Shown here piece by piece: positions 1 through 64,000 of a DNA stretch of 64,000 bases (position 1 is its first letter; each line of letters opens with the position of its first letter). The stretch is from Plantactinospora soyae (GTDB lineage Bacteria; Actinomycetota; Actinomycetes; Mycobacteriales; Micromonosporaceae), in contig NZ_JADBEB010000001.1 in NCBI RefSeq assembly GCF_014874095.1, positions 5,022,001 to 5,086,000 of the forward strand, in the 5' to 3' direction. Made by a program: the position numbers and the translations under genes. Below the pieces are notes generated by a model that saw only the letters and a program-made list of their open reading frames with translations, did not search any database and was not told the DNA's origin.

Positions 1-91
1 CCGCCGCGCACACCTCGAAACCGCGGTCGGTGAGCAGCCGGACCAGCCCTTCGCGCATCATCGCGGCATCCTCCGCGATCACCACCCGCAT
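1..91 (-). CDS. Response regulator, N-terminal fragment (cut by window edge)
   Basis: Only the first 30 codons are in the window. They read as the start of a receiver domain: a beta strand VVIAED with the acidic pair that binds magnesium, followed by a helix MMREGLVRLL, as in NarL/LuxR-type regulators. The ATG at 91 follows a GGAGGCGACGAC ribosome site. The gene starts 14 bp after the sensor kinase stop on the same strand, so it is the natural partner of that kinase. The phosphorylated Asp and the DNA-binding domain lie outside the window, so LuxR-type output is inferred from the kinase class. Confidence 0.85.
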   Translation of the reverse strand, partial: MRVVIAEDAAMMREGLVRLLTDRGFEVCAA

Positions 92-105
92 GTCGTCGCC
101 TCCGT

Positions 106-1452
106 TCACACCTGTGTGGGCAGCTTGATCTCGACCCGGGTCGGACCGCCGGTTGGACTCTGTACCCGCATCCGGCCGTCCACGACGGCGATGCGGCGGT
201 CCAGGCCGGACAGGCCGGGACCGTCCGGGTTCGCCCCGCCGATGCCGTCGTCGGTGACGGTCAGCGTCAGGTGCTCGCCGGATCGGACGACACCGAGGCC
301 GATCTGGGTCGCCCGGCTGTGTTTGGCCGCGTTCGCGAGCAGTTCCGAGGCGCAGAAGTAGGCGATGGTCTCGATCGCGGGCGCCGGGCGGTCGGGCAGT
401 TCGACGAACACCCGGACCGGGATGGCGCTGCTCGTCGCGAGCGTCGCCAGCGCGTCGCCGAGACCGTTGTCGAGGACCGGCGGGTGGATCCCGCGCACCA
501 GGTCGCGCAGGTCGGCGAGGGCATCCTTCGCGCCACGGTGGGCGAGCGCGACCAGTTCGCGGGCCTGCCCGAGGTCGGGTGGCGGCCCGTCGACACCGAG
601 CTTCTCGGTCGCCATGCCGAGGTTCATCGCCAGCGTGGCCAGCCGGATCTGCGCGCCGTCGTGCAGGTCCCGTTCCAGTCTGCGCATCATCGCGGCCGCG
701 TCGTCGATCGCGCGGGCCCGGGTGACCTGCAGTTCGCGTACCCGCTCGGCGAGCCGGCGCGGACCGAGCAGCCGCCGCATCGCGGCGAGGTCCAGTGTCG
801 TACCGGCCCGCATCAACCACGGTGCGACCAGCAGCATGGCGAGGCCGGCCGTGGCGATGAGGAACGTACCGGCGAACGTCCGCGTACCGATGGTGCCGAA
901 CGGCGTCAGCGCCCACACCGGCCCGAGCGTCGTTCCGGGCGGGTGGTTGCGGAACAGCGGCCACCACACCGGGTAGCTGAGGTTGGCCAGGCCGAACAGG
1001 TAGCAGAACGCGCCGTAGCCCTCGGGGATGGCCAGTGGCACCTTGAGCAGGCCGTATCCGACGGCGCGCCAGCCCGGTCCGTCGGAGACCAGGGCGCCGA
1101 TCCGATTCGAGAGCCGGGGCGGCGGGGCGTCCACCCGCACGTCGAGCAGCCGGCCGGCGAGGAAGCGGTGCCCGGCTCCCATCGTGCGCCCGATCGGGGC
1201 GGCCAGCACGACCAGGAGCGCGATGGTGAGCGGGAACAGGACCAGGAACACCGGTCCGACGACAGGTGCGGAGCGGTCGGACGTGGCTCCGGTCGCCCAG
1301 AGGACTCCGACGCCCAGGGCCGGCACGATCGCCGGTACGGCCAGGATCGCGGCCGCGCTGACCACGCCGACGACGCAGAACACCGCCTGGCGCAGGGCCA
1401 GCGTGGTGAACGGAGCGCGCAGCCCGGTCATCGGCCCATTGTCGCTGGTCAC
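106..1452 (-). CDS. Sensor histidine kinase (HisKA_3 / NarL-LuxR type)
   Basis: Membrane sensor kinase of 448 residues. The N-terminal half has several hydrophobic spans (about residues 22-54, 62-87, 140-165 and 192-213). The HisKA_3 dimerisation helix follows, with the phosphoacceptor in ERDLHDGAQ (His264). A HATPase_c domain comes next, with the N-box ELLANAAKH and the G-box DDGIGGA. The GTG start overlaps the stop of the upstream permease (GTGA), indicating translational coupling; an ATG seven codons in is an alternative start. The order ATPase, permease, kinase, regulator suggests a system that senses a cell-envelope or antibiotic signal and controls its own ABC exporter; the signal itself is unknown. 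Confidence 0.92.
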   Translation of the reverse strand: MTSDNGPMTGLRAPFTTLALRQAVFCVVGVVSAAAILAVPAIVPALGVGVLWATGATSDRSAPVVGPVFLVLFPLTIALLVVLAAPIGRTMGAGHRFLAGRLLDVRVDAPPPRLSNRIGALVSDGPGWRAVGYGLLKVPLAIPEGYGAFCYLFGLANLSYPVWWPLFRNHPPGTTLGPVWALTPFGTIGTRTFAGTFLIATAGLAMLLVAPWLMRAGTTLDLAAMRRLLGPRRLAERVRELQVTRARAIDDAAAMMRRLERDLHDGAQIRLATLAMNLGMATEKLGVDGPPPDLGQARELVALAHRGAKDALADLRDLVRGIHPPVLDNGLGDALATLATSSAIPVRVFVELPDRPAPAIETIAYFCASELLANAAKHSRATQIGLGVVRSGEHLTLTVTDDGIGGANPDGPGLSGLDRRIAVVDGRMRVQSPTGGPTRVEIKLPTQV

Positions 1453-2219
1453 GCGTCACGGTAGCGGAGCAGTACGCCGCCACAGAGGATCGCTGTCGCC
1501 GCGTACCCGCACATCAACAGCGCGCTGATCCAGCCGGCGAACAGCCCGGGTATCGGCGAGGTCACCGCGATCGAGTTGAGCAGCATCAGCAGCGGGACGA
1601 AGCGGCCGACCGCGATTCCGCTCTCGCCGAACAGGCCGGCCACGATCATCGGGACGAACATCAGACCGAACAGCGTGCCGATCGCGGCGCCCGAGTGCCG
1701 CACGACCGTCCCGATGCCGACCCCGATCAGCGCGGTGGCGCCCAGATACACGCCGGTCAGCACGACCGCGCGCAGGATCGCCGGCTCCCCGAGGGAGGCG
1801 GCCGGGATGGCGGTACCCCGGATTGCGAGCTGTCCGCACAGATAGCCGGCGAAGCTTGCGACCAGGCCGACGGCGAGAGCCGCGCCGCCACCGACGGCGA
1901 CCTTCGCGACCAGGACGGTCCGACGCCGCGGGACGGCGGCGAACGTCGAGCGGATCATCCCGGTGCCGTACTCGCCGGTCACCATCAGGACGCCGAGCGC
2001 TCCGAGGAGCAGTTGGGCCGCGATGGCGCCGCCGAGGCTGTTGTTCAGGATCTGGGCGGCGGTGGCGACCGGGGTGTGCGATCGGTACCCGAGTCCCACC
2101 CCGGCCCCGGCCGCGGCCATCGAGACCACCGCCGCGATCGCCAGCCACCACGTCGACCGGACGCTGCGCAGCTTGATCCGTTCCATCCGGGCCGCGTGCC
2201 GGAATCCGTACCCGTTCAT
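1449..2219 (-). CDS. ABC-2 type transporter permease
   Basis: Membrane subunit of 256 residues with about six hydrophobic segments, starting with a conserved amphipathic stretch (RHAARMERIKLRSVRSTWWLAI) typical of ABC-2 permeases that pair with bacitracin or antibiotic-type ATPases. Its ATG overlaps the ATPase stop by four bases (ATGA), and its own stop overlaps the kinase start. It probably forms an exporter with the adjacent ATPase. The substrate cannot be read from the sequence. Confidence 0.88.
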   Translation of the reverse strand: MNGYGFRHAARMERIKLRSVRSTWWLAIAAVVSMAAAGAGVGLGYRSHTPVATAAQILNNSLGGAIAAQLLLGALGVLMVTGEYGTGMIRSTFAAVPRRRTVLVAKVAVGGGAALAVGLVASFAGYLCGQLAIRGTAIPAASLGEPAILRAVVLTGVYLGATALIGVGIGTVVRHSGAAIGTLFGLMFVPMIVAGLFGESGIAVGRFVPLLMLLNSIAVTSPIPGLFAGWISALLMCGYAATAILCGGVLLRYRDA

Positions 2220-2941
2220 GACGCTCCCATTCCGCGATAGTCGGTGGCCTGCGCGGTGAGCCGGAAGAACGCGTCCTCCAGGCTGTCGGCGCCGGCGGCG
2301 AGCTCGGCGACGGTCGTCTCGGCCAGCAGCCGGCCGCGGCCGATGACCACCAGCCGGTCGGCGGTCAGCGCCATCTCGGCGATCAGGTGGCTGGACACGA
2401 ACACCGTCCGGCCTTCGGCGGCGAGTCCGCGCAACAGGTCCCGGATCCAGCGGATGCCCTCCGGATCCAGTCCGTTGACCGGCTCGTCGAGCAGGAGGAC
2501 GCCCGGGTCGCCGAGCAGGGCCACCGCGACGCCGAGCCGCTGGCGCATGCCGAGCGAGTACGTGCCGGCGCGCCGGGTTGCCGCGTCGGAGAGACCGACG
2601 GTGCGCAGCACCTGCTCGACCCGGGAACCGGAGATGTCGTTGCTCGCGGCCAGTGCGGCCAGGTGCGCCCGGGCGCTGCGGCCGGGATGGAAGGCCCCGG
2701 CATCAAGCAGCGTGCCGACCGCCTTCAACGGCCAGCTCAGATCCGGGTACCGGACGCCGCCGATCAGTGCCTCGCCATGGTCCGGGGCATCCAGGCCGAG
2801 GATCATCCGCATCGTCGTCGACTTGCCGGATCCGTTCGGGCCGAGGAAGCCGGTCACCACCCCCGGCTGGATCCGGACGCTCAGCCCGTCGACGGCGACC
2901 CGGCCGCCGTAGCGTTTGGTCAGCTCACGTAGTTCGATCAC
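2216..2941 (-). CDS. ABC transporter ATP-binding protein
   Basis: ATPase of 241 residues. Walker A is GPNGSGKST, the signature region is YSLGMRQRL, and Walker B is GVLLLDEP followed by NGLDPEG, as in the drug/bacitracin (CcmA-like) class. The open frame continues far upstream, but similarity to ABC ATPases begins at IELRELTKRYGG, directly after a GTG at 2941. There is no Shine-Dalgarno sequence there, and a promoter-like sequence ends seven bases before the GTG, so a leaderless mRNA is likely. It is the first gene of the four-gene exporter/two-component operon. Confidence 0.9.
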   Translation of the reverse strand: MIELRELTKRYGGRVAVDGLSVRIQPGVVTGFLGPNGSGKSTTMRMILGLDAPDHGEALIGGVRYPDLSWPLKAVGTLLDAGAFHPGRSARAHLAALAASNDISGSRVEQVLRTVGLSDAATRRAGTYSLGMRQRLGVAVALLGDPGVLLLDEPVNGLDPEGIRWIRDLLRGLAAEGRTVFVSSHLIAEMALTADRLVVIGRGRLLAETTVAELAAGADSLEDAFFRLTAQATDYRGMGAS

Positions 2942-2948
2942 ACAGTCG

Positions 2949-2977
2949 ACGTTAGGCAGCGCCGTCGGCGGTCGTAA
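2949..2977 (-). promoter_or_regulatory. Putative promoter of the ABC exporter/two-component operon
   Basis: On the minus strand TTACGA (2977-2972) and TAACGT (2954-2949) are separated by 17 bases, and TAACGT lies seven bases from the GTG at 2941. This geometry fits a sigma70-type promoter feeding a leaderless transcript. Each hexamer matches the consensus at only three positions, mainly the conserved outer ones. A GGGGGT-N5-ACCCCC hairpin at 3002-3018 lies further upstream. Confidence 0.4.
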
Positions 2978-3139
2978 GCCGGAAACCACCCGACTCCGGC
3001 TGGGGGTTTTCCACCCCCACCGCGGTCCCGACCGGCTGCTACGGCGGCGATCGGCGCCCTGGCCTTCCGGGTACGGGCACGTGCACCAGGGGTGGCCAGC
3101 GGCTGGCTTCGTCGACGTACCGCCGGATGTGACACGCTG

Positions 3140-4135
3140 ATGGACATGAATGCGAATACACGGGTGTTGGGTCGCAGCGGCATCGAGGTGAGTGCACTCG
3201 GTCTCGGCTGTTGGGCCATCGGAGGCGTGTGGCACGAGGGGGACCAACCGCTGGGCTGGGGACAGGTGGACGACGACGAGTCGATCCGTGCGGTCCGGCG
3301 CGGCCTCGACCTCGGGGTCACCCTCTTCGACACCGCCGACGTCTACGGCACCGGGCACAGCGAGCGGATTCTCGCCCGGGCTCTCGCCGGACACCGCGAC
3401 GAGGTGGTGATCGCGACCAAGTGGGGCTACACGTACGACGAGGCCACCCGGCAGGCGACCGGCCCGGACCGCTCGCCGGAGTACCTGCGCCGGGCGGTGG
3501 CGGCGTCGCTGCGCCGGCTGGACACCGATCGGATCGACCTGTACCAACTGCACCTCGGCGACCTCGCCATCGACCAGGCGGCGGAGCTGCTCGGCACGCT
3601 GGAGGAGCTGGTGACCGAGGGTCGGATCCGGTCGTACGGCTGGAGCACCGACCTCCCGGACCGGGCGGAGGCATGGGCGACCGCCGGCACGCACTGCACC
3701 GCCATCCAGCACTCCTGCTCGGTGCTCCAGGACGCACCGGAGGTGCTGGCGGTCTGCGAGCGGTACGACCTCGCCAGCGTCAACCGGGGACCACTGGCCA
3801 TGGGCCTGCTCTCCGGCAAGTTCACCGAATCGTCGACGCTGGCCGCCGACGACGTACGCGGGATCGCTCCGGTCTGGCTGGACTGGTTCCGGGACGGCCG
3901 GCCCGCCCCGGAGTTCCTCGCCCGGGTCGCCGCCGTCCGCGAGGTGCTGACGGCGGACGGCCGTACCCTCGCCCAGGGCGCACTCGGCTGGCTCTGGGCC
4001 CGCAGCGGCAAGACGATACCGATCCCCGGATTCCGTACCGTCGCCCAGGTCGAGGAGAACGTCGGCGCGCTGGCGTACGGCCCGCTGCCGGTGGAACAGG
4101 CCGCCGAGGTCGACCGCCTGCTCGCCAAGCTGTAA
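3140..4135 (+). CDS. Aldo/keto reductase
   Basis: NADPH-dependent oxidoreductase of 331 residues with a TIM-barrel fold. The full catalytic tetrad is visible: Asp64 and Tyr69 in FDTADVYG, Lys94 in IATKWG, and His138 in YQLH. Near the C-terminus LAQGALGWLWARSGKTIPIPGF resembles the cofactor-binding end of the family. The ATG at 3140 was chosen because the AKR fold starts with NTRVLGRSGIEVSALGLG; a second ATG lies two codons later. The gene diverges from the exporter operon and converges on the EF-G2 gene across a palindromic element. The substrate is unknown. Confidence 0.88.
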   Translation: MDMNANTRVLGRSGIEVSALGLGCWAIGGVWHEGDQPLGWGQVDDDESIRAVRRGLDLGVTLFDTADVYGTGHSERILARALAGHRDEVVIATKWGYTYDEATRQATGPDRSPEYLRRAVAASLRRLDTDRIDLYQLHLGDLAIDQAAELLGTLEELVTEGRIRSYGWSTDLPDRAEAWATAGTHCTAIQHSCSVLQDAPEVLAVCERYDLASVNRGPLAMGLLSGKFTESSTLAADDVRGIAPVWLDWFRDGRPAPEFLARVAAVREVLTADGRTLAQGALGWLWARSGKTIPIPGFRTVAQVEENVGALAYGPLPVEQAAEVDRLLAKL

Positions 4136-4187
4136 GGAAGGGCCCCTTCCTATCGTTTTCTGTATAGGAAGGGGCCCCTACTAACAC
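4134..4187. terminator. Dispersed palindromic element, copy 1 (bidirectional terminator-like)
   Basis: A perfect 14-bp stem (4140-4153 with 4164-4177) built on GGGCCCCTTCCTAT encloses a 10-nt T-rich loop with the core ATCGTTTTCTGT. The element begins at the stop codon of the aldo/keto reductase and lies between convergent genes. A second copy at 61903-61953 has the same arms and the same loop core in the opposite orientation. Conservation of the loop as well as the stem shows that this is a repeat family and not a chance hairpin. Confidence 0.75.
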
Positions 4188-4207
4188 CTCCGAAGCGCCG
4201 CGCGCGC

Positions 4208-6370
4208 TCAGCGGCTGTTGCTGTGCTCCTTGCGGAACTGTTCGGCCAGTTGGGCGGGCATCGGCTCGTACCGGACGAAGGCTCGCCGGAACGTGCCCCC
4301 GCCGGAGGTCATCGAGCGGAGTTCGACGGCGTACCGGACCAGTTCGGTCGCCGGCACCTCCGCCCGGACCAGGGTGTGTTCGCTGCCCGCCGGATCCGGC
4401 TCGGTCCCGAGGACCCGGCCACGCCGGCCGGACAGGTCGCTCATCACCGCGCCGACCGAGGTGTCCGGCACCCGGACCACCACCTCGTCGACCGGCTCCA
4501 GCAGAGTGACCTGGCCCTTCTCGGCCGCGTCCCGCAGGGCTAGCGAACCGGCGGTCTGGAAGGCGGCGTCGGAGGAGTCGACACTGTGCGCCTTGCCGTC
4601 GACCAGGGTCACCTTCACGTCCACCATCGGATAGCCGGCGACGATGCCCCGGTCCATCTGGCTGCGTACGCCCTTCTCGACCGAGGGGATGTAGTTGTGC
4701 GGTACCGCGCCGCCGACCACCCGATCGGCGAACTCGAACCCACCGCTGCGGGGCAGCGGCTCCACCTCGATGTCGCAGACCGCGTACTGGCCGTGCCCGC
4801 CTGACTGCTTCACGTGCCGGCCGTGCCCCTTCGACGCGACCGCGAAGGTCTCGCGCAGCGCCACCCGTACCGGCTCGGTCTCCAGGTCGACGCCGCCGCC
4901 CCGGAGCCGCTCCAGCACCACCTCGGCGTGTGCCTCTCCCATGCACCACAGCACCAGTTGGTGGGTCTCCGGGTTGCGTTCCAGCCGCATCGTCGGGTCA
5001 CCCGCGACCAGCCGGGACAGGTTCTTGGCCAGCGCGTCCTCGTCGGCCCGGCTCTTGGCGACGATGGCGACCGGCAGCAGCGGCTCGGGCATCTCCCACG
5101 GAGCGATCAGTAGCGGGTGCTCCTTGGCCGAGATGGTGTCGCCGGTCTCGGCCGTACCCGATTTGGTGATCGCGCAGATGTCCCCGGCGACACATTGCGG
5201 CACCTCGCGCAGCGTGGCACCGAGCGGGGCGTAGACGTGCGCGATCCGCTCGTCGGCGTCGTGGTCCGGATGGCCACGCTCGGCCATGCCGTGCCCGGAG
5301 ACGTGTACGACCTGGTCGGGCCGCAGCGTGCCGGAGAAGACCCGGACCAGGGACACCCGCCCGACGTGCCGGTCGATGGTGGTCTTCACGACCTCGGCGA
5401 CCAGCGGGCCGTCGGGGTCACAGGTCAGCGGTGGCTGCGGGGTGCCGTCGATCCCGGTGACGGTGGGCAGGTCATGCTCCAGCGGGGTCGGGAACGCCGA
5501 GGTCAGCAGTTCCAGCAGTACGTCGATGCCGAGTCCGGTCTCGGCGCAGACCGGTACGACCGGATAGAAGTGTCCACGCGCGACGGCCGTCTCCAGGTCG
5601 TCGATCAGGACCTCGACCTCGATCTCCTCCCCGCCCAGATAGCGGTCGAGCAGGGTCTCGTCCTCGCTCTCCGCGATGATGCCCTCGATCAGCTCGTTCC
5701 GGGCGTCGCCGATCGCCGGCAGGTGCTCGGGATCGGGCTCGCGGACGGTGGCGGGCAGACCGTCGGAGTAGTCGAAGATCCGCCGGGTGATCAGACCCAT
5801 CAGTCCGACCACGTCGACCCCGTCGTCGTTCAGCATCGGCAGGTACAGCGGAAGTACGTTGTCGCCGAAGACCCGCTGGCACAGCGCCACGGTCTCGTCG
5901 AGGTCGGCCCGCTGGTGGTCCAGCCGGGTGACCGCGACGGCCCGGGGCATGCCGACCGCGGCGCACTCCTGCCAGAGCGCGGCGGTGGCGCCGTCCATCC
6001 CGTCCACCGCCGAGACCACGAACAGCGCCGCGTCGGCCGCCCGTAGCCCGGCCCGCAACTCGCCGACGAAGTCCGCGTAGCCGGGGGTGTCGAGCAGGTT
6101 CACCTTCACGCCCTGGTACACCAGCGGCGCGCAGGCCAGCGAGATCGACCGCTGTTGCCGGACGGCCGCCGGGTCGTGGTCACAGACCGTGGTGCCGTCG
6201 ACGACCGAACCGGGCCGCGAGATCGTGCCGCTCGCCGCCAGCAGCGCGTCGACCAGCGTCGTCTTGCCCGCGCCGGAGTGGCCGACGAGCACCACGTTGC
6301 GAACCCTGCCGGGTTCATCCACCACCGGCGCCGGGCCGGTGACTCCCTTCTCCGAACTCCTCTGCGCCAT
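4208..6370 (-). CDS. fusA2: Elongation factor G-like protein EF-G2
   Basis: Translational GTPase paralogue of 720 residues with EF-G domain order: G domain (about 1-260), domain II (about 300-390), III, IV (about 470-600) and V (about 610-700). The P-loop is GHSGAGKTT and G3 is DTPGYADF. The G4 site reads TRLD instead of NKMD, and the usual AHIDAGKTT signature of EF-G is altered; both are typical of the actinobacterial EF-G2 group. A mycobacterial member of that group has, as I recall, been reported to bind guanine nucleotides without ribosome-stimulated GTPase activity. The ATG at 6370 is preferred because GGGAGG lies eight bases upstream. The role is unknown. Confidence 0.88.
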   Translation of the reverse strand: MAQRSSEKGVTGPAPVVDEPGRVRNVVLVGHSGAGKTTLVDALLAASGTISRPGSVVDGTTVCDHDPAAVRQQRSISLACAPLVYQGVKVNLLDTPGYADFVGELRAGLRAADAALFVVSAVDGMDGATAALWQECAAVGMPRAVAVTRLDHQRADLDETVALCQRVFGDNVLPLYLPMLNDDGVDVVGLMGLITRRIFDYSDGLPATVREPDPEHLPAIGDARNELIEGIIAESEDETLLDRYLGGEEIEVEVLIDDLETAVARGHFYPVVPVCAETGLGIDVLLELLTSAFPTPLEHDLPTVTGIDGTPQPPLTCDPDGPLVAEVVKTTIDRHVGRVSLVRVFSGTLRPDQVVHVSGHGMAERGHPDHDADERIAHVYAPLGATLREVPQCVAGDICAITKSGTAETGDTISAKEHPLLIAPWEMPEPLLPVAIVAKSRADEDALAKNLSRLVAGDPTMRLERNPETHQLVLWCMGEAHAEVVLERLRGGGVDLETEPVRVALRETFAVASKGHGRHVKQSGGHGQYAVCDIEVEPLPRSGGFEFADRVVGGAVPHNYIPSVEKGVRSQMDRGIVAGYPMVDVKVTLVDGKAHSVDSSDAAFQTAGSLALRDAAEKGQVTLLEPVDEVVVRVPDTSVGAVMSDLSGRRGRVLGTEPDPAGSEHTLVRAEVPATELVRYAVELRSMTSGGGTFRRAFVRYEPMPAQLAEQFRKEHSNSR

Positions 6371-6621
6371 TGGGCGCACCTCCCTGTGCCGGTGGTTGGT
6401 GGCGACCGCCGCGTACGACGGGGGAGCTGCCCTGGCGACTCCGCGGCGATATCCTCGGGTGGCCTGCCGTGTCCGGGGGACGTGCCGGGTGGCAAGGTGA
6501 GCTAAGTCACGTCCCCTGCTCCGATCTCACACCCGTACAAGACGTGACACAAGCCCGCAGCCCGAACTAGGCGCCACCGGACGTACCGGCCCGGTTGCGC
6601 GCCCGTTATGGTGGGACGGCC

Positions 6622-7251
6622 ATGGCGAAGATCTTCCAAGTGTCGGCCCGTGCGGGCATGACCCGCGTTGTCGAACCGATTGCCCGGACCCTGCTACGGG
6701 CCGGAGTGACGCCCAACGCCGTCACCGTGACCGGAACCCTGGGGGTGCTGGTCGGCTCGATCGCGCTCGGTGCCCGGGGTTACCTGGTGGCCGGCGCGCT
6801 GGTCGTGACCTTTTTCGCGCTCACCGACCTGCTCGACGGCACGATGGCCCGGATGCGCGGCGGGTCCAGCCGGTTCGGCGCCTTCCTCGATTCGAGCATG
6901 GACCGGGTCTCCGACGGAGCCGTCTTCGGTGCCGTCGCGTACTGGCTGGCCACCCAGAACGACCGGGTCGGGGTGGCCGCCGCGCTGATCTGCCTGGTCT
7001 CCGGCGGGCTGGTCTCCTATGTCAAGGCCCGGGCCGAGGGGCTGGGCATGACCTGCAACGTCGGGATCGCCGAGCGGACCGAGCGGCTGCTGATCGTCGG
7101 GGTCGGCGGGCTGCTCACCGGGCTCGGGCTCGACTGGGCGCTGACCACCGCGCTCTGGCTGCTCGCCGCCGTCTCCGTGTTCACCGTCGGACAGCGGATG
7201 ACGCACGTCTACCGGCAGGCCCAGCGTGCCGAGCTGGGCGTCGACGCGTGA
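6622..7251 (+). CDS. pgsA: Phosphatidylinositol phosphate synthase (CDP-alcohol phosphatidyltransferase)
   Basis: Integral membrane enzyme of 209 residues that joins CDP-diacylglycerol to inositol phosphate, the first step towards PI and PIMs. The CDP-alcohol signature is complete: Asp69, Asp72-Gly73, Ala76-Arg77, Gly86, Asp90 and Asp94 in DLLDGTMAR...GAFLDSSMD. About six hydrophobic spans follow. The PI-phosphate role rests on context, because the acyltransferase and pimA follow directly as in mycobacteria. The ATG at 6622 lies nine bases after a TATGGT sequence that may be a -10 element. The stop codon lies within the first unit of a 21-bp tandem repeat. Confidence 0.87.
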   Translation: MAKIFQVSARAGMTRVVEPIARTLLRAGVTPNAVTVTGTLGVLVGSIALGARGYLVAGALVVTFFALTDLLDGTMARMRGGSSRFGAFLDSSMDRVSDGAVFGAVAYWLATQNDRVGVAAALICLVSGGLVSYVKARAEGLGMTCNVGIAERTERLLIVGVGGLLTGLGLDWALTTALWLLAAVSVFTVGQRMTHVYRQAQRAELGVDA

Positions 7252-7354
7252 CCGGGCGGCCGGACGGGTCGACGGGGCGGCCGGAAGCACCGACCGGGCG
7301 GCCGGAAGCGTCGGCGGGGCGACCGGACGCAGCGACCGGGCCGGTGGACGCGTG
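7250..7354 (+). repeat. 21-bp tandem repeat, five units, starting at the pgsA stop codon
   Basis: Units at 7250-7270, 7271-7291, 7292-7312, 7313-7333 and 7334-7354 follow the pattern GACCGGGCGGCCGGAAGC plus three variable bases. The first unit includes the GA of the pgsA TGA. The sequence GACGCGTGACCGG from the pgsA end recurs at the far side of the array (7346-7358). The period is a multiple of three. pgsA and the acyltransferase share a reading frame that is open through the array and broken only by the TGA at 7249. Confidence 0.8.
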
Positions 7355-7374
7355 ACCGGACGGCGGCCAGGCCG

Positions 7375-8370
7375 GTGACCCCGGTCGAGTTCGCCTACCT
7401 GGCGGGCTGGCGCATCGTGCGTACCCTGCCGCAGCCGGTCGCCGCCGCGATGTTCCGGGCCGCCGCCGACCAGGCCCACCGCAAGCGCGGCCGGGGCACC
7501 ACCCGACTCGCCGCCAACCTGCGCCGGGTGGTCGGCCCGGAGCTGTCCGAGGCCGAACTCGACCAACTGGTACGTCGGGCCATGCGCTCCTACGCCCGGT
7601 ACTGGCTGGATGCCTTCCGGCTGCCGGCACTGCGCCGCGAGCAGATCAGGGCCCAGTTCCAGCTGGACGGCGTCGAGATGCTCGCCGCCGACATGGCGGC
7701 GGCCCGGGGTGCGGTGGTCGCGCTGCCGCACTCCGGCAACTGGGACGCCGCCGGTGCCTGGGTGGCCGCGATGGGCTGGCCGATCGCCACCGTGATGGAG
7801 CGGCTCAAGCCGGAGGGGGTGTACGAGCGCTTCCTCGCCTTCCGCCGCCAGCTCGGGATGGAGATCCTGCCGACCCACGGCGGCGCACGGGCCCCCTTCG
7901 AGGTGCTGGCCGACCGGCTCGACGCCGGATACCTGGTGCCACTGCTCGCCGACCGCGACCTGTCGGCGCGCGGGATCGAGGTGCGGTTCTTCGGCGGACG
8001 GGCCCGGATGCCGGCCGGCCCAGCCCTGCTCGCGATCCGTACCGGTGCGCCGCTGTACGTCGCGGCGCTCTGGTACGACCCGGAGGGTCCGCGTGGTCGG
8101 CTGGTGGGGCCGCTGGAGGTACCGGAACCGGACAGCGGGCCACTCGACGAGCGGGTCCGGGCATTGACCCAGCAGATCGCCGACCACCTGGCGGCGGGCA
8201 TCGCCCAGCGTCCGGAAGACTGGCACATGCTGCAACGGGTGTGGATCGACGAGGGGACGGCCGTCGGCTCGACCGGGGCGACGGCAGCGTCGAAGGGCCG
8301 GTCTGACGCGGGGCGTGACGGCGTGGAGCCAGAAGTGGCCAACCCGTCCCCGATGTCCGGGCCGGCCTAG
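7375..8370 (+). CDS. Phosphatidylinositol mannoside acyltransferase
   Basis: Protein of 331 residues of the LPLAT/HtrB lauroyl-acyltransferase family. The catalytic HX4D motif appears as LPHSGNWDAAG, and FFGGRARMPAGPALLAIRTGAPLY matches the acceptor-binding region. In mycobacteria the equivalent enzyme (PatA) acylates the mannose of PIM1 or PIM2 on the inner face of the membrane, and the position between pgsA and pimA supports the same role here. The GTG at 7375 is the first usable start after the pgsA stop in this frame. The 123-bp gap is filled mostly by tandem repeat. Confidence 0.87.
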   Translation: MTPVEFAYLAGWRIVRTLPQPVAAAMFRAAADQAHRKRGRGTTRLAANLRRVVGPELSEAELDQLVRRAMRSYARYWLDAFRLPALRREQIRAQFQLDGVEMLAADMAAARGAVVALPHSGNWDAAGAWVAAMGWPIATVMERLKPEGVYERFLAFRRQLGMEILPTHGGARAPFEVLADRLDAGYLVPLLADRDLSARGIEVRFFGGRARMPAGPALLAIRTGAPLYVAALWYDPEGPRGRLVGPLEVPEPDSGPLDERVRALTQQIADHLAAGIAQRPEDWHMLQRVWIDEGTAVGSTGATAASKGRSDAGRDGVEPEVANPSPMSGPA

Positions 8371-8385
8371 AGGGGGAGGGGCCCA

Positions 8386-9546
8386 GTGCGGATCGGCATC
8401 GTGTGTCCGTACTCCTTCGACGTACCGGGCGGGGTGCAGAACCACATCGTCGACCTGGCGGAGGCGCTGATCGGTCTCGGACACGAGGTGAGCGTCCTCG
8501 CACCCGCGGACGAGGACTCGCCCCTGCCGTCGTACGTCGTGCCGGCCGGCCGGTCGGTGCCGTTCCCGTACAACGGTTCGGTGGCCCGGATCACCTTCGG
8601 GCCGGTCTCCACCGCCCGGGTCCGGCGTTGGCTGTCCCGGGGCCAGTTCGACGTGCTGCACGTACACGAGCCGTTCGTGCTCAGCCTCTCGTTGCTCGCG
8701 GTGCTCTCCGCCCGGGGTCCGGTGGTGGCGACCTTCCACACCGCGATGACCCGGTCCCGGGCGTTGGCGGTCGCCCAGGGCATGCTGCAACTGGTGCTGG
8801 AGCGGATCACGGCCCGGATCGCGGTGAGCGCGCTGGCCCGGAAGCTCCAGGTGGAACATCTCGACGGTGGCGCGGTGGAGATCCCCAACGGGGTGGCGGT
8901 GGCGAAGTTCGCCGATGCCGAGCCGTTGCCGGGCTGGCCCGGTCCGTGCGGCCCGGGGCAGGGCGGCACGCTGGGCTTTCTCGGCCGGTTCACCGAGACC
9001 CGGAAGGGTTTCGGGGTGCTCCGGGACGCGTTCGTGGCGCTCGCTCCCGAGCGTCCGGGGCTGCGGCTGCTGGTCGCCGGCCCGGGTGACCAGGCCGACC
9101 TGTACGAGGGCGTTCCGCCCGAGCTGCGGGACCGGATCACCTTTCTCGGCCGGGTCTCCGAGGAGGACAAGGCGCGGATGCTGCGCAGCGTCGACCTCTA
9201 TGTCGCGCCGAACATCGGCGGCGAGTCGTTCGGGATGATCCTCACCGAGGCGATGGCCGCCGGTGCGACGGTGGTGGCCAGCGACCTGGACGCGTTCCGG
9301 CGGGTACTGGACGGCGGCCGGGCCGGGGAGATCTTCCCCACCGGGGACGCCCAGGCGTTGCGCGGCACGCTCGCCAGGCTGCTCGACGATCCGGTACGCC
9401 GGGCGGAACTCTCCGCCTGTGCCCAGGAGGTGGTCGCGGCCTTTGACTGGCCGACGGTTGCCCGCCGGGTTCTGGAGGTATACGCAACAGCGATCGAGGC
9501 CACCGACGGCCGGGTACTGGACGAGGAGTGGATCGGCCCGACCTGA
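8386..9546 (+). CDS. pimA: Phosphatidylinositol alpha-mannosyltransferase PimA
   Basis: GT4 glycosyltransferase of 386 residues that transfers mannose from GDP-mannose to phosphatidylinositol. The N-terminal GT-B motif IGIVCPYSFDVPGGVQNH, the HVHEPFVLSLS loop and the donor-site motif ESFGMILTEAMAAGATVVASD with its E-x7-E arrangement are characteristic of PimA. The GTG start follows GAGGGGCCCA and lies 15 bp after the acyltransferase stop. The three lipid genes form one operon. The stop codon region is duplicated downstream as a degenerate tandem repeat. Confidence 0.92.
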   Translation: MRIGIVCPYSFDVPGGVQNHIVDLAEALIGLGHEVSVLAPADEDSPLPSYVVPAGRSVPFPYNGSVARITFGPVSTARVRRWLSRGQFDVLHVHEPFVLSLSLLAVLSARGPVVATFHTAMTRSRALAVAQGMLQLVLERITARIAVSALARKLQVEHLDGGAVEIPNGVAVAKFADAEPLPGWPGPCGPGQGGTLGFLGRFTETRKGFGVLRDAFVALAPERPGLRLLVAGPGDQADLYEGVPPELRDRITFLGRVSEEDKARMLRSVDLYVAPNIGGESFGMILTEAMAAGATVVASDLDAFRRVLDGGRAGEIFPTGDAQALRGTLARLLDDPVRRAELSACAQEVVAAFDWPTVARRVLEVYATAIEATDGRVLDEEWIGPT

Positions 9547-9645
9547 GCCCCCCGGGGCCGGAATGCGCCGATCGGGTCGACCTGAGCGGGCTGGGCCGGG
9601 ATGGGATGATCGGGCCGATCTGGGCTGGCCGTACCGGGCCGGCCC
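9531..9645 (+). repeat. Degenerate ~38-bp tandem repeat spanning the pimA stop codon
   Basis: The last codons and stop of pimA (GATCGGCCCGACCTGAGC, from 9531) recur as GATCGGGTCGACCTGAGCGG from 9570 and more diverged as GATCGGGCCGATCTGGGC from 9608. The spacings are 39 and 38 bases. The copies lie between pimA and the next gene and carry no clear ORF of their own. Confidence 0.6.
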
Positions 9646-9681
9646 GGGTGACGTGCCAGGGAAACGGGAATGGGGCCGCAC

Positions 9682-9687
9682 TACGAT
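9682..9687 (+). promoter_or_regulatory. Putative -10 element for a leaderless transcript
   Basis: TACGAT lies seven bases before the ATG at 9695, the spacing expected when transcription starts at the start codon. There is no convincing Shine-Dalgarno sequence before that ATG, and I do not see a clear -35 hexamer. Confidence 0.4.
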
Positions 9688-9694
9688 GCCGGGC

Positions 9695-10189
9695 ATGTGG
9701 TGGGTGGTGGGCGTCGTCGTGGCGGTCGTCCTGGTAACGACGTACCTGACCTGGACGGCTGCCCGGGTCGACCGCCTGCACTCTCGGGTGGCGTCGGCGG
9801 CCCGGGCACTCGACGCGCATTTGCTCCGCCGGGCGGCCGCGGCCGCGGTGCTGGCCGAGGAGCGGTACGCGGTGGAGCTGTACGCCGCGTCCCGGATCGC
9901 GCTGGACGCCGAGGGCGACGAGCGGGAGGCCGCCGAGAACGACCTGACCCGGCAACTGCGGATCACGCCGCTGGACCCGGACGACCAGGCCGCCGGGGCG
10001 GTGATCGGGGCCAGCCGTCGGCTCGGACTGGCCCGCCAGGTCCATACCGACCTGGTTCGTGACGCCCTGTCCGCGCGTCGGCGTCCCCTGGTCCGGCTGA
10101 TGCGGATGTCGCGGAAGCACGAGCGGCCCCGCTACTTCGACATCGACGACCCGACGCTGGACACCCGGACCGGACTCTCCGTCAGCTGA
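9695..10189 (+). CDS. Small membrane-anchored protein next to pimA (LemA-like)
   Basis: Protein of 164 residues with an N-terminal membrane span (MWWVVGVVVAVVLVTTYL) followed by a charged helical region (ARVDRLHSRVASAARALDAHLLRRAAAAA) that resembles LemA-type helices and probably forms a coiled coil. In mycobacteria the gene after pimA has a similar membrane anchor plus a Nudix domain; no Nudix box is present here, so this looks like the anchor part alone. The ATG at 9695 is preferred to the one at 9686 because of the upstream TACGAT. The function is unknown; a role near PIM synthesis is inferred only from position. Confidence 0.75.
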   Translation: MWWVVGVVVAVVLVTTYLTWTAARVDRLHSRVASAARALDAHLLRRAAAAAVLAEERYAVELYAASRIALDAEGDEREAAENDLTRQLRITPLDPDDQAAGAVIGASRRLGLARQVHTDLVRDALSARRRPLVRLMRMSRKHERPRYFDIDDPTLDTRTGLSVS

Positions 10190-10378
10190 ACCGGACGGGC
10201 AACCGCCGCACCGCCGTCGGCCCGGGCCGCTCGGCGTGGCTCGCCCGCTCCCTGGCCGTGAGCCGGGACACAGGGCAGTCCACCCGGGGGCTGATTGGCT
10301 GTCGGTCGCGCGTTGTACTCCGCGTAACATCGGGAGCGGATTTCATCCGCCAAACCACTGCCGAGGAGCGAGAACGCC

Positions 10379-11329
10379 GTGTCTGATTCCACCGCCAAGT
10401 CCGGTTCCGACCAGTCGACGGCCCCGGAGCAGACCTCGAGTGCCGCCCCGGTGGTCGGCACCGCGCGGGTCAAGCGGGGCATGGCCGAAATGCTCAAGGG
10501 TGGCGTGATCATGGACGTGGTCACCGCCGAGCAGGCCAAGATCGCAGAGGATGCCGGCGCGGTCGCGGTGATGGCGCTGGAGCGGGTACCCGCCGACATC
10601 CGCGCCCAGGGCGGGGTGTCCCGGATGAGTGACCCGGACATGATCGACAGCATCATCAACGCGGTCTCCATTCCGGTGATGGCGAAGGCCCGGATCGGCC
10701 ACTTCGTCGAGGCCCAGGTGCTCCAGGCCCTCGGGGTGGACTACGTGGACGAGTCCGAGGTGCTGACCCCGGCGGACTACGCGAACCACATCGACAAGTG
10801 GCAGTTCACCGTGCCCTTCGTCTGTGGAGCCACCAACCTGGGCGAGGCGCTGCGCCGGCTCACCGAGGGAGCGGCGATGATCCGCTCCAAGGGCGAGGCG
10901 GGCACCGGTGACGTCTCCAACGCGACCACGCACATGCGCAAGATCCGTGACGAGATCCGTCGCCTCGGTTCGTTGCCGACCGACGAGCTGTACGTCGCGG
11001 CCAAGGAGTTGCAGGCCCCGTACGAGCTGGTCCGGGAGGTGGCCGAGACCGGGAAGCTGCCGGTCGTGCTCTTCACCGCCGGCGGTATCGCCACCCCGGC
11101 CGACGCGGCGATGATGATGCAGCTCGGCGCGGAGGGTGTCTTCGTCGGTTCCGGGATCTTCAAGTCCGGCAACCCGGCGCAGCGGGCCGCCGCGATCGTC
11201 AAGGCGACCACCTTCTACGACGACCCGGACGTGCTGGCCAAGGTGTCGCGCGGGCTCGGCGAGGCAATGGTCGGGATCAACGTGGACGACATCCCGGCCC
11301 CGCACCGCCTGGCGGAGCGGGGTTGGTGA
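10379..11329 (+). CDS. pdxS: Pyridoxal 5'-phosphate synthase, lyase subunit PdxS
   Basis: PLP synthase subunit of 316 residues that makes PLP from ribose 5-phosphate, glyceraldehyde 3-phosphate and ammonia supplied by PdxT. The conserved start [21 protein letters not shown], the Schiff-base Lys103 in VMAKARIGH, and the phosphate-binding [10 protein letters not shown] are intact. The first 25 residues are a disordered Ser/Ala-rich extension. GAGGAG upstream of the GTG serves as ribosome site. A TAACAT at 10325-10330 is a possible -10 element. The C-terminus ends LAERGW, and its TGG-TGA is the first element of the 60-bp repeat array. Confidence 0.96.
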
Positions 11330-11743
11330 GCGCGAGGAGTGAGCCGGGTTTGCGAGCCCCGCAGTCGCGAGCGGAGAGCGGGTTGGTGAGCGCGAGGAGT
11401 GAGCCGGGTTTGCGAGCCCCGCAGTCGCGAGCGGATGGCGGGTTGGTGAGCGCGAGGAGTGAGCCGGGTTTGCGAGCCCCGCAGTCGCGAGCGGATGGCG
11501 GGTTGGTGAGCGCGAGGAGTGAGCCGGGTTTGCGAGCCCCGCAGTCGCGAGCGGATGGCAGGTTGGTGAGCGCGAGGAGTGAGCCGGGTTTGCGAGCCCC
11601 GCAGTCGCGAGCGGATGGCGGGTTGGTGAGTGCGAGGAGTGAGCCGGGTTTGCGAGCCCCGCAGGCGCGAGCGGATGGCGGCTTGGTGAGCGCGGCGAGT
11701 GGCCCGTCGGGGTCGCCGGTCCCGCAGTCGCGAGCGGAGAGCG
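11321..11743 (+). repeat. 60-bp in-frame minisatellite between pdxS and pdxT
   Basis: Six nearly identical 60-bp units start at 11321, 11381, 11441, 11501, 11561 and 11621. A degenerate 63-bp unit follows at 11681-11743. Every unit begins GGTTGGTGAGCGCGAGGAGT (last ones slightly changed), the same bases that encode the end of PdxS. In the pdxT frame a GTG at 11326 overlaps the pdxS stop (GTGA), and the repeats read as a 20-residue unit ([20 protein letters not shown]) without a stop into PdxT. The extra bases in the last unit are exactly three. Differences between units are few and the reading frame never breaks. There are no unique spacers, so it is not a CRISPR array. Confidence 0.95.
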
Positions 11744-11745
11744 GC

Positions 11746-12399
11746 GTGCCGGCTCGGTCCGTGCCCGAGGTGACCATCGGGGTCCTGGCGCTCCAGGGTG
11801 ACGTCCGGGAGCATCTGCTGGCGCTGACCTCGGCGGGCGCGTCCGCCCGCCGGGTCCGCCGGGCGGAGGAGCTGGAGCAGGTCGACGGCCTGGTGATCCC
11901 CGGCGGCGAGTCGACCACCATCAGCAAGCTGGCCGACGAGTTCGGGCTGCTCGACCCGGTGCGCAAGCGGATCGGCGCCGGCATGCCGGTGTACGGCTCG
12001 TGTGCCGGGATGATCATGCTGGCGACCGAGGTGCTGGACGGCCGCCCCGACCAGCAGGGCTTCGGCGGTATCGAGATGACGGTACGACGCAACGCGTTCG
12101 GACGGCAGGTCGACTCCTTCGAGGCGCCGGTCGAGATCGTCGGCGTACCGGGGCCGAGTTTCTCCGCCGTCTTCATCCGGGCACCCTGGGTGGAGCGGGT
12201 CGGCGACGGTGTCGAGGTGCTGGGACGGGTGACCGAGGGGCCGGCCGCTGGTCGGATCGTGGCGGTCCGGCAGGGCAACGCCGTCGCCACCTCGTTCCAT
12301 CCGGAGTTGACCGGGGACCGGCGTCTGCACCGCTGGTTCGTGGACCTTGTCCGGCAGTCCGAGGACCGGTCCGAGGAGCGGTCCGAGGAGCGGGTCTGA
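11746..12399 (+). CDS. pdxT: PLP synthase glutaminase subunit PdxT
   Basis: Class I glutamine amidotransferase that feeds ammonia to PdxS. The family begins at [15 protein letters not shown]. The nucleophile is the Cys in [10 protein letters not shown], the oxyanion motif GGESTT is present, and the His-Glu pair lies in SFHPELTGD, so the triad is complete. The start is uncertain. GTG 11746 has GGAGAG just upstream; GTG 11761 gives the most typical N-terminus. The frame is open to GTG 11326 at the pdxS stop, which would add about 140 residues of 20-residue repeats. Length from 11746 is 217 residues, close to the usual 200. Confidence 0.92.
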
Positions 12400-12545
12400 G
12401 CGCCCGTTCGCGGGGCGGTCCGGCGGGCTGACCGGGACCCGGACGGAGGCGGGACGTACCGCCGGACGGGGCTGATCCGGACGGCGCTGTGCGAACCGTC
12501 TGATCCGACCCCGTGCCGGGCGTGAATTCGCCGGAACGGCGTCGG

Positions 12546-12551
12546 TAGGAT
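12546..12551 (+). promoter_or_regulatory. Putative promoter (-10) upstream of yebC
   Basis: TAGGAT with a GTGAAT at 12522-12527, 18 bases upstream, gives a plausible weak sigma70-type promoter about 80 bp before the yebC start. It suggests that yebC can be transcribed apart from pdxST. Confidence 0.3.
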
Positions 12552-12632
12552 TGTCGCGGGTTCGGCGGTTCTTCGTGGAGATGGCGCGCGGTGCAGTCGA
12601 CGCAGACGGCGGGTAGCAACGGAGGTCAGCTT

Positions 12633-13382
12633 ATGTCCGGCCACTCAAAGTGGGCGACGACGAAGCACAAGAAGGCGGTCATCGACGCCAAGCGCGGCAA
12701 GATGTTCGCGAAGCTCATCAAGAACGTCGAGGTCGCGGCGCGCACCGGCGGCGGGGACCCGGCCGGTAATCCGACCCTTTTCGACGCCATTCAGAAGGCG
12801 AAGAAGAACTCGGTACCCAACGACAACATCGACCGGGCGGTGAAGCGCGGCTCCGGGTTGGAAGCCGGCGGTGCCGACTGGCAGACGGTGATGTACGAGG
12901 GTTACGCCCCGGGCGGCGTCGCACTGCTGATCGAGTGCCTGACCGACAACCGCAACCGCGCGGCGACCGAGGTCCGGACCGCGCTGACCCGCAACGGCGG
13001 GTCGCTGGCGGACGCGGGCTCGGTGTCGTACATGTTCTCCCGCAAGGGTGTCGTGATCGTGCCGAAGGCGGGCCTGTCCGAGGACGACGTGCTGCTCGCG
13101 GTGCTCGACGCCGGCGCCGAGGAGGTCAATGACCTGGGTGAGGCGTTCGAGGTGATCTCCGAGCCGGGCGACCTGATCGCGGTCCGGACCGCCCTGCAGG
13201 ATGCCGGCATCGACTACGAGTCGGCCGAGTCGTCGTTGGTCCCGAGCATGACCGTGCCGCTGGACGCCGAGGGCGCCCGCAAGGTGTTCAAGCTGATCGA
13301 CGCCCTGGAGGACTCCGACGACGTGCAGAACGTCTTCGGCAACTTCGACGTCTCCGACGAGGTCATGGCGGCGGTCGGCTGA
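12633..13382 (+). CDS. yebC: YebC/PmpR family DNA-binding regulator or translation factor
   Basis: Protein of 249 residues starting with the family hallmark [37 protein letters not shown] lies nine bases before the ATG at 12633. Members bind DNA as regulators in some bacteria, and recent work also links the family to relief of ribosome stalling at proline stretches. In most actinobacteria yebC is followed at once by ruvC; here ruvC lies 15.8 kb downstream. A strong hairpin ends the unit. Confidence 0.95.
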
Positions 13383-13391
13383 AGCCCCTGA

Positions 13392-13427
13392 CGCCGTCGA
13401 GCCGATCGGAACGTCGGCTCGACGGCG
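13392..13427 (+). terminator. Terminator-like hairpin after yebC
   Basis: A perfect 14-bp stem, CGCCGTCGAGCCGA paired with TCGGCTCGACGGCG, has an 8-nt loop and starts nine bases after the yebC stop. There is no T-tract, as is common in high-GC actinomycetes. Confidence 0.7.
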
Positions 13428-13472
13428 CGCTGTCCGTACGGGCGAATCTCCGGCCGGCCCGACTGCGACCAG

Positions 13473-13510
13473 TCCGGCACGGTCAGCCGTTCCGGCGCAC
13501 GGTCAGCCGT
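13473..13510 (-). repeat. ~20-bp tandem duplication over the stop codon of the 13503 gene
   Basis: The segment 13491-13510, which contains the TGA of the minus-strand gene, is repeated directly downstream at 13473-13490 with a two-base deletion. The shared core is ACGGTCAGCCGT as read on the plus strand. The stop codon itself is duplicated. Confidence 0.65.
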
Positions 13511-13904
13511 GTTTCGCGCGTTCGGCGATGACCGGCAGGGCGCTCACGAACGACGCCAGGCTCTTGTACGGTTCACCGTTCAGGACCCGGGCGGCCAGCC
13601 CGAACGGGAGTCCGGTCACCCCGAGTGCCGATATCGCCGGGGTTCCAGGTGACGCCTCGTGCATGACCCACTCGCCGCCGTGGGCCCGGATGGCCACTTC
13701 TCCGGTGTAGGCGCCGATCAACCGGCCCCACAGCTCTCGGCGCTCGTCGACGAGCGGTCCGTCGGCGAGCAGCTCGACGCAGACCTCGTCGAGCGTGGAC
13801 AGGCTCTTCGGCGACCAGTCCAGTTGGTGGCCGAACGTCCGGGACACCAGCTCCACGCATTCGTGGGCCAGAAGCTGCAGGTACGCCGGATCCGGTGCGC
13901 TCAT
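13503..13904 (-). CDS. Conserved hypothetical protein
   Basis: Protein of 133 residues. The ATG at 13904 was chosen because GAGGA lies nine bases upstream; an earlier ATG at 13922 is possible. The central region DWSPKSLSTLDEVCVELL...GAYTGEVAIRAHGGEW looks like a small soluble family found in actinobacteria, in which a GAY-GEV segment is followed by GG-W. I see no membrane segment or catalytic motif. Function unknown. It is the first gene of the accessory block after yebC. Confidence 0.7.
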   Translation of the reverse strand: MSAPDPAYLQLLAHECVELVSRTFGHQLDWSPKSLSTLDEVCVELLADGPLVDERRELWGRLIGAYTGEVAIRAHGGEWVMHEASPGTPAISALGVTGLPFGLAARVLNGEPYKSLASFVSALPVIAERAKHG

Positions 13905-14035
13905 GGTCGCCGATCCTCGCATAGATCATGTCGCGCTTCCGGCAATAACCAGTCGGACCCGGCGGACGGTCGGCGTACCGGAGCGCGCTGGCGATCGGCT
14001 ACGACGACCCGGCCGGCCGCCCGGCGTCCCGCGAC

Positions 14036-14278
14036 CTACCCGCAGTCCCGGGTCCAACTCAGGAACCGCTCGAACAGTTCCGCCGGGGTGACATCGGACA
14101 GGTCCCGGGCCGCCTCCCGCATCCAGTCACCGGCCCGAGTGGACAACCGGCACGGATCGGTGGTCCGCAACAGCAGCATCCGGGCATCGGGACAGGGCCA
14201 GCGCTGGTCGCCACAGCTACAGGTCCAGTCCGGACGTACGGCCGCATGGTCGACAGCACTGGAATTGCGAATAGCCAT
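14036..14278 (-). CDS. Small cysteine-containing hypothetical protein
   Basis: Protein of 80 residues from ATG 14278. The segment RPDWTCSCGDQRWPCPDAR, with Cys-x-Cys and a third Cys eight residues after the first, resembles a short motif seen in many small actinobacterial proteins and may bind zinc. The upstream part of the open frame is Ser/Thr/Arg-rich with no family look, so the shorter start is preferred. Function unknown. Confidence 0.6.
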   Translation of the reverse strand: MAIRNSSAVDHAAVRPDWTCSCGDQRWPCPDARMLLLRTTDPCRLSTRAGDWMREAARDLSDVTPAELFERFLSWTRDCG

Positions 14279-14508
14279 CAACCTTTTCGGCCTCTCATTT
14301 CGACGGCGCCCACTGCCGGACTTCGACGTGGAAGTTCCGCAGGGCTCAACTCCCGACTCCGGGTTGGTCGCCGTCGACGACCGACGAGTTGCAGATGATG
14401 CTGACTTTGCCATCACCCCCGTAACCTCTTCGCGCACCGTACTCGGATGACCCCGGAGAGTTCAGCTGCTGTGGGCAGGCCGAACTTTCCGGGATCACGG
14501 GTGCCGGC

Positions 14509-15273
14509 TCAGATGGTGAAGCCGCCGTCCACGTTGATGGTCGCGCCGGTGACGTACGAGCCGCCGGCGCCGGCCAGGAAGGCGACGGCGGCGGCGATCT
14601 CGGCCGGGACGGCGAACCGGCCGAGGGCGGTGAAGCCCCGGATCGTTTCGGCGAACGGGCCGTCGGCCGGGTTCAGCGCGGTGTCGGTCGGCCCGGGATT
14701 CACCAGGTTCACGGTGATCCCGCGCGGCCCGAGTTCGCGGCCGAGCCCCTTGGTCAGCCCGGTCAACGCCGTCTTGCTCATCGAGTAGAGCGCGAACCCC
14801 GGGAACGGAGCCCGCTCGGCCATGTTGCTGCCGATGTTGATGATCCGCCCACCGTCGGTCATGTGCCGGACGGCGGCCTGCGCGGCGACGAATGGTGCCC
14901 GGATGTTCACCGCGATGGTCTCGTCGAGCGCCGCCGGCCCGATCTCCGCGGCCGGGGCGACGAGGTACGCCGCGGCGTTGTTGACCAGGATGTCGAGCCG
15001 GCCGAACTCCTCGACCGTCCGGTCCACCGCCGAGGTGACCGCCGTGACGTCGGCACTCTCCGCCGCGATGGCGACCGCCCGTCGACCGATGGCCTTGATC
15101 CGGTCGACCACGGCCGCCGCCGTCCCGGAATCGCTCTGGTACGTCAACGCCACGTCGGCACCGTCCTCGGCCAGCCGTACGGCCACCGCCGCGCCGATGC
15201 CCCGTCCGCCACCGGTGACGAACGCTACCTTTCCATCAAGAACCAGATCTTTTCCATAAAGAACGTTACTCAT
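14509..15273 (-). CDS. SDR family oxidoreductase
   Basis: Classical short-chain dehydrogenase of 254 residues. The NAD(P) motif is TGGGRGIG, the structural NNAA is present, and the catalytic residues are Ser in NIGSNMAE and Tyr-x3-Lys in YSMSK. The end SYVTGATINVDGGF is typical of the FabG-like branch. The start lies 5 bp after the stop of the upstream MFS gene, so the two are probably co-transcribed. Substrate unknown. Confidence 0.9.
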   Translation of the reverse strand: MSNVLYGKDLVLDGKVAFVTGGGRGIGAAVAVRLAEDGADVALTYQSDSGTAAAVVDRIKAIGRRAVAIAAESADVTAVTSAVDRTVEEFGRLDILVNNAAAYLVAPAAEIGPAALDETIAVNIRAPFVAAQAAVRHMTDGGRIINIGSNMAERAPFPGFALYSMSKTALTGLTKGLGRELGPRGITVNLVNPGPTDTALNPADGPFAETIRGFTALGRFAVPAEIAAAVAFLAGAGGSYVTGATINVDGGFTI

Positions 15274-15278
15274 GCCAC

Positions 15279-16550
15279 CTATCGTGGTTCAGTCCCGGGT
15301 TGTCGTCTGGCGGTGATCGGACGCCTCGTTCGGGCGTACAGCAGCAGCGTGCCCGCGGTGAGGGCGGCCAGCCCGACCGTGGCGACCCCGGATCCGAGCA
15401 GTGTCCCGCCGGCGCCGAACGCCGTCACCAGCGGGCCGCCGAGCGCGGCGCCGAGCGGCATGGCAGCGGTGGTCACCGCACTGCGGGCGGCGAGTACCGC
15501 CGGCAGGTCGGCGGGGTCGGCGGCGTTCTGGAACAGGGCGAGGCTGAACGCCGGGAACGGTCCGTAGACCAGTCCACCGACGGCGAAACAGGCCAGGGTG
15601 AACCACATCGGCATGCCCAGCCCGAACGGCAGCAGCGACAGACCCCAGCCGGCGATCACCGCGATGGTGACCGGCCACTGCCGGACGGCGGTGAGGACGC
15701 CGCCGAGCAACCCGCCGACGACCGCGCCGATCCCGAACACCGTCCAGTAGGCGCCGAGCAGGCCGGCGGCGCTGGTCAACTCGTCGGCGACGTACAGCGG
15801 AAGGGCGACCTCGACCGGGCCGTAGAGGAAGTAGAAGACGGCGGTGACCCCGACGAGCCCGACCAGTTCGGGGCGGCGGGCGAGGATCCGGAAGCCGGTA
15901 CCGGTCGCTCGGCCGTTCCCGGTCGCGGCGGCGACCGGCGGTAGGTCGAGCCGGCCCACCTGGACCGCCAGCAGTAGGTAGCTGAGCGCGTCGATGCCGA
16001 GCACGACCGCCGGGTCGACCCCGGCGACCAGCAGGCCGGCCAGGGCCGGCCCGACGACGTAGGCCGCCTGCTGGCTCGTGCCGACCAGGGCGTTCGCCGG
16101 CAGCCGGCGGTCCGCCGGGAAGATCTGACTGATCAGGGTGTACGTGCCGGCGTTGCCCCAGGCCGCCAGCAGCGACGAGCCGGCGAGCAGGGCGACGTAC
16201 CAGCCGACGGTGAGCTGGCCCAGCAGGTGCAGCGCGACGATCGCGCCGAGGGCACCGGCCCGGAGTCCGGCGTTCGCGGTCACCAGCCGACGGGCCGGGG
16301 CCCGGCTCAGCCAGCGGGCCAGCAGCAGCGCACCGGCGGCGGCCGGCAGGGTGTACGCGGCCACCGCCGCCCCGATGACCAGGCCGGCCCGTTCGGGCGG
16401 GGCGAGCCGGAGTGCCAGCCAGGTGATGGCGACCACACTCATCCCGTCGCCGAGGTGCGAGACCACCAGCGCGGAGAGCAGCCGCCGGAAGGCCGGTACG
16501 CCGAGCGCCGCGCGGTACGTTTCCGGCACCAGCCGGCTCACCGAAGTCAT
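15279..16550 (-). CDS. MFS transporter
   Basis: Membrane protein of 423 residues with about 12 hydrophobic segments and the weakly conserved A-motif region of DHA3-type drug exporters (start RLLSALVVSHLGDGMSVVAITWLAL). The ATG at 16550 was chosen over an upstream TTG at 16571. TTGACC on the minus strand upstream may be a -35 element. It heads an operon with the SDR, suggesting export or resistance for a compound that the SDR may modify; this is inferred from position only. Confidence 0.85.
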   Translation of the reverse strand: MTSVSRLVPETYRAALGVPAFRRLLSALVVSHLGDGMSVVAITWLALRLAPPERAGLVIGAAVAAYTLPAAAGALLLARWLSRAPARRLVTANAGLRAGALGAIVALHLLGQLTVGWYVALLAGSSLLAAWGNAGTYTLISQIFPADRRLPANALVGTSQQAAYVVGPALAGLLVAGVDPAVVLGIDALSYLLLAVQVGRLDLPPVAAATGNGRATGTGFRILARRPELVGLVGVTAVFYFLYGPVEVALPLYVADELTSAAGLLGAYWTVFGIGAVVGGLLGGVLTAVRQWPVTIAVIAGWGLSLLPFGLGMPMWFTLACFAVGGLVYGPFPAFSLALFQNAADPADLPAVLAARSAVTTAAMPLGAALGGPLVTAFGAGGTLLGSGVATVGLAALTAGTLLLYARTRRPITARRQPGTEPR

Positions 16551-16789
16551 CCCGGGACGATTGCAGTTCAAGCCCGGTTGAGGTCAACCCGACCGGGGCC
16601 GACCGGTTGATGATCGCACCCGGCTCCCGCTCGCATGTGGACGAAAGCCTCCACCGGTCCTCTCAATGTGTGGCCCGGGCCCATGGCCGGATCCGATCGA
16701 CAGTCGTAGGTTTCCCGGAACGCGACGATTTGTGATGCCGGTCACCCACTGCCCCGGCGCGCGTCGTCAGCACCTCGCAGAGGAGGGCG

Positions 16790-17552
16790 ATGACCGGGCA
16801 AGCACTCCTGTCGGTTCGTGGGCTGACCCGCGACTTCCGGGGCTTCCGGGCGGTCGACGGGGTCGACCTGGACGTGGCACCGGGCAGCGTGCACGCCCTG
16901 GTCGGGCCGAACGGCGCCGGCAAGACGACGCTGTTCAACCTGCTCACCGGCTTCCTCCGGCCCGGTGCAGGGCGGATCGAACTGGACGGTCGGGACGTCA
17001 CCGGGCTACCACCGGAGCGGATGGCCCGGCTGGGTGTGGCCCGGTCGTTCCAGATCACCAGCCTCTTTCCCCGACTCTCCGCCCGGGAACATCTCGAACT
17101 CGCGTTGCAGAGCGGCAGCGGCCTCGGCTGGCGGTTCTGGCGTTCGGCCAACCTGCTGCGCCGGTACCGGGCCCGGACCGACGAACTGCTCGACCTGGTC
17201 GGGCTCGGCGAGCACGCCGACACCGCCGCCGACGCCCTGGCGTACGGCCGCAAGCGCGCCCTGGAACTGGCCATCGCGTTGGCGTTGGAGCCGAAGGTGC
17301 TGCTGCTCGACGAGCCGACCGCCGGAATGGGGCTGGAGGACGTGGACCGGACCGTGGACCTGATCGGCCGGGTCCGGGAGGGCCGCACGGTGGTGCTGGT
17401 CGAGCACAACATGAGCGTGGTGGGCCGGCTCGCCGACCGGGTGACGGTGCTGCGGGCCGGACAGGTGCTGGTCGAGGGGTCGTACCAGGAGGTACGGGTC
17501 GACGAACGGGTGATCACCGCCTATCTCGGTGTCGCCACTGCGGGGGTGGACG

Positions 17553-17566
<14 letters not shown>
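16790..17566 (+). CDS. livG: Branched-chain amino acid-type ABC transporter, ATPase LivG
   Basis: ATPase of 258 residues. Walker A is GPNGAGKTT, Walker B is VLLLDEP, and FQITSLFPRLSAREHLELAL is the LivG-type Q-loop. The signature is unusual: LAYGRKRALELA in place of LSYGQQR. The C-terminal helix ending in AYLG is typical of LivG. GAGGAGG precedes the ATG. First gene of a five-gene importer; it overlaps livF by 14 bp. Confidence 0.88.
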
Positions 17567-18266
<700 letters not shown>

Positions 18267-18352
18267 GTGTCCGTGGGGTTTCGCTCCGACGACTGGATTC
18301 ATGACGAGCACCGCGCGGCCCTCCCCGGCCGCGCGGGTGAAGGGATTCGGCT

Positions 18353-19603
18353 ATGCGTACAACCATGGGTGTCGCGGCGGCGTCCGCCGCCGTGCTGCTG
18401 ATCGCCGGATGCGGTGGCGGAGGACCCCGGTCCAGCGAGGGGGAGAAGCTCACCGACGGCAAGATCGTGCTCGGGGTGCTGAACGACCAGTCCGGTGCCT
18501 ACTCCGAACTGTCCGGAAAGAACTCGGTCAAGGCCGTCGAGATGGCCGTCGCCGACTTCAAGGCCAAGCACGGCGACAAGGCGGTGACCGGCGACATCAC
18601 GGTGGTCACCGCCGACCACCAGAACAAGCCCGACGTCGCCAACACCCGCGCCGCCGAGATGTACGACCGCAAGGCGGTGGACGCGATCTTCGACGTGCCG
18701 ACCTCGTCGGCGGCGGAGAAGGTGGCGGACGTGGCGAAGGAGAAACGGAAGCCGTACTTCAACATCACCGCCGCCACCACCACGCTGAGCGGGGTGAAGT
18801 GCAACAAGTACACCTTCCACTACGCGTACGACACGTACATGCTGGCCAACGGCACCGGGCGGAACAGCACCGAGCAGGGGGCCCGGAACTGGTACATGGT
18901 CTATCCGAACTACCAGTTCGGGCAGGACATGGAGAAGAGCTTCTCGACCGCCGTCGAGGCGGCCGGTGGCCGGGTCGTCGCCCGGGACGCGGCACCGTTC
19001 CCGAACACCAGCGGTGACTACTCGACGTACCTGCTGAAGGCGCCCACCCTCAACCCCCGGCCCGACGTCCTCGGCACCATGCAGGCCGGCGCCGAACTGG
19101 TCAACCTGGTCAAGCAGTACAACGAGTTCAAGTTGCGGGACAAGGGGATCGGGCTCGCCGTCGGGCTGATGTTCCTGACCGACATCCACTCGCTGACCCC
19201 GGCCGCGCTGTCCGGCACGGTCTACACCGACGCCTGGTACTGGAACTACGACGTGCAGAACCGGAAGTTCGCCGACCGGTTCCAGGCCGAGACCGGCACC
19301 CGGCCGACGTTCGCGCACGCGGCCAACTACTCGGCGGCGACCCAGTACCTGGAGGCGGTGCAGGCGAGCGGGTCCGACGACGCGGACACCGTGGTCGGCG
19401 CGCTGGAGGGCAAGGAGGTCGAGGACCTCTTCCTGCGCAACGGGAAGATCCGGGCCGAGGACCACCGGGTGGTGCACGACGCGTACCTGGCACAGGTCAA
19501 GCCGGCTGTCGAGGTCACCGAGCCGTGGGACTACGTGAAGATCCTCAAGACCATCCCGGCCGCCGAGGCATTCAAGGCGCCGTCGCCCGACTGCAAGATG
19601 TGA
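18353..19603 (+). CDS. ABC transporter substrate-binding lipoprotein (periplasmic binding protein-like I)
   Basis: Lipoprotein of 416 residues. The signal peptide ends in the lipobox LIAGC (Cys about residue 22), followed by a Gly-rich tether. The mature part GKIVLGVLNDQSGAYSELSGKNSVKAVEMAV is the Peripla_BP_6 fold used for leucine, urea, amides and aromatic acids. The binding-pocket residues cannot be assigned to a substrate by eye. It lies between the ATPase and permease genes of the same importer. Confidence 0.88.
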   Translation: MRTTMGVAAASAAVLLIAGCGGGGPRSSEGEKLTDGKIVLGVLNDQSGAYSELSGKNSVKAVEMAVADFKAKHGDKAVTGDITVVTADHQNKPDVANTRAAEMYDRKAVDAIFDVPTSSAAEKVADVAKEKRKPYFNITAATTTLSGVKCNKYTFHYAYDTYMLANGTGRNSTEQGARNWYMVYPNYQFGQDMEKSFSTAVEAAGGRVVARDAAPFPNTSGDYSTYLLKAPTLNPRPDVLGTMQAGAELVNLVKQYNEFKLRDKGIGLAVGLMFLTDIHSLTPAALSGTVYTDAWYWNYDVQNRKFADRFQAETGTRPTFAHAANYSAATQYLEAVQASGSDDADTVVGALEGKEVEDLFLRNGKIRAEDHRVVHDAYLAQVKPAVEVTEPWDYVKILKTIPAAEAFKAPSPDCKM

Positions 19604-19610
19604 GCCGCTG

Positions 19611-20486
19611 ATGACCGGTTTCCTGCAGAACACCTTCAACGGGCTGGTGAGCGGGGCGTTCTACGCCCTGCTCGCCCTCGGGCTCGCGGTCATCTTCGGG
19701 ATGCTGCGGGTGGTCAACTTCGCCCACGGCGCCTTCTACATGCTCGGCGCGTTCGGGGCGTACATCCTGCTCGCCGAGGTGGGGGTGCCGTTCTGGTGGG
19801 CGCTGGTGCTGGTCCCGACCGGACTGGGCCTGTTCGGGATGCTCCTGGAACGGGCCTTCGTGCACCGGCTGACCCGGCTGGATCCGCTCTACAACTTCCT
19901 GCTCACCTTCGGGCTGACGCTGATCCTCCAGGACGTGGTCAAGTCGCGGTACGGCATCCAGTCCAGCCCGTACGCCACGCCTGCCGAACTGGGCGGCTCG
20001 GTCGACCTGGGACTCTTCGACTTTCCCACCTACCGGGTCTTCATCCTGCTGTTCGCGGTGGCGGTCTGCGCCGGTGTCTGGTGGCTGTTGACGCACACCC
20101 GGATCGGGGTCGTGGTCCGGGCCGCCACCGAACGGCCCGAGCTGACCCGTGCCTTCGGGATCGACGTGGGGCGCTGGGTGACTCCGGTGTTCGGGTTCGG
20201 AGTCGGGCTGGCCGGGCTGGCCGGCGTACTGGCCGCGCCGATGCGGGCGGTCAATCCGCTGATGGGCGCGGATCTGATCATCGTGGTCTTCGCGGTCGTG
20301 GTGATCGGCGGGCTCGGTTCGATCTTCGGATCGGTGGCCGCCGGCTTCGGGATCGGGCTGATCCAGGCCTGGGGCGAGGCGTACGCGCCGCCGATCGTGG
20401 CGCAGACCCTGGTCTTCATCGTGATGGCCGCCGTGCTGCTGCTGCGCCCGGCGGGACTGTTCGGCCGTGAGGAGTCGTCGGCATGA
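19611..20486 (+). CDS. livH: Branched-chain amino acid-type ABC permease LivH
   Basis: Permease of 291 residues with about eight hydrophobic spans. The N-terminus FLQNTFNGLVSGAFYALLALGLAVIFGMLRVVNFAHG is the LivH hallmark, and GGLGSIFGSVAAGFGIGLIQ contains the coupling loop. The start is seven bases after the binding-protein stop. Its stop overlaps livM by four bases (ATGA). Confidence 0.9.
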   Translation: MTGFLQNTFNGLVSGAFYALLALGLAVIFGMLRVVNFAHGAFYMLGAFGAYILLAEVGVPFWWALVLVPTGLGLFGMLLERAFVHRLTRLDPLYNFLLTFGLTLILQDVVKSRYGIQSSPYATPAELGGSVDLGLFDFPTYRVFILLFAVAVCAGVWWLLTHTRIGVVVRAATERPELTRAFGIDVGRWVTPVFGFGVGLAGLAGVLAAPMRAVNPLMGADLIIVVFAVVVIGGLGSIFGSVAAGFGIGLIQAWGEAYAPPIVAQTLVFIVMAAVLLLRPAGLFGREESSA

Positions 20487-21565
20487 CCGAGCGAAGTGAC
20501 AAGTCCTCGGTGGACGTCGCACCGGAAACGCCGGACACGCCGGGCGGTGTCGTACCGCAGACGCCGGAGACGCCGGCCCGGAGCCGGCCGCCGTCCGTGC
20601 TCGGTGCCGTCGCCGGGGCGCCGGCCTGGGTCCGGTACGCGCTGCTGGTGGTCGGGCTGGCCGTCGCGCTCTGGCTGCCGAACGGGCTCTATCCGGCCGT
20701 CGCCGTCGACATCGCCTGCTGGGCCCTGTTCGCGGTCTCGGTCGACCTGCTGCTCGGGTACACCGGACTGCTCTCGTTCGGGCACGCCGCCTTCTGGGGC
20801 ACCTCCGCGTACGTCACCGGGCTCGTCGCGATCCACGCCGGGCTGCCGTTCCCGCTCGCCGTCCTCGGCGGGGCCCTCGCCGCGGCGGCGCTGGCCGCAC
20901 CGATCGGCTACCTCGCGGTACGCCGGACCGGCATCTACTTCGCCATGGTCACCCTGGCCTTCGCCCAGATGATCTACTTCGTCGCGAACGAGTGGCGGGG
21001 CGTGACCCGGGGTGAGAACGGCCTCCAGGGCGTGCCGCGCGAGCTGGCCGGACTGGATCTGAGCGACGAGTACTACTTCTACTACGCCGCGTTGCCGATC
21101 GTGCTGGCCGGACTCTTCGCCGCCTGGCGGATCGTGAACTCCCCGTTCGGTCGGGTGCTGGTCGGCATCCGGGACAACCCGGCCCGAGCCCGGGCGCTCG
21201 GTTATCCCGTACACCGCTACAAGCTGACCGTGTTCGTACTCTCCGGTTTCATCGCCGGGTTGGGCGGCGGGCTGTTCGCGATCGGGCACCGGTTCGTCTC
21301 GCTCGACGTGCTGCACTGGACCACCTCCGGCAAGGCGGTGATCATGGTCGTCCTCGGCGGCATCGGAACGCTCTGGGGCGGCCTGCTCGGCGCGGCGGTG
21401 CTGGTACGCCTGGAGGACTGGCTCTCCTTCTCCGGCTTCGACATGATCGGACTGGTCACCGGCGGCCTGTTCGTGCTGGTCGTACTGCTGTTCCGGCGCG
21501 GCATCTGGGGCAGTGCGGCGGCCCTGGCCCAGCGCTGGGGTGCCGGCCGGCGGCGGCCGCACTGA
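20483..21565 (+). CDS. livM: Branched-chain amino acid-type ABC permease LivM
   Basis: Permease of 360 residues. A cytoplasmic Pro/Thr-rich N-terminus of about 45 residues precedes the membrane region LLLGYTGLLSFGHAAFWGTSAYVTG. GGIGTLWGGLLGAAVLVRLEDWL contains the coupling helix. It is the last gene of the importer. The downstream gap of 117 bp leads to an unrelated MFS gene. Confidence 0.9.
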   Translation: MTERSDKSSVDVAPETPDTPGGVVPQTPETPARSRPPSVLGAVAGAPAWVRYALLVVGLAVALWLPNGLYPAVAVDIACWALFAVSVDLLLGYTGLLSFGHAAFWGTSAYVTGLVAIHAGLPFPLAVLGGALAAAALAAPIGYLAVRRTGIYFAMVTLAFAQMIYFVANEWRGVTRGENGLQGVPRELAGLDLSDEYYFYYAALPIVLAGLFAAWRIVNSPFGRVLVGIRDNPARARALGYPVHRYKLTVFVLSGFIAGLGGGLFAIGHRFVSLDVLHWTTSGKAVIMVVLGGIGTLWGGLLGAAVLVRLEDWLSFSGFDMIGLVTGGLFVLVVLLFRRGIWGSAAALAQRWGAGRRRPH

Positions 21566-21682
21566 GAGCACCTCTCCACCGCCAGCCACCTGACCAGGTC
21601 GTCCGCCGGCCTGCTGTGGGCCTGGTCACCGGGCCGGCAAACTCGGTCGCAATCCGTCAGGGGTGCGCGGGAGACTCGCCGG

Positions 21683-22975
21683 ATGTTGCGTAGCGCCCTG
21701 CCCAGCCGCCCCGAGGCGCGCCGGCTCCTGGTCGGCACGATCTTCTCGGCCATCGGCCGCGGGCTCACGCTCCCTTTTCTCTTCATCTACCTCACCGAGG
21801 TCCGGCAGTTCGACGCCACGACCGTGGGTCTGCTCATCGGCTGGTTCGGCCTGTGCGCGCTCCTGATCGCGCCGCTGGGCGGCACGCTGATCGACCGGCT
21901 CGGCGCCCGTCGGATCGTGCTGCCGGCGCTGCTGATCGAGGCGGCGGGCGTCGGCGGGCTGGCGCTGGTGACCGAGGTCTGGCACGCCTGGATCGCGTTG
22001 ACGCTGGCCTCCATGGGCGCCGGGGTGATCTGGGCCGGCCAGAACACGCTGCTGACCTCGCTCACCACCGACGCGGAGCGGCAGAATGTCTTCGGGCTCC
22101 AGTTCACGCTCCTCAACCTCGGCATCGGCGTCGGATCGGCCGTCTCGGGCTCGATCGTGCAGGTGGCTTCGCCCCGCACCTTCCAGCTGATCTACCTGAT
22201 CGACATGGTCTGCTACCTCGCGCCGTTCCTGCTGCTGCTCTCCATGCCCCGGGTGGGGCGGCGTCTGGTCGAGCCGAATCCGGCCGACGCCGACGCGGGC
22301 CGGAGGAACCGGGGATGGGCGGTCGTGCTGCGGCACCGGCCGTTCCGGCGACTGATCGTCTTCAGCGTGCTGCTGACGGTCTCCGGCTATGCACAGATGG
22401 AGGTCGGCTTCACCGGCTTCGCCACCGAGACCGTCGGGGTGACCCCACAGATCATCGGGTATGCCTTCACCGCGAACACACTCGTGATCGTGGTAGCGCA
22501 GTTGTTCGTCCTCAAGAAGATGCAGGGGCGCAGCCGTACGACCGCACTCGCCGTCGTCGGTGCCGTCTTCGCCGCGGCCTGGCTGGTCCTCGGCCTCGCC
22601 GCCGTGATCGACATGGACAGCGCGATCGTCAGCGCGTTGGGAGTGATCGCCTTTGGCGCGATCTTCGCGGTCGGCGAGACGTTGCTGTCACCGACCAGCC
22701 CCGCGCTGGTCAACGCACTGGCCACCGATGCGCTCCGGGGCCGCTACAACGCGCTGGCCTCGATGGTCTGGGGTATCTCCGGCGTCGTTGCTCCGGTCAG
22801 CGCCGGCCCGCTCCTGCACGCCGGACTGGGTGGGCTCTGGATCGTGCTGGTGAGTTGCGGCTGCCTGGCGGCCTCGGCGGTCGCGCTCTCCCTGCGTCGG
22901 TTGATCACTGCCGAACAGGATGGTCGGGTGATGCCGGCTCTCGCGCCCCGTCTCGCCTCGACGCCCGCCGGGTAG
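21683..22975 (+). CDS. MFS transporter (drug-efflux type)
   Basis: Membrane protein of 430 residues with about 12 hydrophobic spans. The A-motif is GGTLIDRLGARR between spans 2 and 3, supporting a DHA1-type proton antiporter. GGGAGA precedes the ATG at 21683. The following HAD gene begins at once after its stop. Substrate unknown. Confidence 0.86.
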   Translation: MLRSALPSRPEARRLLVGTIFSAIGRGLTLPFLFIYLTEVRQFDATTVGLLIGWFGLCALLIAPLGGTLIDRLGARRIVLPALLIEAAGVGGLALVTEVWHAWIALTLASMGAGVIWAGQNTLLTSLTTDAERQNVFGLQFTLLNLGIGVGSAVSGSIVQVASPRTFQLIYLIDMVCYLAPFLLLLSMPRVGRRLVEPNPADADAGRRNRGWAVVLRHRPFRRLIVFSVLLTVSGYAQMEVGFTGFATETVGVTPQIIGYAFTANTLVIVVAQLFVLKKMQGRSRTTALAVVGAVFAAAWLVLGLAAVIDMDSAIVSALGVIAFGAIFAVGETLLSPTSPALVNALATDALRGRYNALASMVWGISGVVAPVSAGPLLHAGLGGLWIVLVSCGCLAASAVALSLRRLITAEQDGRVMPALAPRLASTPAG

Positions 22976-22976
22976 C

Positions 22977-23708
22977 GTGACAGACCTTGCGCCCGTCGGG
23001 CGTGGTACGCGTATCCGACGTTTCGGGGGAGGACCGTTGCCGTCGATCAGCGCCGTGCTCCTGGACTGGCGGGGCACGCTCGTCTACACGCCACCGCTGA
23101 CGGTCTGGGTCGAGCGGTCGCTTCGCCGAGCCGGGCTGGACACCGCACCGTCGGAGGTGGCGCGGATCGAGGCGGCGCTGCTGGCCGCGTTCCGGCAGCC
23201 GGAGGTCGTCCAGGCCGAGGTGGGGGCGGACCGGTCCGTCGCGCGGCACCGGGAGAGCTACGACCGGTTGTTCGCCGCCGCCGGCATCCCGGGTCGGCTG
23301 GCGGAGGCGCTGTACGAGGTCGAGTCCGACCCGGCCGAGAACCCGTTCGCGCCCGACGTCGCGCCGACCCTGGCCGCCCTGGCCGGAGCCGGGATCCGGA
23401 TCGGCGTGATCAGCGACATCCACTTCGACCTGCGACCGGTGTTCGCGGCGGCCGGGCTGAACGGGTACGTCGACAGTTTCGTGCTCTCGTACGAGCACGG
23501 GGTACAGAAGCCGGATCCCGCGATCTTCCGGATCGCGCTGGCGGAACTCGGGGTCAAGCCCGGCGCGGCGCTGATGGTCGGTGACCGCTCCGGCTACGAC
23601 GGCGCGGCGGTCGAGGTCGGCATCCCGACCCTCCTGCTGCCGCCGCTCGCCGACCCGGGCGAGGAGCGCCTGCACCTGGTCTCCGCGCTCTGCGGGATCA
23701 CCGCGTAG
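22977..23708 (+). CDS. HAD-superfamily hydrolase-like protein with altered motif I
   Basis: Protein of 243 residues from GTG 22977, or 223 from TTG 23037, which follows a strong GGGGGAGG and starts exactly where the HAD fold begins. Motif I is LLDWRGTLV: the nucleophile Asp is present but the second Asp, the general acid/base of phosphatases, is Arg. Motif II Ser (VISDI), motif III Lys (QKPDP) and motif IV GDRSGYDG are intact. Haloacid dehalogenases also lack the second Asp, so a non-phosphatase reaction or a binding role is possible. Probably co-transcribed with the MFS gene. Confidence 0.82.
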   Translation: MTDLAPVGRGTRIRRFGGGPLPSISAVLLDWRGTLVYTPPLTVWVERSLRRAGLDTAPSEVARIEAALLAAFRQPEVVQAEVGADRSVARHRESYDRLFAAAGIPGRLAEALYEVESDPAENPFAPDVAPTLAALAGAGIRIGVISDIHFDLRPVFAAAGLNGYVDSFVLSYEHGVQKPDPAIFRIALAELGVKPGAALMVGDRSGYDGAAVEVGIPTLLLPPLADPGEERLHLVSALCGITA

Positions 23709-23758
23709 CGCCTCTCGCACACCTGGGTTCCGGCTTCGGGTGAGGCGGCTCACAATAC

Positions 23759-23779
23759 GATACGAGACGGTGTCGTTTC
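23759..23779. promoter_or_regulatory. 21-bp dyad, probable TetR operator upstream of the DHA2 exporter
   Basis: The dyad GA-ACGA-AC-N-GT-TCGT-TC has 8 of 10 base pairs matched around a central G (23769). It lies 90 bp before the exporter ATG and just upstream of a TATCGT (23794-23799) that could be a -10 element, so the dyad would cover the -35 region. A TetR gene lies immediately downstream of the exporter, the usual arrangement for a repressor of this site. Confidence 0.6.
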
Positions 23780-23868
23780 GGTTCTCTTCTCGTTATCGTC
23801 GGTGCGAACAAGAAATCTTCCCCGCCGCCGGAATCGGCGAGGCGGGGTGTCGGGGGGACAACAAAGGC

Positions 23869-25437
23869 ATGGAATTATCCGAAAACACCGGGCACCCGAG
23901 GCGCTGGGCGATTCTCGGCGTACTCGTGGTCAGCCTGCTGGTCATCGTGCTGGACAACACGGTCCTGAACGTCGCACTGCGGACCCTCGCCGACCCGGTG
24001 CACGGCCTCGGCGCCAGCCAGGGCCAGTTGGAATGGTCGATCAACTCGTACACGCTGGTCTTCGCCGGCCTGCTCTTCACGTTCGGCGTCCTCGGTGACC
24101 GGTACGGGCGCAAGTGGTTCCTGATGGTCGGCCTGGCCGTCTTCGGGCTGGCCTCACTGCTGTCGGCGTACGCGCAGACCCCGGGACAACTGGTCGGGGC
24201 CCGTGCCCTGATGGGCCTCGGTGCCGCGGCCGTGATGCCGGTGACGCTGTCGATCATCTCCAACGTCTTCGACCCGAAGGAGCGCGGACGCGCCATCGGG
24301 GTCTGGGCCGGCGCGATCGGCCTCGGCGTGGCGATCGGCCCCGTGCTGGGCGGACTGCTGCTGGAGAACTACTGGTGGGGCTCGGTCTTCCTGATCAACG
24401 TCCCGGTGGTGGTGCTCGGTGTGATCGCGGTGGCGCTGCTGGTGCCCGACTCGCGGGACCCGAAGCCCGGCCGGATCGACGTGATCGGCGTACTGCTCTC
24501 GGTGATCGGGCTGGTCGCCCTGTCGTACGGGATCATCGACGGCGGCGAGCACGGCTTCGGTCGTCCGCTGGTCTGGGTCTCGATCATCGGTGGCCTGGCG
24601 GTGCTGGGTGCGTTCGTCGCCTGGGAGCGGCGCGTCGCCTACCCGTCGCTGGACGTACGGCTGTTCCGGGTACCCCGGTTCGCCGCCCCGGTCGCGGTGA
24701 TCGGGCTGGTCTTCTTCGCCGCCATGGGCGTGATGTTCTTCAGCTCGTTCTACCTGCAACTCGTCCGTGGCTACAGCCCGCTGGAGACCGGCCTGCTGTT
24801 CCTGCCGTTCGCGGCCGCCCAACTGGTCTTCGCGCCCCGTAGCGCGGCGATGGTCAAGCGGTACGGCGGCAGGGCGGTGGCGCTGGTCGGGCTGCTGTTG
24901 ACCGCCGGGGCGCTCGCCGCGTTCGCCTTCGCCACCGAGACGACCCCGATCTGGATCGTCGGGGCGATCTTCTTCTTCCAGGGCGTCGGCATGGCCAACA
25001 TCATGCCGCCGGCAACGGAGTCGATCATGTCGGCGCTGCCCCGGGAGAAGGCCGGAGTGGGCTCGGCGGTCAGCAACACCGTCCGCCAGGTCGCCGGTGC
25101 GCTCGGCGTCGCGGTGCTCGGCTCCGTACTCTCCGGGGTCTACCGCGAGCAGATGGAACCGGCGGCGCAGGCACTGCCGGCGCCGGTCCGGGACGCGGCC
25201 ACCGAGTCGGTCTCCGGGGCGTACGCGGTCGCCGAGCGGCTCGGCCCGGCGGGCCAGCCGGTGCTGAGCGCGGCCAACGACGCCTTCGTCTCGGCCATGC
25301 ACTGGGCCGCGGGACTCTCGGCGGTCTTCGCCGCCCTCGGCATCCTGGTGGTGCTGCGCTGGATGCCCAGCCGTGCGGACGAGGCGAAGGTGCTGCCGCC
25401 GGAGCCGGTGGCCGATCCCGAACTCGTCGCGGCGTAA
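23869..25437 (+). CDS. DHA2-family MFS exporter (EmrB/QacA type)
   Basis: Membrane protein of 522 residues with about 14 hydrophobic spans. Motif D1, LDNTVLNVAL, in span 1 and the A-motif GVLGDRYGRKWFL are typical of drug exporters with 14 spans. The open frame extends upstream, but the family begins at RRWAILGVLVVSLL, right after the ATG at 23869. A TetR gene follows 13 bp later, and a TetR-type dyad lies upstream. It probably exports a toxic hydrophobic compound that is also the TetR ligand. Confidence 0.9.
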   Translation: MELSENTGHPRRWAILGVLVVSLLVIVLDNTVLNVALRTLADPVHGLGASQGQLEWSINSYTLVFAGLLFTFGVLGDRYGRKWFLMVGLAVFGLASLLSAYAQTPGQLVGARALMGLGAAAVMPVTLSIISNVFDPKERGRAIGVWAGAIGLGVAIGPVLGGLLLENYWWGSVFLINVPVVVLGVIAVALLVPDSRDPKPGRIDVIGVLLSVIGLVALSYGIIDGGEHGFGRPLVWVSIIGGLAVLGAFVAWERRVAYPSLDVRLFRVPRFAAPVAVIGLVFFAAMGVMFFSSFYLQLVRGYSPLETGLLFLPFAAAQLVFAPRSAAMVKRYGGRAVALVGLLLTAGALAAFAFATETTPIWIVGAIFFFQGVGMANIMPPATESIMSALPREKAGVGSAVSNTVRQVAGALGVAVLGSVLSGVYREQMEPAAQALPAPVRDAATESVSGAYAVAERLGPAGQPVLSAANDAFVSAMHWAAGLSAVFAALGILVVLRWMPSRADEAKVLPPEPVADPELVAA

Positions 25438-25450
25438 CTACTGAGCGACA

Positions 25451-26059
25451 ATGGTTGACGTGACCGAAACGATGGATGCTCCGCGGGCGCCAGGGCGCCC
25501 GCGGAGCATCCGCGCGGACGAGGCGATCCTGGAGTCGGCGATCGACCTGCTCGCCGAGGGCAGCACCATCGAGGCGCTCTCGATCGAGGCGATCGCCACC
25601 CGGGCCGGGGTCGGCAAGGCGACCATCTACCGTCGCTGGCCCGGCAAGGAGGCCCTGCTTCACGACGCGCTGCGTCGGCTGAAGCCACCGCCGCCGGAGC
25701 CTCCGGGCCAGTCCGTCCGGGAGGACCTGATCGCGCTGGTCGGGATGTCGGGGCACAACCCCGACCCCCGGGTCAGCAAGATCATGCCCTGTCTGATGCC
25801 GATGATGAACCGCAGCCCGGAGCAGTACCGGCTCTACCAGGAGCTGGTCGAGCCACGGCGGCGGATGCTCCGCGAGGTGCTGCGCCGGGGCGTCGAACTC
25901 GGCGAGTTGCGGGACGACCTCGACCCCGAACTCACCGTCGCGCTGCTGACCGCGCCGCTGCTGATGCAGCGGCTGCTGCGGGCCCAGCCCGACCTGGACG
26001 AGCGGGACCTGCCGGCCCGGATCGTCGACGCCGTGATCGCCGGCATCGCCGCACGCTGA
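25451..26059 (+). CDS. TetR family transcriptional repressor
   Basis: Protein of 202 residues. The N-terminal helix-turn-helix is clear: ILESAIDLLAEGSTIEALSIEAIATRAGVGKATIYRRWPGKEALL. A C-terminal ligand-binding domain of TetR_C type follows. ATG 25451 or ATG 25472 could be the start. A perfect 38-bp palindrome directly follows the second ATG. The gene is probably co-transcribed with the exporter and represses it through the dyad at 23759-23779. Confidence 0.9.
   Translation: MVDVTETMDAPRAPGRPRSIRADEAILESAIDLLAEGSTIEALSIEAIATRAGVGKATIYRRWPGKEALLHDALRRLKPPPPEPPGQSVREDLIALVGMSGHNPDPRVSKIMPCLMPMMNRSPEQYRLYQELVEPRRRMLREVLRRGVELGELRDDLDPELTVALLTAPLLMQRLLRAQPDLDERDLPARIVDAVIAGIAAR
25474..25511 (+). 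other. Perfect 38-bp palindrome in the first codons of tetR
   Basis: GGATGCTCCGCGGGCGCC (25474-25491) and its exact complement (25494-25511) are separated by AG. As RNA this gives an 18-bp GC-rich hairpin directly after the possible start at 25472 and 37 bp after the exporter stop. It could act as a terminator or attenuator that limits tetR expression, or as a binding site. It codes for the arm APRAPGRPRS. Confidence 0.8.
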
Positions 26060-26072
26060 GCCGGCATCATCG

Positions 26073-26086
26073 TCGCCGGCCGGCGA
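26073..26086. terminator. Short palindrome between convergent tetR and pucR genes
   Basis: TCGCCGGCCGGCGA is a perfect 14-bp palindrome within the 29-bp gap between the two convergent stop codons. It may help end transcription, but similar palindromes are common at this GC content. Confidence 0.3.
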
Positions 26087-26088
26087 GG

Positions 26089-28011
26089 TCAGCCCGGCGG
26101 CTGGTTGCGCAGCTTGTGCAGGCGCAGCGCGAGCTGCACCTCCAGGGCCCGTTCCGGCTTCTGCCACTCCGGGCCGAGCAGCTGGCCGACCCGATCCAGC
26201 CGCTGCGTCACCGTGTTCACGTGTACGTGCAGCAACTCCGCGGCCCGGGCCAGGCTGCCACCGACCCCGAAGTACGCCTCCAGCGTCTTCACCAGCGCGG
26301 TGCCCCGGCGCGCGTCGTAGTCGACCACCGGCCCGACCGTGTCGGTCAGGAACCGGGCCACCTCCCGGTCGCCACCGGACTCGACCGCGCCGAGCAGCAA
26401 CCCGACGAAACCGAGTTCGGCACTGCTCGCGCCCTCCCCGGACCGGCCCAGGGCCCGGAGCGCGGTCAGGCACCGGTCCGCCTCCACGGCCGCACCGGCC
26501 AGTGACGCGACGCCGGCCACCGATCCGCCGGCCCCGGCGGTGACCGGCCGCCCGAGCACCCGGGACAGGTCCCGGACCACCGTCCGGGCGGCGGTTCCGG
26601 CATCCGCCCCCGGCAGCATCAGCACCACCCGGCCGTCCCGGGCCGCGGCCAGGCCGCCACGGGTCGAGGCGTACGTGGTGGCCCACGACGTCACCCGCTG
26701 CCGGACCGAGGCGCTGCCGGCCATCGCGTCGTCGCCCACCGCGACGAGTACGTGCGGAGCGTCCAGGTCCACGCCCAGCCGGCGGGCCCGGCCACGCAGT
26801 GCCGCCACGTCGCGCACCGGCCGGGCGATCAGGTCGTCCAGCAACTCGCCCCGGACCCGCCCCTCGGCATCGGCGACCGTCTGCCGGAACAGCAGCAGCA
26901 GCGCGGTGACCAGTGCGGCCCGCTCCAGGATCCGCTGGTCGGCGTCGACCAGTTCCTCGTCGGGGCGCAACAGCAGCGCACCGAGGTTCTCCGCCCCGGC
27001 GACCACGGCCGCGTACCAGAGACCACCCCGGCGTACGCTGCGTCCCTCGGTACGGGAGGCGACGACGGCCTCGTCGAGCGCGCCCCGCTCCGGCTCGTCG
27101 ATCTCGCCGACCCGGGCCAGCGTCCGGCCCTCGGCGTCCAGCGCCAACAGTGCCCCGCCCAGCACCTCGGTCACCGCCGCCGCGACGTCCTCGACCCCGC
27201 CACCGCGCAGCACCAGCGCGGTCATCCGGTCGTGCGCGGCGGCGGCCCGCTCCACCGACGCGCTGTGCGCCTGGATCGTCGAGTTGGCGGCGGAGAGTTC
27301 CGCCAGCGCCGCCTGGGTCTCGGCGAGCAACCGGGCGGTGTCGATCGCCACCGCCGCGTGCGCGGCCAGCGAGAGCAGCAGGGCCACCTCCTCGCGGGCG
27401 AACGGCCGGGCCGACCGGTTGGCGGCGTAGAGCACCCCGATCACGCTCGATCCGAGCCGCAGCGGCACCCCGAGGATGGCGACCAGGCCCTCCTCGCCCA
27501 CCCCGGCGTCGATCTCGCCGGTGTGGTGGAACCGGGCGTCCTCTGGGTAGTTCGCGGTGGCGTACGGGCTGCCGGTCTGGGCCACCAGGCCGCCCAGGCC
27601 CGCCCCCATCGGCAGCCGGAGCCCCTGGAACCGGGCCGAGATGGAGCCGTCGGTGACCCGCATGTACGTGTCGCCGCGCTCGTCGTCGACCAGCGTCATG
27701 TACGCCACGTCGGTGCCGAGCAGGTGCCGGGCCCGACGCACGATCGCCCGCAGTACGGCGTCGGAGTCCCGCAGCCCGGCCAGGTCGCTCGCGGTGTCGT
27801 ACAGGCCGGAGAGTTCCGCCTCGCGGCGTCGGCGCCGTTCCAGCAGCGCCCTGACCCGCAGCGCCACCACCTTCGCCTGTTCCAGCTCACCGAGCCGCTC
27901 GGCGGGGACACCGGCGGCCCGGGCGGCGACCAGCGGCCCTTCGAACTCGATCGGAGCGGCCTCCCGGGCCAACAGCTCCAGAAACTCGATCGGCGAGGAC
28001 ACGGCGTCCAT
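26089..28011 (-). CDS. PucR family transcriptional regulator with GAF domain
   Basis: Protein of 640 residues. A GAF sensor domain occupies about residues 80-225 (LYDTASDLAGLRDSDAVLRAIVRRARHLLGTDVAYM). A second region of mixed fold follows, and the C-terminal PucR-type HTH lies in SLARAAELLHVHVNTVTQRLDRVGQLLG. The ATG at 28011 is chosen over an upstream GTG. It lies 18 bp after the 3-hydroxybutyrate dehydrogenase gene and is probably in its operon. Members often regulate catabolic genes according to a small-molecule signal; here ketone-body or hydroxy-acid use is a reasonable guess from context. Confidence 0.87.
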   Translation of the reverse strand: MDAVSSPIEFLELLAREAAPIEFEGPLVAARAAGVPAERLGELEQAKVVALRVRALLERRRRREAELSGLYDTASDLAGLRDSDAVLRAIVRRARHLLGTDVAYMTLVDDERGDTYMRVTDGSISARFQGLRLPMGAGLGGLVAQTGSPYATANYPEDARFHHTGEIDAGVGEEGLVAILGVPLRLGSSVIGVLYAANRSARPFAREEVALLLSLAAHAAVAIDTARLLAETQAALAELSAANSTIQAHSASVERAAAAHDRMTALVLRGGGVEDVAAAVTEVLGGALLALDAEGRTLARVGEIDEPERGALDEAVVASRTEGRSVRRGGLWYAAVVAGAENLGALLLRPDEELVDADQRILERAALVTALLLLFRQTVADAEGRVRGELLDDLIARPVRDVAALRGRARRLGVDLDAPHVLVAVGDDAMAGSASVRQRVTSWATTYASTRGGLAAARDGRVVLMLPGADAGTAARTVVRDLSRVLGRPVTAGAGGSVAGVASLAGAAVEADRCLTALRALGRSGEGASSAELGFVGLLLGAVESGGDREVARFLTDTVGPVVDYDARRGTALVKTLEAYFGVGGSLARAAELLHVHVNTVTQRLDRVGQLLGPEWQKPERALEVQLALRLHKLRNQPPG

Positions 28012-28029
28012 TCTGCGGGAGTAGCCCAC

Positions 28030-28980
28030 TCAGTTCGCCGTCCAGCCCCCGTCGACGGGAATCGAGGCGCCGGTGATGAACGCCGCGGCCGGCGAGCAGA
28101 GGTACGCGAGCAGCTCGGCGACCTCCTCCGGTTCGATCAGCCGTTTGATCGCCGCCCGGGCGAGCATGATCCGCTCGATCACCTCGCTCTCGGCGATCCC
28201 GTGGTTGCTCGCCTGTGCGGCGATCTGCCCCTCGACCAGCGGCGTACGCACGTACGCCGGGTTGATGCAGTTGGCGGTGACCCCGTGCGCGGCCCCCTCC
28301 AGGGCGACGACCTTGGAGAGCCCCTCCAGGGCGTGCTTCGCCGAGACGTACGCGGCCTTGTACGGCGAGGCGCGCAGTCCGTGCACCGAGGAGATGTTGA
28401 CCACCCGGCCCCAGCCCCGGGCGTACATGTGCGGCAGGGCCCGTCGGACGATCAGGAACGGTGCCTCCACCATCACCCGGTGCAGGTGACTGAAGCGTTC
28501 CGGTGGGAACTCGTCGACCGGGGCGACGTGTTGCAGGCCGGCGTTGTTGACGACGATGTCCACCTCGGCGTCGATGTCGCCGGCCGCCCTCGGGTCGGAC
28601 AGGTCCACCCCGATCGCCCGGCCGCCGATCTCGGCCGCGACGGCCTCGGCCCGCTCGGTGTCCCGGTCGACCACGGTGACCGCCGCGCCGGCCGCGGCGA
28701 GCCGGACGGCGCAGGCCCGACCGATCCCGCTGCCGCCGCCGGTGACCAGCGCGGTCCGACCCGACAGGTCGAGCCGGACGACACCCGGAGCCGCGTCGCC
28801 GGAGGTGGCCTCGCGGGGGGCCGCCGCACGGGGCGTACCGGAATGCGGAGCCGCGTCGCGCGGGACCGGGTGGTGCCGGGCCGTACCGGCGGGCCTGTCG
28901 ACGTCCGTCGGATCCGATGCCTCGGGCTCGTGCTCCCGCCACTGCGCGGGCTGGTCACCCCGCCCGGCTTCTACCGTCAT
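28030..28980 (-). CDS. 3-hydroxybutyrate dehydrogenase (SDR family)
   Basis: Protein of 316 residues. The SDR core starts near residue 70 ([18 protein letters not shown]). [32 protein letters not shown] and [13 protein letters not shown] closely match bacterial D-3-hydroxybutyrate dehydrogenases, including the QHVAP and VHGL segments special to that group. It would oxidise 3-hydroxybutyrate to acetoacetate with NAD. No start codon lies near the core, so the ATG at 28980 gives a disordered Pro/Ala/Arg-rich extension of about 68 residues. Divergent from ruvC. Confidence 0.85.
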
Positions 28981-29153
28981 GGCGCAAGAAGCTACGAGCC
29001 ATCCGGGCGGTGGCACATGGGCGCCGGACACATACTCCGACGCCGGGCTATGTGGTGGCTGGCCGGCCGGGGTCGGGTCGGGACCGGGCCGGGCGCCGGA
29101 TGATCGGGACGGGCGTGTCGCCTGGGTGCGGGTCGGCGCAGGCCAGTAGGGTG

Positions 29154-29169
29154 TCGAACACACGTACGT
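29154..29169. promoter_or_regulatory. LexA/SOS-like box upstream of ruvC
   Basis: TCGAAC-ACAC-GTACGT matches the actinobacterial LexA pattern TCGAAC-N4-GTTCGA fully in the left half and in four of six bases in the right half. A TAGGGT at 29147-29152, just upstream, could be a -10 element, so a bound repressor would block the promoter. ruv genes are part of the SOS response in several actinobacteria. Confidence 0.55.
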
Positions 29170-29193
29170 GCGGCGGCAGGGGGAGGGGGCGGC

Positions 29194-29757
29194 GTGCGGG
29201 TGCTCGGCGTCGACCCGGGGCTGACCCGGTGTGGGGTCGGCGTGGTCGAGGGCGTGCCCGGCCGGCCGTGCACCCTGGTCGCCTACCACGTCATCTACAC
29301 GGAGCCCGACGAGGAGCTGCCGCTGCGGCTGCTGCACCTCGACACCGAACTGGCCCGACTGGTGGCGGAATACCGGCCGGAGAGCGTGGCGGTGGAACGG
29401 GTGTTCAGCCAGCACAACGTGCGGACCGTGATGGGCACCGCACAGGCGAGTGCGGTGGCCGTACTCGCGGGGGCCCGGGCCGGGCTGCCGGTGCAGACGT
29501 ACACCCCGAGCGAGGTGAAGGCGGCGGTGACCGGCTCCGGCCAGGCCGACAAGGCACAGATGATGGCCATGGTCACCCGGCTGCTGCGGTTGGACGCGCC
29601 ACCCCGGCCCGCCGACGCGGCCGACGCGCTGGCGCTGGCCATCTGCCACATCTGGCGGGGCGGCACGCGGGCCCGGCTCGCGGCGGCGGCCAGTGCCGTC
29701 CGGCAGCGGGTGGCGGCCCAACGGTCGGCCGCGAAGCGACAGGGAGGAACGGGATGA
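29194..29757 (+). CDS. ruvC: Holliday junction resolvase RuvC
   Basis: Endonuclease of 187 residues with an RNase H fold that cuts Holliday junctions. The acidic catalytic set is present: Asp7 in [11 protein letters not shown], Glu in VAVERVF, and the Asp residues of [12 protein letters not shown]. The GTG at 29194 follows GGGGGAGGGGG. Its stop overlaps the ruvA start (ATGA). Confidence 0.96.
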
Positions 29758-30356
29758 TCGCCAGTGTGCGGGGAGTGGTCGCCGGGCTGTCCCCGGACGG
29801 TGCCGTGATCGAGGTCGGCGGCGTCGGGCTCGCGGTGCAGTGCGCGCCGGGCACCCTGGCCGGGCTCCGGGTCGGTTCACCCGCCCGGCTGGCCACCAGC
29901 CTGGTCGTCCGGGAGGACTCGCTCACCCTGTACGGGTTCGCCGACGACGAGGAGAAGCAGCTTTTCGAGCTGCTCCAGACCGCCAGCGGCGTCGGTCCCC
30001 GGCTGGCCCAGGCGGTCCTCGCCGTGCACTCCCCGGACACGGTGCGCAAGGCGATCGCCAACGCCGACACCGGCGCCCTGACCCGGGTGCCCGGGATCGG
30101 CAAGAAGGGCGCCGAACGGCTGGTACTGGAGTTGCGTGACCGGATCGGCCCGGTCGCCATCGGCCCGGACGGCGCGGCCGGTGTCACCGCCGGGGCCTGG
30201 CCGGACCAGGTACGGCAGGCGCTGGTCGGGCTCGGCTGGACGGCCGCGCAGGCGGACCAGGCGGTCGCGGTGGTCGCCGAGGGCATCGAGGGTGAGACCC
30301 CGCCGGTACCGGTGCTGTTGAAGCAGGCCATCCGACTGCTGGGCAAGACCCGATGA
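29754..30356 (+). CDS. ruvA: Holliday junction branch migration protein RuvA
   Basis: Protein of 200 residues with the N-terminal OB fold ([12 protein letters not shown]...[10 protein letters not shown]), two helix-hairpin-helix motifs ([13 protein letters not shown] and [16 protein letters not shown]) and the C-terminal domain that contacts RuvB. The ATG overlaps the ruvC stop by four bases. It holds the junction for the RuvB motor. Confidence 0.96.
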
Positions 30357-30396
30357 CGGAACGGAACAGGATCACCGCCCGGGTGGCGAGCCGGCC

Positions 30397-31464
30397 GTGA
30401 CCGACCACGAGGGGCTCGTCTCGGCGTACGCCAGCGATGCCGAGCTGGACGCCGAGGCGACCGTACGCCCGAAGCGGCTGGCCGAGTTCATCGCCCAGCA
30501 CCGGGTACGCGACCAGCTCGACCTGCTGCTGCGTGGCGCGATGGGCCGGGGCACCCCGCCGGACCACATCCTGCTGTCCGGGCCCCCTGGACTCGGCAAA
30601 ACCACCCTCGCCAACATCGTCGCCGCCGAGCTGGGCGCGGGGATCCGGGTCACCAGCGGTCCGGCGATCGAGCGCTCCGGCGACCTCGCCGCGATCCTGA
30701 CCAGCCTCGGCGAGGGCGACGTGCTGTTCATCGACGAGATCCATCGCATCGCGAAGCCGGCCGAGGAACTGCTCTACAGCGCGATGGAGGACTTCCGGGT
30801 CGACGTGATCGTCGGCAAGGGGCCGGGTGCGACGGCGATCCCGCTGGACGTCGAGCCGTTCACCCTGGTCGGCGCGACCACCCGGTCCGGGCTGCTGACG
30901 GGTCCGATGCGGGACCGCTTCGGCTTCGTGGCGCACCTCGATTTCTACACCCCCGCGGAGCTGGACGTGCTGATCCAGCGGTCCGCGCGGATCCTCCGGG
31001 TGCCGGTGACCGAGGACGGTTCGGCGGAGATCGCCGGGCGGTCGCGGGGCACGCCGCGGATCGCCAACCGGCTGCTCCGCCGGGTGCGGGACTTCGCCGA
31101 GGTGCGGGCCGACGGGACCGTGACGCTGGAGACCGCGCGGGCCGCCCTGCACGTCTACGACGTGGACGAGCTGGGGCTGGACCGGCTGGACAAGGCCGTG
31201 CTGACCGCCCTGGTCGACTCGTTCCGGGGTGGCCCGGTCGGCCTCTCCACCCTGGCCGTGGCGGTGGGGGAGCAGCCGGACACGGTCGAGGAGGTGTGCG
31301 AGCCCTTCCTGGTCCGGGCCGGGCTGCTCGCCCGTACGCCCCGGGGGCGGGTGGCGACCGAGGCGGCTTGGCGACACTTGGGGCGTACGCCACCGAATGG
31401 TACATTTGGGGCGGCTATGCCGTCGACGCCCGACCTCTTCTCCGGAGGCTCCCAGGAGGTGTGA
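30397..31464 (+). CDS. ruvB: Holliday junction branch migration ATPase RuvB
   Basis: AAA+ motor of 355 residues. Walker A is GPPGLGKTT, Walker B is FIDEIH, sensor 1 is GATTRSG, the arginine-finger region is GPMRDRFG, and a C-terminal winged helix ([17 protein letters not shown]) binds DNA. GTG start 40 bp after ruvA. Last gene of the ruv operon; yajC follows after 136 bp with its own possible -10 (TAGACT near 31509). Confidence 0.97.
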
Positions 31465-31600
31465 CCCGAACGTGATCTGTGCCGCATTCGGTGTTCTCAG
31501 GTGCAGGGACTAGACTCGCCGCGGTTTGTACAGGACGTGAGATCCTGCCTCCGCTCCGGCATACCGATGCCGTGACGAGGCCGATGGGAAGGTCATAACA

Positions 31601-31936
31601 GTGCCTTTGGCAGCACAAAGCGGTGGCGGGCCCGGCAGTTTCATGCCGATCCTCATGATTGTCCTGCTCTTCGGCGTCATGTACTTCATGATGATCCGCC
31701 CGCAGCAGAGGAAGCGCCGCGAGGCCGAGCAGATGCAGCGGTCGATCGGCGCGGGCGACGAGGTGGTCACCATCGGCGGGCTCTACGGCACGGTCACCGG
31801 AGTGGACGACGAGACCGTGATGCTCGAGGTCGCACCTGGGGTGCAGACCCGGTACGCGCGGCCGGCGATCGCCCGGGTCATCAAGCCCGTGGAGCGGGTC
31901 GAGACGGTGCAGGACGAGGTCGAAGTCAAGGAATGA
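31601..31936 (+). CDS. yajC: Preprotein translocase accessory protein YajC
   Basis: Protein of 111 residues with one membrane span (MPILMIVLLFGVMYFMMIRPQQRKRREAE) and the small cytoplasmic YajC domain (GDEVVTIGGLYGTVTGV). It associates with SecDF and SecYEG in the membrane. GTG start. Its stop overlaps the start of a 13-codon ORF (ATGA). Confidence 0.94.
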   Translation: MPLAAQSGGGPGSFMPILMIVLLFGVMYFMMIRPQQRKRREAEQMQRSIGAGDEVVTIGGLYGTVTGVDDETVMLEVAPGVQTRYARPAIARVIKPVERVETVQDEVEVKE

Positions 31937-32037
31937 CCACCCGCGTGACGGGATGGGTTTGGCATCGAAGATAATAGATAGCCAAGCCGGTGGGGCTGCC
32001 CACCGGTGAGGTAAGCACGTCGCCGGACAGGCCGGCG
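31933..32037 (+). promoter_or_regulatory. Structured leader between yajC and secD with a short upstream ORF
   Basis: A 13-codon ORF (MTTRVTGWVWHRR, 31933-31974) begins at an ATG that overlaps the yajC stop. An AT-rich GATAAT at 31970-31975 with GTGACG 19 bases upstream resembles a promoter. Two hairpins follow: CCGGTGGG-GCTG-CCCACCGG at 31987-32006 and CGCCGG-N5-CCGGCG at 32021-32037. secD starts at 32093. The region could be a simple promoter plus 5' UTR or a regulatory leader. No known arrest motif is visible in the short peptide. Confidence 0.4.
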
Positions 32038-32092
32038 CCCCGACTCGCCGCCCACCACTAGCGGCCGAACCGCGCAGGGAGACAGGACAGCC

Positions 32093-34012
32093 GTGGCACC
32101 ACCTCAGGGACAGATGCGGCCCGGGCGGCAACTGGCCGTACTTGGGTTGATCTTCACCGTCCTCTACCTCTTGGTGTTCTTCGCCGCAGGCGCCAAGGGC
32201 GGTTGGATGGACCGGCTCGAGCCGAAGCTCGGCCTGGATCTCATCGGCGGTACCCGGATGACCCTGGAGGCGACGACCGAGGCGGGCGAGGCGCCCCCGG
32301 CCGGATCGCTGGAGCGGGCCCGGGAGATCATCCAGGCACGGGTCGACGGTCGGGGCGTCGCCGAGGCCGAGGTGGTCACCGAGGGCAACCGCAACATCGT
32401 GATCTCCGTACCCGGCCAGAACGCCGACCTCGACGACGTCGGCACCGCGGCCGAGTTGCGGTTCCGCAAGGTGCTCAAGACCACCGACGGCGGGCCGCCC
32501 AGCACGACCCCCCCGCCGACGGCCAACCCGTCCGGCAGCCCGGCTCCCTCCGGCAGCCCGACCCCGAGCGCGGGCGCCACCGGGTCCCCCAACCCGGCGG
32601 TGACCGCATCGGCGGGTGCCGGTGGTGGACAGGGCGGCGGCGCCCCGGCGCCCACGCCGACCGCGAGCGCGTCCGCCGCACCGACGCCGACCGCCACGCC
32701 CAGCGCGACCCCGGCCGCCCCGGTCGACCAGACCCTGGCGGCCCAGCGGGCGGCGGTGGAGCAGAAGGTGGGCGCGGCCGCCTGGGCTGCCGCCAACGCA
32801 CTGCAGGGGCCGGCGGACTTCAGCCAGGACCCGACGCTCACCGAGAAGCTCAAGCCGTTCGCCGACCTGACGCCGCAGGAGATCCGGGTCCTGCCCCCGG
32901 CGATGCAGTTCAACATCCCCACGATCACCTGCGAGAAGTTGGACCAGCGGCCCCCGGGCTCGGTGAAGGACGGGAAGCAGCAGGCGGTGGCCTGCGAGAG
33001 CGGACAGATCAAGAACCTGCTGGACGTCGCCAAGGTCGAGGGCACCGACGTCGCGGACGCGGACGGGGTGCTCGACCAGACCAGCAGCCAGTACGTGGTC
33101 AGCCTGGACTTCACCGGCGACGGTCAGAGCAAGTGGACCAACCTGACCCGGGAGGCGTTCAACAACGAGGGCGGCGCCTGTGACGCCAGCGCCCTCGGCG
33201 AGAACGGCACCGGCAAGTGCCGGGTCGCGGTCGTACTGGACAACCAGATCATCTCCTCCCCGGAGATCCAGGGCGTGCTGACCGGCGACTCGCAGATCAC
33301 CGGCAGCTTCACCAACGCCTCGGCCAGTGAACTGGCCAGCCAGCTCCGGTACGGCGCCCTGCCGCTGACCTTCCAGCCGCAGGAGGCGCAGAACATCACC
33401 GCCACCCTGGGCACCGAGCACCTGCGGGCGGGCCTGCTCGCCGCGGGCGTCGGCATGCTGCTGGTCATCATCTACGCGTTCTTCTACTACCGGCTGCTCG
33501 GCTCGGTGATCTTCCTCAGCCTGGTGCTCTCCGCCGCGCTGGTGTTCGGCGCGCTGGTGCTGCTCGGCCGGCAGATCGGCTTCACCCTGACGCTGGCCGG
33601 AATCGCAGGCTTCATCGTCTCGCTCGGTGTCGCCGCGGACTCGTTCGTCATCTACTTCGAACGCCTGAAAGACGAGATCAGAGACGGCCGAAGTCCACGC
33701 AGCGCGGTGCCCCGCGCCTGGGTACGGGCCCGTCGGACGATCATCTCGGCGAACGCCATCTCGATCATGGCGGCCGTGGTGCTCTATCTCGTCTCGGTCG
33801 GTACGGTGCAGGGCTTCGCCTTCGCGCTCGGCCTGGCCACCATCCTCGACCTGGTAGTCGTCTTCCTGTTCCGGCATCCGATCATGACGATGTTCGCCCG
33901 TACCCCGGCGTTCCTCTCGCCCCGGGTCAGCGGACTCGGGCGCGCGTTGCAGTCGCGGGACGACGAGACGCCGACCGGCCAGACCGGCAAGACCCGCGTG
34001 AAGGAGGCCTGA
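32093..34012 (+). CDS. secD: Protein translocase subunit SecD
   Basis: Protein of 639 residues that uses the proton gradient to pull exported proteins through SecYEG. One N-terminal span (LAVLGLIFTVLYLLVFFAAG) precedes LGLDLIGGTRMTLEA, the P1 extracytoplasmic domain, then five C-terminal spans from about residue 445. Within P1, about residues 137-209, is a Pro/Ala/Ser/Thr-rich linker that is absent from E. coli SecD. GTG start. Confidence 0.95.
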   Translation: MAPPQGQMRPGRQLAVLGLIFTVLYLLVFFAAGAKGGWMDRLEPKLGLDLIGGTRMTLEATTEAGEAPPAGSLERAREIIQARVDGRGVAEAEVVTEGNRNIVISVPGQNADLDDVGTAAELRFRKVLKTTDGGPPSTTPPPTANPSGSPAPSGSPTPSAGATGSPNPAVTASAGAGGGQGGGAPAPTPTASASAAPTPTATPSATPAAPVDQTLAAQRAAVEQKVGAAAWAAANALQGPADFSQDPTLTEKLKPFADLTPQEIRVLPPAMQFNIPTITCEKLDQRPPGSVKDGKQQAVACESGQIKNLLDVAKVEGTDVADADGVLDQTSSQYVVSLDFTGDGQSKWTNLTREAFNNEGGACDASALGENGTGKCRVAVVLDNQIISSPEIQGVLTGDSQITGSFTNASASELASQLRYGALPLTFQPQEAQNITATLGTEHLRAGLLAAGVGMLLVIIYAFFYYRLLGSVIFLSLVLSAALVFGALVLLGRQIGFTLTLAGIAGFIVSLGVAADSFVIYFERLKDEIRDGRSPRSAVPRAWVRARRTIISANAISIMAAVVLYLVSVGTVQGFAFALGLATILDLVVVFLFRHPIMTMFARTPAFLSPRVSGLGRALQSRDDETPTGQTGKTRVKEA

Positions 34013-34013
34013 G

Positions 34014-35243
34014 ATGAGCAGAAGTGGTCTCGCCAGCCGCTTGTACCGCGGTGAAGCCGGTCTTCGGATCATTCCCCGCCGGAAGCTGTGGTTCAGCATT
34101 TCCGGTGGCCTGGTCCTGTTGGCCATCCTGAGCTTCGTGATCCAGGGCTTCATCCTGGGCATCGAGTTCAAGGGCGGAAACGAGTTCCAGGTGCCGACCC
34201 GCGTCGGCACCATGCAACACGCCGAGGACGCGGTACACGCCGCGCTCGTCGGCGAGACGACCCCGGACGGGCCGGCGGAGGTGGTGTCGGGCCAGCAGGT
34301 CGGCAGCGACACGTACCTGTTCCGGACCTCGCCGCTGGACCAGACGCAGGCGACCGAGGTCCGTAACGCACTCGCCAGCGAGCTGAACATCTCGGTCGAC
34401 GACATCAGTGACAGCCGGGTCAGCGCGGCCTGGGGCGCCCAGGTCACCCAGCGGGCGTTGATCGGTCTGGTGATCTTCCTCGTCCTGGTCACCGGCTATC
34501 TGGTGCTCCGGTTCGAGCTGCGGATGGCGATCGCCGCGGTGGTCGGGCTCGGGCTCGACCTGGTGCTCACCGCCGGGATCTACTCGGCGGTGCGCTTCGA
34601 GGTGACCCCGTCGACCATCGTGGGCTTCCTGACCATCCTCGGTTTCGCCCTGTACGACACGGTCGTGGTGTTCGACAAGATCCAGGAGAACACCCGGGGC
34701 ATCACCGGGGGGAGCACACAGACGTACGCCGAGGCGTCCAACCTGGCCCTGAACCAGACCCTGATGCGGTCGATCAACACCTCGGTCGTGGCGCTGCTGC
34801 CCGTCGGCGGCCTGCTGTTCATCGGCGCCGGTCTGCTCGGTGCCGGCACGCTGAAGGACCTCGGTCTGGTGCTCTTCGTCGGTATGGGCGCGGCGTTCTT
34901 CTCGTCGATCTTCCTGGCGACTCCGCTCCTGGTCATGCTCAAGGAGCGGGAGCCGAGGATCCGGACGCACACCCAGCGGGTGCTGGCCCGGCGGGCCGGC
35001 GGCGGTCGGGACACCTCGGCCACGCGCCGTCCGGCCCGGCAGCCCGGCCAGGCTCGGCCGGTCGTCGAGCAGCAGGCCGAGGCCCCGGGCGAGGAGGAGG
35101 CGCCGGTACCGGCGACCGACTCGACCGCCTTGGCGGCCGCCGCGCCCAAGGTCGGCGCCCGCCCCTCGGGCAAGCGCTCGGGCGGTGCCCGGGGCGGTCG
35201 CCCCGGCGGCGGCGGTAACCGGCCGGGTGGCAAGCGGCGCTGA
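34014..35243 (+). CDS. secF: Protein translocase subunit SecF
   Basis: Protein of 409 residues with six spans. GIEFKGGNEFQV in the first loop and GFALYDTVVVFDKIQENTRG near span 4 are SecF signatures. It starts two bases after the secD stop. The C-terminal 80 residues are a basic Gly/Arg/Lys-rich tail (ending GNRPGGKRR) that probably lies in the cytoplasm, where it might touch ribosomes or membrane lipids. Confidence 0.95.
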   Translation: MSRSGLASRLYRGEAGLRIIPRRKLWFSISGGLVLLAILSFVIQGFILGIEFKGGNEFQVPTRVGTMQHAEDAVHAALVGETTPDGPAEVVSGQQVGSDTYLFRTSPLDQTQATEVRNALASELNISVDDISDSRVSAAWGAQVTQRALIGLVIFLVLVTGYLVLRFELRMAIAAVVGLGLDLVLTAGIYSAVRFEVTPSTIVGFLTILGFALYDTVVVFDKIQENTRGITGGSTQTYAEASNLALNQTLMRSINTSVVALLPVGGLLFIGAGLLGAGTLKDLGLVLFVGMGAAFFSSIFLATPLLVMLKEREPRIRTHTQRVLARRAGGGRDTSATRRPARQPGQARPVVEQQAEAPGEEEAPVPATDSTALAAAAPKVGARPSGKRSGGARGGRPGGGGNRPGGKRR

Positions 35244-35261
35244 GCCGGACGAACGGACCAC

Positions 35262-35303
35262 AAGGCGCCCGACGGACCACTTCGGTGGCCCGTCGGGCGC
35301 CTT
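35262..35303 (+). terminator. Hairpin with TTCG tetraloop after secF
   Basis: A 19-bp stem (35262-35280 with 35285-35303) with one A-C mismatch is closed by a TTCG loop. It starts 18 bases after the secF stop and ends 19 bases before the apt start. Its strength and place suggest a transcription terminator or a processing site that separates secDF from apt. Confidence 0.75.
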
Positions 35304-35322
35304 GCCCGGGAAGGAAGCAGTT

Positions 35323-35886
35323 GTGACGGAGACCCCTACCGAGGTACGTGGCGACAGCGGCCCGGCCACCGCGCAGTTGGTGGCGAGCCGGGTGCTGGAC
35401 GTGCCAGATTTCCCCAAACCGGGCATCGCGTTCAAGGACCTCATGCCGTTGTTCGCGGACGGGGCGGTCTTCCGGGAGGTGATCGACGGAATCGTCGAGC
35501 ATCACGGCCGGGAGTCGTTCGACGTGGTGGTCGGGATCGAGGCGCGTGGCTTCGTGGTGGCCGCCGCGATCGCGTACGCCACCGGGGTCGGGGTGGTGCC
35601 GGTGCGTAAGGCCGGCAAGCTGCCCCGGGCCGCCTACGCCGCCTCGTACGCCCTGGAGTACGGCGAGGCCACCCTGGAGGTGCACCAGGACGCCTTCACC
35701 GCCGGGCACCGGGTGCTGGTGGTCGATGACGTGCTCGCCACCGGTGGGACCGCCCAGGCGACCCTCGACCTGGTGGAGCGGGCCGGCGGCACGGTGGCCG
35801 GGTTCAGTGTGCTGCTGGAACTGGGCTTCCTGAACGGTCGGGCACGGCTCGATCCACGACCGGTTCACGCCCTCTTAACCGTTTAA
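35323..35886 (+). CDS. apt: Adenine phosphoribosyltransferase
   Basis: Purine salvage enzyme of 187 residues that makes AMP from adenine and PRPP. The PRPP-binding loop is VLVVDDVLATGGTA, and PDFPKPGIAFKDLMPL and GIEARGFVVAAAIAY are typical of Apt. GTG start after AAGGAAG. The conserved order secF-apt-rel places purine salvage next to (p)ppGpp metabolism. The third-last sense codon is TTA, which is rare in this genome. Confidence 0.95.
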   Translation: MTETPTEVRGDSGPATAQLVASRVLDVPDFPKPGIAFKDLMPLFADGAVFREVIDGIVEHHGRESFDVVVGIEARGFVVAAAIAYATGVGVVPVRKAGKLPRAAYAASYALEYGEATLEVHQDAFTAGHRVLVVDDVLATGGTAQATLDLVERAGGTVAGFSVLLELGFLNGRARLDPRPVHALLTV

Positions 35887-36057
35887 TCACCGTTGACCGG
35901 CTCGACCGATCCGTACGTCCGGAGGGCGGTCGTCCGGCGGCTGGTGCGGGTACGATTGCCCTTCGTGGTCGGACGCGGGTGAGCTGCCCGTGACTGGCGC
36001 AGGACCGGGTCGACCGGCTACGGTCGGCTCATTCCCGGCGAGGTGTTGAGGAGGCCG

Positions 36058-38784
36058 GTGTCCCACGATGTCGCCCCTCCGGCGGAGGGTACGGTGCATC
36101 CCACCAACGATGCGGATGGTCCCGCTGACGGTGCGACCAGGGCCGATGGGGTTCAGACTCCGGCGAACGGGCCGAGCCGGCCCGGTGGCGCTCCGGCGTC
36201 GACGGACCGGACCACCACCACCGGAGCCGTGGAGCAGGCCGTCGACCGGAGTTCCGGATCGGGTGGTGCCGGCGGTGCTGCGGTCGGTTCCGCGTCAACC
36301 GGTGCCGGTCCCGCCGTCCCGGTCGCGAGCGCTGGCCTGGCCGGTTCCACCGCCGCTACCACGGTGGTCGGTGCCGGCCTCGGTGTCGTCGCCCCCGGTG
36401 TCGTCGCCGTCCCGCTCTCCGATCCCGTCGGCCGGCTCGTCGTCGACCCCGAGTCGGGTGCCGACGGCTCTCTCGCCGCCATGGCGGGCACCGGAGCCGT
36501 ACCGCCGACGTCGAGCTTCGCCCTGGCCAACGCGCCCACCGGGCGTCGGGTCCGGGCCCGGTTGGCGCGGTTCAACGCGCCCTGGCAGACCCCTCAGGTG
36601 AGTGAGGTGCTGGAGCCGCTCATCGCGACGCACCGCGCGTCCCACCCCAAGGCCGACGCGCGGCTGCTGCAACGCGCCTTCGACATGGCCGCCCGCTGGC
36701 ACTCCGGGCAGTACCGGAAGTCCGGCGATCCCTACATCACCCATCCGCTCGCGGTGGCCACGATCCTGGCGAACCTGGGCATGGACACCACCACTCTGGT
36801 CGCGGCACTGCTGCACGACACGATCGAGGACACCGACTACGGGCTCGACCAGATGAAGGTCGACTTCGGTCCCGAGGTGACCCTGCTGGTGGACGGCGTC
36901 ACCAAGCTCGACAAGGTGAAGCTGGGCGATGCCGCGAAGGCGGAGACGATCCGCAAGATGGTCGTGGCGATGGCCAAGGACCCACGGGTCCTGGTGATCA
37001 AGCTGGCCGACCGGCTGCACAACATGCGCACCCTGACCTTCCTGCCGCTGGCCAAGCGGGAGCAGAAGGCCAAGGAGACGCTGGAGATCCTGGCGCCGCT
37101 GGCGCACCGGCTCGGTATGAACACGATCAAGTGGGAGCTGGAGGACCTGGCCTTCGCCAACCTCTTCCCGAAGCGGTACGAGGAGATCAACCGGCTGATC
37201 GGCGAGCACCAGCCGCAGCGGGAGGCACTGCTCCGGCAGGTGACCCAGAAGGTGCAGGTCGACCTCAAGGCCGCCAAGATCAAGGCGGAGACCACCGGTC
37301 GACCCAAGCACCTCTACTCGATCTACCAGAAGATGATCGTCCGGGGTCGGGACTTCAACGACATCTACGACCTGGTCGGCGTACGCATCCTGGTCGACAC
37401 GGTGCGGGACTGCTACGCGGCGCTCGGGGTGATCCACGCGAACTGGCAGCCGGTACCGGGCCGGTTCAAGGACTACATCGCGATGCCGAAGTTCAACATG
37501 TACCAGTCGCTGCACACCACGGTCATCGGGCCGAGCGGCAAGCCGGTCGAGATGCAGATCCGGACGTACGCGATGCACCGGACGGCCGAGTTCGGCATCG
37601 CCGCGCACTGGAAGTACAAGGAGAAGAAGGGCGAGACGGTAGTCGGCCCGCCGGCCCACATCGACGAGATGACGTGGCTGCGGCAACTGCTGGACTGGCA
37701 GCGCGAGGCGGCAGATCCGAGCGAGTTCCTGGACGCGCTCCGCTTCGACCTCTCCAGCCAGGAGGTCTACGTCTTCACCCCCAAGGGTGACGTGATCCCG
37801 CTGCCGACCGCCTCGACCCCGGTGGACTTCGCCTACGCGGTGCACACCGAGGTCGGGCACAAGTGCATCGGTGCCCGGGTGAACGGCAAGCTGGTGCCGC
37901 TGGAGTCGACGCTGTCCAACGGCGACGTGATCGAGATCTTCACGTCGAAGTCCGACACCGCCGGCCCGACCCAGGACTGGCTGGGCTTCGTCAAGAGCCC
38001 CCGGGCCCGGACGAAGATCCGGCAGTACTTCAACAAGGAACGCCGCGAGGAGGCGATCGAGGCCGGCAAGGACTCGATCGTCAAGGCGATGCGCAAGCAG
38101 GGTATGCCGTTGCAGCGGATGCTGACCTCGGACAACCTGATGACCATCGCCCGGGACCTGCACCTGGCCGATGTCGCCTCGCTCTACGCGGCGGTCGGCG
38201 ACAGCCAGGTCTCCGCCCAGTCGGTGGTCCAGCGCCTGATGGCCGGGTACGGCGGCGAGGAGGGTGCCGCCGAGGACCTCGCCGAGACGGCCGTCGCCAC
38301 CCGCCCGCCGCGCCGCAGCGGTGGCACCAGCGACCCGGGCGTGGTGGTCCGGGGCGTCAGCGACGTGTGGATCAAGCTCGCCCGCTGCTGTACACCGGTA
38401 CCGCCGGACAGCGTGTTCGGCTTCGTGACCCGGTCCGGCGGGGTGAGCGTGCACCGCGACGACTGCGCGAACGCCGAGGACCTCAAGGCGCAGACCGAGC
38501 GGGTCGTCGAGGTGAGCTGGCGGCTCACCTCCGCGTCGACGTTCCTGGTGGCGATCCAGGTCGAGGCGCTCGACCGACACAAGTTGCTGGCGGACGTCAC
38601 CCGGGTGCTCTCCGACGAGCGAGTCAACATCCTGTCCGCCACGGTCACCACCACCCGGGACCGGGTCGCGGTGAGCCGGTTCAGCTTCGAGATGGCCGAC
38701 CCGAAGCACCTGGGTCACCTGCTCGCCGCGGTACGCAAGGTGGACGGCGTCTTCGACGCCTACCGGGTCACCTCGGGCGCCTGA
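36058..38784 (+). CDS. rel: Bifunctional (p)ppGpp synthetase/hydrolase
   Basis: Rel protein of 908 residues. The order is an Ala/Gly/Thr-rich extension (1-170), HD hydrolase (LLHDTIEDT near residue 252), synthetase ([18 protein letters not shown] near 468), TGS (from about 565), a Cys-containing conserved domain ([10 protein letters not shown]) and a C-terminal ACT (from about 825). The RFKD motif is the RxKD form found in bifunctional enzymes. The GTG at 36058 follows GAGGAGGCCG. The family is usually 720-850 residues; the extra length is in the N-terminal tail. Confidence 0.95.
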
Positions 38785-38850
38785 CCGAACCGCTCGTCAG
38801 GCGCCACACACCAGCCGGCGAGCGTCTCGCCCGCCTCCGGACCGGAAACG

Positions 38851-38892
38851 ACGGCGCCGCGCCACCCCTGGACGGGGGCGGCGCGGCGCCGT
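38851..38892. terminator. Bidirectional terminator-like hairpin between rel and the cyclophilin gene
   Basis: A perfect 13-bp outer stem ACGGCGCCGCGCC/GGCGCGGCGCCGT encloses an inner CCCC/GGGG stem. It lies between convergent stop codons at 38784 and 38910. Confidence 0.7.
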
Positions 38893-38909
38893 GTCGTTGC
38901 GGTGTGGGG

Positions 38910-39737
38910 TCAGCCGACCGGGGCGCTCATGGTCAGCGACTTGATCAGTACTTCCTTCTTCGGGTGGCCGCCGCCGGCCTGCTGGGCGAAGGCACCGTCG
39001 TCACCGGCCGCGCCGACCTGTGCGACCAGGTCCAGGCCACCGGTGACCGTACCGAGCACCGTGTACGAGGCGGGCAGCTGCGAGTCGCCGTACACGATGA
39101 AGAACTGGCTGCCGGTGGTGCCCGGCTGACCGGAGTTCGCCATCGCGATCACACCCGCCGGGTACGGCGGGCGCTTGTCCGTCGGCAGGTTCTCCTCGGC
39201 GAACCGGTACGTCGGACCGCCGGTGCCGTCGGTCTCCTTCCAGGCGGTGCCGGTGACGCTCGGGTCGCCGCACTGCAGCACCTGGAGCCCCTGGGTGACC
39301 AGCCGGTGGCACTTGGTGTTGTCGAAGAACTTCTTGTCGGCGAGGTGGGTGAAGCTGGCCGCAGTGCACGGCACGTTGCCCAGGGTCAGCTTCGCGGTGA
39401 TCGGCCCCAGGCCGGTGTCGATCGTCATCGTCTGGCTGCCGGTGTTCTTCGCCGAGGTCGGCGGCAACCCGACGTCCTTGGTCGCCGCGTTGCGCTGTTC
39501 GGCCGGGATCTCGGTCCAGGCGCAGGTCGCGCCGCCGGCCTGGTTCGTGGTGTCCTTGTCGTCTCCCAGGCTCACCACCAGCCACACGGTGCCCGCGACC
39601 ACCAGCAGCAGCGCCACCCCCGCCCCGATGCTGGCCTGCAGTTGACGGCGCTTGCGGGCCGCGGTGGCCCGCTCGGCCATCTCCCGCTCCAGCTTTGCCC
39701 GCGCGGCGGCGCGTTGCCGCTCTCTGGTGGTCGTCAC
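38910..39737 (-). CDS. Membrane-anchored cyclophilin-type peptidylprolyl isomerase
   Basis: Protein of 275 residues. A basic cytoplasmic N-terminus and one span (SIGAGVALLLVVAGTVWLVV) are followed by an extracytoplasmic cyclophilin domain. The catalytic Arg is present in TKCHRLVTQG and the Gln in GSQFFIVYGD, so isomerase activity is likely. AGGAGGAGCCACC precedes the GTG at 39737. A paralogue follows the same layout upstream. The position between rel and hisS is conserved in actinobacteria. Confidence 0.9.
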   Translation of the reverse strand: MTTTRERQRAAARAKLEREMAERATAARKRRQLQASIGAGVALLLVVAGTVWLVVSLGDDKDTTNQAGGATCAWTEIPAEQRNAATKDVGLPPTSAKNTGSQTMTIDTGLGPITAKLTLGNVPCTAASFTHLADKKFFDNTKCHRLVTQGLQVLQCGDPSVTGTAWKETDGTGGPTYRFAEENLPTDKRPPYPAGVIAMANSGQPGTTGSQFFIVYGDSQLPASYTVLGTVTGGLDLVAQVGAAGDDGAFAQQAGGGHPKKEVLIKSLTMSAPVG

Positions 39738-39803
39738 GGTGGCTCCTCCTGGACTATGTACAGCGCGGCTCCGTCCGCGGCTGCGGGTGTTGTGCTCTGG
39801 GTG

Positions 39804-40763
39804 CTACGGCTGTCCGGCGACCGTCGGACTGCCCGAGGGGGCCGCCGACGGCGTTGCGGCCGACGGCACCGCCGTCGGGTCGCCCGACGCCGGCTCACCC
39901 ACGGTGAGGCTCTGGATCACCACGTCGGTCTTCGGCTTGGTCAGCTCGCCAGAACCATTGTCCATGGTTTCCGCGGCGCCGACCTTCTTGATCACGTCGA
40001 GTCCGGCGGTCACCTTGCCGATGACCGGGTACCGGGGCTCGGCCGTGGTGAAGTCCTTGAAGAAGATCAGGAACTGGCTGCCGTTCGCGCCGGGCGGGTT
40101 TCCGATCAACGCGACCGTGCCGGCGGGGTATTGCGGTGCCGTCCCGGGGGGCGCGCTGGCCGAGGGGCTGGCGGACGCGTCCGTGGCCGGGGTGGCGCTC
40201 GTGGACGGGGTCGCCGAGGGGTCCGGCGCGGGCGCGTTGGGGACGTTCTCGCTAAAGAAGGTGTACGCCGGACCACCCTGCCCGGTGCCGGTCGGGTCGC
40301 CGCAGCGGACCGCCCCCTCGGCGGTGATCTCGTGGCACTTGGTGTTGTCGAAGAACGCCTTGCCGGCCAGGTGGGCGAAGCTGGCGCCGGCGCAGGGCGC
40401 GGCGACCAGGTCCAGGTCCACGGTCACCGGGGCACCCTGGTTGGTCGTGATCGTCATCGGCTGGGTGCCGGTGGTGGGCGGGTTGGTGGTGGGTGGAACG
40501 CCGACGTCCTTGAGGCTCGTGTTGGCCTGGGCGTCCTGCGAACTCCAGGTGCACACCTCCGAGGTGGCGGTGTCGTCCGTGGGCTCGTTGTCGAACCCGC
40601 CGAGCGCCCAGAACGACCCGAGCACGATCAGCAGCAGCGCGACGGCGGAGCCGATCCCGGCCCGGACCTGCCGCTTGCGCCGGGCGGAAGCCGCCCGCCG
40701 GGCCATCTGCCGGTCGAGCTTGGCCCGCGCCAGTTTGCGCTGCCGGTCCCTGCTGGAAGCCAC
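39804..40763 (-). CDS. Second membrane-anchored cyclophilin paralogue, catalytic Arg replaced
   Basis: Protein of 319 residues from GTG 40763 (GGGGAG upstream; an ATG six codons earlier is possible). Layout as in its neighbour: basic N-terminus, one span (VALLLIVLGSFWALGG), cyclophilin domain. The catalytic Arg position reads TKCHEITAEG, so Arg is Glu, while the Gln in GSQFLIFF remains. A Pro/Ala/Ser/Thr-rich insert of about 35 residues interrupts the domain before YPAGTVALI. A tandem duplication followed by loss of catalysis or a chaperone role is plausible. Confidence 0.88.
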   Translation of the reverse strand: MASSRDRQRKLARAKLDRQMARRAASARRKRQVRAGIGSAVALLLIVLGSFWALGGFDNEPTDDTATSEVCTWSSQDAQANTSLKDVGVPPTTNPPTTGTQPMTITTNQGAPVTVDLDLVAAPCAGASFAHLAGKAFFDNTKCHEITAEGAVRCGDPTGTGQGGPAYTFFSENVPNAPAPDPSATPSTSATPATDASASPSASAPPGTAPQYPAGTVALIGNPPGANGSQFLIFFKDFTTAEPRYPVIGKVTAGLDVIKKVGAAETMDNGSGELTKPKTDVVIQSLTVGEPASGDPTAVPSAATPSAAPSGSPTVAGQP

Positions 40764-40781
40764 CCGCGCTCCCCTTTCCAT

Positions 40782-41127
40782 GTGCCCCTGGTCGTCGTCT
40801 TACTCTGGTTGTCGTGCTCCGGGCGTCGTGGCCCACGGCGGGTTCCACCGCCCCGGCGTCAAGTGCGCCACGCCACACGCCCGCCAGAGTGTACGGGTAC
40901 CCGCTGGGAAAGTGTTGTACGAGGTCACTCCGAAGCCATCGGAGATTATCACTGTGTCTCCTGATCTGCCCCGGGCTGCCCCGCAGCGGTCCGTCTCGGG
41001 CCGATCCAGCCCCCAAGTCCGGACCGCGCCAGGGCGTCGGTGTGGGGGTGCTGGTGTGGGGCGCGTCGGCCGGCCGGTCGCCCGATAGGGTTGGCCGGAG
41101 CCAACCGTCGAGTGGGAGGGAGCGGAC
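40782..41127. other. Divergent intergenic region, no gene seen
   Basis: This 345-bp region separates the second cyclophilin from the metallohydrolase. It has a CTCCGA-N5-TCGGAG hairpin at 40928-40944 next to an AT-richer stretch (GATTATCACTGTG). That is a likely site for promoters or a regulator, but I cannot assign one. The ribosome site GGGAGGGAGC for the metallohydrolase lies at its right end. Confidence 0.4.
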
Positions 41128-41883
41128 GTGCTCCTCGCCGGCTTTCCCGCGGACGCCTTCGGCACCAACTGTTATGTGGTGGCGACCGCGCCGGGGGAAC
41201 AGTGTGTCGTCGTCGACCCCGGCATCGGGGTACTGGATCGCCTCGACGCCCTGCTGGCGGAGCATCGGCTGCAGCCGGCCGCCGTCCTGTTGACCCATGG
41301 TCATCTCGACCACACCTTCTCGGTCGCGCCCGTCTGCGGCGCCCGGGGGATCACCGCGTACGTCCATCCGAGCGACCGGGAACTGCTCGCCGATCCGGCC
41401 AAGGCGCTCTCGATGGACCTGACCCAGCTCTTCGGCGGTCGGCTGCCGTACACCGAGCCGGAGGACGTGGCCGAACTGACCGACGGGGCCACCCTGGCGC
41501 TGGCCGGGTTGGAGATCACCGTCGACCACGCGCCGGGCCATACCGGCGGGTCGGTGCTGTTCCGGCTGCCGGGCGCGGGCTCGGCTCTCCGGTCCGACCT
41601 GTCCCTTCCGCCGGGCGCGGACTGGGCGGCGGAGCAGATCTGTCTCTCCGGCGACGTGCTGTTCGCCGGGTCGATCGGCCGCACCGACCTGCCGGGTGGC
41701 AGCCTGCCGACCATGGTGACGAGCCTGCGGGAAAAGATCCTTCCGCTCGCCGACGACACCGTCGTGCTGCCCGGCCACGGCCCCACGACCACCATCGGCC
41801 GTGAGCGGGCGAGCAACCCGTACCTGATCGAGGTCGCGGACCTAGACGGGCCGCACCGGGTCGCGCCCACCCGAGGCTGGTAA
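41128..41883 (+). CDS. MBL-fold metallohydrolase (glyoxalase II-like)
   Basis: Protein of 251 residues. The metal-binding motif is THGHLDH, with further ligands in APGHTGGS, the Asp of LSGDVLFAGS and the His of VLPGHGPTT. The fold matches glyoxalase II-like hydrolases, which cleave thioesters such as S-lactoyl derivatives, but the substrate is unknown. GTG start after GGGAGGGAGCGGAC. It lies 40 bp before hisS, the conserved actinobacterial order. Confidence 0.9.
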   Translation: MLLAGFPADAFGTNCYVVATAPGEQCVVVDPGIGVLDRLDALLAEHRLQPAAVLLTHGHLDHTFSVAPVCGARGITAYVHPSDRELLADPAKALSMDLTQLFGGRLPYTEPEDVAELTDGATLALAGLEITVDHAPGHTGGSVLFRLPGAGSALRSDLSLPPGADWAAEQICLSGDVLFAGSIGRTDLPGGSLPTMVTSLREKILPLADDTVVLPGHGPTTTIGRERASNPYLIEVADLDGPHRVAPTRGW

Positions 41884-41923
41884 TTCCGCTCGCGCGTCTC
41901 GCGCGAGATCCGACAGGAGCATC

Positions 41924-43270
41924 ATGAGCAAGCCAACCCCGATCTCCGGCTTCCCCGAGTGGGCGCCGCCCCAGCGGATGATCGAGCAGTACGTCGTCGA
42001 CCGGATCCGGAACACCTTCGAGCTGTACGGCTTCGCCCCGCTGGAGACCCGCGCGGTGGAGCCGTTGGACCAACTCCTGCGCAAGGGGGAGACCTCGAAG
42101 GAGGTCTACCTGATCAGCCGGCTCCAGGAGGAGGGTGCGCCGCCCTCCGGTGAGGGCGCCCTGGGCCTGCACTTCGACCTGACCGTGCCGTTCGCCCGGT
42201 ACGTGCTGGAGAACGCCGGCCGGTTGCAGTTCCCGTTCCGGCGCTACCAGATCCAGAAGGTCTGGCGGGGCGAGCGCCCGCAGGAGGGGCGCTACCGGGA
42301 GTTCCTCCAGGCCGACATCGACATCGTGGACCGGGACACCCTGTCGTCGCACCACGAGGCGGAGATCCCGCTGGTGCTCGGCGACGCGCTCGGCGGCCTG
42401 CCGCTGGGCGGTTCCGACGGCCGGCTGCCGATCCTGGTCCAGGTGAACAACCGCAAGATCCTGGAGGGCTTCTACCGGGGGCTCGGGCTGGCCGACCCGC
42501 TGGCGGCGCTGCGTGCCGTCGACCGGCTCGACCGGATCGGCCCGGACCGGGTGGCGGCGCTGCTGGCCGAGACCGCCGGGGCGACCGAGGCGCAGGCCAA
42601 GGCGTGCCTGGCGCTGGCCGAGATCGCCGCGCCGGACCCGTCGTTCGCCGAGGCGGTCCAGGCGTTGGGGGTGACCGATCCGCTGCTGGACGAGGGCCTG
42701 GCCGAGCTGGTGGCGGTGATGGAGAACGCCGTCGCGCACGCCCCCGGGCTCTGCGTCGCCGACCTGCGGATCGCCCGGGGTCTGGACTACTACACCGGCA
42801 CCGTCTACGAGACCCAGCTGCGCGGGTACGAGCGCTTCGGGTCGGTCAGCTCCGGTGGCCGGTACGACAACCTCGCCAGCGACGGCAACGCCCGGTTCCC
42901 CGGAGTGGGCATCTCGATCGGGGTGACCCGGCTGCTCGGGCTGCTGTTCGGGGCGGGCGCACTGTCGATCTCCCGGAGCGTGCCGACCTGTGTGCTGGTG
43001 GCGCTGGCGGACGAGGAGCGCCGACCGGAGAGCAACCGGATCGCCGACGCGCTGCGCCGACGGGGCATTCCGACCGAGGTGTCGCCGTCGGCGGCGAAGT
43101 ACGGCAAGCAGATCCGGTACGCAGAGCGGCGCGGCATCCCGTACGTCTGGTTCCCCGGGGTGGACGGGATCGGTGACGAGGTGAAGGACATCCGCTCGGG
43201 TGAGCAGGTGGGGGCGGTACCGGAGGTCTGGCAGCCGCCGGCGGCGGACCTCCGACCGACCATCGCCTGA
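41924..43270 (+). CDS. hisS: Histidyl-tRNA synthetase
   Basis: Class II synthetase of 448 residues that charges tRNA-His. Motif 2 lies in FRRYQIQKVWRGERPQEGRYREFLQADID. The histidine-binding motif is GLDYYTGTVYE, motif 3 is GVGISIGVTRLLG, and an anticodon-binding domain closes the protein. The length is typical. ATG start with GACAGGAGCATC as ribosome site. Confidence 0.96.
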   Translation: MSKPTPISGFPEWAPPQRMIEQYVVDRIRNTFELYGFAPLETRAVEPLDQLLRKGETSKEVYLISRLQEEGAPPSGEGALGLHFDLTVPFARYVLENAGRLQFPFRRYQIQKVWRGERPQEGRYREFLQADIDIVDRDTLSSHHEAEIPLVLGDALGGLPLGGSDGRLPILVQVNNRKILEGFYRGLGLADPLAALRAVDRLDRIGPDRVAALLAETAGATEAQAKACLALAEIAAPDPSFAEAVQALGVTDPLLDEGLAELVAVMENAVAHAPGLCVADLRIARGLDYYTGTVYETQLRGYERFGSVSSGGRYDNLASDGNARFPGVGISIGVTRLLGLLFGAGALSISRSVPTCVLVALADEERRPESNRIADALRRRGIPTEVSPSAAKYGKQIRYAERRGIPYVWFPGVDGIGDEVKDIRSGEQVGAVPEVWQPPAADLRPTIA

Positions 43271-43298
43271 TCTTGGCTGGCGGGGGTGCCGGTCGTGA

Positions 43299-43329
43299 CC
43301 TACGCTTGCGTAAGTTACGCCACCGTAGG
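43299..43329. promoter_or_regulatory. 31-bp double dyad, probable operator of the desaturase gene
   Basis: Two nested perfect inverted repeats share one centre (43314): CCTACG-N3-GCGTAA-N-TTACGC-N3-CGTAGG. All 12 arm pairs match. The site ends eight bases before the GTG of the desaturase, so a bound protein would block transcription or translation start. The form suits a TetR/FadR-type regulator of fatty-acid metabolism, which is not encoded nearby. Confidence 0.7.
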
Positions 43330-43337
43330 GAGAGTTC

Positions 43338-44285
43338 GTGACCATCACCCCCGCCACCCCGCTCAGCCAGGTCGCCCTGCTCACCGAGCTGGAACCGGTC
43401 GTCGCGAGTAACCTCGACCGGCATCTCCAGATCGCCAAGGAGTGGTTCCCGCACGAGTACGTCCCGTGGAGCGAGGGACGGACCTACGACGGGATTCTGG
43501 CCGGGGAGCCGTGGACACCGGAGGACACCCGGATTCCCGAGGTGGCCCGTACCGCCCTGGTGGTCAACCTGCTCACCGAGGACAACCTGCCGTCGTACCA
43601 CCACGAGATCGCGACGCTCTTCGGCCGGGACGGCGCCTGGGGGACCTGGGTGCACCGGTGGACCGCCGAGGAGGGTCGGCACGGTACGGCGATCCGGGAC
43701 TACCTCACCGTGACCCGGGCCGTCGACCCGGTGGCGCTGGAACGGGCCCGGATGGTGCACATGTCCGCCGGCTACAGCAACGTGCACGACGACGAGGTGC
43801 TGCACTCCCTGGCGTACGTGTCGTTCCAGGAGCTGGCGACCCGGATCTCACACCGCAACACCGGCCGGGCCACCGGCGACCCCCGGTGCGAGCAGTTGCT
43901 GGCCCGGGTGGCCGCCGACGAGAACCTGCACATGGTCTTCTACCGCAACCTGCTCGCCGCCGCCTTCGAACTGGCGCCCAGCCAGGCGATGCGGGCGGTG
44001 GCCGACGTCGTCTCCGACTTCCAGATGCCGGGCAACGGCATCGACGGCTTCGCCCGCAAGTCGGTGGCGATGGCCCTGGCCGGGATCTACGACCTCCGCC
44101 AGCACCGCGACGAGGTGCTGATGCCGGTGCTGCGGCAGTGGAACGTCTGGGACGTTCCCCGCCTGGACGCCGACGGCGAGCTGGCCCGCGAGCAGTTGGC
44201 GGCCCAGCTCGCCGAGCTGGAGCAGGCGGCGTCCCGGTTCGAGGAGAAGCGGGACGCCCGCCAGGCCCGACTCGACGCCCGCTAG
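43338..44285 (+). CDS. Acyl-ACP desaturase (soluble diiron type)
   Basis: Protein of 315 residues related to plant stearoyl-ACP desaturase and mycobacterial DesA1/DesA2. The diiron ligands appear in order: Glu in TEDNLPSYHHE, E-x-x-H in TAEEGRHGTA, Glu in SFQELATRISH, and E-x-x-H in ADENLHMVFY. It would introduce a double bond into acyl-ACP using O2 and reduced ferredoxin. The GTG at 43338 follows GGGAGAGTTC. Its stop shares the bases CTAG with the convergent VOC gene stop. Confidence 0.93.
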   Translation: MTITPATPLSQVALLTELEPVVASNLDRHLQIAKEWFPHEYVPWSEGRTYDGILAGEPWTPEDTRIPEVARTALVVNLLTEDNLPSYHHEIATLFGRDGAWGTWVHRWTAEEGRHGTAIRDYLTVTRAVDPVALERARMVHMSAGYSNVHDDEVLHSLAYVSFQELATRISHRNTGRATGDPRCEQLLARVAADENLHMVFYRNLLAAAFELAPSQAMRAVADVVSDFQMPGNGIDGFARKSVAMALAGIYDLRQHRDEVLMPVLRQWNVWDVPRLDADGELAREQLAAQLAELEQAASRFEEKRDARQARLDAR

Positions 44286-44731
44286 GCCGAAGGCGACACG
44301 CAGAACTCGTTGCCCTCGGGGTCGGCGAGCGTCACCCAGCTGAACGGCCCCTGCCGGCCGTTGTGCAGGAACTTCGCGCCCCGCGCGGTGAGCTTCCCGA
44401 CCACCTCGTCGACGTCGTCGGTACCGACCCGGACGTCGAGGTGCATCCGGTTCTTGACCGTCTTCTCCTCCGGCACGAGCTGGAACAGCACCCGGGGCGC
44501 CCGCTCCGGACCGTCCGGGTGGCGGATCGCCGCGCCCTCCTTCCAGACCAGCACCCCGTTGTACGTCCTGGTCTGGCTCTCGGTGGCATGCCCCTCGTCG
44601 ATCATGCGGCGGATGAACGCCTCGTCCGAGGGCTCCACCTGCCAACCGAGCGTCTCGGCCCACCAGTCGGCGAGCACGTGCGGGTCGGCGGAGTCCTGCG
44701 TCACCTGGAAGTCGTAAGCCATCGTGTTCAT
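44282..44731 (-). CDS. VOC family (glyoxalase/bleomycin-resistance fold) protein
   Basis: Protein of 149 residues with two beta-alpha-beta-beta-beta units: DFQVTQDSADPHVLADWWAETLGW and MHLDVRVGTDDVDEVVGKLTARGAKFL, ending FSWVTLADPEGNEFCVSPS. A metal-dependent enzyme or a binding protein is possible; no substrate can be assigned. The start overlaps the DinB stop by four bases, so both are made from one mRNA. The stop overlaps that of the desaturase on the other strand. Confidence 0.88.
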   Translation of the reverse strand: MNTMAYDFQVTQDSADPHVLADWWAETLGWQVEPSDEAFIRRMIDEGHATESQTRTYNGVLVWKEGAAIRHPDGPERAPRVLFQLVPEEKTVKNRMHLDVRVGTDDVDEVVGKLTARGAKFLHNGRQGPFSWVTLADPEGNEFCVSPSA

Positions 44732-45294
44732 CCTCGATTCTGACGGTGCTGATAAAGGTCACGGAGCAGGGAGATCTCCGCTCCGTGGTGGATCGTCTCC
44801 CGGTTGATGTGCAGCACCAGCGCCGCCATCGGCAGGTCGCCGTACGGCCCCTCGGCCGGTCCGCACGGGCGGGCCAGCCCGGCCGCGTCGAGTCCGCGTA
44901 CCCCGGCCAGCCAGGTCGCGTACGCCTCGTCGAGCTGTCGCAGCGCCTCGGCCGCGGTGCCGGCGTAGTCGAAACTGTCGTGCTCGGCCGGTGGCCCGCC
45001 GAAGTGGGCCGCGCTGCGCCGGCCGAGGACGCCGACGATGACGTGCCCGAGGCGCCAGGCGATCGTGGTGACCGGTGCCGGACTCGGCTCCGGCCGGCCG
45101 TATTCCATGACGTACGCCCCGGAGCCGTGCGCGAGGTCGGCCGGGGCATCCGCCCGGGGCCGTACGTTCCAGCAGTTCGGAACCGGTTCCCAGAAGTACT
45201 CGTCGTCGGTGAGTCCGTGCAGTCGCGGCCGTAACTGGTGTTGCCAGTGCCAGTCCAGCTGGTCGACCAGTTGAGCGTTCCAGTCGATGCTCAT
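44728..45294 (-). CDS. DinB family protein
   Basis: Protein of 188 residues with the four-helix DinB/YfiT fold. The putative metal-binding histidines are in WRLGHVIVGVLG and HINRETIHHGAEI. Relatives include thiol-dependent S-transferases that use mycothiol or bacillithiol, so a role in detoxification is reasonable. First gene of a two-gene operon with the VOC gene. Divergent from a WYL regulator across a 25-bp dyad. Confidence 0.87.
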   Translation of the reverse strand: MSIDWNAQLVDQLDWHWQHQLRPRLHGLTDDEYFWEPVPNCWNVRPRADAPADLAHGSGAYVMEYGRPEPSPAPVTTIAWRLGHVIVGVLGRRSAAHFGGPPAEHDSFDYAGTAAEALRQLDEAYATWLAGVRGLDAAGLARPCGPAEGPYGDLPMAALVLHINRETIHHGAEISLLRDLYQHRQNRG

Positions 45295-45312
45295 GCTGGC
45301 AGGCTAGCGCCA

Positions 45313-45337
45313 ATTGCGGACAGTCCCGGTCCGCAAT
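45313..45337. promoter_or_regulatory. 25-bp dyad between dinB and the WYL regulator
   Basis: ATTGCGGAC-N7-GTCCGCAAT is a perfect 9-bp inverted repeat in the 61-bp gap between two divergent starts (45294 and 45356). A dimeric regulator bound here would control both directions. The adjacent WYL protein is the obvious candidate. Confidence 0.7.
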
Positions 45338-45355
45338 GCCTGGCAGACTCGTTGC

Positions 45356-46315
45356 ATGCTCGACACCTCGGCGCGGCTGCTCCGGCTGCTCGCCATCCTG
45401 CAGACCCGGCCGGACTGGACCGGTCCCGAACTGGCCGAGCGGCTGGAGGTGACGGTCCGGACGCTGCGCCGGGACGTGGTCCGGCTGCGCGATCTCGGGT
45501 ACCCGGTCCGGGCCACCCCGGGGGTGGCCGGCGGCTACCGGCTCGGCGCCGGGTCGACGCTGCCGCCGCTGCTGCTCGACGACGACGAGGCGGTCGCGGT
45601 CGTGCTCAGCCTGCGTACCGCGATGGGCCACACGGTGACCGGTATCGCGGAGACGTCGCTGCGGGCGCTGGCCAAGCTGGAGCGGATTCTGCCCGCTCGG
45701 CTGCGCCAGCGCGCGGCGGCGCTCCGGCTGGCCACGGTGGCGCTGCCGGACCAGCTACCCACCGTCGATCCGGACGTGCTGACGGTGATCGCCGAGGCGT
45801 GCCAGCGCGCGCAGCAACTCCGGTTCGGGTACCGCAACCGCGACGGCGAGCCGAGCAGCCGTACGGTGCAGCCGCACCGGCTGGTACACACCGGCCGCCG
45901 CTGGTACCTGGTCGCCCGCGACGAGGACCGGGACGACTGGCGTACGTTCCGGATCGACCGGATCGACGAGCCGCGACCGACCGGGGTCCGGTTCGTCCCG
46001 GTCGACCCGCCGGACGCGGCGGCGTACGTGGCAGAGTCGATCGCCGCCGCGCCGTACCGGTTCCGGGCCCGGGTGCTGGTACACGCGCCGGTAGAGGTGA
46101 TCGCCGAGCGTTTTCCGCCCTCGACCGGGATCGTCGAGGCGGTGGACGAGGCGAATTGCCTGCTCACGACCGGCGCCGACTCGCTGCCGTTCATAGCGAT
46201 GCACCTCGCCCTGCTCGGCCACGACTTCACCGTGCACGAACCCGCCGAGTTGGTCGACGAACTCGGCACCCTGGCCGACCGCCTCACCCGCGCCCACCGC
46301 GCGTCGACGGCCTGA
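45356..46315 (+). CDS. YafY-type transcriptional regulator with WYL domain
   Basis: Protein of 319 residues. The N-terminal winged HTH is LRLLAILQTRPDWTGPELAERLEVTVRTLRRDVVRLRDLGYPV. The WYL domain includes RWYLVARDEDRDDWRTFRIDRID, and a C-terminal WCX region follows. The ATG at 45356 was chosen because the HTH begins there; the longer frame would run through the dyad. It is divergent from dinB-VOC and probably regulates that operon and itself in response to a ligand. Confidence 0.9.
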   Translation: MLDTSARLLRLLAILQTRPDWTGPELAERLEVTVRTLRRDVVRLRDLGYPVRATPGVAGGYRLGAGSTLPPLLLDDDEAVAVVLSLRTAMGHTVTGIAETSLRALAKLERILPARLRQRAAALRLATVALPDQLPTVDPDVLTVIAEACQRAQQLRFGYRNRDGEPSSRTVQPHRLVHTGRRWYLVARDEDRDDWRTFRIDRIDEPRPTGVRFVPVDPPDAAAYVAESIAAAPYRFRARVLVHAPVEVIAERFPPSTGIVEAVDEANCLLTTGADSLPFIAMHLALLGHDFTVHEPAELVDELGTLADRLTRAHRASTA

Positions 46316-46374
46316 GCCTTCGGCCCGGCCCGGCCACGGCCAGCGGTGACGCGCTGCCGGCCGGCGCGAATTCG
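46316..46374. other. Short gap at the 3' ends of two convergent genes
   Basis: No gene or clear hairpin. The sequence is GC-rich and lies next to the abnormal C-terminus of the SARP gene. Confidence 0.4.
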
Positions 46375-48753
46375 CTAAGCCGAGCGGCATCGGGCACCCA
46401 GTACGCAGCCCGGCGGGGTGGAGCAGGCACTACAGCAGCCGCCGGAGACCGTTCGAAGTGGTTCCGCGAGGAAGTGACGTTCTCCGCCCTGCGGAGGAAC
46501 GTCGGCCACGGCGCGTAACGCCAGGCGCTGGCCGTCCGGGACGCCGTCCAACTCGACCGCGTGTAGCGACGCAGTCCGCAACGCCCGCCATTGTGCCAGG
46601 TCACCGTACTCGCTCAGGTAGGGGTGCAGCGTTTCCGTGAGCGCGACGACCAGCGGGGCGGCGGCGCTTCGGCCGGCATGGGCGGTGGCTACGGCGACGA
46701 GGTTGGCCAGCTCCTCGTCCAGCCAGCTGGCCGCCTCCTCCGGCGAGGCGAACCATGCCCTGTCCGTGGTCCGGACTGGCTCCTCCAACCGCTCGGTATC
46801 CACCCGCAGAACGGCGACGGCCGCTCGCGACATGGCCAGGTAATCCCGCAGGGCCCGCAGCAGCGCCCGGTCGCGGTCGTCGTCCTCACCGGCCTTCCTG
46901 CTCAGCTCCCGCGCATAGACGCCGAGGAGGTCGGGCAGCCGGTAGCGGCCGGACACCGGGGAGTCCACCAGTCCGACGTCGACGAGCAGCTCGACGCCGG
47001 CTCGGATGCTCGACGCAGGGCGGCCGAACATCGCGGAGATACTGGCCAGGCTGGGCTGCGGTACCGCGAGCAGGCCGAGGTGACGGAAGGCCAGCGCCGC
47101 CTCCGCACCGTGCGTCTCCCTCGCCAGTCCGTCGTAGCTGATCGCGAAGCTCGATCGCAGGGCGAGATCGTCTAGCGTGAGCAGGTCAAGGCGGTGCCGC
47201 TCGGCATCGAGCTGGTCGGCCAGGTCCGAGGGCGTCCAGCTCGGCCGACTGACCAGTTTGGCGGCCGCGATCGACAGCGCGAGTGGAAGCCGCCCACACC
47301 GATCTGCCAGCCGGGCCACCCCGGTGGGGTCCGCCGCGGCCCGTTCGGTGCCGACCGTGGCGCCCAGCATCGCCATCGCCTCGGCGGGATCAAAGATATC
47401 GAGGCGCAGGTGTCGGGCGCCCGGAAGGGTCGCCAGGGTTCTGCGGCTCGTCACGAGTACAGCGCACGCGGCCGTGCCCGGAAGGAGTGGGCGTACCTGG
47501 GCGGCACCGTCGACGTTGTCGAGGACGAGGAGTACGCGGCGGTGGGCGAGCAGGGAGCGGTAGGTGGCGGCCGCCTCCTCGTGGCTGGTGGGCGTCGCGC
47601 TGGAGGACACGCCGAACGCCCGTAGGATCCGGGCAAGCACCACATGCTGGTCGGCCGACGCCGATCCGCCTGAAGCGCCCCGGAGGTCGACGTAGACCAG
47701 CCCGTCCGGGAACTCGTCGGCTACCTGGTGCGCGAAATGGACCGCCAACGCCGACTTGCCGACCCCGCCGGCGCCGGTCACCACCCACGTTCGCCGGCTC
47801 GGCCGGGAAGACGCTGTCAGTGTGGTTCGTAACAGCTCCAACTGCGCCCGGCGGCCGATAAATTCGGACACGTCTGCGGGGAGCTGGGCAGGTGTCCCGG
47901 CCGAAGCGGTGGGGAGCCGATCGGGTCGGTCCGTAACCGGGGCGCGCGCCGAGGGCTCATCAGGGGCCAACGAGGGGTCGCGGGTGAGCACCGCCCGGTG
48001 CACCTGGCTGAGTTCAGGCCCGGGATCCACGCCCAAATCGTCGCGCAGGTGCCGGCGAGCAGTCGCGTAGACGCCGAGTGCGCCGGCCGTGTCGCCGCTA
48101 CGGTAGAGGGCCGTCATCAGGTTTGCCTGCACCCGCTCGCGCAGCGGGTACTCGGCGACGATCCGTCGGAGCAGGGTTACGGCCTTTGCGTTCTGACCGA
48201 GATCGAGGTGGGCCTGCGCCGAGAACTCCAGTGTGGCCAGCCGTTCCTCCTCGAGTTGTCTGGCGCGCCGGCCCAACAACGGGCCCTGCACCACATCGGA
48301 CATCGCCCGGCCACGCCACAGCGCGATCGCGGCATCGAACGAGGCAAGTCCACGGCTTGCGTCGCCGGCCGCGTGGGCAGCGTGTCCGGCCTCGGCGAGC
48401 GCGTGGAAGATGTCCACGTCGCTGGACCGCGGGGACAGTTCGAAAAGGTAGCCGGAGCTGGTCGCCCGGATGGTGCCGCCGGCCGGACCGTTCACTATCG
48501 TCCGCAGCCCGGTCACGTAGGTGCGGATGTTCGCCCTCGCGGATCGAGGCGGCTTGTCGCCCCATAGTTCTTCGATCAGGAGGTCGGTGCGTACCGGACG
48601 GTTGGCCTCGATGATTAGGCAGGCCAACAGCGTACGCGGTTTGAGCGCGTCGATGCTTACCCGTTGGTCGTCAGACTGGATGATCATGGGACCGAGCAGG
48701 CCGTACCGCACCCTCGAATCACCCACCTTGAATGTGACTGTCCGGAGGGCCAT
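46375..48753 (-). CDS. SARP/AfsR-type regulator with NB-ARC domain, C-terminus shortened
   Basis: Protein of 792 residues. The order is an OmpR-like winged helix (YGLLGPMIIQSDDQRVSIDALKPRTLLACLI), a BTAD helical domain (to about residue 260), and an NB-ARC ATPase with P-loop GAGGVGKSALA and Walker B VLLVLDNVD. AfsR-type proteins normally continue into tetratricopeptide repeats. Here, soon after LRTASLHAVELDGVPDGQRLAL, the sequence turns into a Cys/Gly/Arg-rich tail without repeats and stops, which suggests a frameshift or deletion. The ATG at 48753 gives a 14-residue lead; GTG 48711 is the other option. Divergent from the RHS gene. Confidence 0.82.
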   Translation of the reverse strand: MALRTVTFKVGDSRVRYGLLGPMIIQSDDQRVSIDALKPRTLLACLIIEANRPVRTDLLIEELWGDKPPRSARANIRTYVTGLRTIVNGPAGGTIRATSSGYLFELSPRSSDVDIFHALAEAGHAAHAAGDASRGLASFDAAIALWRGRAMSDVVQGPLLGRRARQLEEERLATLEFSAQAHLDLGQNAKAVTLLRRIVAEYPLRERVQANLMTALYRSGDTAGALGVYATARRHLRDDLGVDPGPELSQVHRAVLTRDPSLAPDEPSARAPVTDRPDRLPTASAGTPAQLPADVSEFIGRRAQLELLRTTLTASSRPSRRTWVVTGAGGVGKSALAVHFAHQVADEFPDGLVYVDLRGASGGSASADQHVVLARILRAFGVSSSATPTSHEEAAATYRSLLAHRRVLLVLDNVDGAAQVRPLLPGTAACAVLVTSRRTLATLPGARHLRLDIFDPAEAMAMLGATVGTERAAADPTGVARLADRCGRLPLALSIAAAKLVSRPSWTPSDLADQLDAERHRLDLLTLDDLALRSSFAISYDGLARETHGAEAALAFRHLGLLAVPQPSLASISAMFGRPASSIRAGVELLVDVGLVDSPVSGRYRLPDLLGVYARELSRKAGEDDDRDRALLRALRDYLAMSRAAVAVLRVDTERLEEPVRTTDRAWFASPEEAASWLDEELANLVAVATAHAGRSAAAPLVVALTETLHPYLSEYGDLAQWRALRTASLHAVELDGVPDGQRLALRAVADVPPQGGERHFLAEPLRTVSGGCCSACSTPPGCVLGARCRSA

Positions 48754-49054
48754 GCTAACGCTCGCCTGTGACTGCGGAGGCCCGGCGATCTGATCGCCGA
48801 GGGCGACCAGGCATCTCGACCGGCCATCTCGACAGGGCTTCCGGGTGGACTGCGGGTAATTGCCGGATACCTGCCACATTCCAGGTCTGTTGCGAAGTGC
48901 TCACGAGCTGTATTCGGACTGTGCGGTTCGCTGTACGCCCCGCTCGTAGGTTCCCAGAGGGATCCATTGACGAGACGGACCGGAGCGGTCAGGTACGGCA
49001 CCACGAGAGGCGGGGAACCCGCCTCGGTGATGCGCAAGACGGGGAGGTATGCGC
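48754..49054. promoter_or_regulatory. Divergent control region between the SARP and RHS genes
   Basis: The region holds a perfect 17-bp palindrome CGGCGATC-T-GATCGCCG (48783-48799), 30 bp from the SARP start. It also has two direct repeats CATCTCGAC (48812-48820 and 48825-48833) 13 bases apart. SARP proteins bind direct repeats, usually 11 or 22 bases apart, so the spacing here is atypical. GGGGAGG before ATG 49055 is the RHS ribosome site. Confidence 0.45.
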
Positions 49055-52000
49055 ATGCTCGGCGGCCTGTATCCACATGCTCGGGAGACGGTCAGGACCC
49101 TGGTTCGTCGCCGGCGGGAATCGGCGCGGCTGCTTGGCGCCCTGGTGCTGTGCGGGGTACTCGGCGCATGCACCGCGGAATCCGGTACCCGGGTCGTGCT
49201 GAATGCCCCGGCACCGGCCGCCGACCGAAAGCACCACGGCCAGTCGCCACCCGACCAGCGGTGGGGCTCCGCGGACTTCGATCAGCACGTCGTCGACGGG
49301 CCCGCGAACCGCACCGTGCCGCAGTCCCTACGCGGACGGTATCCGCTCACCACGCCGTCGGCGCCATCGGCGGCACCCCGGAACGCGGCCGAGGCGGTCG
49401 AGCCGCCGGCCAGCAAGGCGCGGGGATTCGACGCGGAAACCAGCGAGGAACTGCCGCAGCGCCGGAATGCCCATCAGCGGGTGTACGCCAACGCCGACGG
49501 CACGGAGACCACGGAGTTCTCCTCGGCGCCGGTCAACTACCAGCGTCCCGACGGGTCATGGGCGGGCATCGACTCCACATTGGTTTTTACCGGCTCCGGC
49601 TGGCGGTCCGGGGCGGACTCGGTTGACCTGCGGCTGGCCGCCCGCGCCGACGCGCCCGAACTGGTGCGGTTGGCCCTCGACGACCAGCACGCGCTCGCGT
49701 ACGGGATGGCCGGAGCCCAGGGCGTGACCGGCGCGCCGGCCGGGTCCACCGTGACCTATCCCGGTGTACAGCCGGAGGTCGACCTGGAGCTGAAGGCGCA
49801 GGCCGGCGGTGTGAAGGAGACCCTGGTCCTGCATTCGGCCGACGCGGCCCACCGGTTCCTGTTCCCGATCCGCCTGACCGGGCTGACCGCTGACGTCGTG
49901 GACGACCGAATCGTGCTGACCGATGGCTCGGGGGTCCAGCGGGGGGTGATTCCCGCCGGCTTCATGGTCGACGCGGATGGCGGCACAACGGATGGGGTGA
50001 CCTACCGATTGGTTTCGGACGGGGACGCGCAGGCGATCGAGGTATCGCTGAACTCCGCCTGGCTCCGCGACCCGGCCCGAGCCTTCCCGGTCCGGGCCGA
50101 TCCCACGGTGGTCTTCGCCGCCGCCGCCGACGAGTCGATGGTGGTGCAGGGCAACTCCTCGTACATAAACCGAGACGAGTTGCTGGTCGGGCGGCAGGGC
50201 AGCGCGGGCGCGGCAGCGTCGTACCTCAGGTTCGGCGGGCTGGCGAACCAGCTACGAAATCACACGATCTTCGGGGCGCAGTTGCAGGTGGTCGGCTTTC
50301 GAGCGCCTTCGTGCAGCCCTCGCAAGGTCACCGTTCACCCGGTGACCGCCTCGTGGGATGCCGACAACGACTACGCCTACCCCGGCCCCGCCGTCGGGCC
50401 GGCCATGGCCAGCCAGTCCTTCGCGTACGGATACGTCGGGTTGGGCCAGGCCGGGTCGGCGTGCCCGCCCCGGGGAACCCTGTTCGATCTCGGCGTCAAG
50501 GGCCGGGATGTGGTGCAGGGATGGGTCAACGGCGGAGCCAACAACGGGTTGTCGCTGCGTGCCTCGAGCAGCGACGGCCAGGCGTGGAAGGAGTTTGCCG
50601 GCACCGGGACCGCCAATCCGCCGCGGCTGTACGTGACGCACACCCCGTACAACGCCAAGTACAGCATCCCGAAGCCAGTGCCGGACCCGGCGGTGCTACA
50701 GAACCAGTCCGGCAAGGTGAAGATCACCGTCACCAACCTGAGTGCCCAACCCTGGACGCCGGGCGCCTACTACCTGGCGTACCGGGCGTACCGGCTGAAC
50801 GACGGCACCGCGGCGGGTCAGCATCGGGCGGCCGACCTGAGCACCACTGTGGCCCGCAACGGTCGGGTTACGTTCGACGCCACGATCAAACCGTTGCCAC
50901 CGGGCCGGTACTTCCTCGACTTCACGATGGTGAAATCCGGCGGCCCGGTCTTCACCGACCAGCAGGTGCCGCCCGGCCGGATCGTTCTGGAGGTCTTCAA
51001 CATTCCTCCGGTGCTCAACGAGTTGCAGCCGCCGAACGGCTACGCCACCCCCACTCTGACCCCGCAGTTGTGGGCCAAGGCCACCGACATCGACGCGCCG
51101 CCCGGCTCGACGCTGCGGTACAGATTCGAGTTCTGCGAGCGGAACGCGGCCGGGGCCCAGGTCAACTGTGTCGACTCCGGATTCCAGGCCAGTCAGGCAT
51201 GGACGGTGCCGGCCGGACGTCTGACCTGGAGCAAGACCTACGAGTGGCGGGCCAGTATCCGAGACAATGCGAGCGACACCGTCCTCGGTTGGCAGACGAT
51301 GTTCTCCTCGGTGCCCCAGCCGGAGATCACCTCCCGGATCGCCAACGCCCCGTACGGCAGCCAGGAGCGGGACTTCGATCCGCAGCTTGGCAACCTGACC
51401 ACTGCGGCGGTGGACGCGGCGGTTTCCAACGTCGGTCCCCCGCTGCGGGTGGTGCGCACCTACAACAGCCTCGATCCACGCCGCGACCTCGTGTTCGGGG
51501 CCGGCTGGATGACCCAGTTCGACATGCGTCTGGTGCCGGACGACGACGGTTCGGGCAACGTGGTGATCACCTATCCGGACGGCCAGCAGGTCCGGTTCGG
51601 GAGGAATCCGGACGGCACCTTCGCAGCGCCGATGGGCCGGACCGCCCAGCTGACGGTGTTGACCGGCAGCGGCTACAAGCTGCTCGACCGCGCCGGAACC
51701 AGTTACGACTTCGACGGCGCCGGCCGGTTACGGAAGATCAGTGACGCGTGGCTGCGGTCCATCGTCCTCAGTTACGACCAGTCGCCGACCCCGAGGCTGA
51801 TCAAGGCCCAGGTCGTCCCGGTCCCCGGGGCCACCTACGGGCGGGCCTTCACCTTCGGCTGGACCGGCAACCACATCACGAGCGTTTCCACCGACCCGGT
51901 TGGCGGTCGGCGACTGACCTGGACGTACACCTACACGGGCGACTTGCTGACCAACGTCTGCGCGCCGGACCCGGCCGTCTGCACCGGTTACACCTACGCC

Positions 52001-55000
52001 ACCGGTTCGCACTACCGCAGCGCGGTCACCGACAGCGGCCCCGCCTCGTACTGGCGGCTCGGTGAGGCCGACGGGACGGCGGCCGGCAGTGAGGTCGCCA
52101 ACAACCTCGGCAAGGACGCCGGCATCGTCAAGAACGTCACGCTCGGCGTCCCCGGCGCGTTGACCGGCACCGGGAACACCGCCGCCACCTTCAACGGCAC
52201 CACCTCCCAGGTGGAGTTGCCAAAGGGAACCCTGAAAAAGAACCGGGACGCAGCGGTGGAGTTGTGGCTCAAGATCTCGGGGATCCAGACCGGCGGGCCG
52301 CTGCTGGGTTACCAGGACAAGGCCCTGGACGAGACGGCGGACAGCGGGGTACCGGTGCTATACGTCGGGCTCGACGGCCGGGTGCGCGGACAGTTCGGCG
52401 CCGGTGCCGTCAGTCCGATTACGTCGACCAGGGACATCCGGGACGACCAATGGCACCACGTCGTGCTGTCCGCCATGGGCAACACCCAGAGCCTCTACCT
52501 CGACGGTGATCTCGTCGGTACCCGCACTGGCTCGATCGAGCACAGCGCGCTGACCTTCAACCAGATCGGCGCGGCCCAGGCCACCAACCCGACCACCTGG
52601 CCGCTATGGGGGAGCAGCGCCAAGCGGTTTTTCTCCGGCAGCATCGACGAGGTCGCCAGCTATGCCCATCCGCTCGGGCCGCTGGCGGTCAAGGCGCACC
52701 GGGCCCAGGCCGGCGCGGCCGAACAGCTCACCATGGTCACCCTGCCGAGCGGCAAGATCTCCTCCGAGGCCGTCTACGACACCGACCGGGACCGGATCAA
52801 GGAGTACACCGACGGCAACGGCGGCACCTGGAAGATCGGCGCGCCAGCGGTCTACGGCGGCAACAGGGACCTCCGCCGGACCGTCCAGGTCCTCGACCCG
52901 GCCGATCGACAGTACCTCTACGAGTACGACGCCCTCGCCGGCCGAATGCTGCGTACGGGCAGCCCGGTGGGCCTCGATACCCGGGCGGAAGACCGGCCAG
53001 GGTACCGTGCGCCAACGCCCACCCCGTCACCGTCACCGACCGAGGTCTGCACCTCGCCCGACCCGGCCGACTCGGGCTTCTGCACCACCATTCCGGACGG
53101 CTCCGGCGGTCCGGTGTTCACCGGCAATGAGCTCGACGGCATGATCATCCGCTCGTTTGGCTACAACGATCAGGGTCAACAGAGCGAGATCACCAACGAG
53201 AACGGGGACAAGGTCGACCTGACCTACAACAACCGCGGCAACATCACCTCGCGCAAGACGTGCCGCACCGCCACCGTGTGCCACACCTCGTACACCTCGT
53301 ATCCGAGCACGGTCACCAACCCGTTCGACCCGCGCAACGACCTGCCCACCGAAACCCGGGACGGCCGGTCCGCCAGCGCGACTGACAACAGCTACCGGGC
53401 GAGCTACACCTACAACGATGCCGGTGACCTCTTGACCCAGACCGGCCCCGACAATCTTCCCATCCGGCATCTCTACACCGACGGCAGCGGCTCGTCGATC
53501 GGCAACCCGCTGAACCCACCGCCTCCCGGCCTAGTCCACAGCACCACCGACACCCGCAACGCGGTGACCCGCTACCAGTACACGCGGCACGGTGACCTCG
53601 CGGTGGTCGTCGCCCCGTCCGGAATGCGGACCGAGTACACGTATGACGAAATGGGTCGGCAGACATCGGCGAAGGAAACCTCCGACACCTATCCCGCCGG
53701 CATCGTCACCACCACCAGCTACGACGACCTGAACCGGCCGGTCACCACCACCGACCCGGCCACCACCGACGAAATCGACGGGACCCGCCACCAAACCGTG
53801 ACCACCACGACGTACGACGTGGACGGCAACGTGGTCCGGGAGGAGATTCGGGACGCGCTCGCCGACGCTCCCGCCCGGGTCAGCACCACCGAGTACGACG
53901 AGTTCAATCGCCCGACGCGGATGGTCGACCCGGAGGGCAACGAGAAGTTTGAGGGCTACGACTGGTTCGGCAACCGCACCTCCGTCATCGACGCCAATGG
54001 CAATCACTACGAGTACGCGTACACCGCACGCAACTCACTGGCTGAGGTGCGGCTGCGGGACTGGAGGGGTGATCCGACGGAGGGTGGCGCCCCGGCCCCC
54101 GTCGGCGACTACGTCGTGCTGACCTCCTACGCGTTCGATTTCGCCGGTCGGATGGTACGGCAGGTCGACTCCATGGGCCGGCGGCTGGAGTACACGTACT
54201 ACAAGGACGACCTGCTGCAGAAGATCGTCCTGAAGGGCTTCCGCAACGCCGATGGCAGCACCCGTGACTACGAGACGGAGAACAACACCTACGACGGGGC
54301 GGGCAATCTGACTCGCAAGGTCACCGGCAACGGCCTCTCGGTCACCGAGAACGTCATCGACGCGATGGGCCGGATCAGGAACACCGCCATCGATCCCAGC
54401 GGTCTCGATCGGCGGATCACCTACACCTATGACGCCGGCGGAAACGTACTGCGGACCCAGCAGTCCGGTGCCACCAGCAACGTACCGTGGCCGACGAGCA
54501 CCATCGGCAACATGGTGGAGAACGTCTACGACAGCGCCGGGCGGCGAACCCAGGAGAAGGTGGTCTCCGGCACCACAGCACTGGTCACCTCGTACACCTT
54601 CGATCAGCGCGGGCTGCCGACGACCGTCACCGCTCCCCGGGGAAACGTCACCGGTGCCGACCGGACGGCATTCACCACGACCTTGCGGCACGACGAACTC
54701 GGCCGACAGGTCTCCGCCCGGGCCCCGCCGGTGGCCGCGGAGAGCGGCGGCAATCCCGCCAGCGTGGTGAACCCGACGGTGAACACCGCATACGACGCGT
54801 TCGGGCAGGCCGTCGCGACCCGTGACGCGCTCGGCAACGTGCGGCGCACCACGTACGACCGGCTCGGCCGGCCGGTCATGGCCAGCCAGCCCGTCTACGC
54901 ACCGCCCGGGGTTCCGGTCGTCCCGTCCGCTCCCACGAAGAAGACCAGTTACGACGGGCTCGGAAACCCGGTCGAGGTCACCGACCCGCGCGGCAACGTC

Positions 55001-58000
55001 ACACGGTTCACCTACGACCGGCTCAACCGGGTGCTCACCCGCGACGGGCCGGGCGGGACCAATGACGAGCGCGCGGTCTGGCGGTACACGTACACCCGCA
55101 CCGGCGAGGTGTTGTCGGCGACCAGCCCGACCGGAGCGCGCACCCAGACGACCTACGACGACCTCGACCGGCCGGTGACCAGCACGCGGGTCGAGCGGCA
55201 TCCAGTGCCGGACAGCTTCACCACCCGGTACCGCTACGACGATGCCGGCAATCTCGTCGAGACCGTGCTGCCCAGTGGGGCGCGGAGCACCGCAGCCTAC
55301 AACGCGGCCGGTCAGGTGGTCTCGAACACCAGCGCGAACGGGGTGCGGAACCAACTCGGTTACGACATGCACGGCAGCCAGGTCCGACTCACCGACGGGC
55401 TCGGCCGAACCACCCGGACCGACTTCGACGGGCTGGGCCGCGTCGCACAGGAGTCCGACCTTAACGCGGGAGGTGTGCCCTTACGCTCCGAGAAGTTCGA
55501 GTACGACGCCGCCGGCAACGTCACCGCCCGGGTCGACGCGCTCGAGAAACGGGCCACCTTCGAGTACGACGCGCACAACCGCCTGGTCCGGCAGACCGAG
55601 TCGGTTGCCGGAAGCGACACCATCGTCACCTCGTTCGGCTACGACGCGGCCGGCAACCGGACCCGCTACACCGACGGCCGGAACAACACCACCGTCTACA
55701 CCGTCAACTCGTTGGGCCTGCCCGAGGCGGTGATCGAGCCGGCGACCGCCGCGCACCCAAACCTCGCCGACCGCACCTGGACCGTCGGGTACAACGGCAA
55801 CGGCAACGCTGACCGACTCGCCGCGCCGGGCGGAGTGGTCCGAATCCGAACGTACGACGCCGCTGGACGGCTGACGACGGAGGCGGGCAGCGGCGCGGCA
55901 GCCGCTAACCGAGGACTCGGCTACGACCTAGCCGGACGGGTCACCTCGGTCAACGCCCCCGGCGGCACCAACACCTATACCTACAACGACCGCGGGGACG
56001 TGCTGAGCGCCGCCGGACCATCGGGGAACGCCAGCTACGGCTACGACCGCAACGGGCAACTGACCTCTCGTACCGACGCCGCCGGTACGTCGACGTTTGG
56101 CTACACCGGTGACCGGCTGTCCACCATGCGGGACGGTGCCAGCGGGGTGAGTCAGACGCTCGGCTACGACGCGGCCGGGCTGTTGAAGACCATCGACTAC
56201 GGCTCCGGGCGGGTACGGACGTACGGCTACGACGACATCGGCCGGGTGAGCTCCGACGTCCTGCGCAACGCGGGCGGCAGCGAAATCGCCAAGATCGCGT
56301 ACCAGTACGACGCCGACGACCGGCTGACGGTCAAGGAAACCGTCGGGACCGCCACACCTGGCCGGAACACCTACGGATACGACGACGCCGGCCGGCTCAC
56401 CTCATGGACGTCACCCGCCGGCACCGTCGGTTACCAGTGGGACGACTCCGGCAACCGGATCGCGGCCGGCGCCAAGACCGCCAGTTACGACGCGCGAAAC
56501 CGGCTGCTCTCCGACGGCGACTACACGTACGCCTATACCCCGCGAGGCACGCTGGCCAGCCGGACCAGCTCTGGGCTGGCTGAGGAGTACTCCTTCGACG
56601 CGTTCGACCGGCTCGTCGGGCAGGAGTCCCAGACATACGAGTACGACGGCCTCGACCGGGTCACCGCCCGCAACGGCGTCGAGTTCACCTACGCCGGCTT
56701 CAGCCCCGAAGTCGTCGCCGACGGCACCGAGACGTACGCCCGTGGGCCGAGCGGCGAGCTGCTGGCCGTGGGGGACGGGCAGGACCGACGGATCGCCCTC
56801 ACCGACGAGCACGGCGACCTGATCGGCGCGTTCGATGCTGGCAACACCGGACTCGGCGGGCTGGCCGGCTCGACCGCCTTCGACCCGTTCGGGCAGCGGA
56901 TCGGTGACACCGGGGCCCAGTCCAACGTCGGTTACCAGGGCGACTGGACCGACCCGGATACCGAACAGGTCAACATGGGGGCCCGCTGGTACTCGCCCGG
57001 CACCGGCGGCTTCATCTCGCGCGACTCGGTCAGCTACGCCCAGGGCGACTCGATCCTGGCCAACCGCTACACCTACGGCGCTGGCAACCCGATGGCGAAC
57101 AGCGACCCGGACGGGCACTGGCCGTCCTGTGGCTGGTGCAAGCGGGCGGCGAGCTCTGTGAAGAATACGGTCAGCTCCGGCTGGCAGGCAGCTGTCAACT
57201 CTCCGCTCGGTCAGGGGACGAGCTGGCTGGCCCGGGCCTCATGGTCGAACATGAAGCGGATCGGCAGTTTCGCCTGGGGCGCGGTCAAGTCCGGCTGGAA
57301 CGCCCTGGCCAGCGGCATCAAGTCGATCGGCAGCGGCCTGAAGAACCTCTACGACAAGTACGCCAAGCCGTACATCGACCGGGGTAAGCAGCTGCTCCAG
57401 GAACAGGCCGCGAAGGCGTACCAGCGGGCGGTCCGGGTGCGGGACTCCGCCGTTGCGGCGATCGCGTTCACGGTGAAGAACAGCCCGGTCACCAAACTCG
57501 TGATGGCCTCCCGGCCGCTCATCGCCGGACTCGGCAAGCTGGTGGTCACCGCGGCCACTCAGCCGGCAGCCTTCGTCTCCGACCTACAGAACGTCGTCGC
57601 GGACACCGCCAAGGCCGCGATGGACCTCTACAAGGCGGCCGTCGCGGTGAACAACGCCGTGATCGGCGGCATCTCCAACGCGTTGGACACGGCGGGCGGC
57701 TTCATCGTCGAGCACAAGGCTGCGATCGCCGGTGCCGTCGCCGGCGTAGTCGTCGGGGTTGGCTGCGGAGTGGCGATCGGCTGGACGGGCGTCGGCGCGA
57801 TCGGCTGCGCCGCAGCGGCCGGCGCGGTGGGATCACTGGTCAACGACCTGGTCGAGGGCGGCAAGGGCTGGAAGGAGATGGGCGCCAACGCCTTGTTGGC
57901 GGGCGCGTTCGGCGCCGTCACCGGCCCGCTGTCCACCGTGGCCGGCTCGGCGGTCGGAGCCGGCGTACGCGCCGTGATCGGCGGCGCCGGCCGATCGGCG

Positions 58001-58882
58001 CTCTCCGCGATGGGCACGGCGGCCACCTCGACCGCGAAGAGCTTCACCAACATTCGCCCTGGTGGTCTGCTCGGCAGAGCTACCAGCGGATGTCGCAACA
58101 GTTTCGTCCCAGGCACTGCCGTTCTGATGGCGGACGGTACCCGGAAGCGCATCGAGGACGTCCAGGTCAGCGACAGGGTGCTGGCGACCGACCCGACTAC
58201 CGGAGAAACCGGGCCACGGAAGGTCACGGACCTGATCGTCGGCCAGGGGGAGAAGAACCTCATCGAGGTCACCGTCGATACCGACGGCGCCATGGGCGAC
58301 CGGACCGCCTCCATCCAGGCAACTGACGGTCATCCGTTCTGGGTCGCGGACCTCCGGATCTGGGTCGAGGCGGTCGACTTGCAGGTCGGTTCGCTGCTGC
58401 GCACCTCGGCCGGCAGTCATGTCCAGGTCACCGCCGTCAAGCGGTGGACCGCCCAGAACCAGCCTGTGCACAACCTCACCGTCGACACCGTCCACACGTA
58501 CTATGTAATCGCCGGCACCAGGCCGGTACTCGTACACAACTGCGACTGGGCTAGTCCTTCAGACTTGCAACCCGTGCACGGCATTTCCGGCGACTCGTCG
58601 ACGAAGAACGTAGCGAGACTCGGGAAAGATATGCGAGCTGGTACTTTCGACTGGGAGCAGAGCCCCTTGTCGGTCGTTCGGCACGAAGGCACGACCTACG
58701 TACTTGATGGTCATCACCGCCTAGCTGCCGCCAAGTGGGTCGGAGCGGAGCGCGTAGGAATCCGCGACGTTACCGATGAACTTCTCAACGGTGGCTTCCG
58801 GGGTTACAAGGATATGGCGGACGTCCTGGATACGGCGTCTCGATTCCAAGGGAATCGACTAAACCCATACAAGCTGAGGTGA
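49055..58882 (+). CDS. RHS/YD-repeat polymorphic toxin lipoprotein with HINT and ParB-like toxin domains
   Basis: Protein of 3275 residues. It has a lipoprotein signal with LGAC (Cys39), a DNRLRE-like domain (about 350-530), a beta-sandwich (about 540-650), an RHS N-terminal region (from about 780), a LamG-like jelly roll (about 986-1216) set in the YD repeats, and YD repeats to about 2560. The RHS core is YQGDWTDPD...GARWYSPGTGGFISRD (about 2627-2688), followed by a Gly/Ala-rich hydrophobic stretch (about 2880-3000). A pretoxin HINT domain (Cys3013, TDGHPFWV, VHNC ending at Cys3163) leads to a 112-residue tip with DGHHRLAAA (from Asp3218) of the ParB/Srx fold. ATG 49055 has GGGAGG at the right distance; ATG 49049 is too close. 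Probably a self-cleaving contact-dependent effector. Confidence 0.9.
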   Translation: MLGGLYPHARETVRTLVRRRRESARLLGALVLCGVLGACTAESGTRVVLNAPAPAADRKHHGQSPPDQRWGSADFDQHVVDGPANRTVPQSLRGRYPLTTPSAPSAAPRNAAEAVEPPASKARGFDAETSEELPQRRNAHQRVYANADGTETTEFSSAPVNYQRPDGSWAGIDSTLVFTGSGWRSGADSVDLRLAARADAPELVRLALDDQHALAYGMAGAQGVTGAPAGSTVTYPGVQPEVDLELKAQAGGVKETLVLHSADAAHRFLFPIRLTGLTADVVDDRIVLTDGSGVQRGVIPAGFMVDADGGTTDGVTYRLVSDGDAQAIEVSLNSAWLRDPARAFPVRADPTVVFAAAADESMVVQGNSSYINRDELLVGRQGSAGAAASYLRFGGLANQLRNHTIFGAQLQVVGFRAPSCSPRKVTVHPVTASWDADNDYAYPGPAVGPAMASQSFAYGYVGLGQAGSACPPRGTLFDLGVKGRDVVQGWVNGGANNGLSLRASSSDGQAWKEFAGTGTANPPRLYVTHTPYNAKYSIPKPVPDPAVLQNQSGKVKITVTNLSAQPWTPGAYYLAYRAYRLNDGTAAGQHRAADLSTTVARNGRVTFDATIKPLPPGRYFLDFTMVKSGGPVFTDQQVPPGRIVLEVFNIPPVLNELQPPNGYATPTLTPQLWAKATDIDAPPGSTLRYRFEFCERNAAGAQVNCVDSGFQASQAWTVPAGRLTWSKTYEWRASIRDNASDTVLGWQTMFSSVPQPEITSRIANAPYGSQERDFDPQLGNLTTAAVDAAVSNVGPPLRVVRTYNSLDPRRDLVFGAGWMTQFDMRLVPDDDGSGNVVITYPDGQQVRFGRNPDGTFAAPMGRTAQLTVLTGSGYKLLDRAGTSYDFDGAGRLRKISDAWLRSIVLSYDQSPTPRLIKAQVVPVPGATYGRAFTFGWTGNHITSVSTDPVGGRRLTWTYTYTGDLLTNVCAPDPAVCTGYTYATGSHYRSAVTDSGPASYWRLGEADGTAAGSEVANNLGKDAGIVKNVTLGVPGALTGTGNTAATFNGTTSQVELPKGTLKKNRDAAVELWLKISGIQTGGPLLGYQDKALDETADSGVPVLYVGLDGRVRGQFGAGAVSPITSTRDIRDDQWHHVVLSAMGNTQSLYLDGDLVGTRTGSIEHSALTFNQIGAAQATNPTTWPLWGSSAKRFFSGSIDEVASYAHPLGPLAVKAHRAQAGAAEQLTMVTLPSGKISSEAVYDTDRDRIKEYTDGNGGTWKIGAPAVYGGNRDLRRTVQVLDPADRQYLYEYDALAGRMLRTGSPVGLDTRAEDRPGYRAPTPTPSPSPTEVCTSPDPADSGFCTTIPDGSGGPVFTGNELDGMIIRSFGYNDQGQQSEITNENGDKVDLTYNNRGNITSRKTCRTATVCHTSYTSYPSTVTNPFDPRNDLPTETRDGRSASATDNSYRASYTYNDAGDLLTQTGPDNLPIRHLYTDGSGSSIGNPLNPPPPGLVHSTTDTRNAVTRYQYTRHGDLAVVVAPSGMRTEYTYDEMGRQTSAKETSDTYPAGIVTTTSYDDLNRPVTTTDPATTDEIDGTRHQTVTTTTYDVDGNVVREEIRDALADAPARVSTTEYDEFNRPTRMVDPEGNEKFEGYDWFGNRTSVIDANGNHYEYAYTARNSLAEVRLRDWRGDPTEGGAPAPVGDYVVLTSYAFDFAGRMVRQVDSMGRRLEYTYYKDDLLQKIVLKGFRNADGSTRDYETENNTYDGAGNLTRKVTGNGLSVTENVIDAMGRIRNTAIDPSGLDRRITYTYDAGGNVLRTQQSGATSNVPWPTSTIGNMVENVYDSAGRRTQEKVVSGTTALVTSYTFDQRGLPTTVTAPRGNVTGADRTAFTTTLRHDELGRQVSARAPPVAAESGGNPASVVNPTVNTAYDAFGQAVATRDALGNVRRTTYDRLGRPVMASQPVYAPPGVPVVPSAPTKKTSYDGLGNPVEVTDPRGNVTRFTYDRLNRVLTRDGPGGTNDERAVWRYTYTRTGEVLSATSPTGARTQTTYDDLDRPVTSTRVERHPVPDSFTTRYRYDDAGNLVETVLPSGARSTAAYNAAGQVVSNTSANGVRNQLGYDMHGSQVRLTDGLGRTTRTDFDGLGRVAQESDLNAGGVPLRSEKFEYDAAGNVTARVDALEKRATFEYDAHNRLVRQTESVAGSDTIVTSFGYDAAGNRTRYTDGRNNTTVYTVNSLGLPEAVIEPATAAHPNLADRTWTVGYNGNGNADRLAAPGGVVRIRTYDAAGRLTTEAGSGAAAANRGLGYDLAGRVTSVNAPGGTNTYTYNDRGDVLSAAGPSGNASYGYDRNGQLTSRTDAAGTSTFGYTGDRLSTMRDGASGVSQTLGYDAAGLLKTIDYGSGRVRTYGYDDIGRVSSDVLRNAGGSEIAKIAYQYDADDRLTVKETVGTATPGRNTYGYDDAGRLTSWTSPAGTVGYQWDDSGNRIAAGAKTASYDARNRLLSDGDYTYAYTPRGTLASRTSSGLAEEYSFDAFDRLVGQESQTYEYDGLDRVTARNGVEFTYAGFSPEVVADGTETYARGPSGELLAVGDGQDRRIALTDEHGDLIGAFDAGNTGLGGLAGSTAFDPFGQRIGDTGAQSNVGYQGDWTDPDTEQVNMGARWYSPGTGGFISRDSVSYAQGDSILANRYTYGAGNPMANSDPDGHWPSCGWCKRAASSVKNTVSSGWQAAVNSPLGQGTSWLARASWSNMKRIGSFAWGAVKSGWNALASGIKSIGSGLKNLYDKYAKPYIDRGKQLLQEQAAKAYQRAVRVRDSAVAAIAFTVKNSPVTKLVMASRPLIAGLGKLVVTAATQPAAFVSDLQNVVADTAKAAMDLYKAAVAVNNAVIGGISNALDTAGGFIVEHKAAIAGAVAGVVVGVGCGVAIGWTGVGAIGCAAAAGAVGSLVNDLVEGGKGWKEMGANALLAGAFGAVTGPLSTVAGSAVGAGVRAVIGGAGRSALSAMGTAATSTAKSFTNIRPGGLLGRATSGCRNSFVPGTAVLMADGTRKRIEDVQVSDRVLATDPTTGETGPRKVTDLIVGQGEKNLIEVTVDTDGAMGDRTASIQATDGHPFWVADLRIWVEAVDLQVGSLLRTSAGSHVQVTAVKRWTAQNQPVHNLTVDTVHTYYVIAGTRPVLVHNCDWASPSDLQPVHGISGDSSTKNVARLGKDMRAGTFDWEQSPLSVVRHEGTTYVLDGHHRLAAAKWVGAERVGIRDVTDELLNGGFRGYKDMADVLDTASRFQGNRLNPYKLR

Positions 58883-58889
58883 CGGAAGT

Positions 58890-59294
58890 ATGTTACGCGA
58901 AGTGTTGAGGACCATTGAGGACGCAATCCGCCAGTTCTACTCAGCTAAGGCCCTGGTGGAGGCAGCTCTAGGGGTTACGTCGGCGTCGCAACTCACGGAG
59001 CGGGTATTGCGAGACGAGGCCATCCGCCATGGGCATTGCCGAGGCTTCGAGTACAGCGTTCACGGCGTCGGGTATACCGTCGTGTCTCCTGGAGGGGAAC
59101 CGGTGCACATCGATAGCTTTGGTGATAAAGACGGTTTCACCGTCTACGATATCAGGGCCTATCTGGAAGGAAGTGGTGATGCCGTCCCGGCAGTCGATGA
59201 AATACGCTTTGCGTGCGACCAACTCGTAGATAGGGGAATGATCGATAGGATTGATCGAGCCACGTACGGGTTTGCTTCAATACCTCCGGAATAG
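58890..59294 (+). CDS. Probable immunity protein for the ParB-like toxin
   Basis: Protein of 134 residues starting seven bases after the toxin stop. It is small, acidic and soluble with no signal peptide, as expected for a cytoplasmic immunity protein. The middle segment FEYSVHGVGYTVVSPGGEPVHIDSFGD...GFTVYDIRAYLEG resembles small DUF6896-like proteins found next to toxins, but I cannot confirm that assignment by eye. G+C is clearly lower than in the core genes, and codon 2 is the rare TTA. The immunity role is inferred from position. Confidence 0.72.
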   Translation: MLREVLRTIEDAIRQFYSAKALVEAALGVTSASQLTERVLRDEAIRHGHCRGFEYSVHGVGYTVVSPGGEPVHIDSFGDKDGFTVYDIRAYLEGSGDAVPAVDEIRFACDQLVDRGMIDRIDRATYGFASIPPE

Positions 59295-59738
59295 CCGTCT
59301 TCATGGAGGCCTGAAGTCCGTGCTCCTGATCCTCTGGCGTGGTGGTCAGGCGACGATTTGAATGGTGTACTTGGCCACCAGGCCATACTTCTGACGATCA
59401 CCGTGTGTGACGGAGTCGTGTCGATGGTTGCCCTCGCCTGTTCGGGTTGCCGTCACGGTTGCCGTCACGCGGGACAAGTTATCGGCAGATATCGATAAAG
59501 CGTCTTCTCGCGGTCCGGTGCGGGGCTGTTCGATGGCGTGCCGCGTAGCGGTGCGGCGTCGGTCTACGGAGCCAGTCGCCGTGGGTGGTTGGTGAAGGGA
59601 TCGTTACGGCCCGGGGTGGTCGATGGGTAAGGGGCCTGGGAGTTGCGTGCTCGGTGTTGGTGGGCGTGCGCGCCCGGGCTCATGAGGATCAGTGGTGGGA
59701 GAAGACGGGAAGGCTCTTTCAATGAGTGCATATGATGT
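59295..59738. other. Low-GC intergenic stretch, no supported gene
   Basis: The region contains short open frames without family features. A 12-bp direct repeat GGTTGCCGTCAC occurs twice in tandem at 59445-59468. A weakly similar stretch recurs at 60069-60096. This may be the remains of older toxin or immunity cassettes. Confidence 0.4.
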
Positions 59739-59996
59739 TTGCCTGACGAATATCAACGTGCTTGGAGAAATCCATCAACGCTCGCTCAAAGACCCTGTCC
59801 GTCGTGCGGTTTTACGACGTTGCGCCTGATTTTCATCGTAGACGATGTAATGACTCAGTCTGGAACCGCTGTCTTTTGGTGCGCATCCTGTGAGCAGGGC
59901 CTAATGCCCAATCAAGCGGCAGTTCCCATGGGAGGTGAAAGGATTATTCGAGGAATTGAATCTGTGCCCAATTATCGCCTTATTGTTGACCAATAG
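59739..59996 (+). CDS. Small zinc-ribbon protein
   Basis: Protein of 85 residues from TTG 59739. Two Cys pairs, CPSC and CASC, lie 24 residues apart and should bind one zinc ion. The text between them (TTLRLIFIVDDVMTQSGTAVFW) forms plausible beta strands. The frame is closed by a TGA just upstream, no ATG or GTG is available, and another ATG frame overlaps its start, so the 5' end may be damaged. G+C is low, like the immunity gene. It may be an orphan immunity protein or accessory gene of the RHS locus; function unknown. Confidence 0.55.
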   Translation: MPDEYQRAWRNPSTLAQRPCPSCGFTTLRLIFIVDDVMTQSGTAVFWCASCEQGLMPNQAAVPMGGERIIRGIESVPNYRLIVDQ

Positions 59997-60229
59997 CACG
60001 GTGGTACGCAATTTTGGGAAGCGATCGGGTCGTAATTCACCGAATTAGGAGTGGCTGATCGTCCGCCTGGTTGCTATCACAGTTGCCGTCAGACGCTTGG
60101 TTTATACGCACGGGGATGTTGTCTGTTTGATGTGGACGGCGGACGCGTGATGACTGGCGGGAGAGCATTCGTTGCCTGGCTGGTGATGGGATCGTCAGAC
60201 GTTGTCCACAACAATGAGGGAAGGAACCG
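59997..60229. other. Intergenic region before the lectin gene, no gene seen
   Basis: AT-richer than the rest of the window. It contains ATTGTTGACCAATAG just before its left end and the ribosome site GAGGGAAGGAACCG at its right end. Part of it (60069-60197) shows weak similarity to 59445-59608. Confidence 0.35.
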
Positions 60230-61897
60230 ATGAAAGTGCGAAGTCTTGAGGCGGGACGTCGGAGCGGAGGGCTTCGCGCCCATGGTCTTGTCCTCGTATT
60301 ACTGGCCGCCGCGCTGGTCGGGCCGACCGCGCCCGCATCGGCTGCGATCACCCCGGCGGCCGGAGTGCCGATCCTGGGGGCGAGCAGCAACCTGTGCCTC
60401 AACGTCGAGCGTGCCGCCGTCACGAACAACGCACGGGTCATCCAGTACACCTGCAGCGCCACGGCCACCAACGACGACTGGAAGGCGGTGTCGGTGGGGG
60501 ACGGGACGTACCACATCACTGCCATTCACAGCAATATGTGTCTGAACGTCAGTGCGGCCGCCACTGTCAACAACGTGGCCATCGTCCAGTTCACCTGCAG
60601 CGCCACCGGGAAGAACGACAACTTCCGGTTCCGGTCGGTGCCGGGCTCGCACACATTCCAACTCGTCGCCGAGCACAGTGGCAAGTGCCTGCATGTAGCT
60701 GGTGCCTCCACGGCGCCGGGCGCCGCAATCGTACAATTCACCTGCGGTACGGTAGCCAGTGCCTACGAGCGGTGGTACTTTCCGCCGACCGGCGGCGTCA
60801 TGGTCTCGCCTCCGCAGGAGCCGTTCACACCGATCTCGGTCATCCAGGCCGCGCCCGAGGCGGGCGCGACGCAGGCGCCGCTGACCTATGCCTACGTGGA
60901 CAACCTGGGCCGGTTGCTGCATGGTCACCAGTCGGATCCGGACGCCTTTGGCAACCTGCAGTGGACGGTCATCGGCGAGGGCGAGGAGTTCTCCGGTCAG
61001 CCGTTGCTGTCCTACCAGGCCGACGGTCGGGTACAAATGATCGGCCACAACAGTGTCGACGGCGACACCTGGCTGCGTACCCAGACCACCAAGGGATTGC
61101 CGCAGTGGAATGCCTTCCAGGACGTCGGCGGCTCGAACCTCTCGCACCCCGCCGTCGGGCGGCTGCCCGATGGGAAACTCGTGGTCTTCACGCTGGTCAA
61201 CGGCGGATTGTGGCACCTGCCGCAGGATGGCGTGCAGAGCCCCTACCTGGGCTGGAGATTTGTCGGCGGCACCGGCCTGGTCGGCCGGCCCACGGTGGTG
61301 ACCATCCGGGACGGTCTTCAGGTCTTCGCCGCCGATGCCGCGGGTGCACTGCACACGGCGACCTACCGCGGCGGGACCCTGTCGGACTGGATCAGCCTGG
61401 GCGGGTCGGGTCTGACCGGCGCTCCGTCCGTGGTGGTATTCCCGGGCTTCCGGCCCCGGGTGTTCGCCCGCGCCGCAGACGGCGCCATCGTCACGAAGGG
61501 TCAGGACGCGACCGGGGCTTTCGGAACGGTATGGGAACCGGTCGGCGACTTTGCCGCGGCCGGTCCGCCCGCAGCAGTGCTGAACCCGATCAGCGGTCTA
61601 ACCGAGGTGATCGCCCGGGGTAGTGACGGGGTGATTTCCTACGTCACGGAGACCGCTCAGGCATCCGGTGCCTGGGGTACCTGGCGTCCGGCGGTCACCT
61701 CCGGCGTGCTCGCCGCGACCGAACCCACCATCGTTACCTTCACCCGGTACGGCGGCGAGACCTGGGCCTTCGCCTTCCGAACCGAGGTCGGCGCCCCGTT
61801 CATCTTCGTTCGGGAGAATCTCGATCCCATGGGCCGTGGCACGACCGGCCCCGGCAAGCCCTTCACCGAGGTGCGCTTGCCGGCCCCGCCCGAGTAA
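60230..61897 (+). CDS. Secreted ricin-type lectin with beta-propeller-like C-terminal domain
   Basis: Protein of 555 residues. A Sec signal peptide ends near APASA-A (residue 39). Residues about 45-185 are a ricin B-type beta-trefoil with three repeats (SSNLCLNVERAAVTNNARVIQYTC, SNMCLNVSAAATVNNVAIVQFTC, SGKCLHVAGASTAPGAAIVQFTC). Residues about 200-540 have repeated units of the form GRP-V-DGLQVFAADAAGALHTATY...W-LGG, like tectonin/PLL propellers that bind sugars. It probably binds glycans outside the cell; no catalytic domain is seen. Convergent with the FtsX gene. Confidence 0.87.
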   Translation: MKVRSLEAGRRSGGLRAHGLVLVLLAAALVGPTAPASAAITPAAGVPILGASSNLCLNVERAAVTNNARVIQYTCSATATNDDWKAVSVGDGTYHITAIHSNMCLNVSAAATVNNVAIVQFTCSATGKNDNFRFRSVPGSHTFQLVAEHSGKCLHVAGASTAPGAAIVQFTCGTVASAYERWYFPPTGGVMVSPPQEPFTPISVIQAAPEAGATQAPLTYAYVDNLGRLLHGHQSDPDAFGNLQWTVIGEGEEFSGQPLLSYQADGRVQMIGHNSVDGDTWLRTQTTKGLPQWNAFQDVGGSNLSHPAVGRLPDGKLVVFTLVNGGLWHLPQDGVQSPYLGWRFVGGTGLVGRPTVVTIRDGLQVFAADAAGALHTATYRGGTLSDWISLGGSGLTGAPSVVVFPGFRPRVFARAADGAIVTKGQDATGAFGTVWEPVGDFAAAGPPAAVLNPISGLTEVIARGSDGVISYVTETAQASGAWGTWRPAVTSGVLAATEPTIVTFTRYGGETWAFAFRTEVGAPFIFVRENLDPMGRGTTGPGKPFTEVRLPAPPE

Positions 61898-61902
61898 GGA
61901 GT

Positions 61903-61953
61903 TAGGAAGGGCCCCTTCTTCTACAGAAAACGATAAGAAGGGGCCCTTCCTTA
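61903..61953. terminator. Dispersed palindromic element, copy 2 (bidirectional terminator-like)
   Basis: A perfect 17-bp stem AGGAAGGGCCCCTTCTT (61904-61920 with 61935-61951) encloses the 14-nt loop CTACAGAAAACGAT. This is the reverse-complement form of copy 1 at 4134-4187, sharing ACAGAAAACGAT in the loop. It starts five bases after the lectin stop and ends just before the stop of the convergent permease gene. Confidence 0.78.
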
Positions 61954-61958
61954 CATCC

Positions 61959-64000
61959 TCATTCGGTGCGGAGGCCGTTGGGGCGGAGCATGCGCCAGAG
62001 GGCGGGCAGACTGAACGCCGTCACCAGCAGTACGACGGCACCGGCGATGCCGGACATCCCGGCGATGCCGGACCAGTCGAGTCGTAGTGGCTCGCCGACC
62101 ATCACCAGCAGGGTGGCGCCGAGCGCCGTACCGATGACGAGCGCCAGCGCCAGCCCGAGCAGCACCGGCACCGCCGTCTGCCAGAGCACCGACCAGCTCA
62201 GTGTGCTGCGCCGGGTGCCGAACGCGACCAGTACGGCGAGCACCCGGCGCCGCTCCCGCAACTGCTCCAGGCTGCCGACCAGCAGGCTGGCGCCGAGCAG
62301 CAGCAGCGTCGCCAGTACGCCGATGAACAGGCCCCGCCGGATCTCGGCGAACCGGTCGACCCGGTAGGTGGCGTCCAGGGTCTGCACCGCCATTCCGGGG
62401 CCCAGCGGCGTCACCACGTTGCGGATCAGTTCGATGGTCTCCGGTCGGCTCCGGTCCACGGCGACGTAGATGAAGGCGTCCAGGCCGGCGAGCGCGCCCG
62501 GTTCCACGGCGCCCGGGGTGGCCAGGATGCCGGTGACCTCCCTGCCGATGGGGTCCGGCCGGGGCTCGGCCGGACGCATGGTGGCCGGTACCGTCCAGCC
62601 GGTGCCGGCCCGGTCACCGAGTTCCATCCGCTGCCCGGCGCTGGGCAGGGGCGGCAGGCTCGAACTCGCCTCCCGGTCGTCGGCGAGCGCGAAGACGTCG
62701 CCGTCGGTGCAGCTGTCCAGCGTGGCCAGCTCCCGCAGCGCCTGACAGTCCCCGATCCGCAGCGGATTGGCCGGTCGGTAGCCGTCCTGCTCGCGCGGGG
62801 TACCGACCGCCGCGACGTTGGTGTCGAGGGTGCCGAACACCTGACGGACGCCGGGGACCGCCCGGAGTTGTTCGCGCAGCGGTCCGACGTCCGCCCCGTT
62901 CACGACGCCGTTGCCACTGACCACCACCTGGGCCCGGTCGACGTCGTGCCCGGAGGAGAGCACATAGTTGTGCTGGATGCCGGCGAAGAGCATCTGCAAC
63001 GCGATTCCACCCGCGACCGCCACCGCGACCCCGCTGACCAGCCGGGCCGAGGTCTCGCTGTCGAGTTGGAGCCGGCGGATGGCGAGCTGCCAGGAGACGG
63101 GGCCGCCGTGCAGCCGGCGTACCGCCGCCTCGACCAGCCAGGGCAGCAGCGCGGCGACGCCGACGAGCAGCAGTACGACGCCGGTGACCACCTGCGCCTC
63201 GTTGAAGGCGCCACCGGTCTGGTCGATGCCATCCAGCAGCGGCAGGAGCAGCGCCAGTCCGCCGATCGGCAGGGTCAGCCGCCACCAGAGCCGGCGGCGT
63301 CGGCCGGCCGAGCGGCGGACCACGCCGAGTGGTTCGATGACGACCCGGCGCAGCGCGAGTTGGGCGACCACGATCGCCGTACCCGGCACCACCAGGGCGA
63401 TCAGGGCGGCGAGCGCCGGGCTCGGCCGGACGTCTCCGGCGTACACGCTGATCTCCCGGAGCGTGATTCCCTCGACGAGTTGCCGGCCGATCAGGAAGAA
63501 GACGCCGCCGAAGGCGAGGCCGAGCACGGCGCCGAGCAGCGCCTCGCCGGCCGCGATCCGTCGGGTCATCACCCCGTCCGCGCCGACCAGCCGCAGTGCG
63601 GCCAGCCGCCGGTCCCGGTTCTCGCCGCCGAACCGCGCCGCGGCGGCGATGAAGACCGCGATCGGCAGCAGCAGCACCACGAGAATGATCAGGACCAGCA
63701 GCAGGAGCACCGGATCGAGGCCCTCGCCGGCCGAGTCGCTGCCGAAGTGGTCGATCCGGACGCCGGTCACGCCGGGCTGGAGCTGGTCGGTACCGAGGTA
63801 GAAGGCGTACTCGCCGGGCCCGGAGAGGCCCTCGGCACCGATGGTGCCGGCCACCGGCTGCGCCAACCGGGGCTTGAGCAGCGCACCCTCTCCGGCCGCG
63901 AGCAGTCGGCCCAGCGCGGGAGAGACGAAGAGTTCGCCCGGCCGGGGAAGTGCGGTCAGGCCCGGCGGCACCGGCGCTCGTGTTCCCTCCGGTTGCAGCA
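61959..64000 (-). CDS. FtsX-type ABC transporter permease (5' end beyond the window)
   Basis: At least 670 residues of a MacB/FtsX-like permease. Two sets of three or four membrane spans are visible: the first starts at LDPVLLLLVLIILVVLLLPIAVFIAAAA, and the second ends near the C-terminus, IAGAVVLLVTAFSLPALWRMLRPNGLRTE. A large extracytoplasmic domain lies between about residues 330 and 540. The frame is open to the right window edge, so the true start is outside. The ATPase partner is probably encoded further upstream. Confidence 0.87.
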   Translation of the reverse strand, partial: LQPEGTRAPVPPGLTALPRPGELFVSPALGRLLAAGEGALLKPRLAQPVAGTIGAEGLSGPGEYAFYLGTDQLQPGVTGVRIDHFGSDSAGEGLDPVLLLLVLIILVVLLLPIAVFIAAAARFGGENRDRRLAALRLVGADGVMTRRIAAGEALLGAVLGLAFGGVFFLIGRQLVEGITLREISVYAGDVRPSPALAALIALVVPGTAIVVAQLALRRVVIEPLGVVRRSAGRRRRLWWRLTLPIGGLALLLPLLDGIDQTGGAFNEAQVVTGVVLLLVGVAALLPWLVEAAVRRLHGGPVSWQLAIRRLQLDSETSARLVSGVAVAVAGGIALQMLFAGIQHNYVLSSGHDVDRAQVVVSGNGVVNGADVGPLREQLRAVPGVRQVFGTLDTNVAAVGTPREQDGYRPANPLRIGDCQALRELATLDSCTDGDVFALADDREASSSLPPLPSAGQRMELGDRAGTGWTVPATMRPAEPRPDPIGREVTGILATPGAVEPGALAGLDAFIYVAVDRSRPETIELIRNVVTPLGPGMAVQTLDATYRVDRFAEIRRGLFIGVLATLLLLGASLLVGSLEQLRERRRVLAVLVAFGTRRSTLSWSVLWQTAVPVLLGLALALVIGTALGATLLVMVGEPLRLDWSGIAGMSGIAGAVVLLVTAFSLPALWRMLRPNGLRTE

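Follow-up and report, generated by a model that had tools for sequence, protein, structure and literature searches.

Our analysis of the tandem array between pdxS and pdxT in Plantactinospora soyae indicates that it is very probably a local expansion of a MIRU-like, interspersed minicistron that would preserve translational coupling within operons. MIRUs are the mycobacterial interspersed repetitive units, reportedly described by Supply et al. in 1997; they are short direct repeats found scattered between genes of the same orientation. The array lies in the window, by which we mean the whole stretch of 64,000 nucleotides that was analyzed, and an earlier note on this DNA had described it as six near-perfect 60-bp units and a 63-bp seventh. 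This description was borne out. Tandem Repeats Finder (TRF) reports a period of 60 with 6.4 copies and 96% matches across 11320-11701, and a further row of period 120 that reaches 11744. Scored with model R1, which was derived from 21 units by sequence alone, units 1-6 are near-identical, at 57.8-64.7 bits each, and unit 7 is strongly diverged (19.2 bits), with a body longer by 3 bp and its GGTTG tail gone, which gives 63 bp in the register of the earlier note.

The frame relations at this junction are likewise as first described. The PdxS stop is overlapped by a GTG in the pdxT frame (GTGA), and this frame is shared by all seven unit GTGs and by the GTGs at 11746 and 11761. It is open from 11323 onward, through all units and up to the PdxT stop (12399), a total of 358 aa. 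The array cannot be put down to chance, because 20 further places in the genome match parts of its 423 bases, with E values from 3.2e-83 to 2.9e-4. Two other tandem repeats were seen in the window: a 12-bp repeat (3.1 copies, 12357-12393) that encodes the C-terminal tail of PdxT and is shorter in P. alkalitolerans in the aligned stretch, and a 21-bp repeat at 7243-7364 (5.9 copies at 72%).

Table 1. Features of the pdxS-pdxT junction, in window coordinates with unit starts counted from the GTG, and genes flanking the element at other loci
Feature	Position	Strand	Evidence or remark
pdxS, upstream gene	10379..11329	+	ORF; Pfam SOR_SNZ, E 1.2e-106
GTGA, PdxS stop TGA (11327-11329) overlapping first element GTG (11326)	11326..11329	+	
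Element unit 1, 60 bp	11326..11385	+	TRF, model R1
Second GTGA of unit 1, third frame closed, further overlapping start	11339..11342	+	
Element unit 2	11386..11445	+	TRF, model R1
Element unit 3	11446..11505	+	TRF, model R1
Element unit 4	11506..11565	+	TRF, model R1
Element unit 5	11566..11625	+	TRF, model R1
Element unit 6	11626..11685	+	TRF, model R1
Diverged unit 7, in PdxT frame, longer body, without tail	11686..11745	+	19.2 bits
Open frame of array plus PdxT, possible extended PdxT	11326..12399	+	
pdxT	11746..12399	+	Gene-caller start 11746; in-frame GTGs 11746, 11761; Pfam SNO, E 9.9e-57
L101, L109: pairs of BPD_transp_2 permeases			Pfam
L106, L107, L112: BPD_transp_1 permease pairs			Pfam
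L108: IGPS / PALP (trpC-trpB)			Pfam
L116: thiolase / 3-hydroxyacyl-CoA dehydrogenase			Pfam
L117: NuoG-like / NADHdh			Pfam
L119: dihydroorotase-like / carbamoyl-phosphate synthase small chain			Pfam
L120: two PmbA/TldD proteins			Pfam

The array is one member of a dispersed family. Its DNA matches at least 21 places in the strain's own 9.7-Mb genome, pdxS-pdxT included (40 of 111 candidates were scored), and the 20 other places rule out a function specific to pdxS-pdxT. Model R1 finds 48 matches at E<=0.01 in this genome, six of which have E values above 1e-4 (unit 7 of the window, the L120 core, a second, short piece at L111, and the weak places L286, L287 and L288). A search of Micromonosporaceae genomes, which the earlier note had proposed, recovered copies elsewhere: the element is present in at least 96 of 200 sampled genomes, our own included, and in 25 of 44 genera, and three complete genomes of one genus (g4, probably Micromonospora) contain 60, 41 and 78 units, counted at E<=1e-6. 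Among 345 genomes sampled across the class and searched under strict filters, model R1 matches four, of which three are Micromonosporaceae and the other holds only a weak, partial copy within a predicted gene. A related GAGGAGTGAGCGAAGCGAGCCCCGCAG repeat occurs twice in tandem within a predicted coding frame in G453, of another family (L289 at about 1150-1240). Among the literature matches listed, no such Micromonosporaceae repeat was found in titles or the beginnings of abstracts.

The core of the element consists of GTGAGCGCGAGGAGTGAGC, a loop of 4, 8, 9 or 13 nt at the loci measured, and GAGCCCCGCAGTCGCGA, followed by a purine-rich tail. The unit body, from GTG to CGCGA, is 45 nt long in 59 of 65 cluster representatives. 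The tandem period takes values of 56, 59, 60, 61, 62 or 63 across the family, which fall into classes 0, 1 and 2 modulo 3 in 33, 12 and 33 cases. The earlier proposal that the period keeps the frame therefore holds for the 60-bp array between pdxS and pdxT, but not as a rule for the family.

With genes called by a purpose-written codon-usage gene caller, all 20 other own-genome places fall between same-strand genes, with the element in the direction of the genes; the upstream gene at L104 is a weakly scored 34-aa ORF. For the wider family we took the best 80 loci of a longer score-sorted list, a choice from the top that favors intact copies, and the caller classed 72 of them as '++'. The remaining eight comprise five loci whose upstream gene reads through the element and overlaps the next gene by 4 nt, two that represent one convergent site, and one with an uncalled small upstream ORF, a homologue of the L104 ORF. 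Counting the five read-through cases and the small-ORF case, placement is intergenic and co-directional at 78 of the 80. Among the weak own-genome matches, L286 and L287 are at same-strand junctions, and L288 (around 1501; C1:2396350-2396380) is away from one; a 30-nt piece of the element at L285 (1501-1530; C1:373731-373760) lies within a long predicted coding frame. Flanking genes were named from Pfam at E<=1e-6 (Table 1), a threshold at which the downstream proteins of L102, L105 and L111 have no match.

The step from the element to the next gene follows a frame rule. We compared 92 co-directional loci (20 from our own genome, including pdxS-pdxT, and 72 from other genomes), which represent 65 downstream-protein clusters. 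Relative to the GTG of the last unit, the downstream gene is at offset 2 in 65 loci, at offset 0 in 27 and at offset 1 in none; of the clusters, 43 are restricted to offset 2 and 18 to offset 0, and four show both. If frame relations were free, about one third of the 65 clusters would be expected in the missing class. Its absence is strong evidence for the rule, but biased, because the loci are the top-scoring copies of one ancestry.

At the offset-2 loci, the ORF of the last unit ends at -4 in 63 cases, its TGA overlapping the next start, and at -1 in two. At the offset-0 loci, the last-unit frame runs into the gene in 26 cases, and in one (L114) a TAA stands 3 nt before the start. Lengths from the GTG to the next start step by three within each class, for example 59, 62, 65 and 71 or 57, 60, 63, 66, 72 and 78. 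Seven loci have a loop that is not 9 nt long (4, 8 or 13); six of these are offset 2, their tail belonging to another length class, L118 (loop 4) is offset 0, and none is offset 1. What is held is thus the sum and not the parts.

On the upstream side, all three entry frames occur: the preceding gene stops at the first TGA of the element in 77 of the 92 loci, at the second in four, and reads through in five further loci. These closing TGAs are at unit positions 2-4 and 15-17, each inside a GTGA; over 170 units, frame 2 is closed in 164 and frame 3 in 167. Within arrays of the own genome, a frame begun at the GTG of one unit almost always leads to an open frame or a GTGA in the next; the units at L102 begin with GCGA, and there the frame continues through the second GTGA. 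It is only the final step, from the element to a real gene, that is frame-restricted. A strict chain of overlaps leads from the upstream stop to the next gene in 83 of 92 loci (seven are broken and two overshoot). For comparison, the chain holds in 48% of cases when a single random deletion of 1-2 nt is made in silico, and at 5 of 46 same-strand junctions that lack the element and have gaps of 20-200 nt. A codon test on 59 units gave 54% synonymous departures in frame 1 versus 27% expected, 18% versus 28% in frame 2 and 37% versus 26% in frame 3. This codon-level signal is only suggestive, because few positions drive the excess in frame 1.

Orthologous junctions were compared for seven own-genome sites across seven Plantactinospora genomes, our own included. 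Of the resulting 49 cells, 22 contain the element, 12 are bare -4 xTGA overlaps and 15 are neither, the last group including our own partial copy at L120 and some remnants or unrelated spacers. Bare overlaps, seven ATGA and one GTGA, are found at nuoG/H in four genomes and at fadA/B in four of seven. Where these two sites are filled, xTGA is present at both ends of the element, and G078 carries ambiguous remnants at both junctions. This pattern of empty and filled sites is as expected for insertion into xTGA, although -4 overlaps are frequent in any case, at 21 of 91 element-free same-strand pairs.

Based on these comparisons, we propose that the element moves by entering xTGA stop/start overlaps inside operons, leaving xTGA at both of its ends. 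Its GTG-started frame would be translated as a minicistron, and the other two frames close at staggered TGAs, each overlapping a GTG (GTGAGCGCGAGGAGTGAGC). Because both closing TGAs overlap a GTG, a ribosome from the upstream gene could pass in any frame, either by reading on or by stopping on an overlapping start and reinitiating, and it would leave the element on the start of the next gene or in its frame. Coupling would be preserved, and the element would therefore be tolerated within operons. Tandem copies could then arise by unequal exchange or slippage.

Comparison with described systems places the element close to MIRUs, a resemblance the earlier note had raised and which is supported by the same stop/start-overlapping behavior at many loci. 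In the 2025 review PMC12548453, MIRUs are described as apparently mobile, inserting at start codons with an internal ORF coupled to the gene at -4, an arrangement that likely minimizes harm. At senX3-regX3, MIRU units of 77 and 53 bp stand side by side, and their make-up differs between strains (PMC4213456); primer sequences for this region appear in PMC2639699. Our element shares the dispersal between co-directional genes, the internal ORF that mostly meets the next gene at -4, xTGA insertion sites found both bare and filled, and a variable copy number (none, one truncated, two, three or more, or about seven across seven congeners). It differs in its host family, which is Micromonosporaceae and not Mycobacterium, in its 45-nt body and 56-63 period, and in sharing the frame of the next gene at 27 of 92 loci. 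The overlaps at its ends (GTGA, ATGA, TGATG) also recall termination-reinitiation coupling as treated in PMC12548453, but here they are carried by a dispersed repeat and not by genes alone. We file the element apart from MIRUs proper, as one that appears to work like a MIRU in another family, the likeness being one of described behavior.

At pdxS-pdxT in Plantactinospora, the element is in the PdxT frame. Each unit would therefore lengthen the N-terminus of PdxT by about 20 residues, with starts provided by the element GTGs. The junction is occupied by the element in five of the seven Plantactinospora genomes, and the PdxT frame is joined in all five. Unit number varies between the species (the earlier note had predicted variation between strains), from about seven in the window through three in G104, three plus a start piece in G113, one plus one truncated and a start piece in G092, and one truncated in G058, to none in G032 and G078. 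Because G113, G092 and G058 have no start codon between the element-encoded residues and the conserved GVLALQGD, an element GTG (or TTG) most likely starts PdxT in these three congeners, and the suggestion of an in-frame extension is supported accordingly. It does not hold as a general picture, since at 65 of 92 loci the element is a small ORF of its own, with a stop that overlaps the following start codon. Of the 80 named pdxT loci, those of P. alkalitolerans, P. endophytica and Phytohabitans flavus have the element at pdxS-pdxT, the last as a single element (model match at 2936) in the -4 arrangement (GTG to GTGA 65 nt). Other repeats also occur at this junction: an unrelated-looking tandem repeat fills it in Asanoa iriomotensis (L049, 1275-1623), and another, palindromic AAGGAGGGGCCCCTTGTTAACG-like repeat is present in the gap in Micromonospora spp. 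(L023, L026, L031, L034 and L040).

In the window strain, the first part of PdxT likewise seems to be element-encoded, although here a later start has to be weighed. PdxT might begin only after the array, at GTG 11746 or 11761, the array being an untranslated or separately translated spacer. Both codons exist in the window; GTG 11746 has a GGAG a few nucleotides upstream and is the choice of the gene caller, and homologues without the element begin exactly here (L157, L035 and L044). We nonetheless consider a post-array start unlikely, though worth serious attention, in view of the three congeners that offer no start between element and conserved core and of a PdxT frame kept in five of five element-bearing congeners despite differing unit numbers and end deletions. 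The repetitive domain proposed earlier found no support: with a nine-sequence alignment, AlphaFold2 gives block-mean pLDDT values of 35-59 over the extension, and in extended PdxT the Pfam matches at E<=1e-6, to SNO and more weakly to GATase_3, start at residue 154, with none over the repeats. We therefore rejected a folded repeat domain.

Three other explanations concern the element as a whole. Near-identical tandem copies that differ in number between species are what a neutral minisatellite enlarged by slippage would give, with frame and gene context accidental; however, the same-strand placement of all 20 other own-genome copies, the frame relation absent from 92 loci, and frame-1 stops in 1 of 170 units versus about 51 in shuffles (the units being related, not independent) make this reading barely credible. 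A role mainly as RNA or DNA structure, in the manner of REP-like stem-loops, strikes us as very improbable. REP- and MITE-type repeats are short, dispersed, foldable stem-loops, and our element is likewise short, dispersed and foldable, with a consensus stem, a variable apical loop and a fold of two units that surpasses shuffles by 1.9 sd. It differs from them in its gene orientation, its intercistronic position and its frame rule, the last of which structure leaves unexplained, and only 1 of 12 consensus pairs has changed on both sides, so that strong covariation was rejected. No known RNA family was recognized between 10200 and 12600 (three Rfam matches, all below gathering scores), and no sigma-70 promoter or intrinsic terminator pattern was found in 11200-11900. 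True homology with mycobacterial MIRUs, through spread or common descent, would account for behavior that is the same as that described in PMC12548453, but it is improbable given that the four class-sample genomes matched by model R1 include three from this one family and that the fourth holds an incomplete copy within a predicted gene.

The minicistron model may also be taken further, if only tentatively. The element could be a three-frame-safe mobile 'ribosome relay' cassette, in which two staggered GTGA overlaps pass ribosomes in any frame and thereby allow landing in many overlaps without breaking the operon. The tandem number would then set the number of reinitiation steps between two subunits, and therefore their ratio or dosage, and some copies might turn into starts that their gene can no longer do without, as in PdxT of Plantactinospora. 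We regard this fuller reading as plausible, but would not yet favor it.

Taken together, these observations suggest that the MIRU way of life, that of a mobile minicistron in translational coupling sites, extends beyond mycobacteria. Within the family, the same operon junctions occur naturally with 0, 1 or n copies, a setting in which an effect of reinitiation steps on subunit ratio would be measurable. The observations also carry a warning for annotation: in some Micromonosporaceae genes the start codon is ambiguous, because an in-frame element adds a repeated stretch that may be either a real N-terminus or a mis-annotation.
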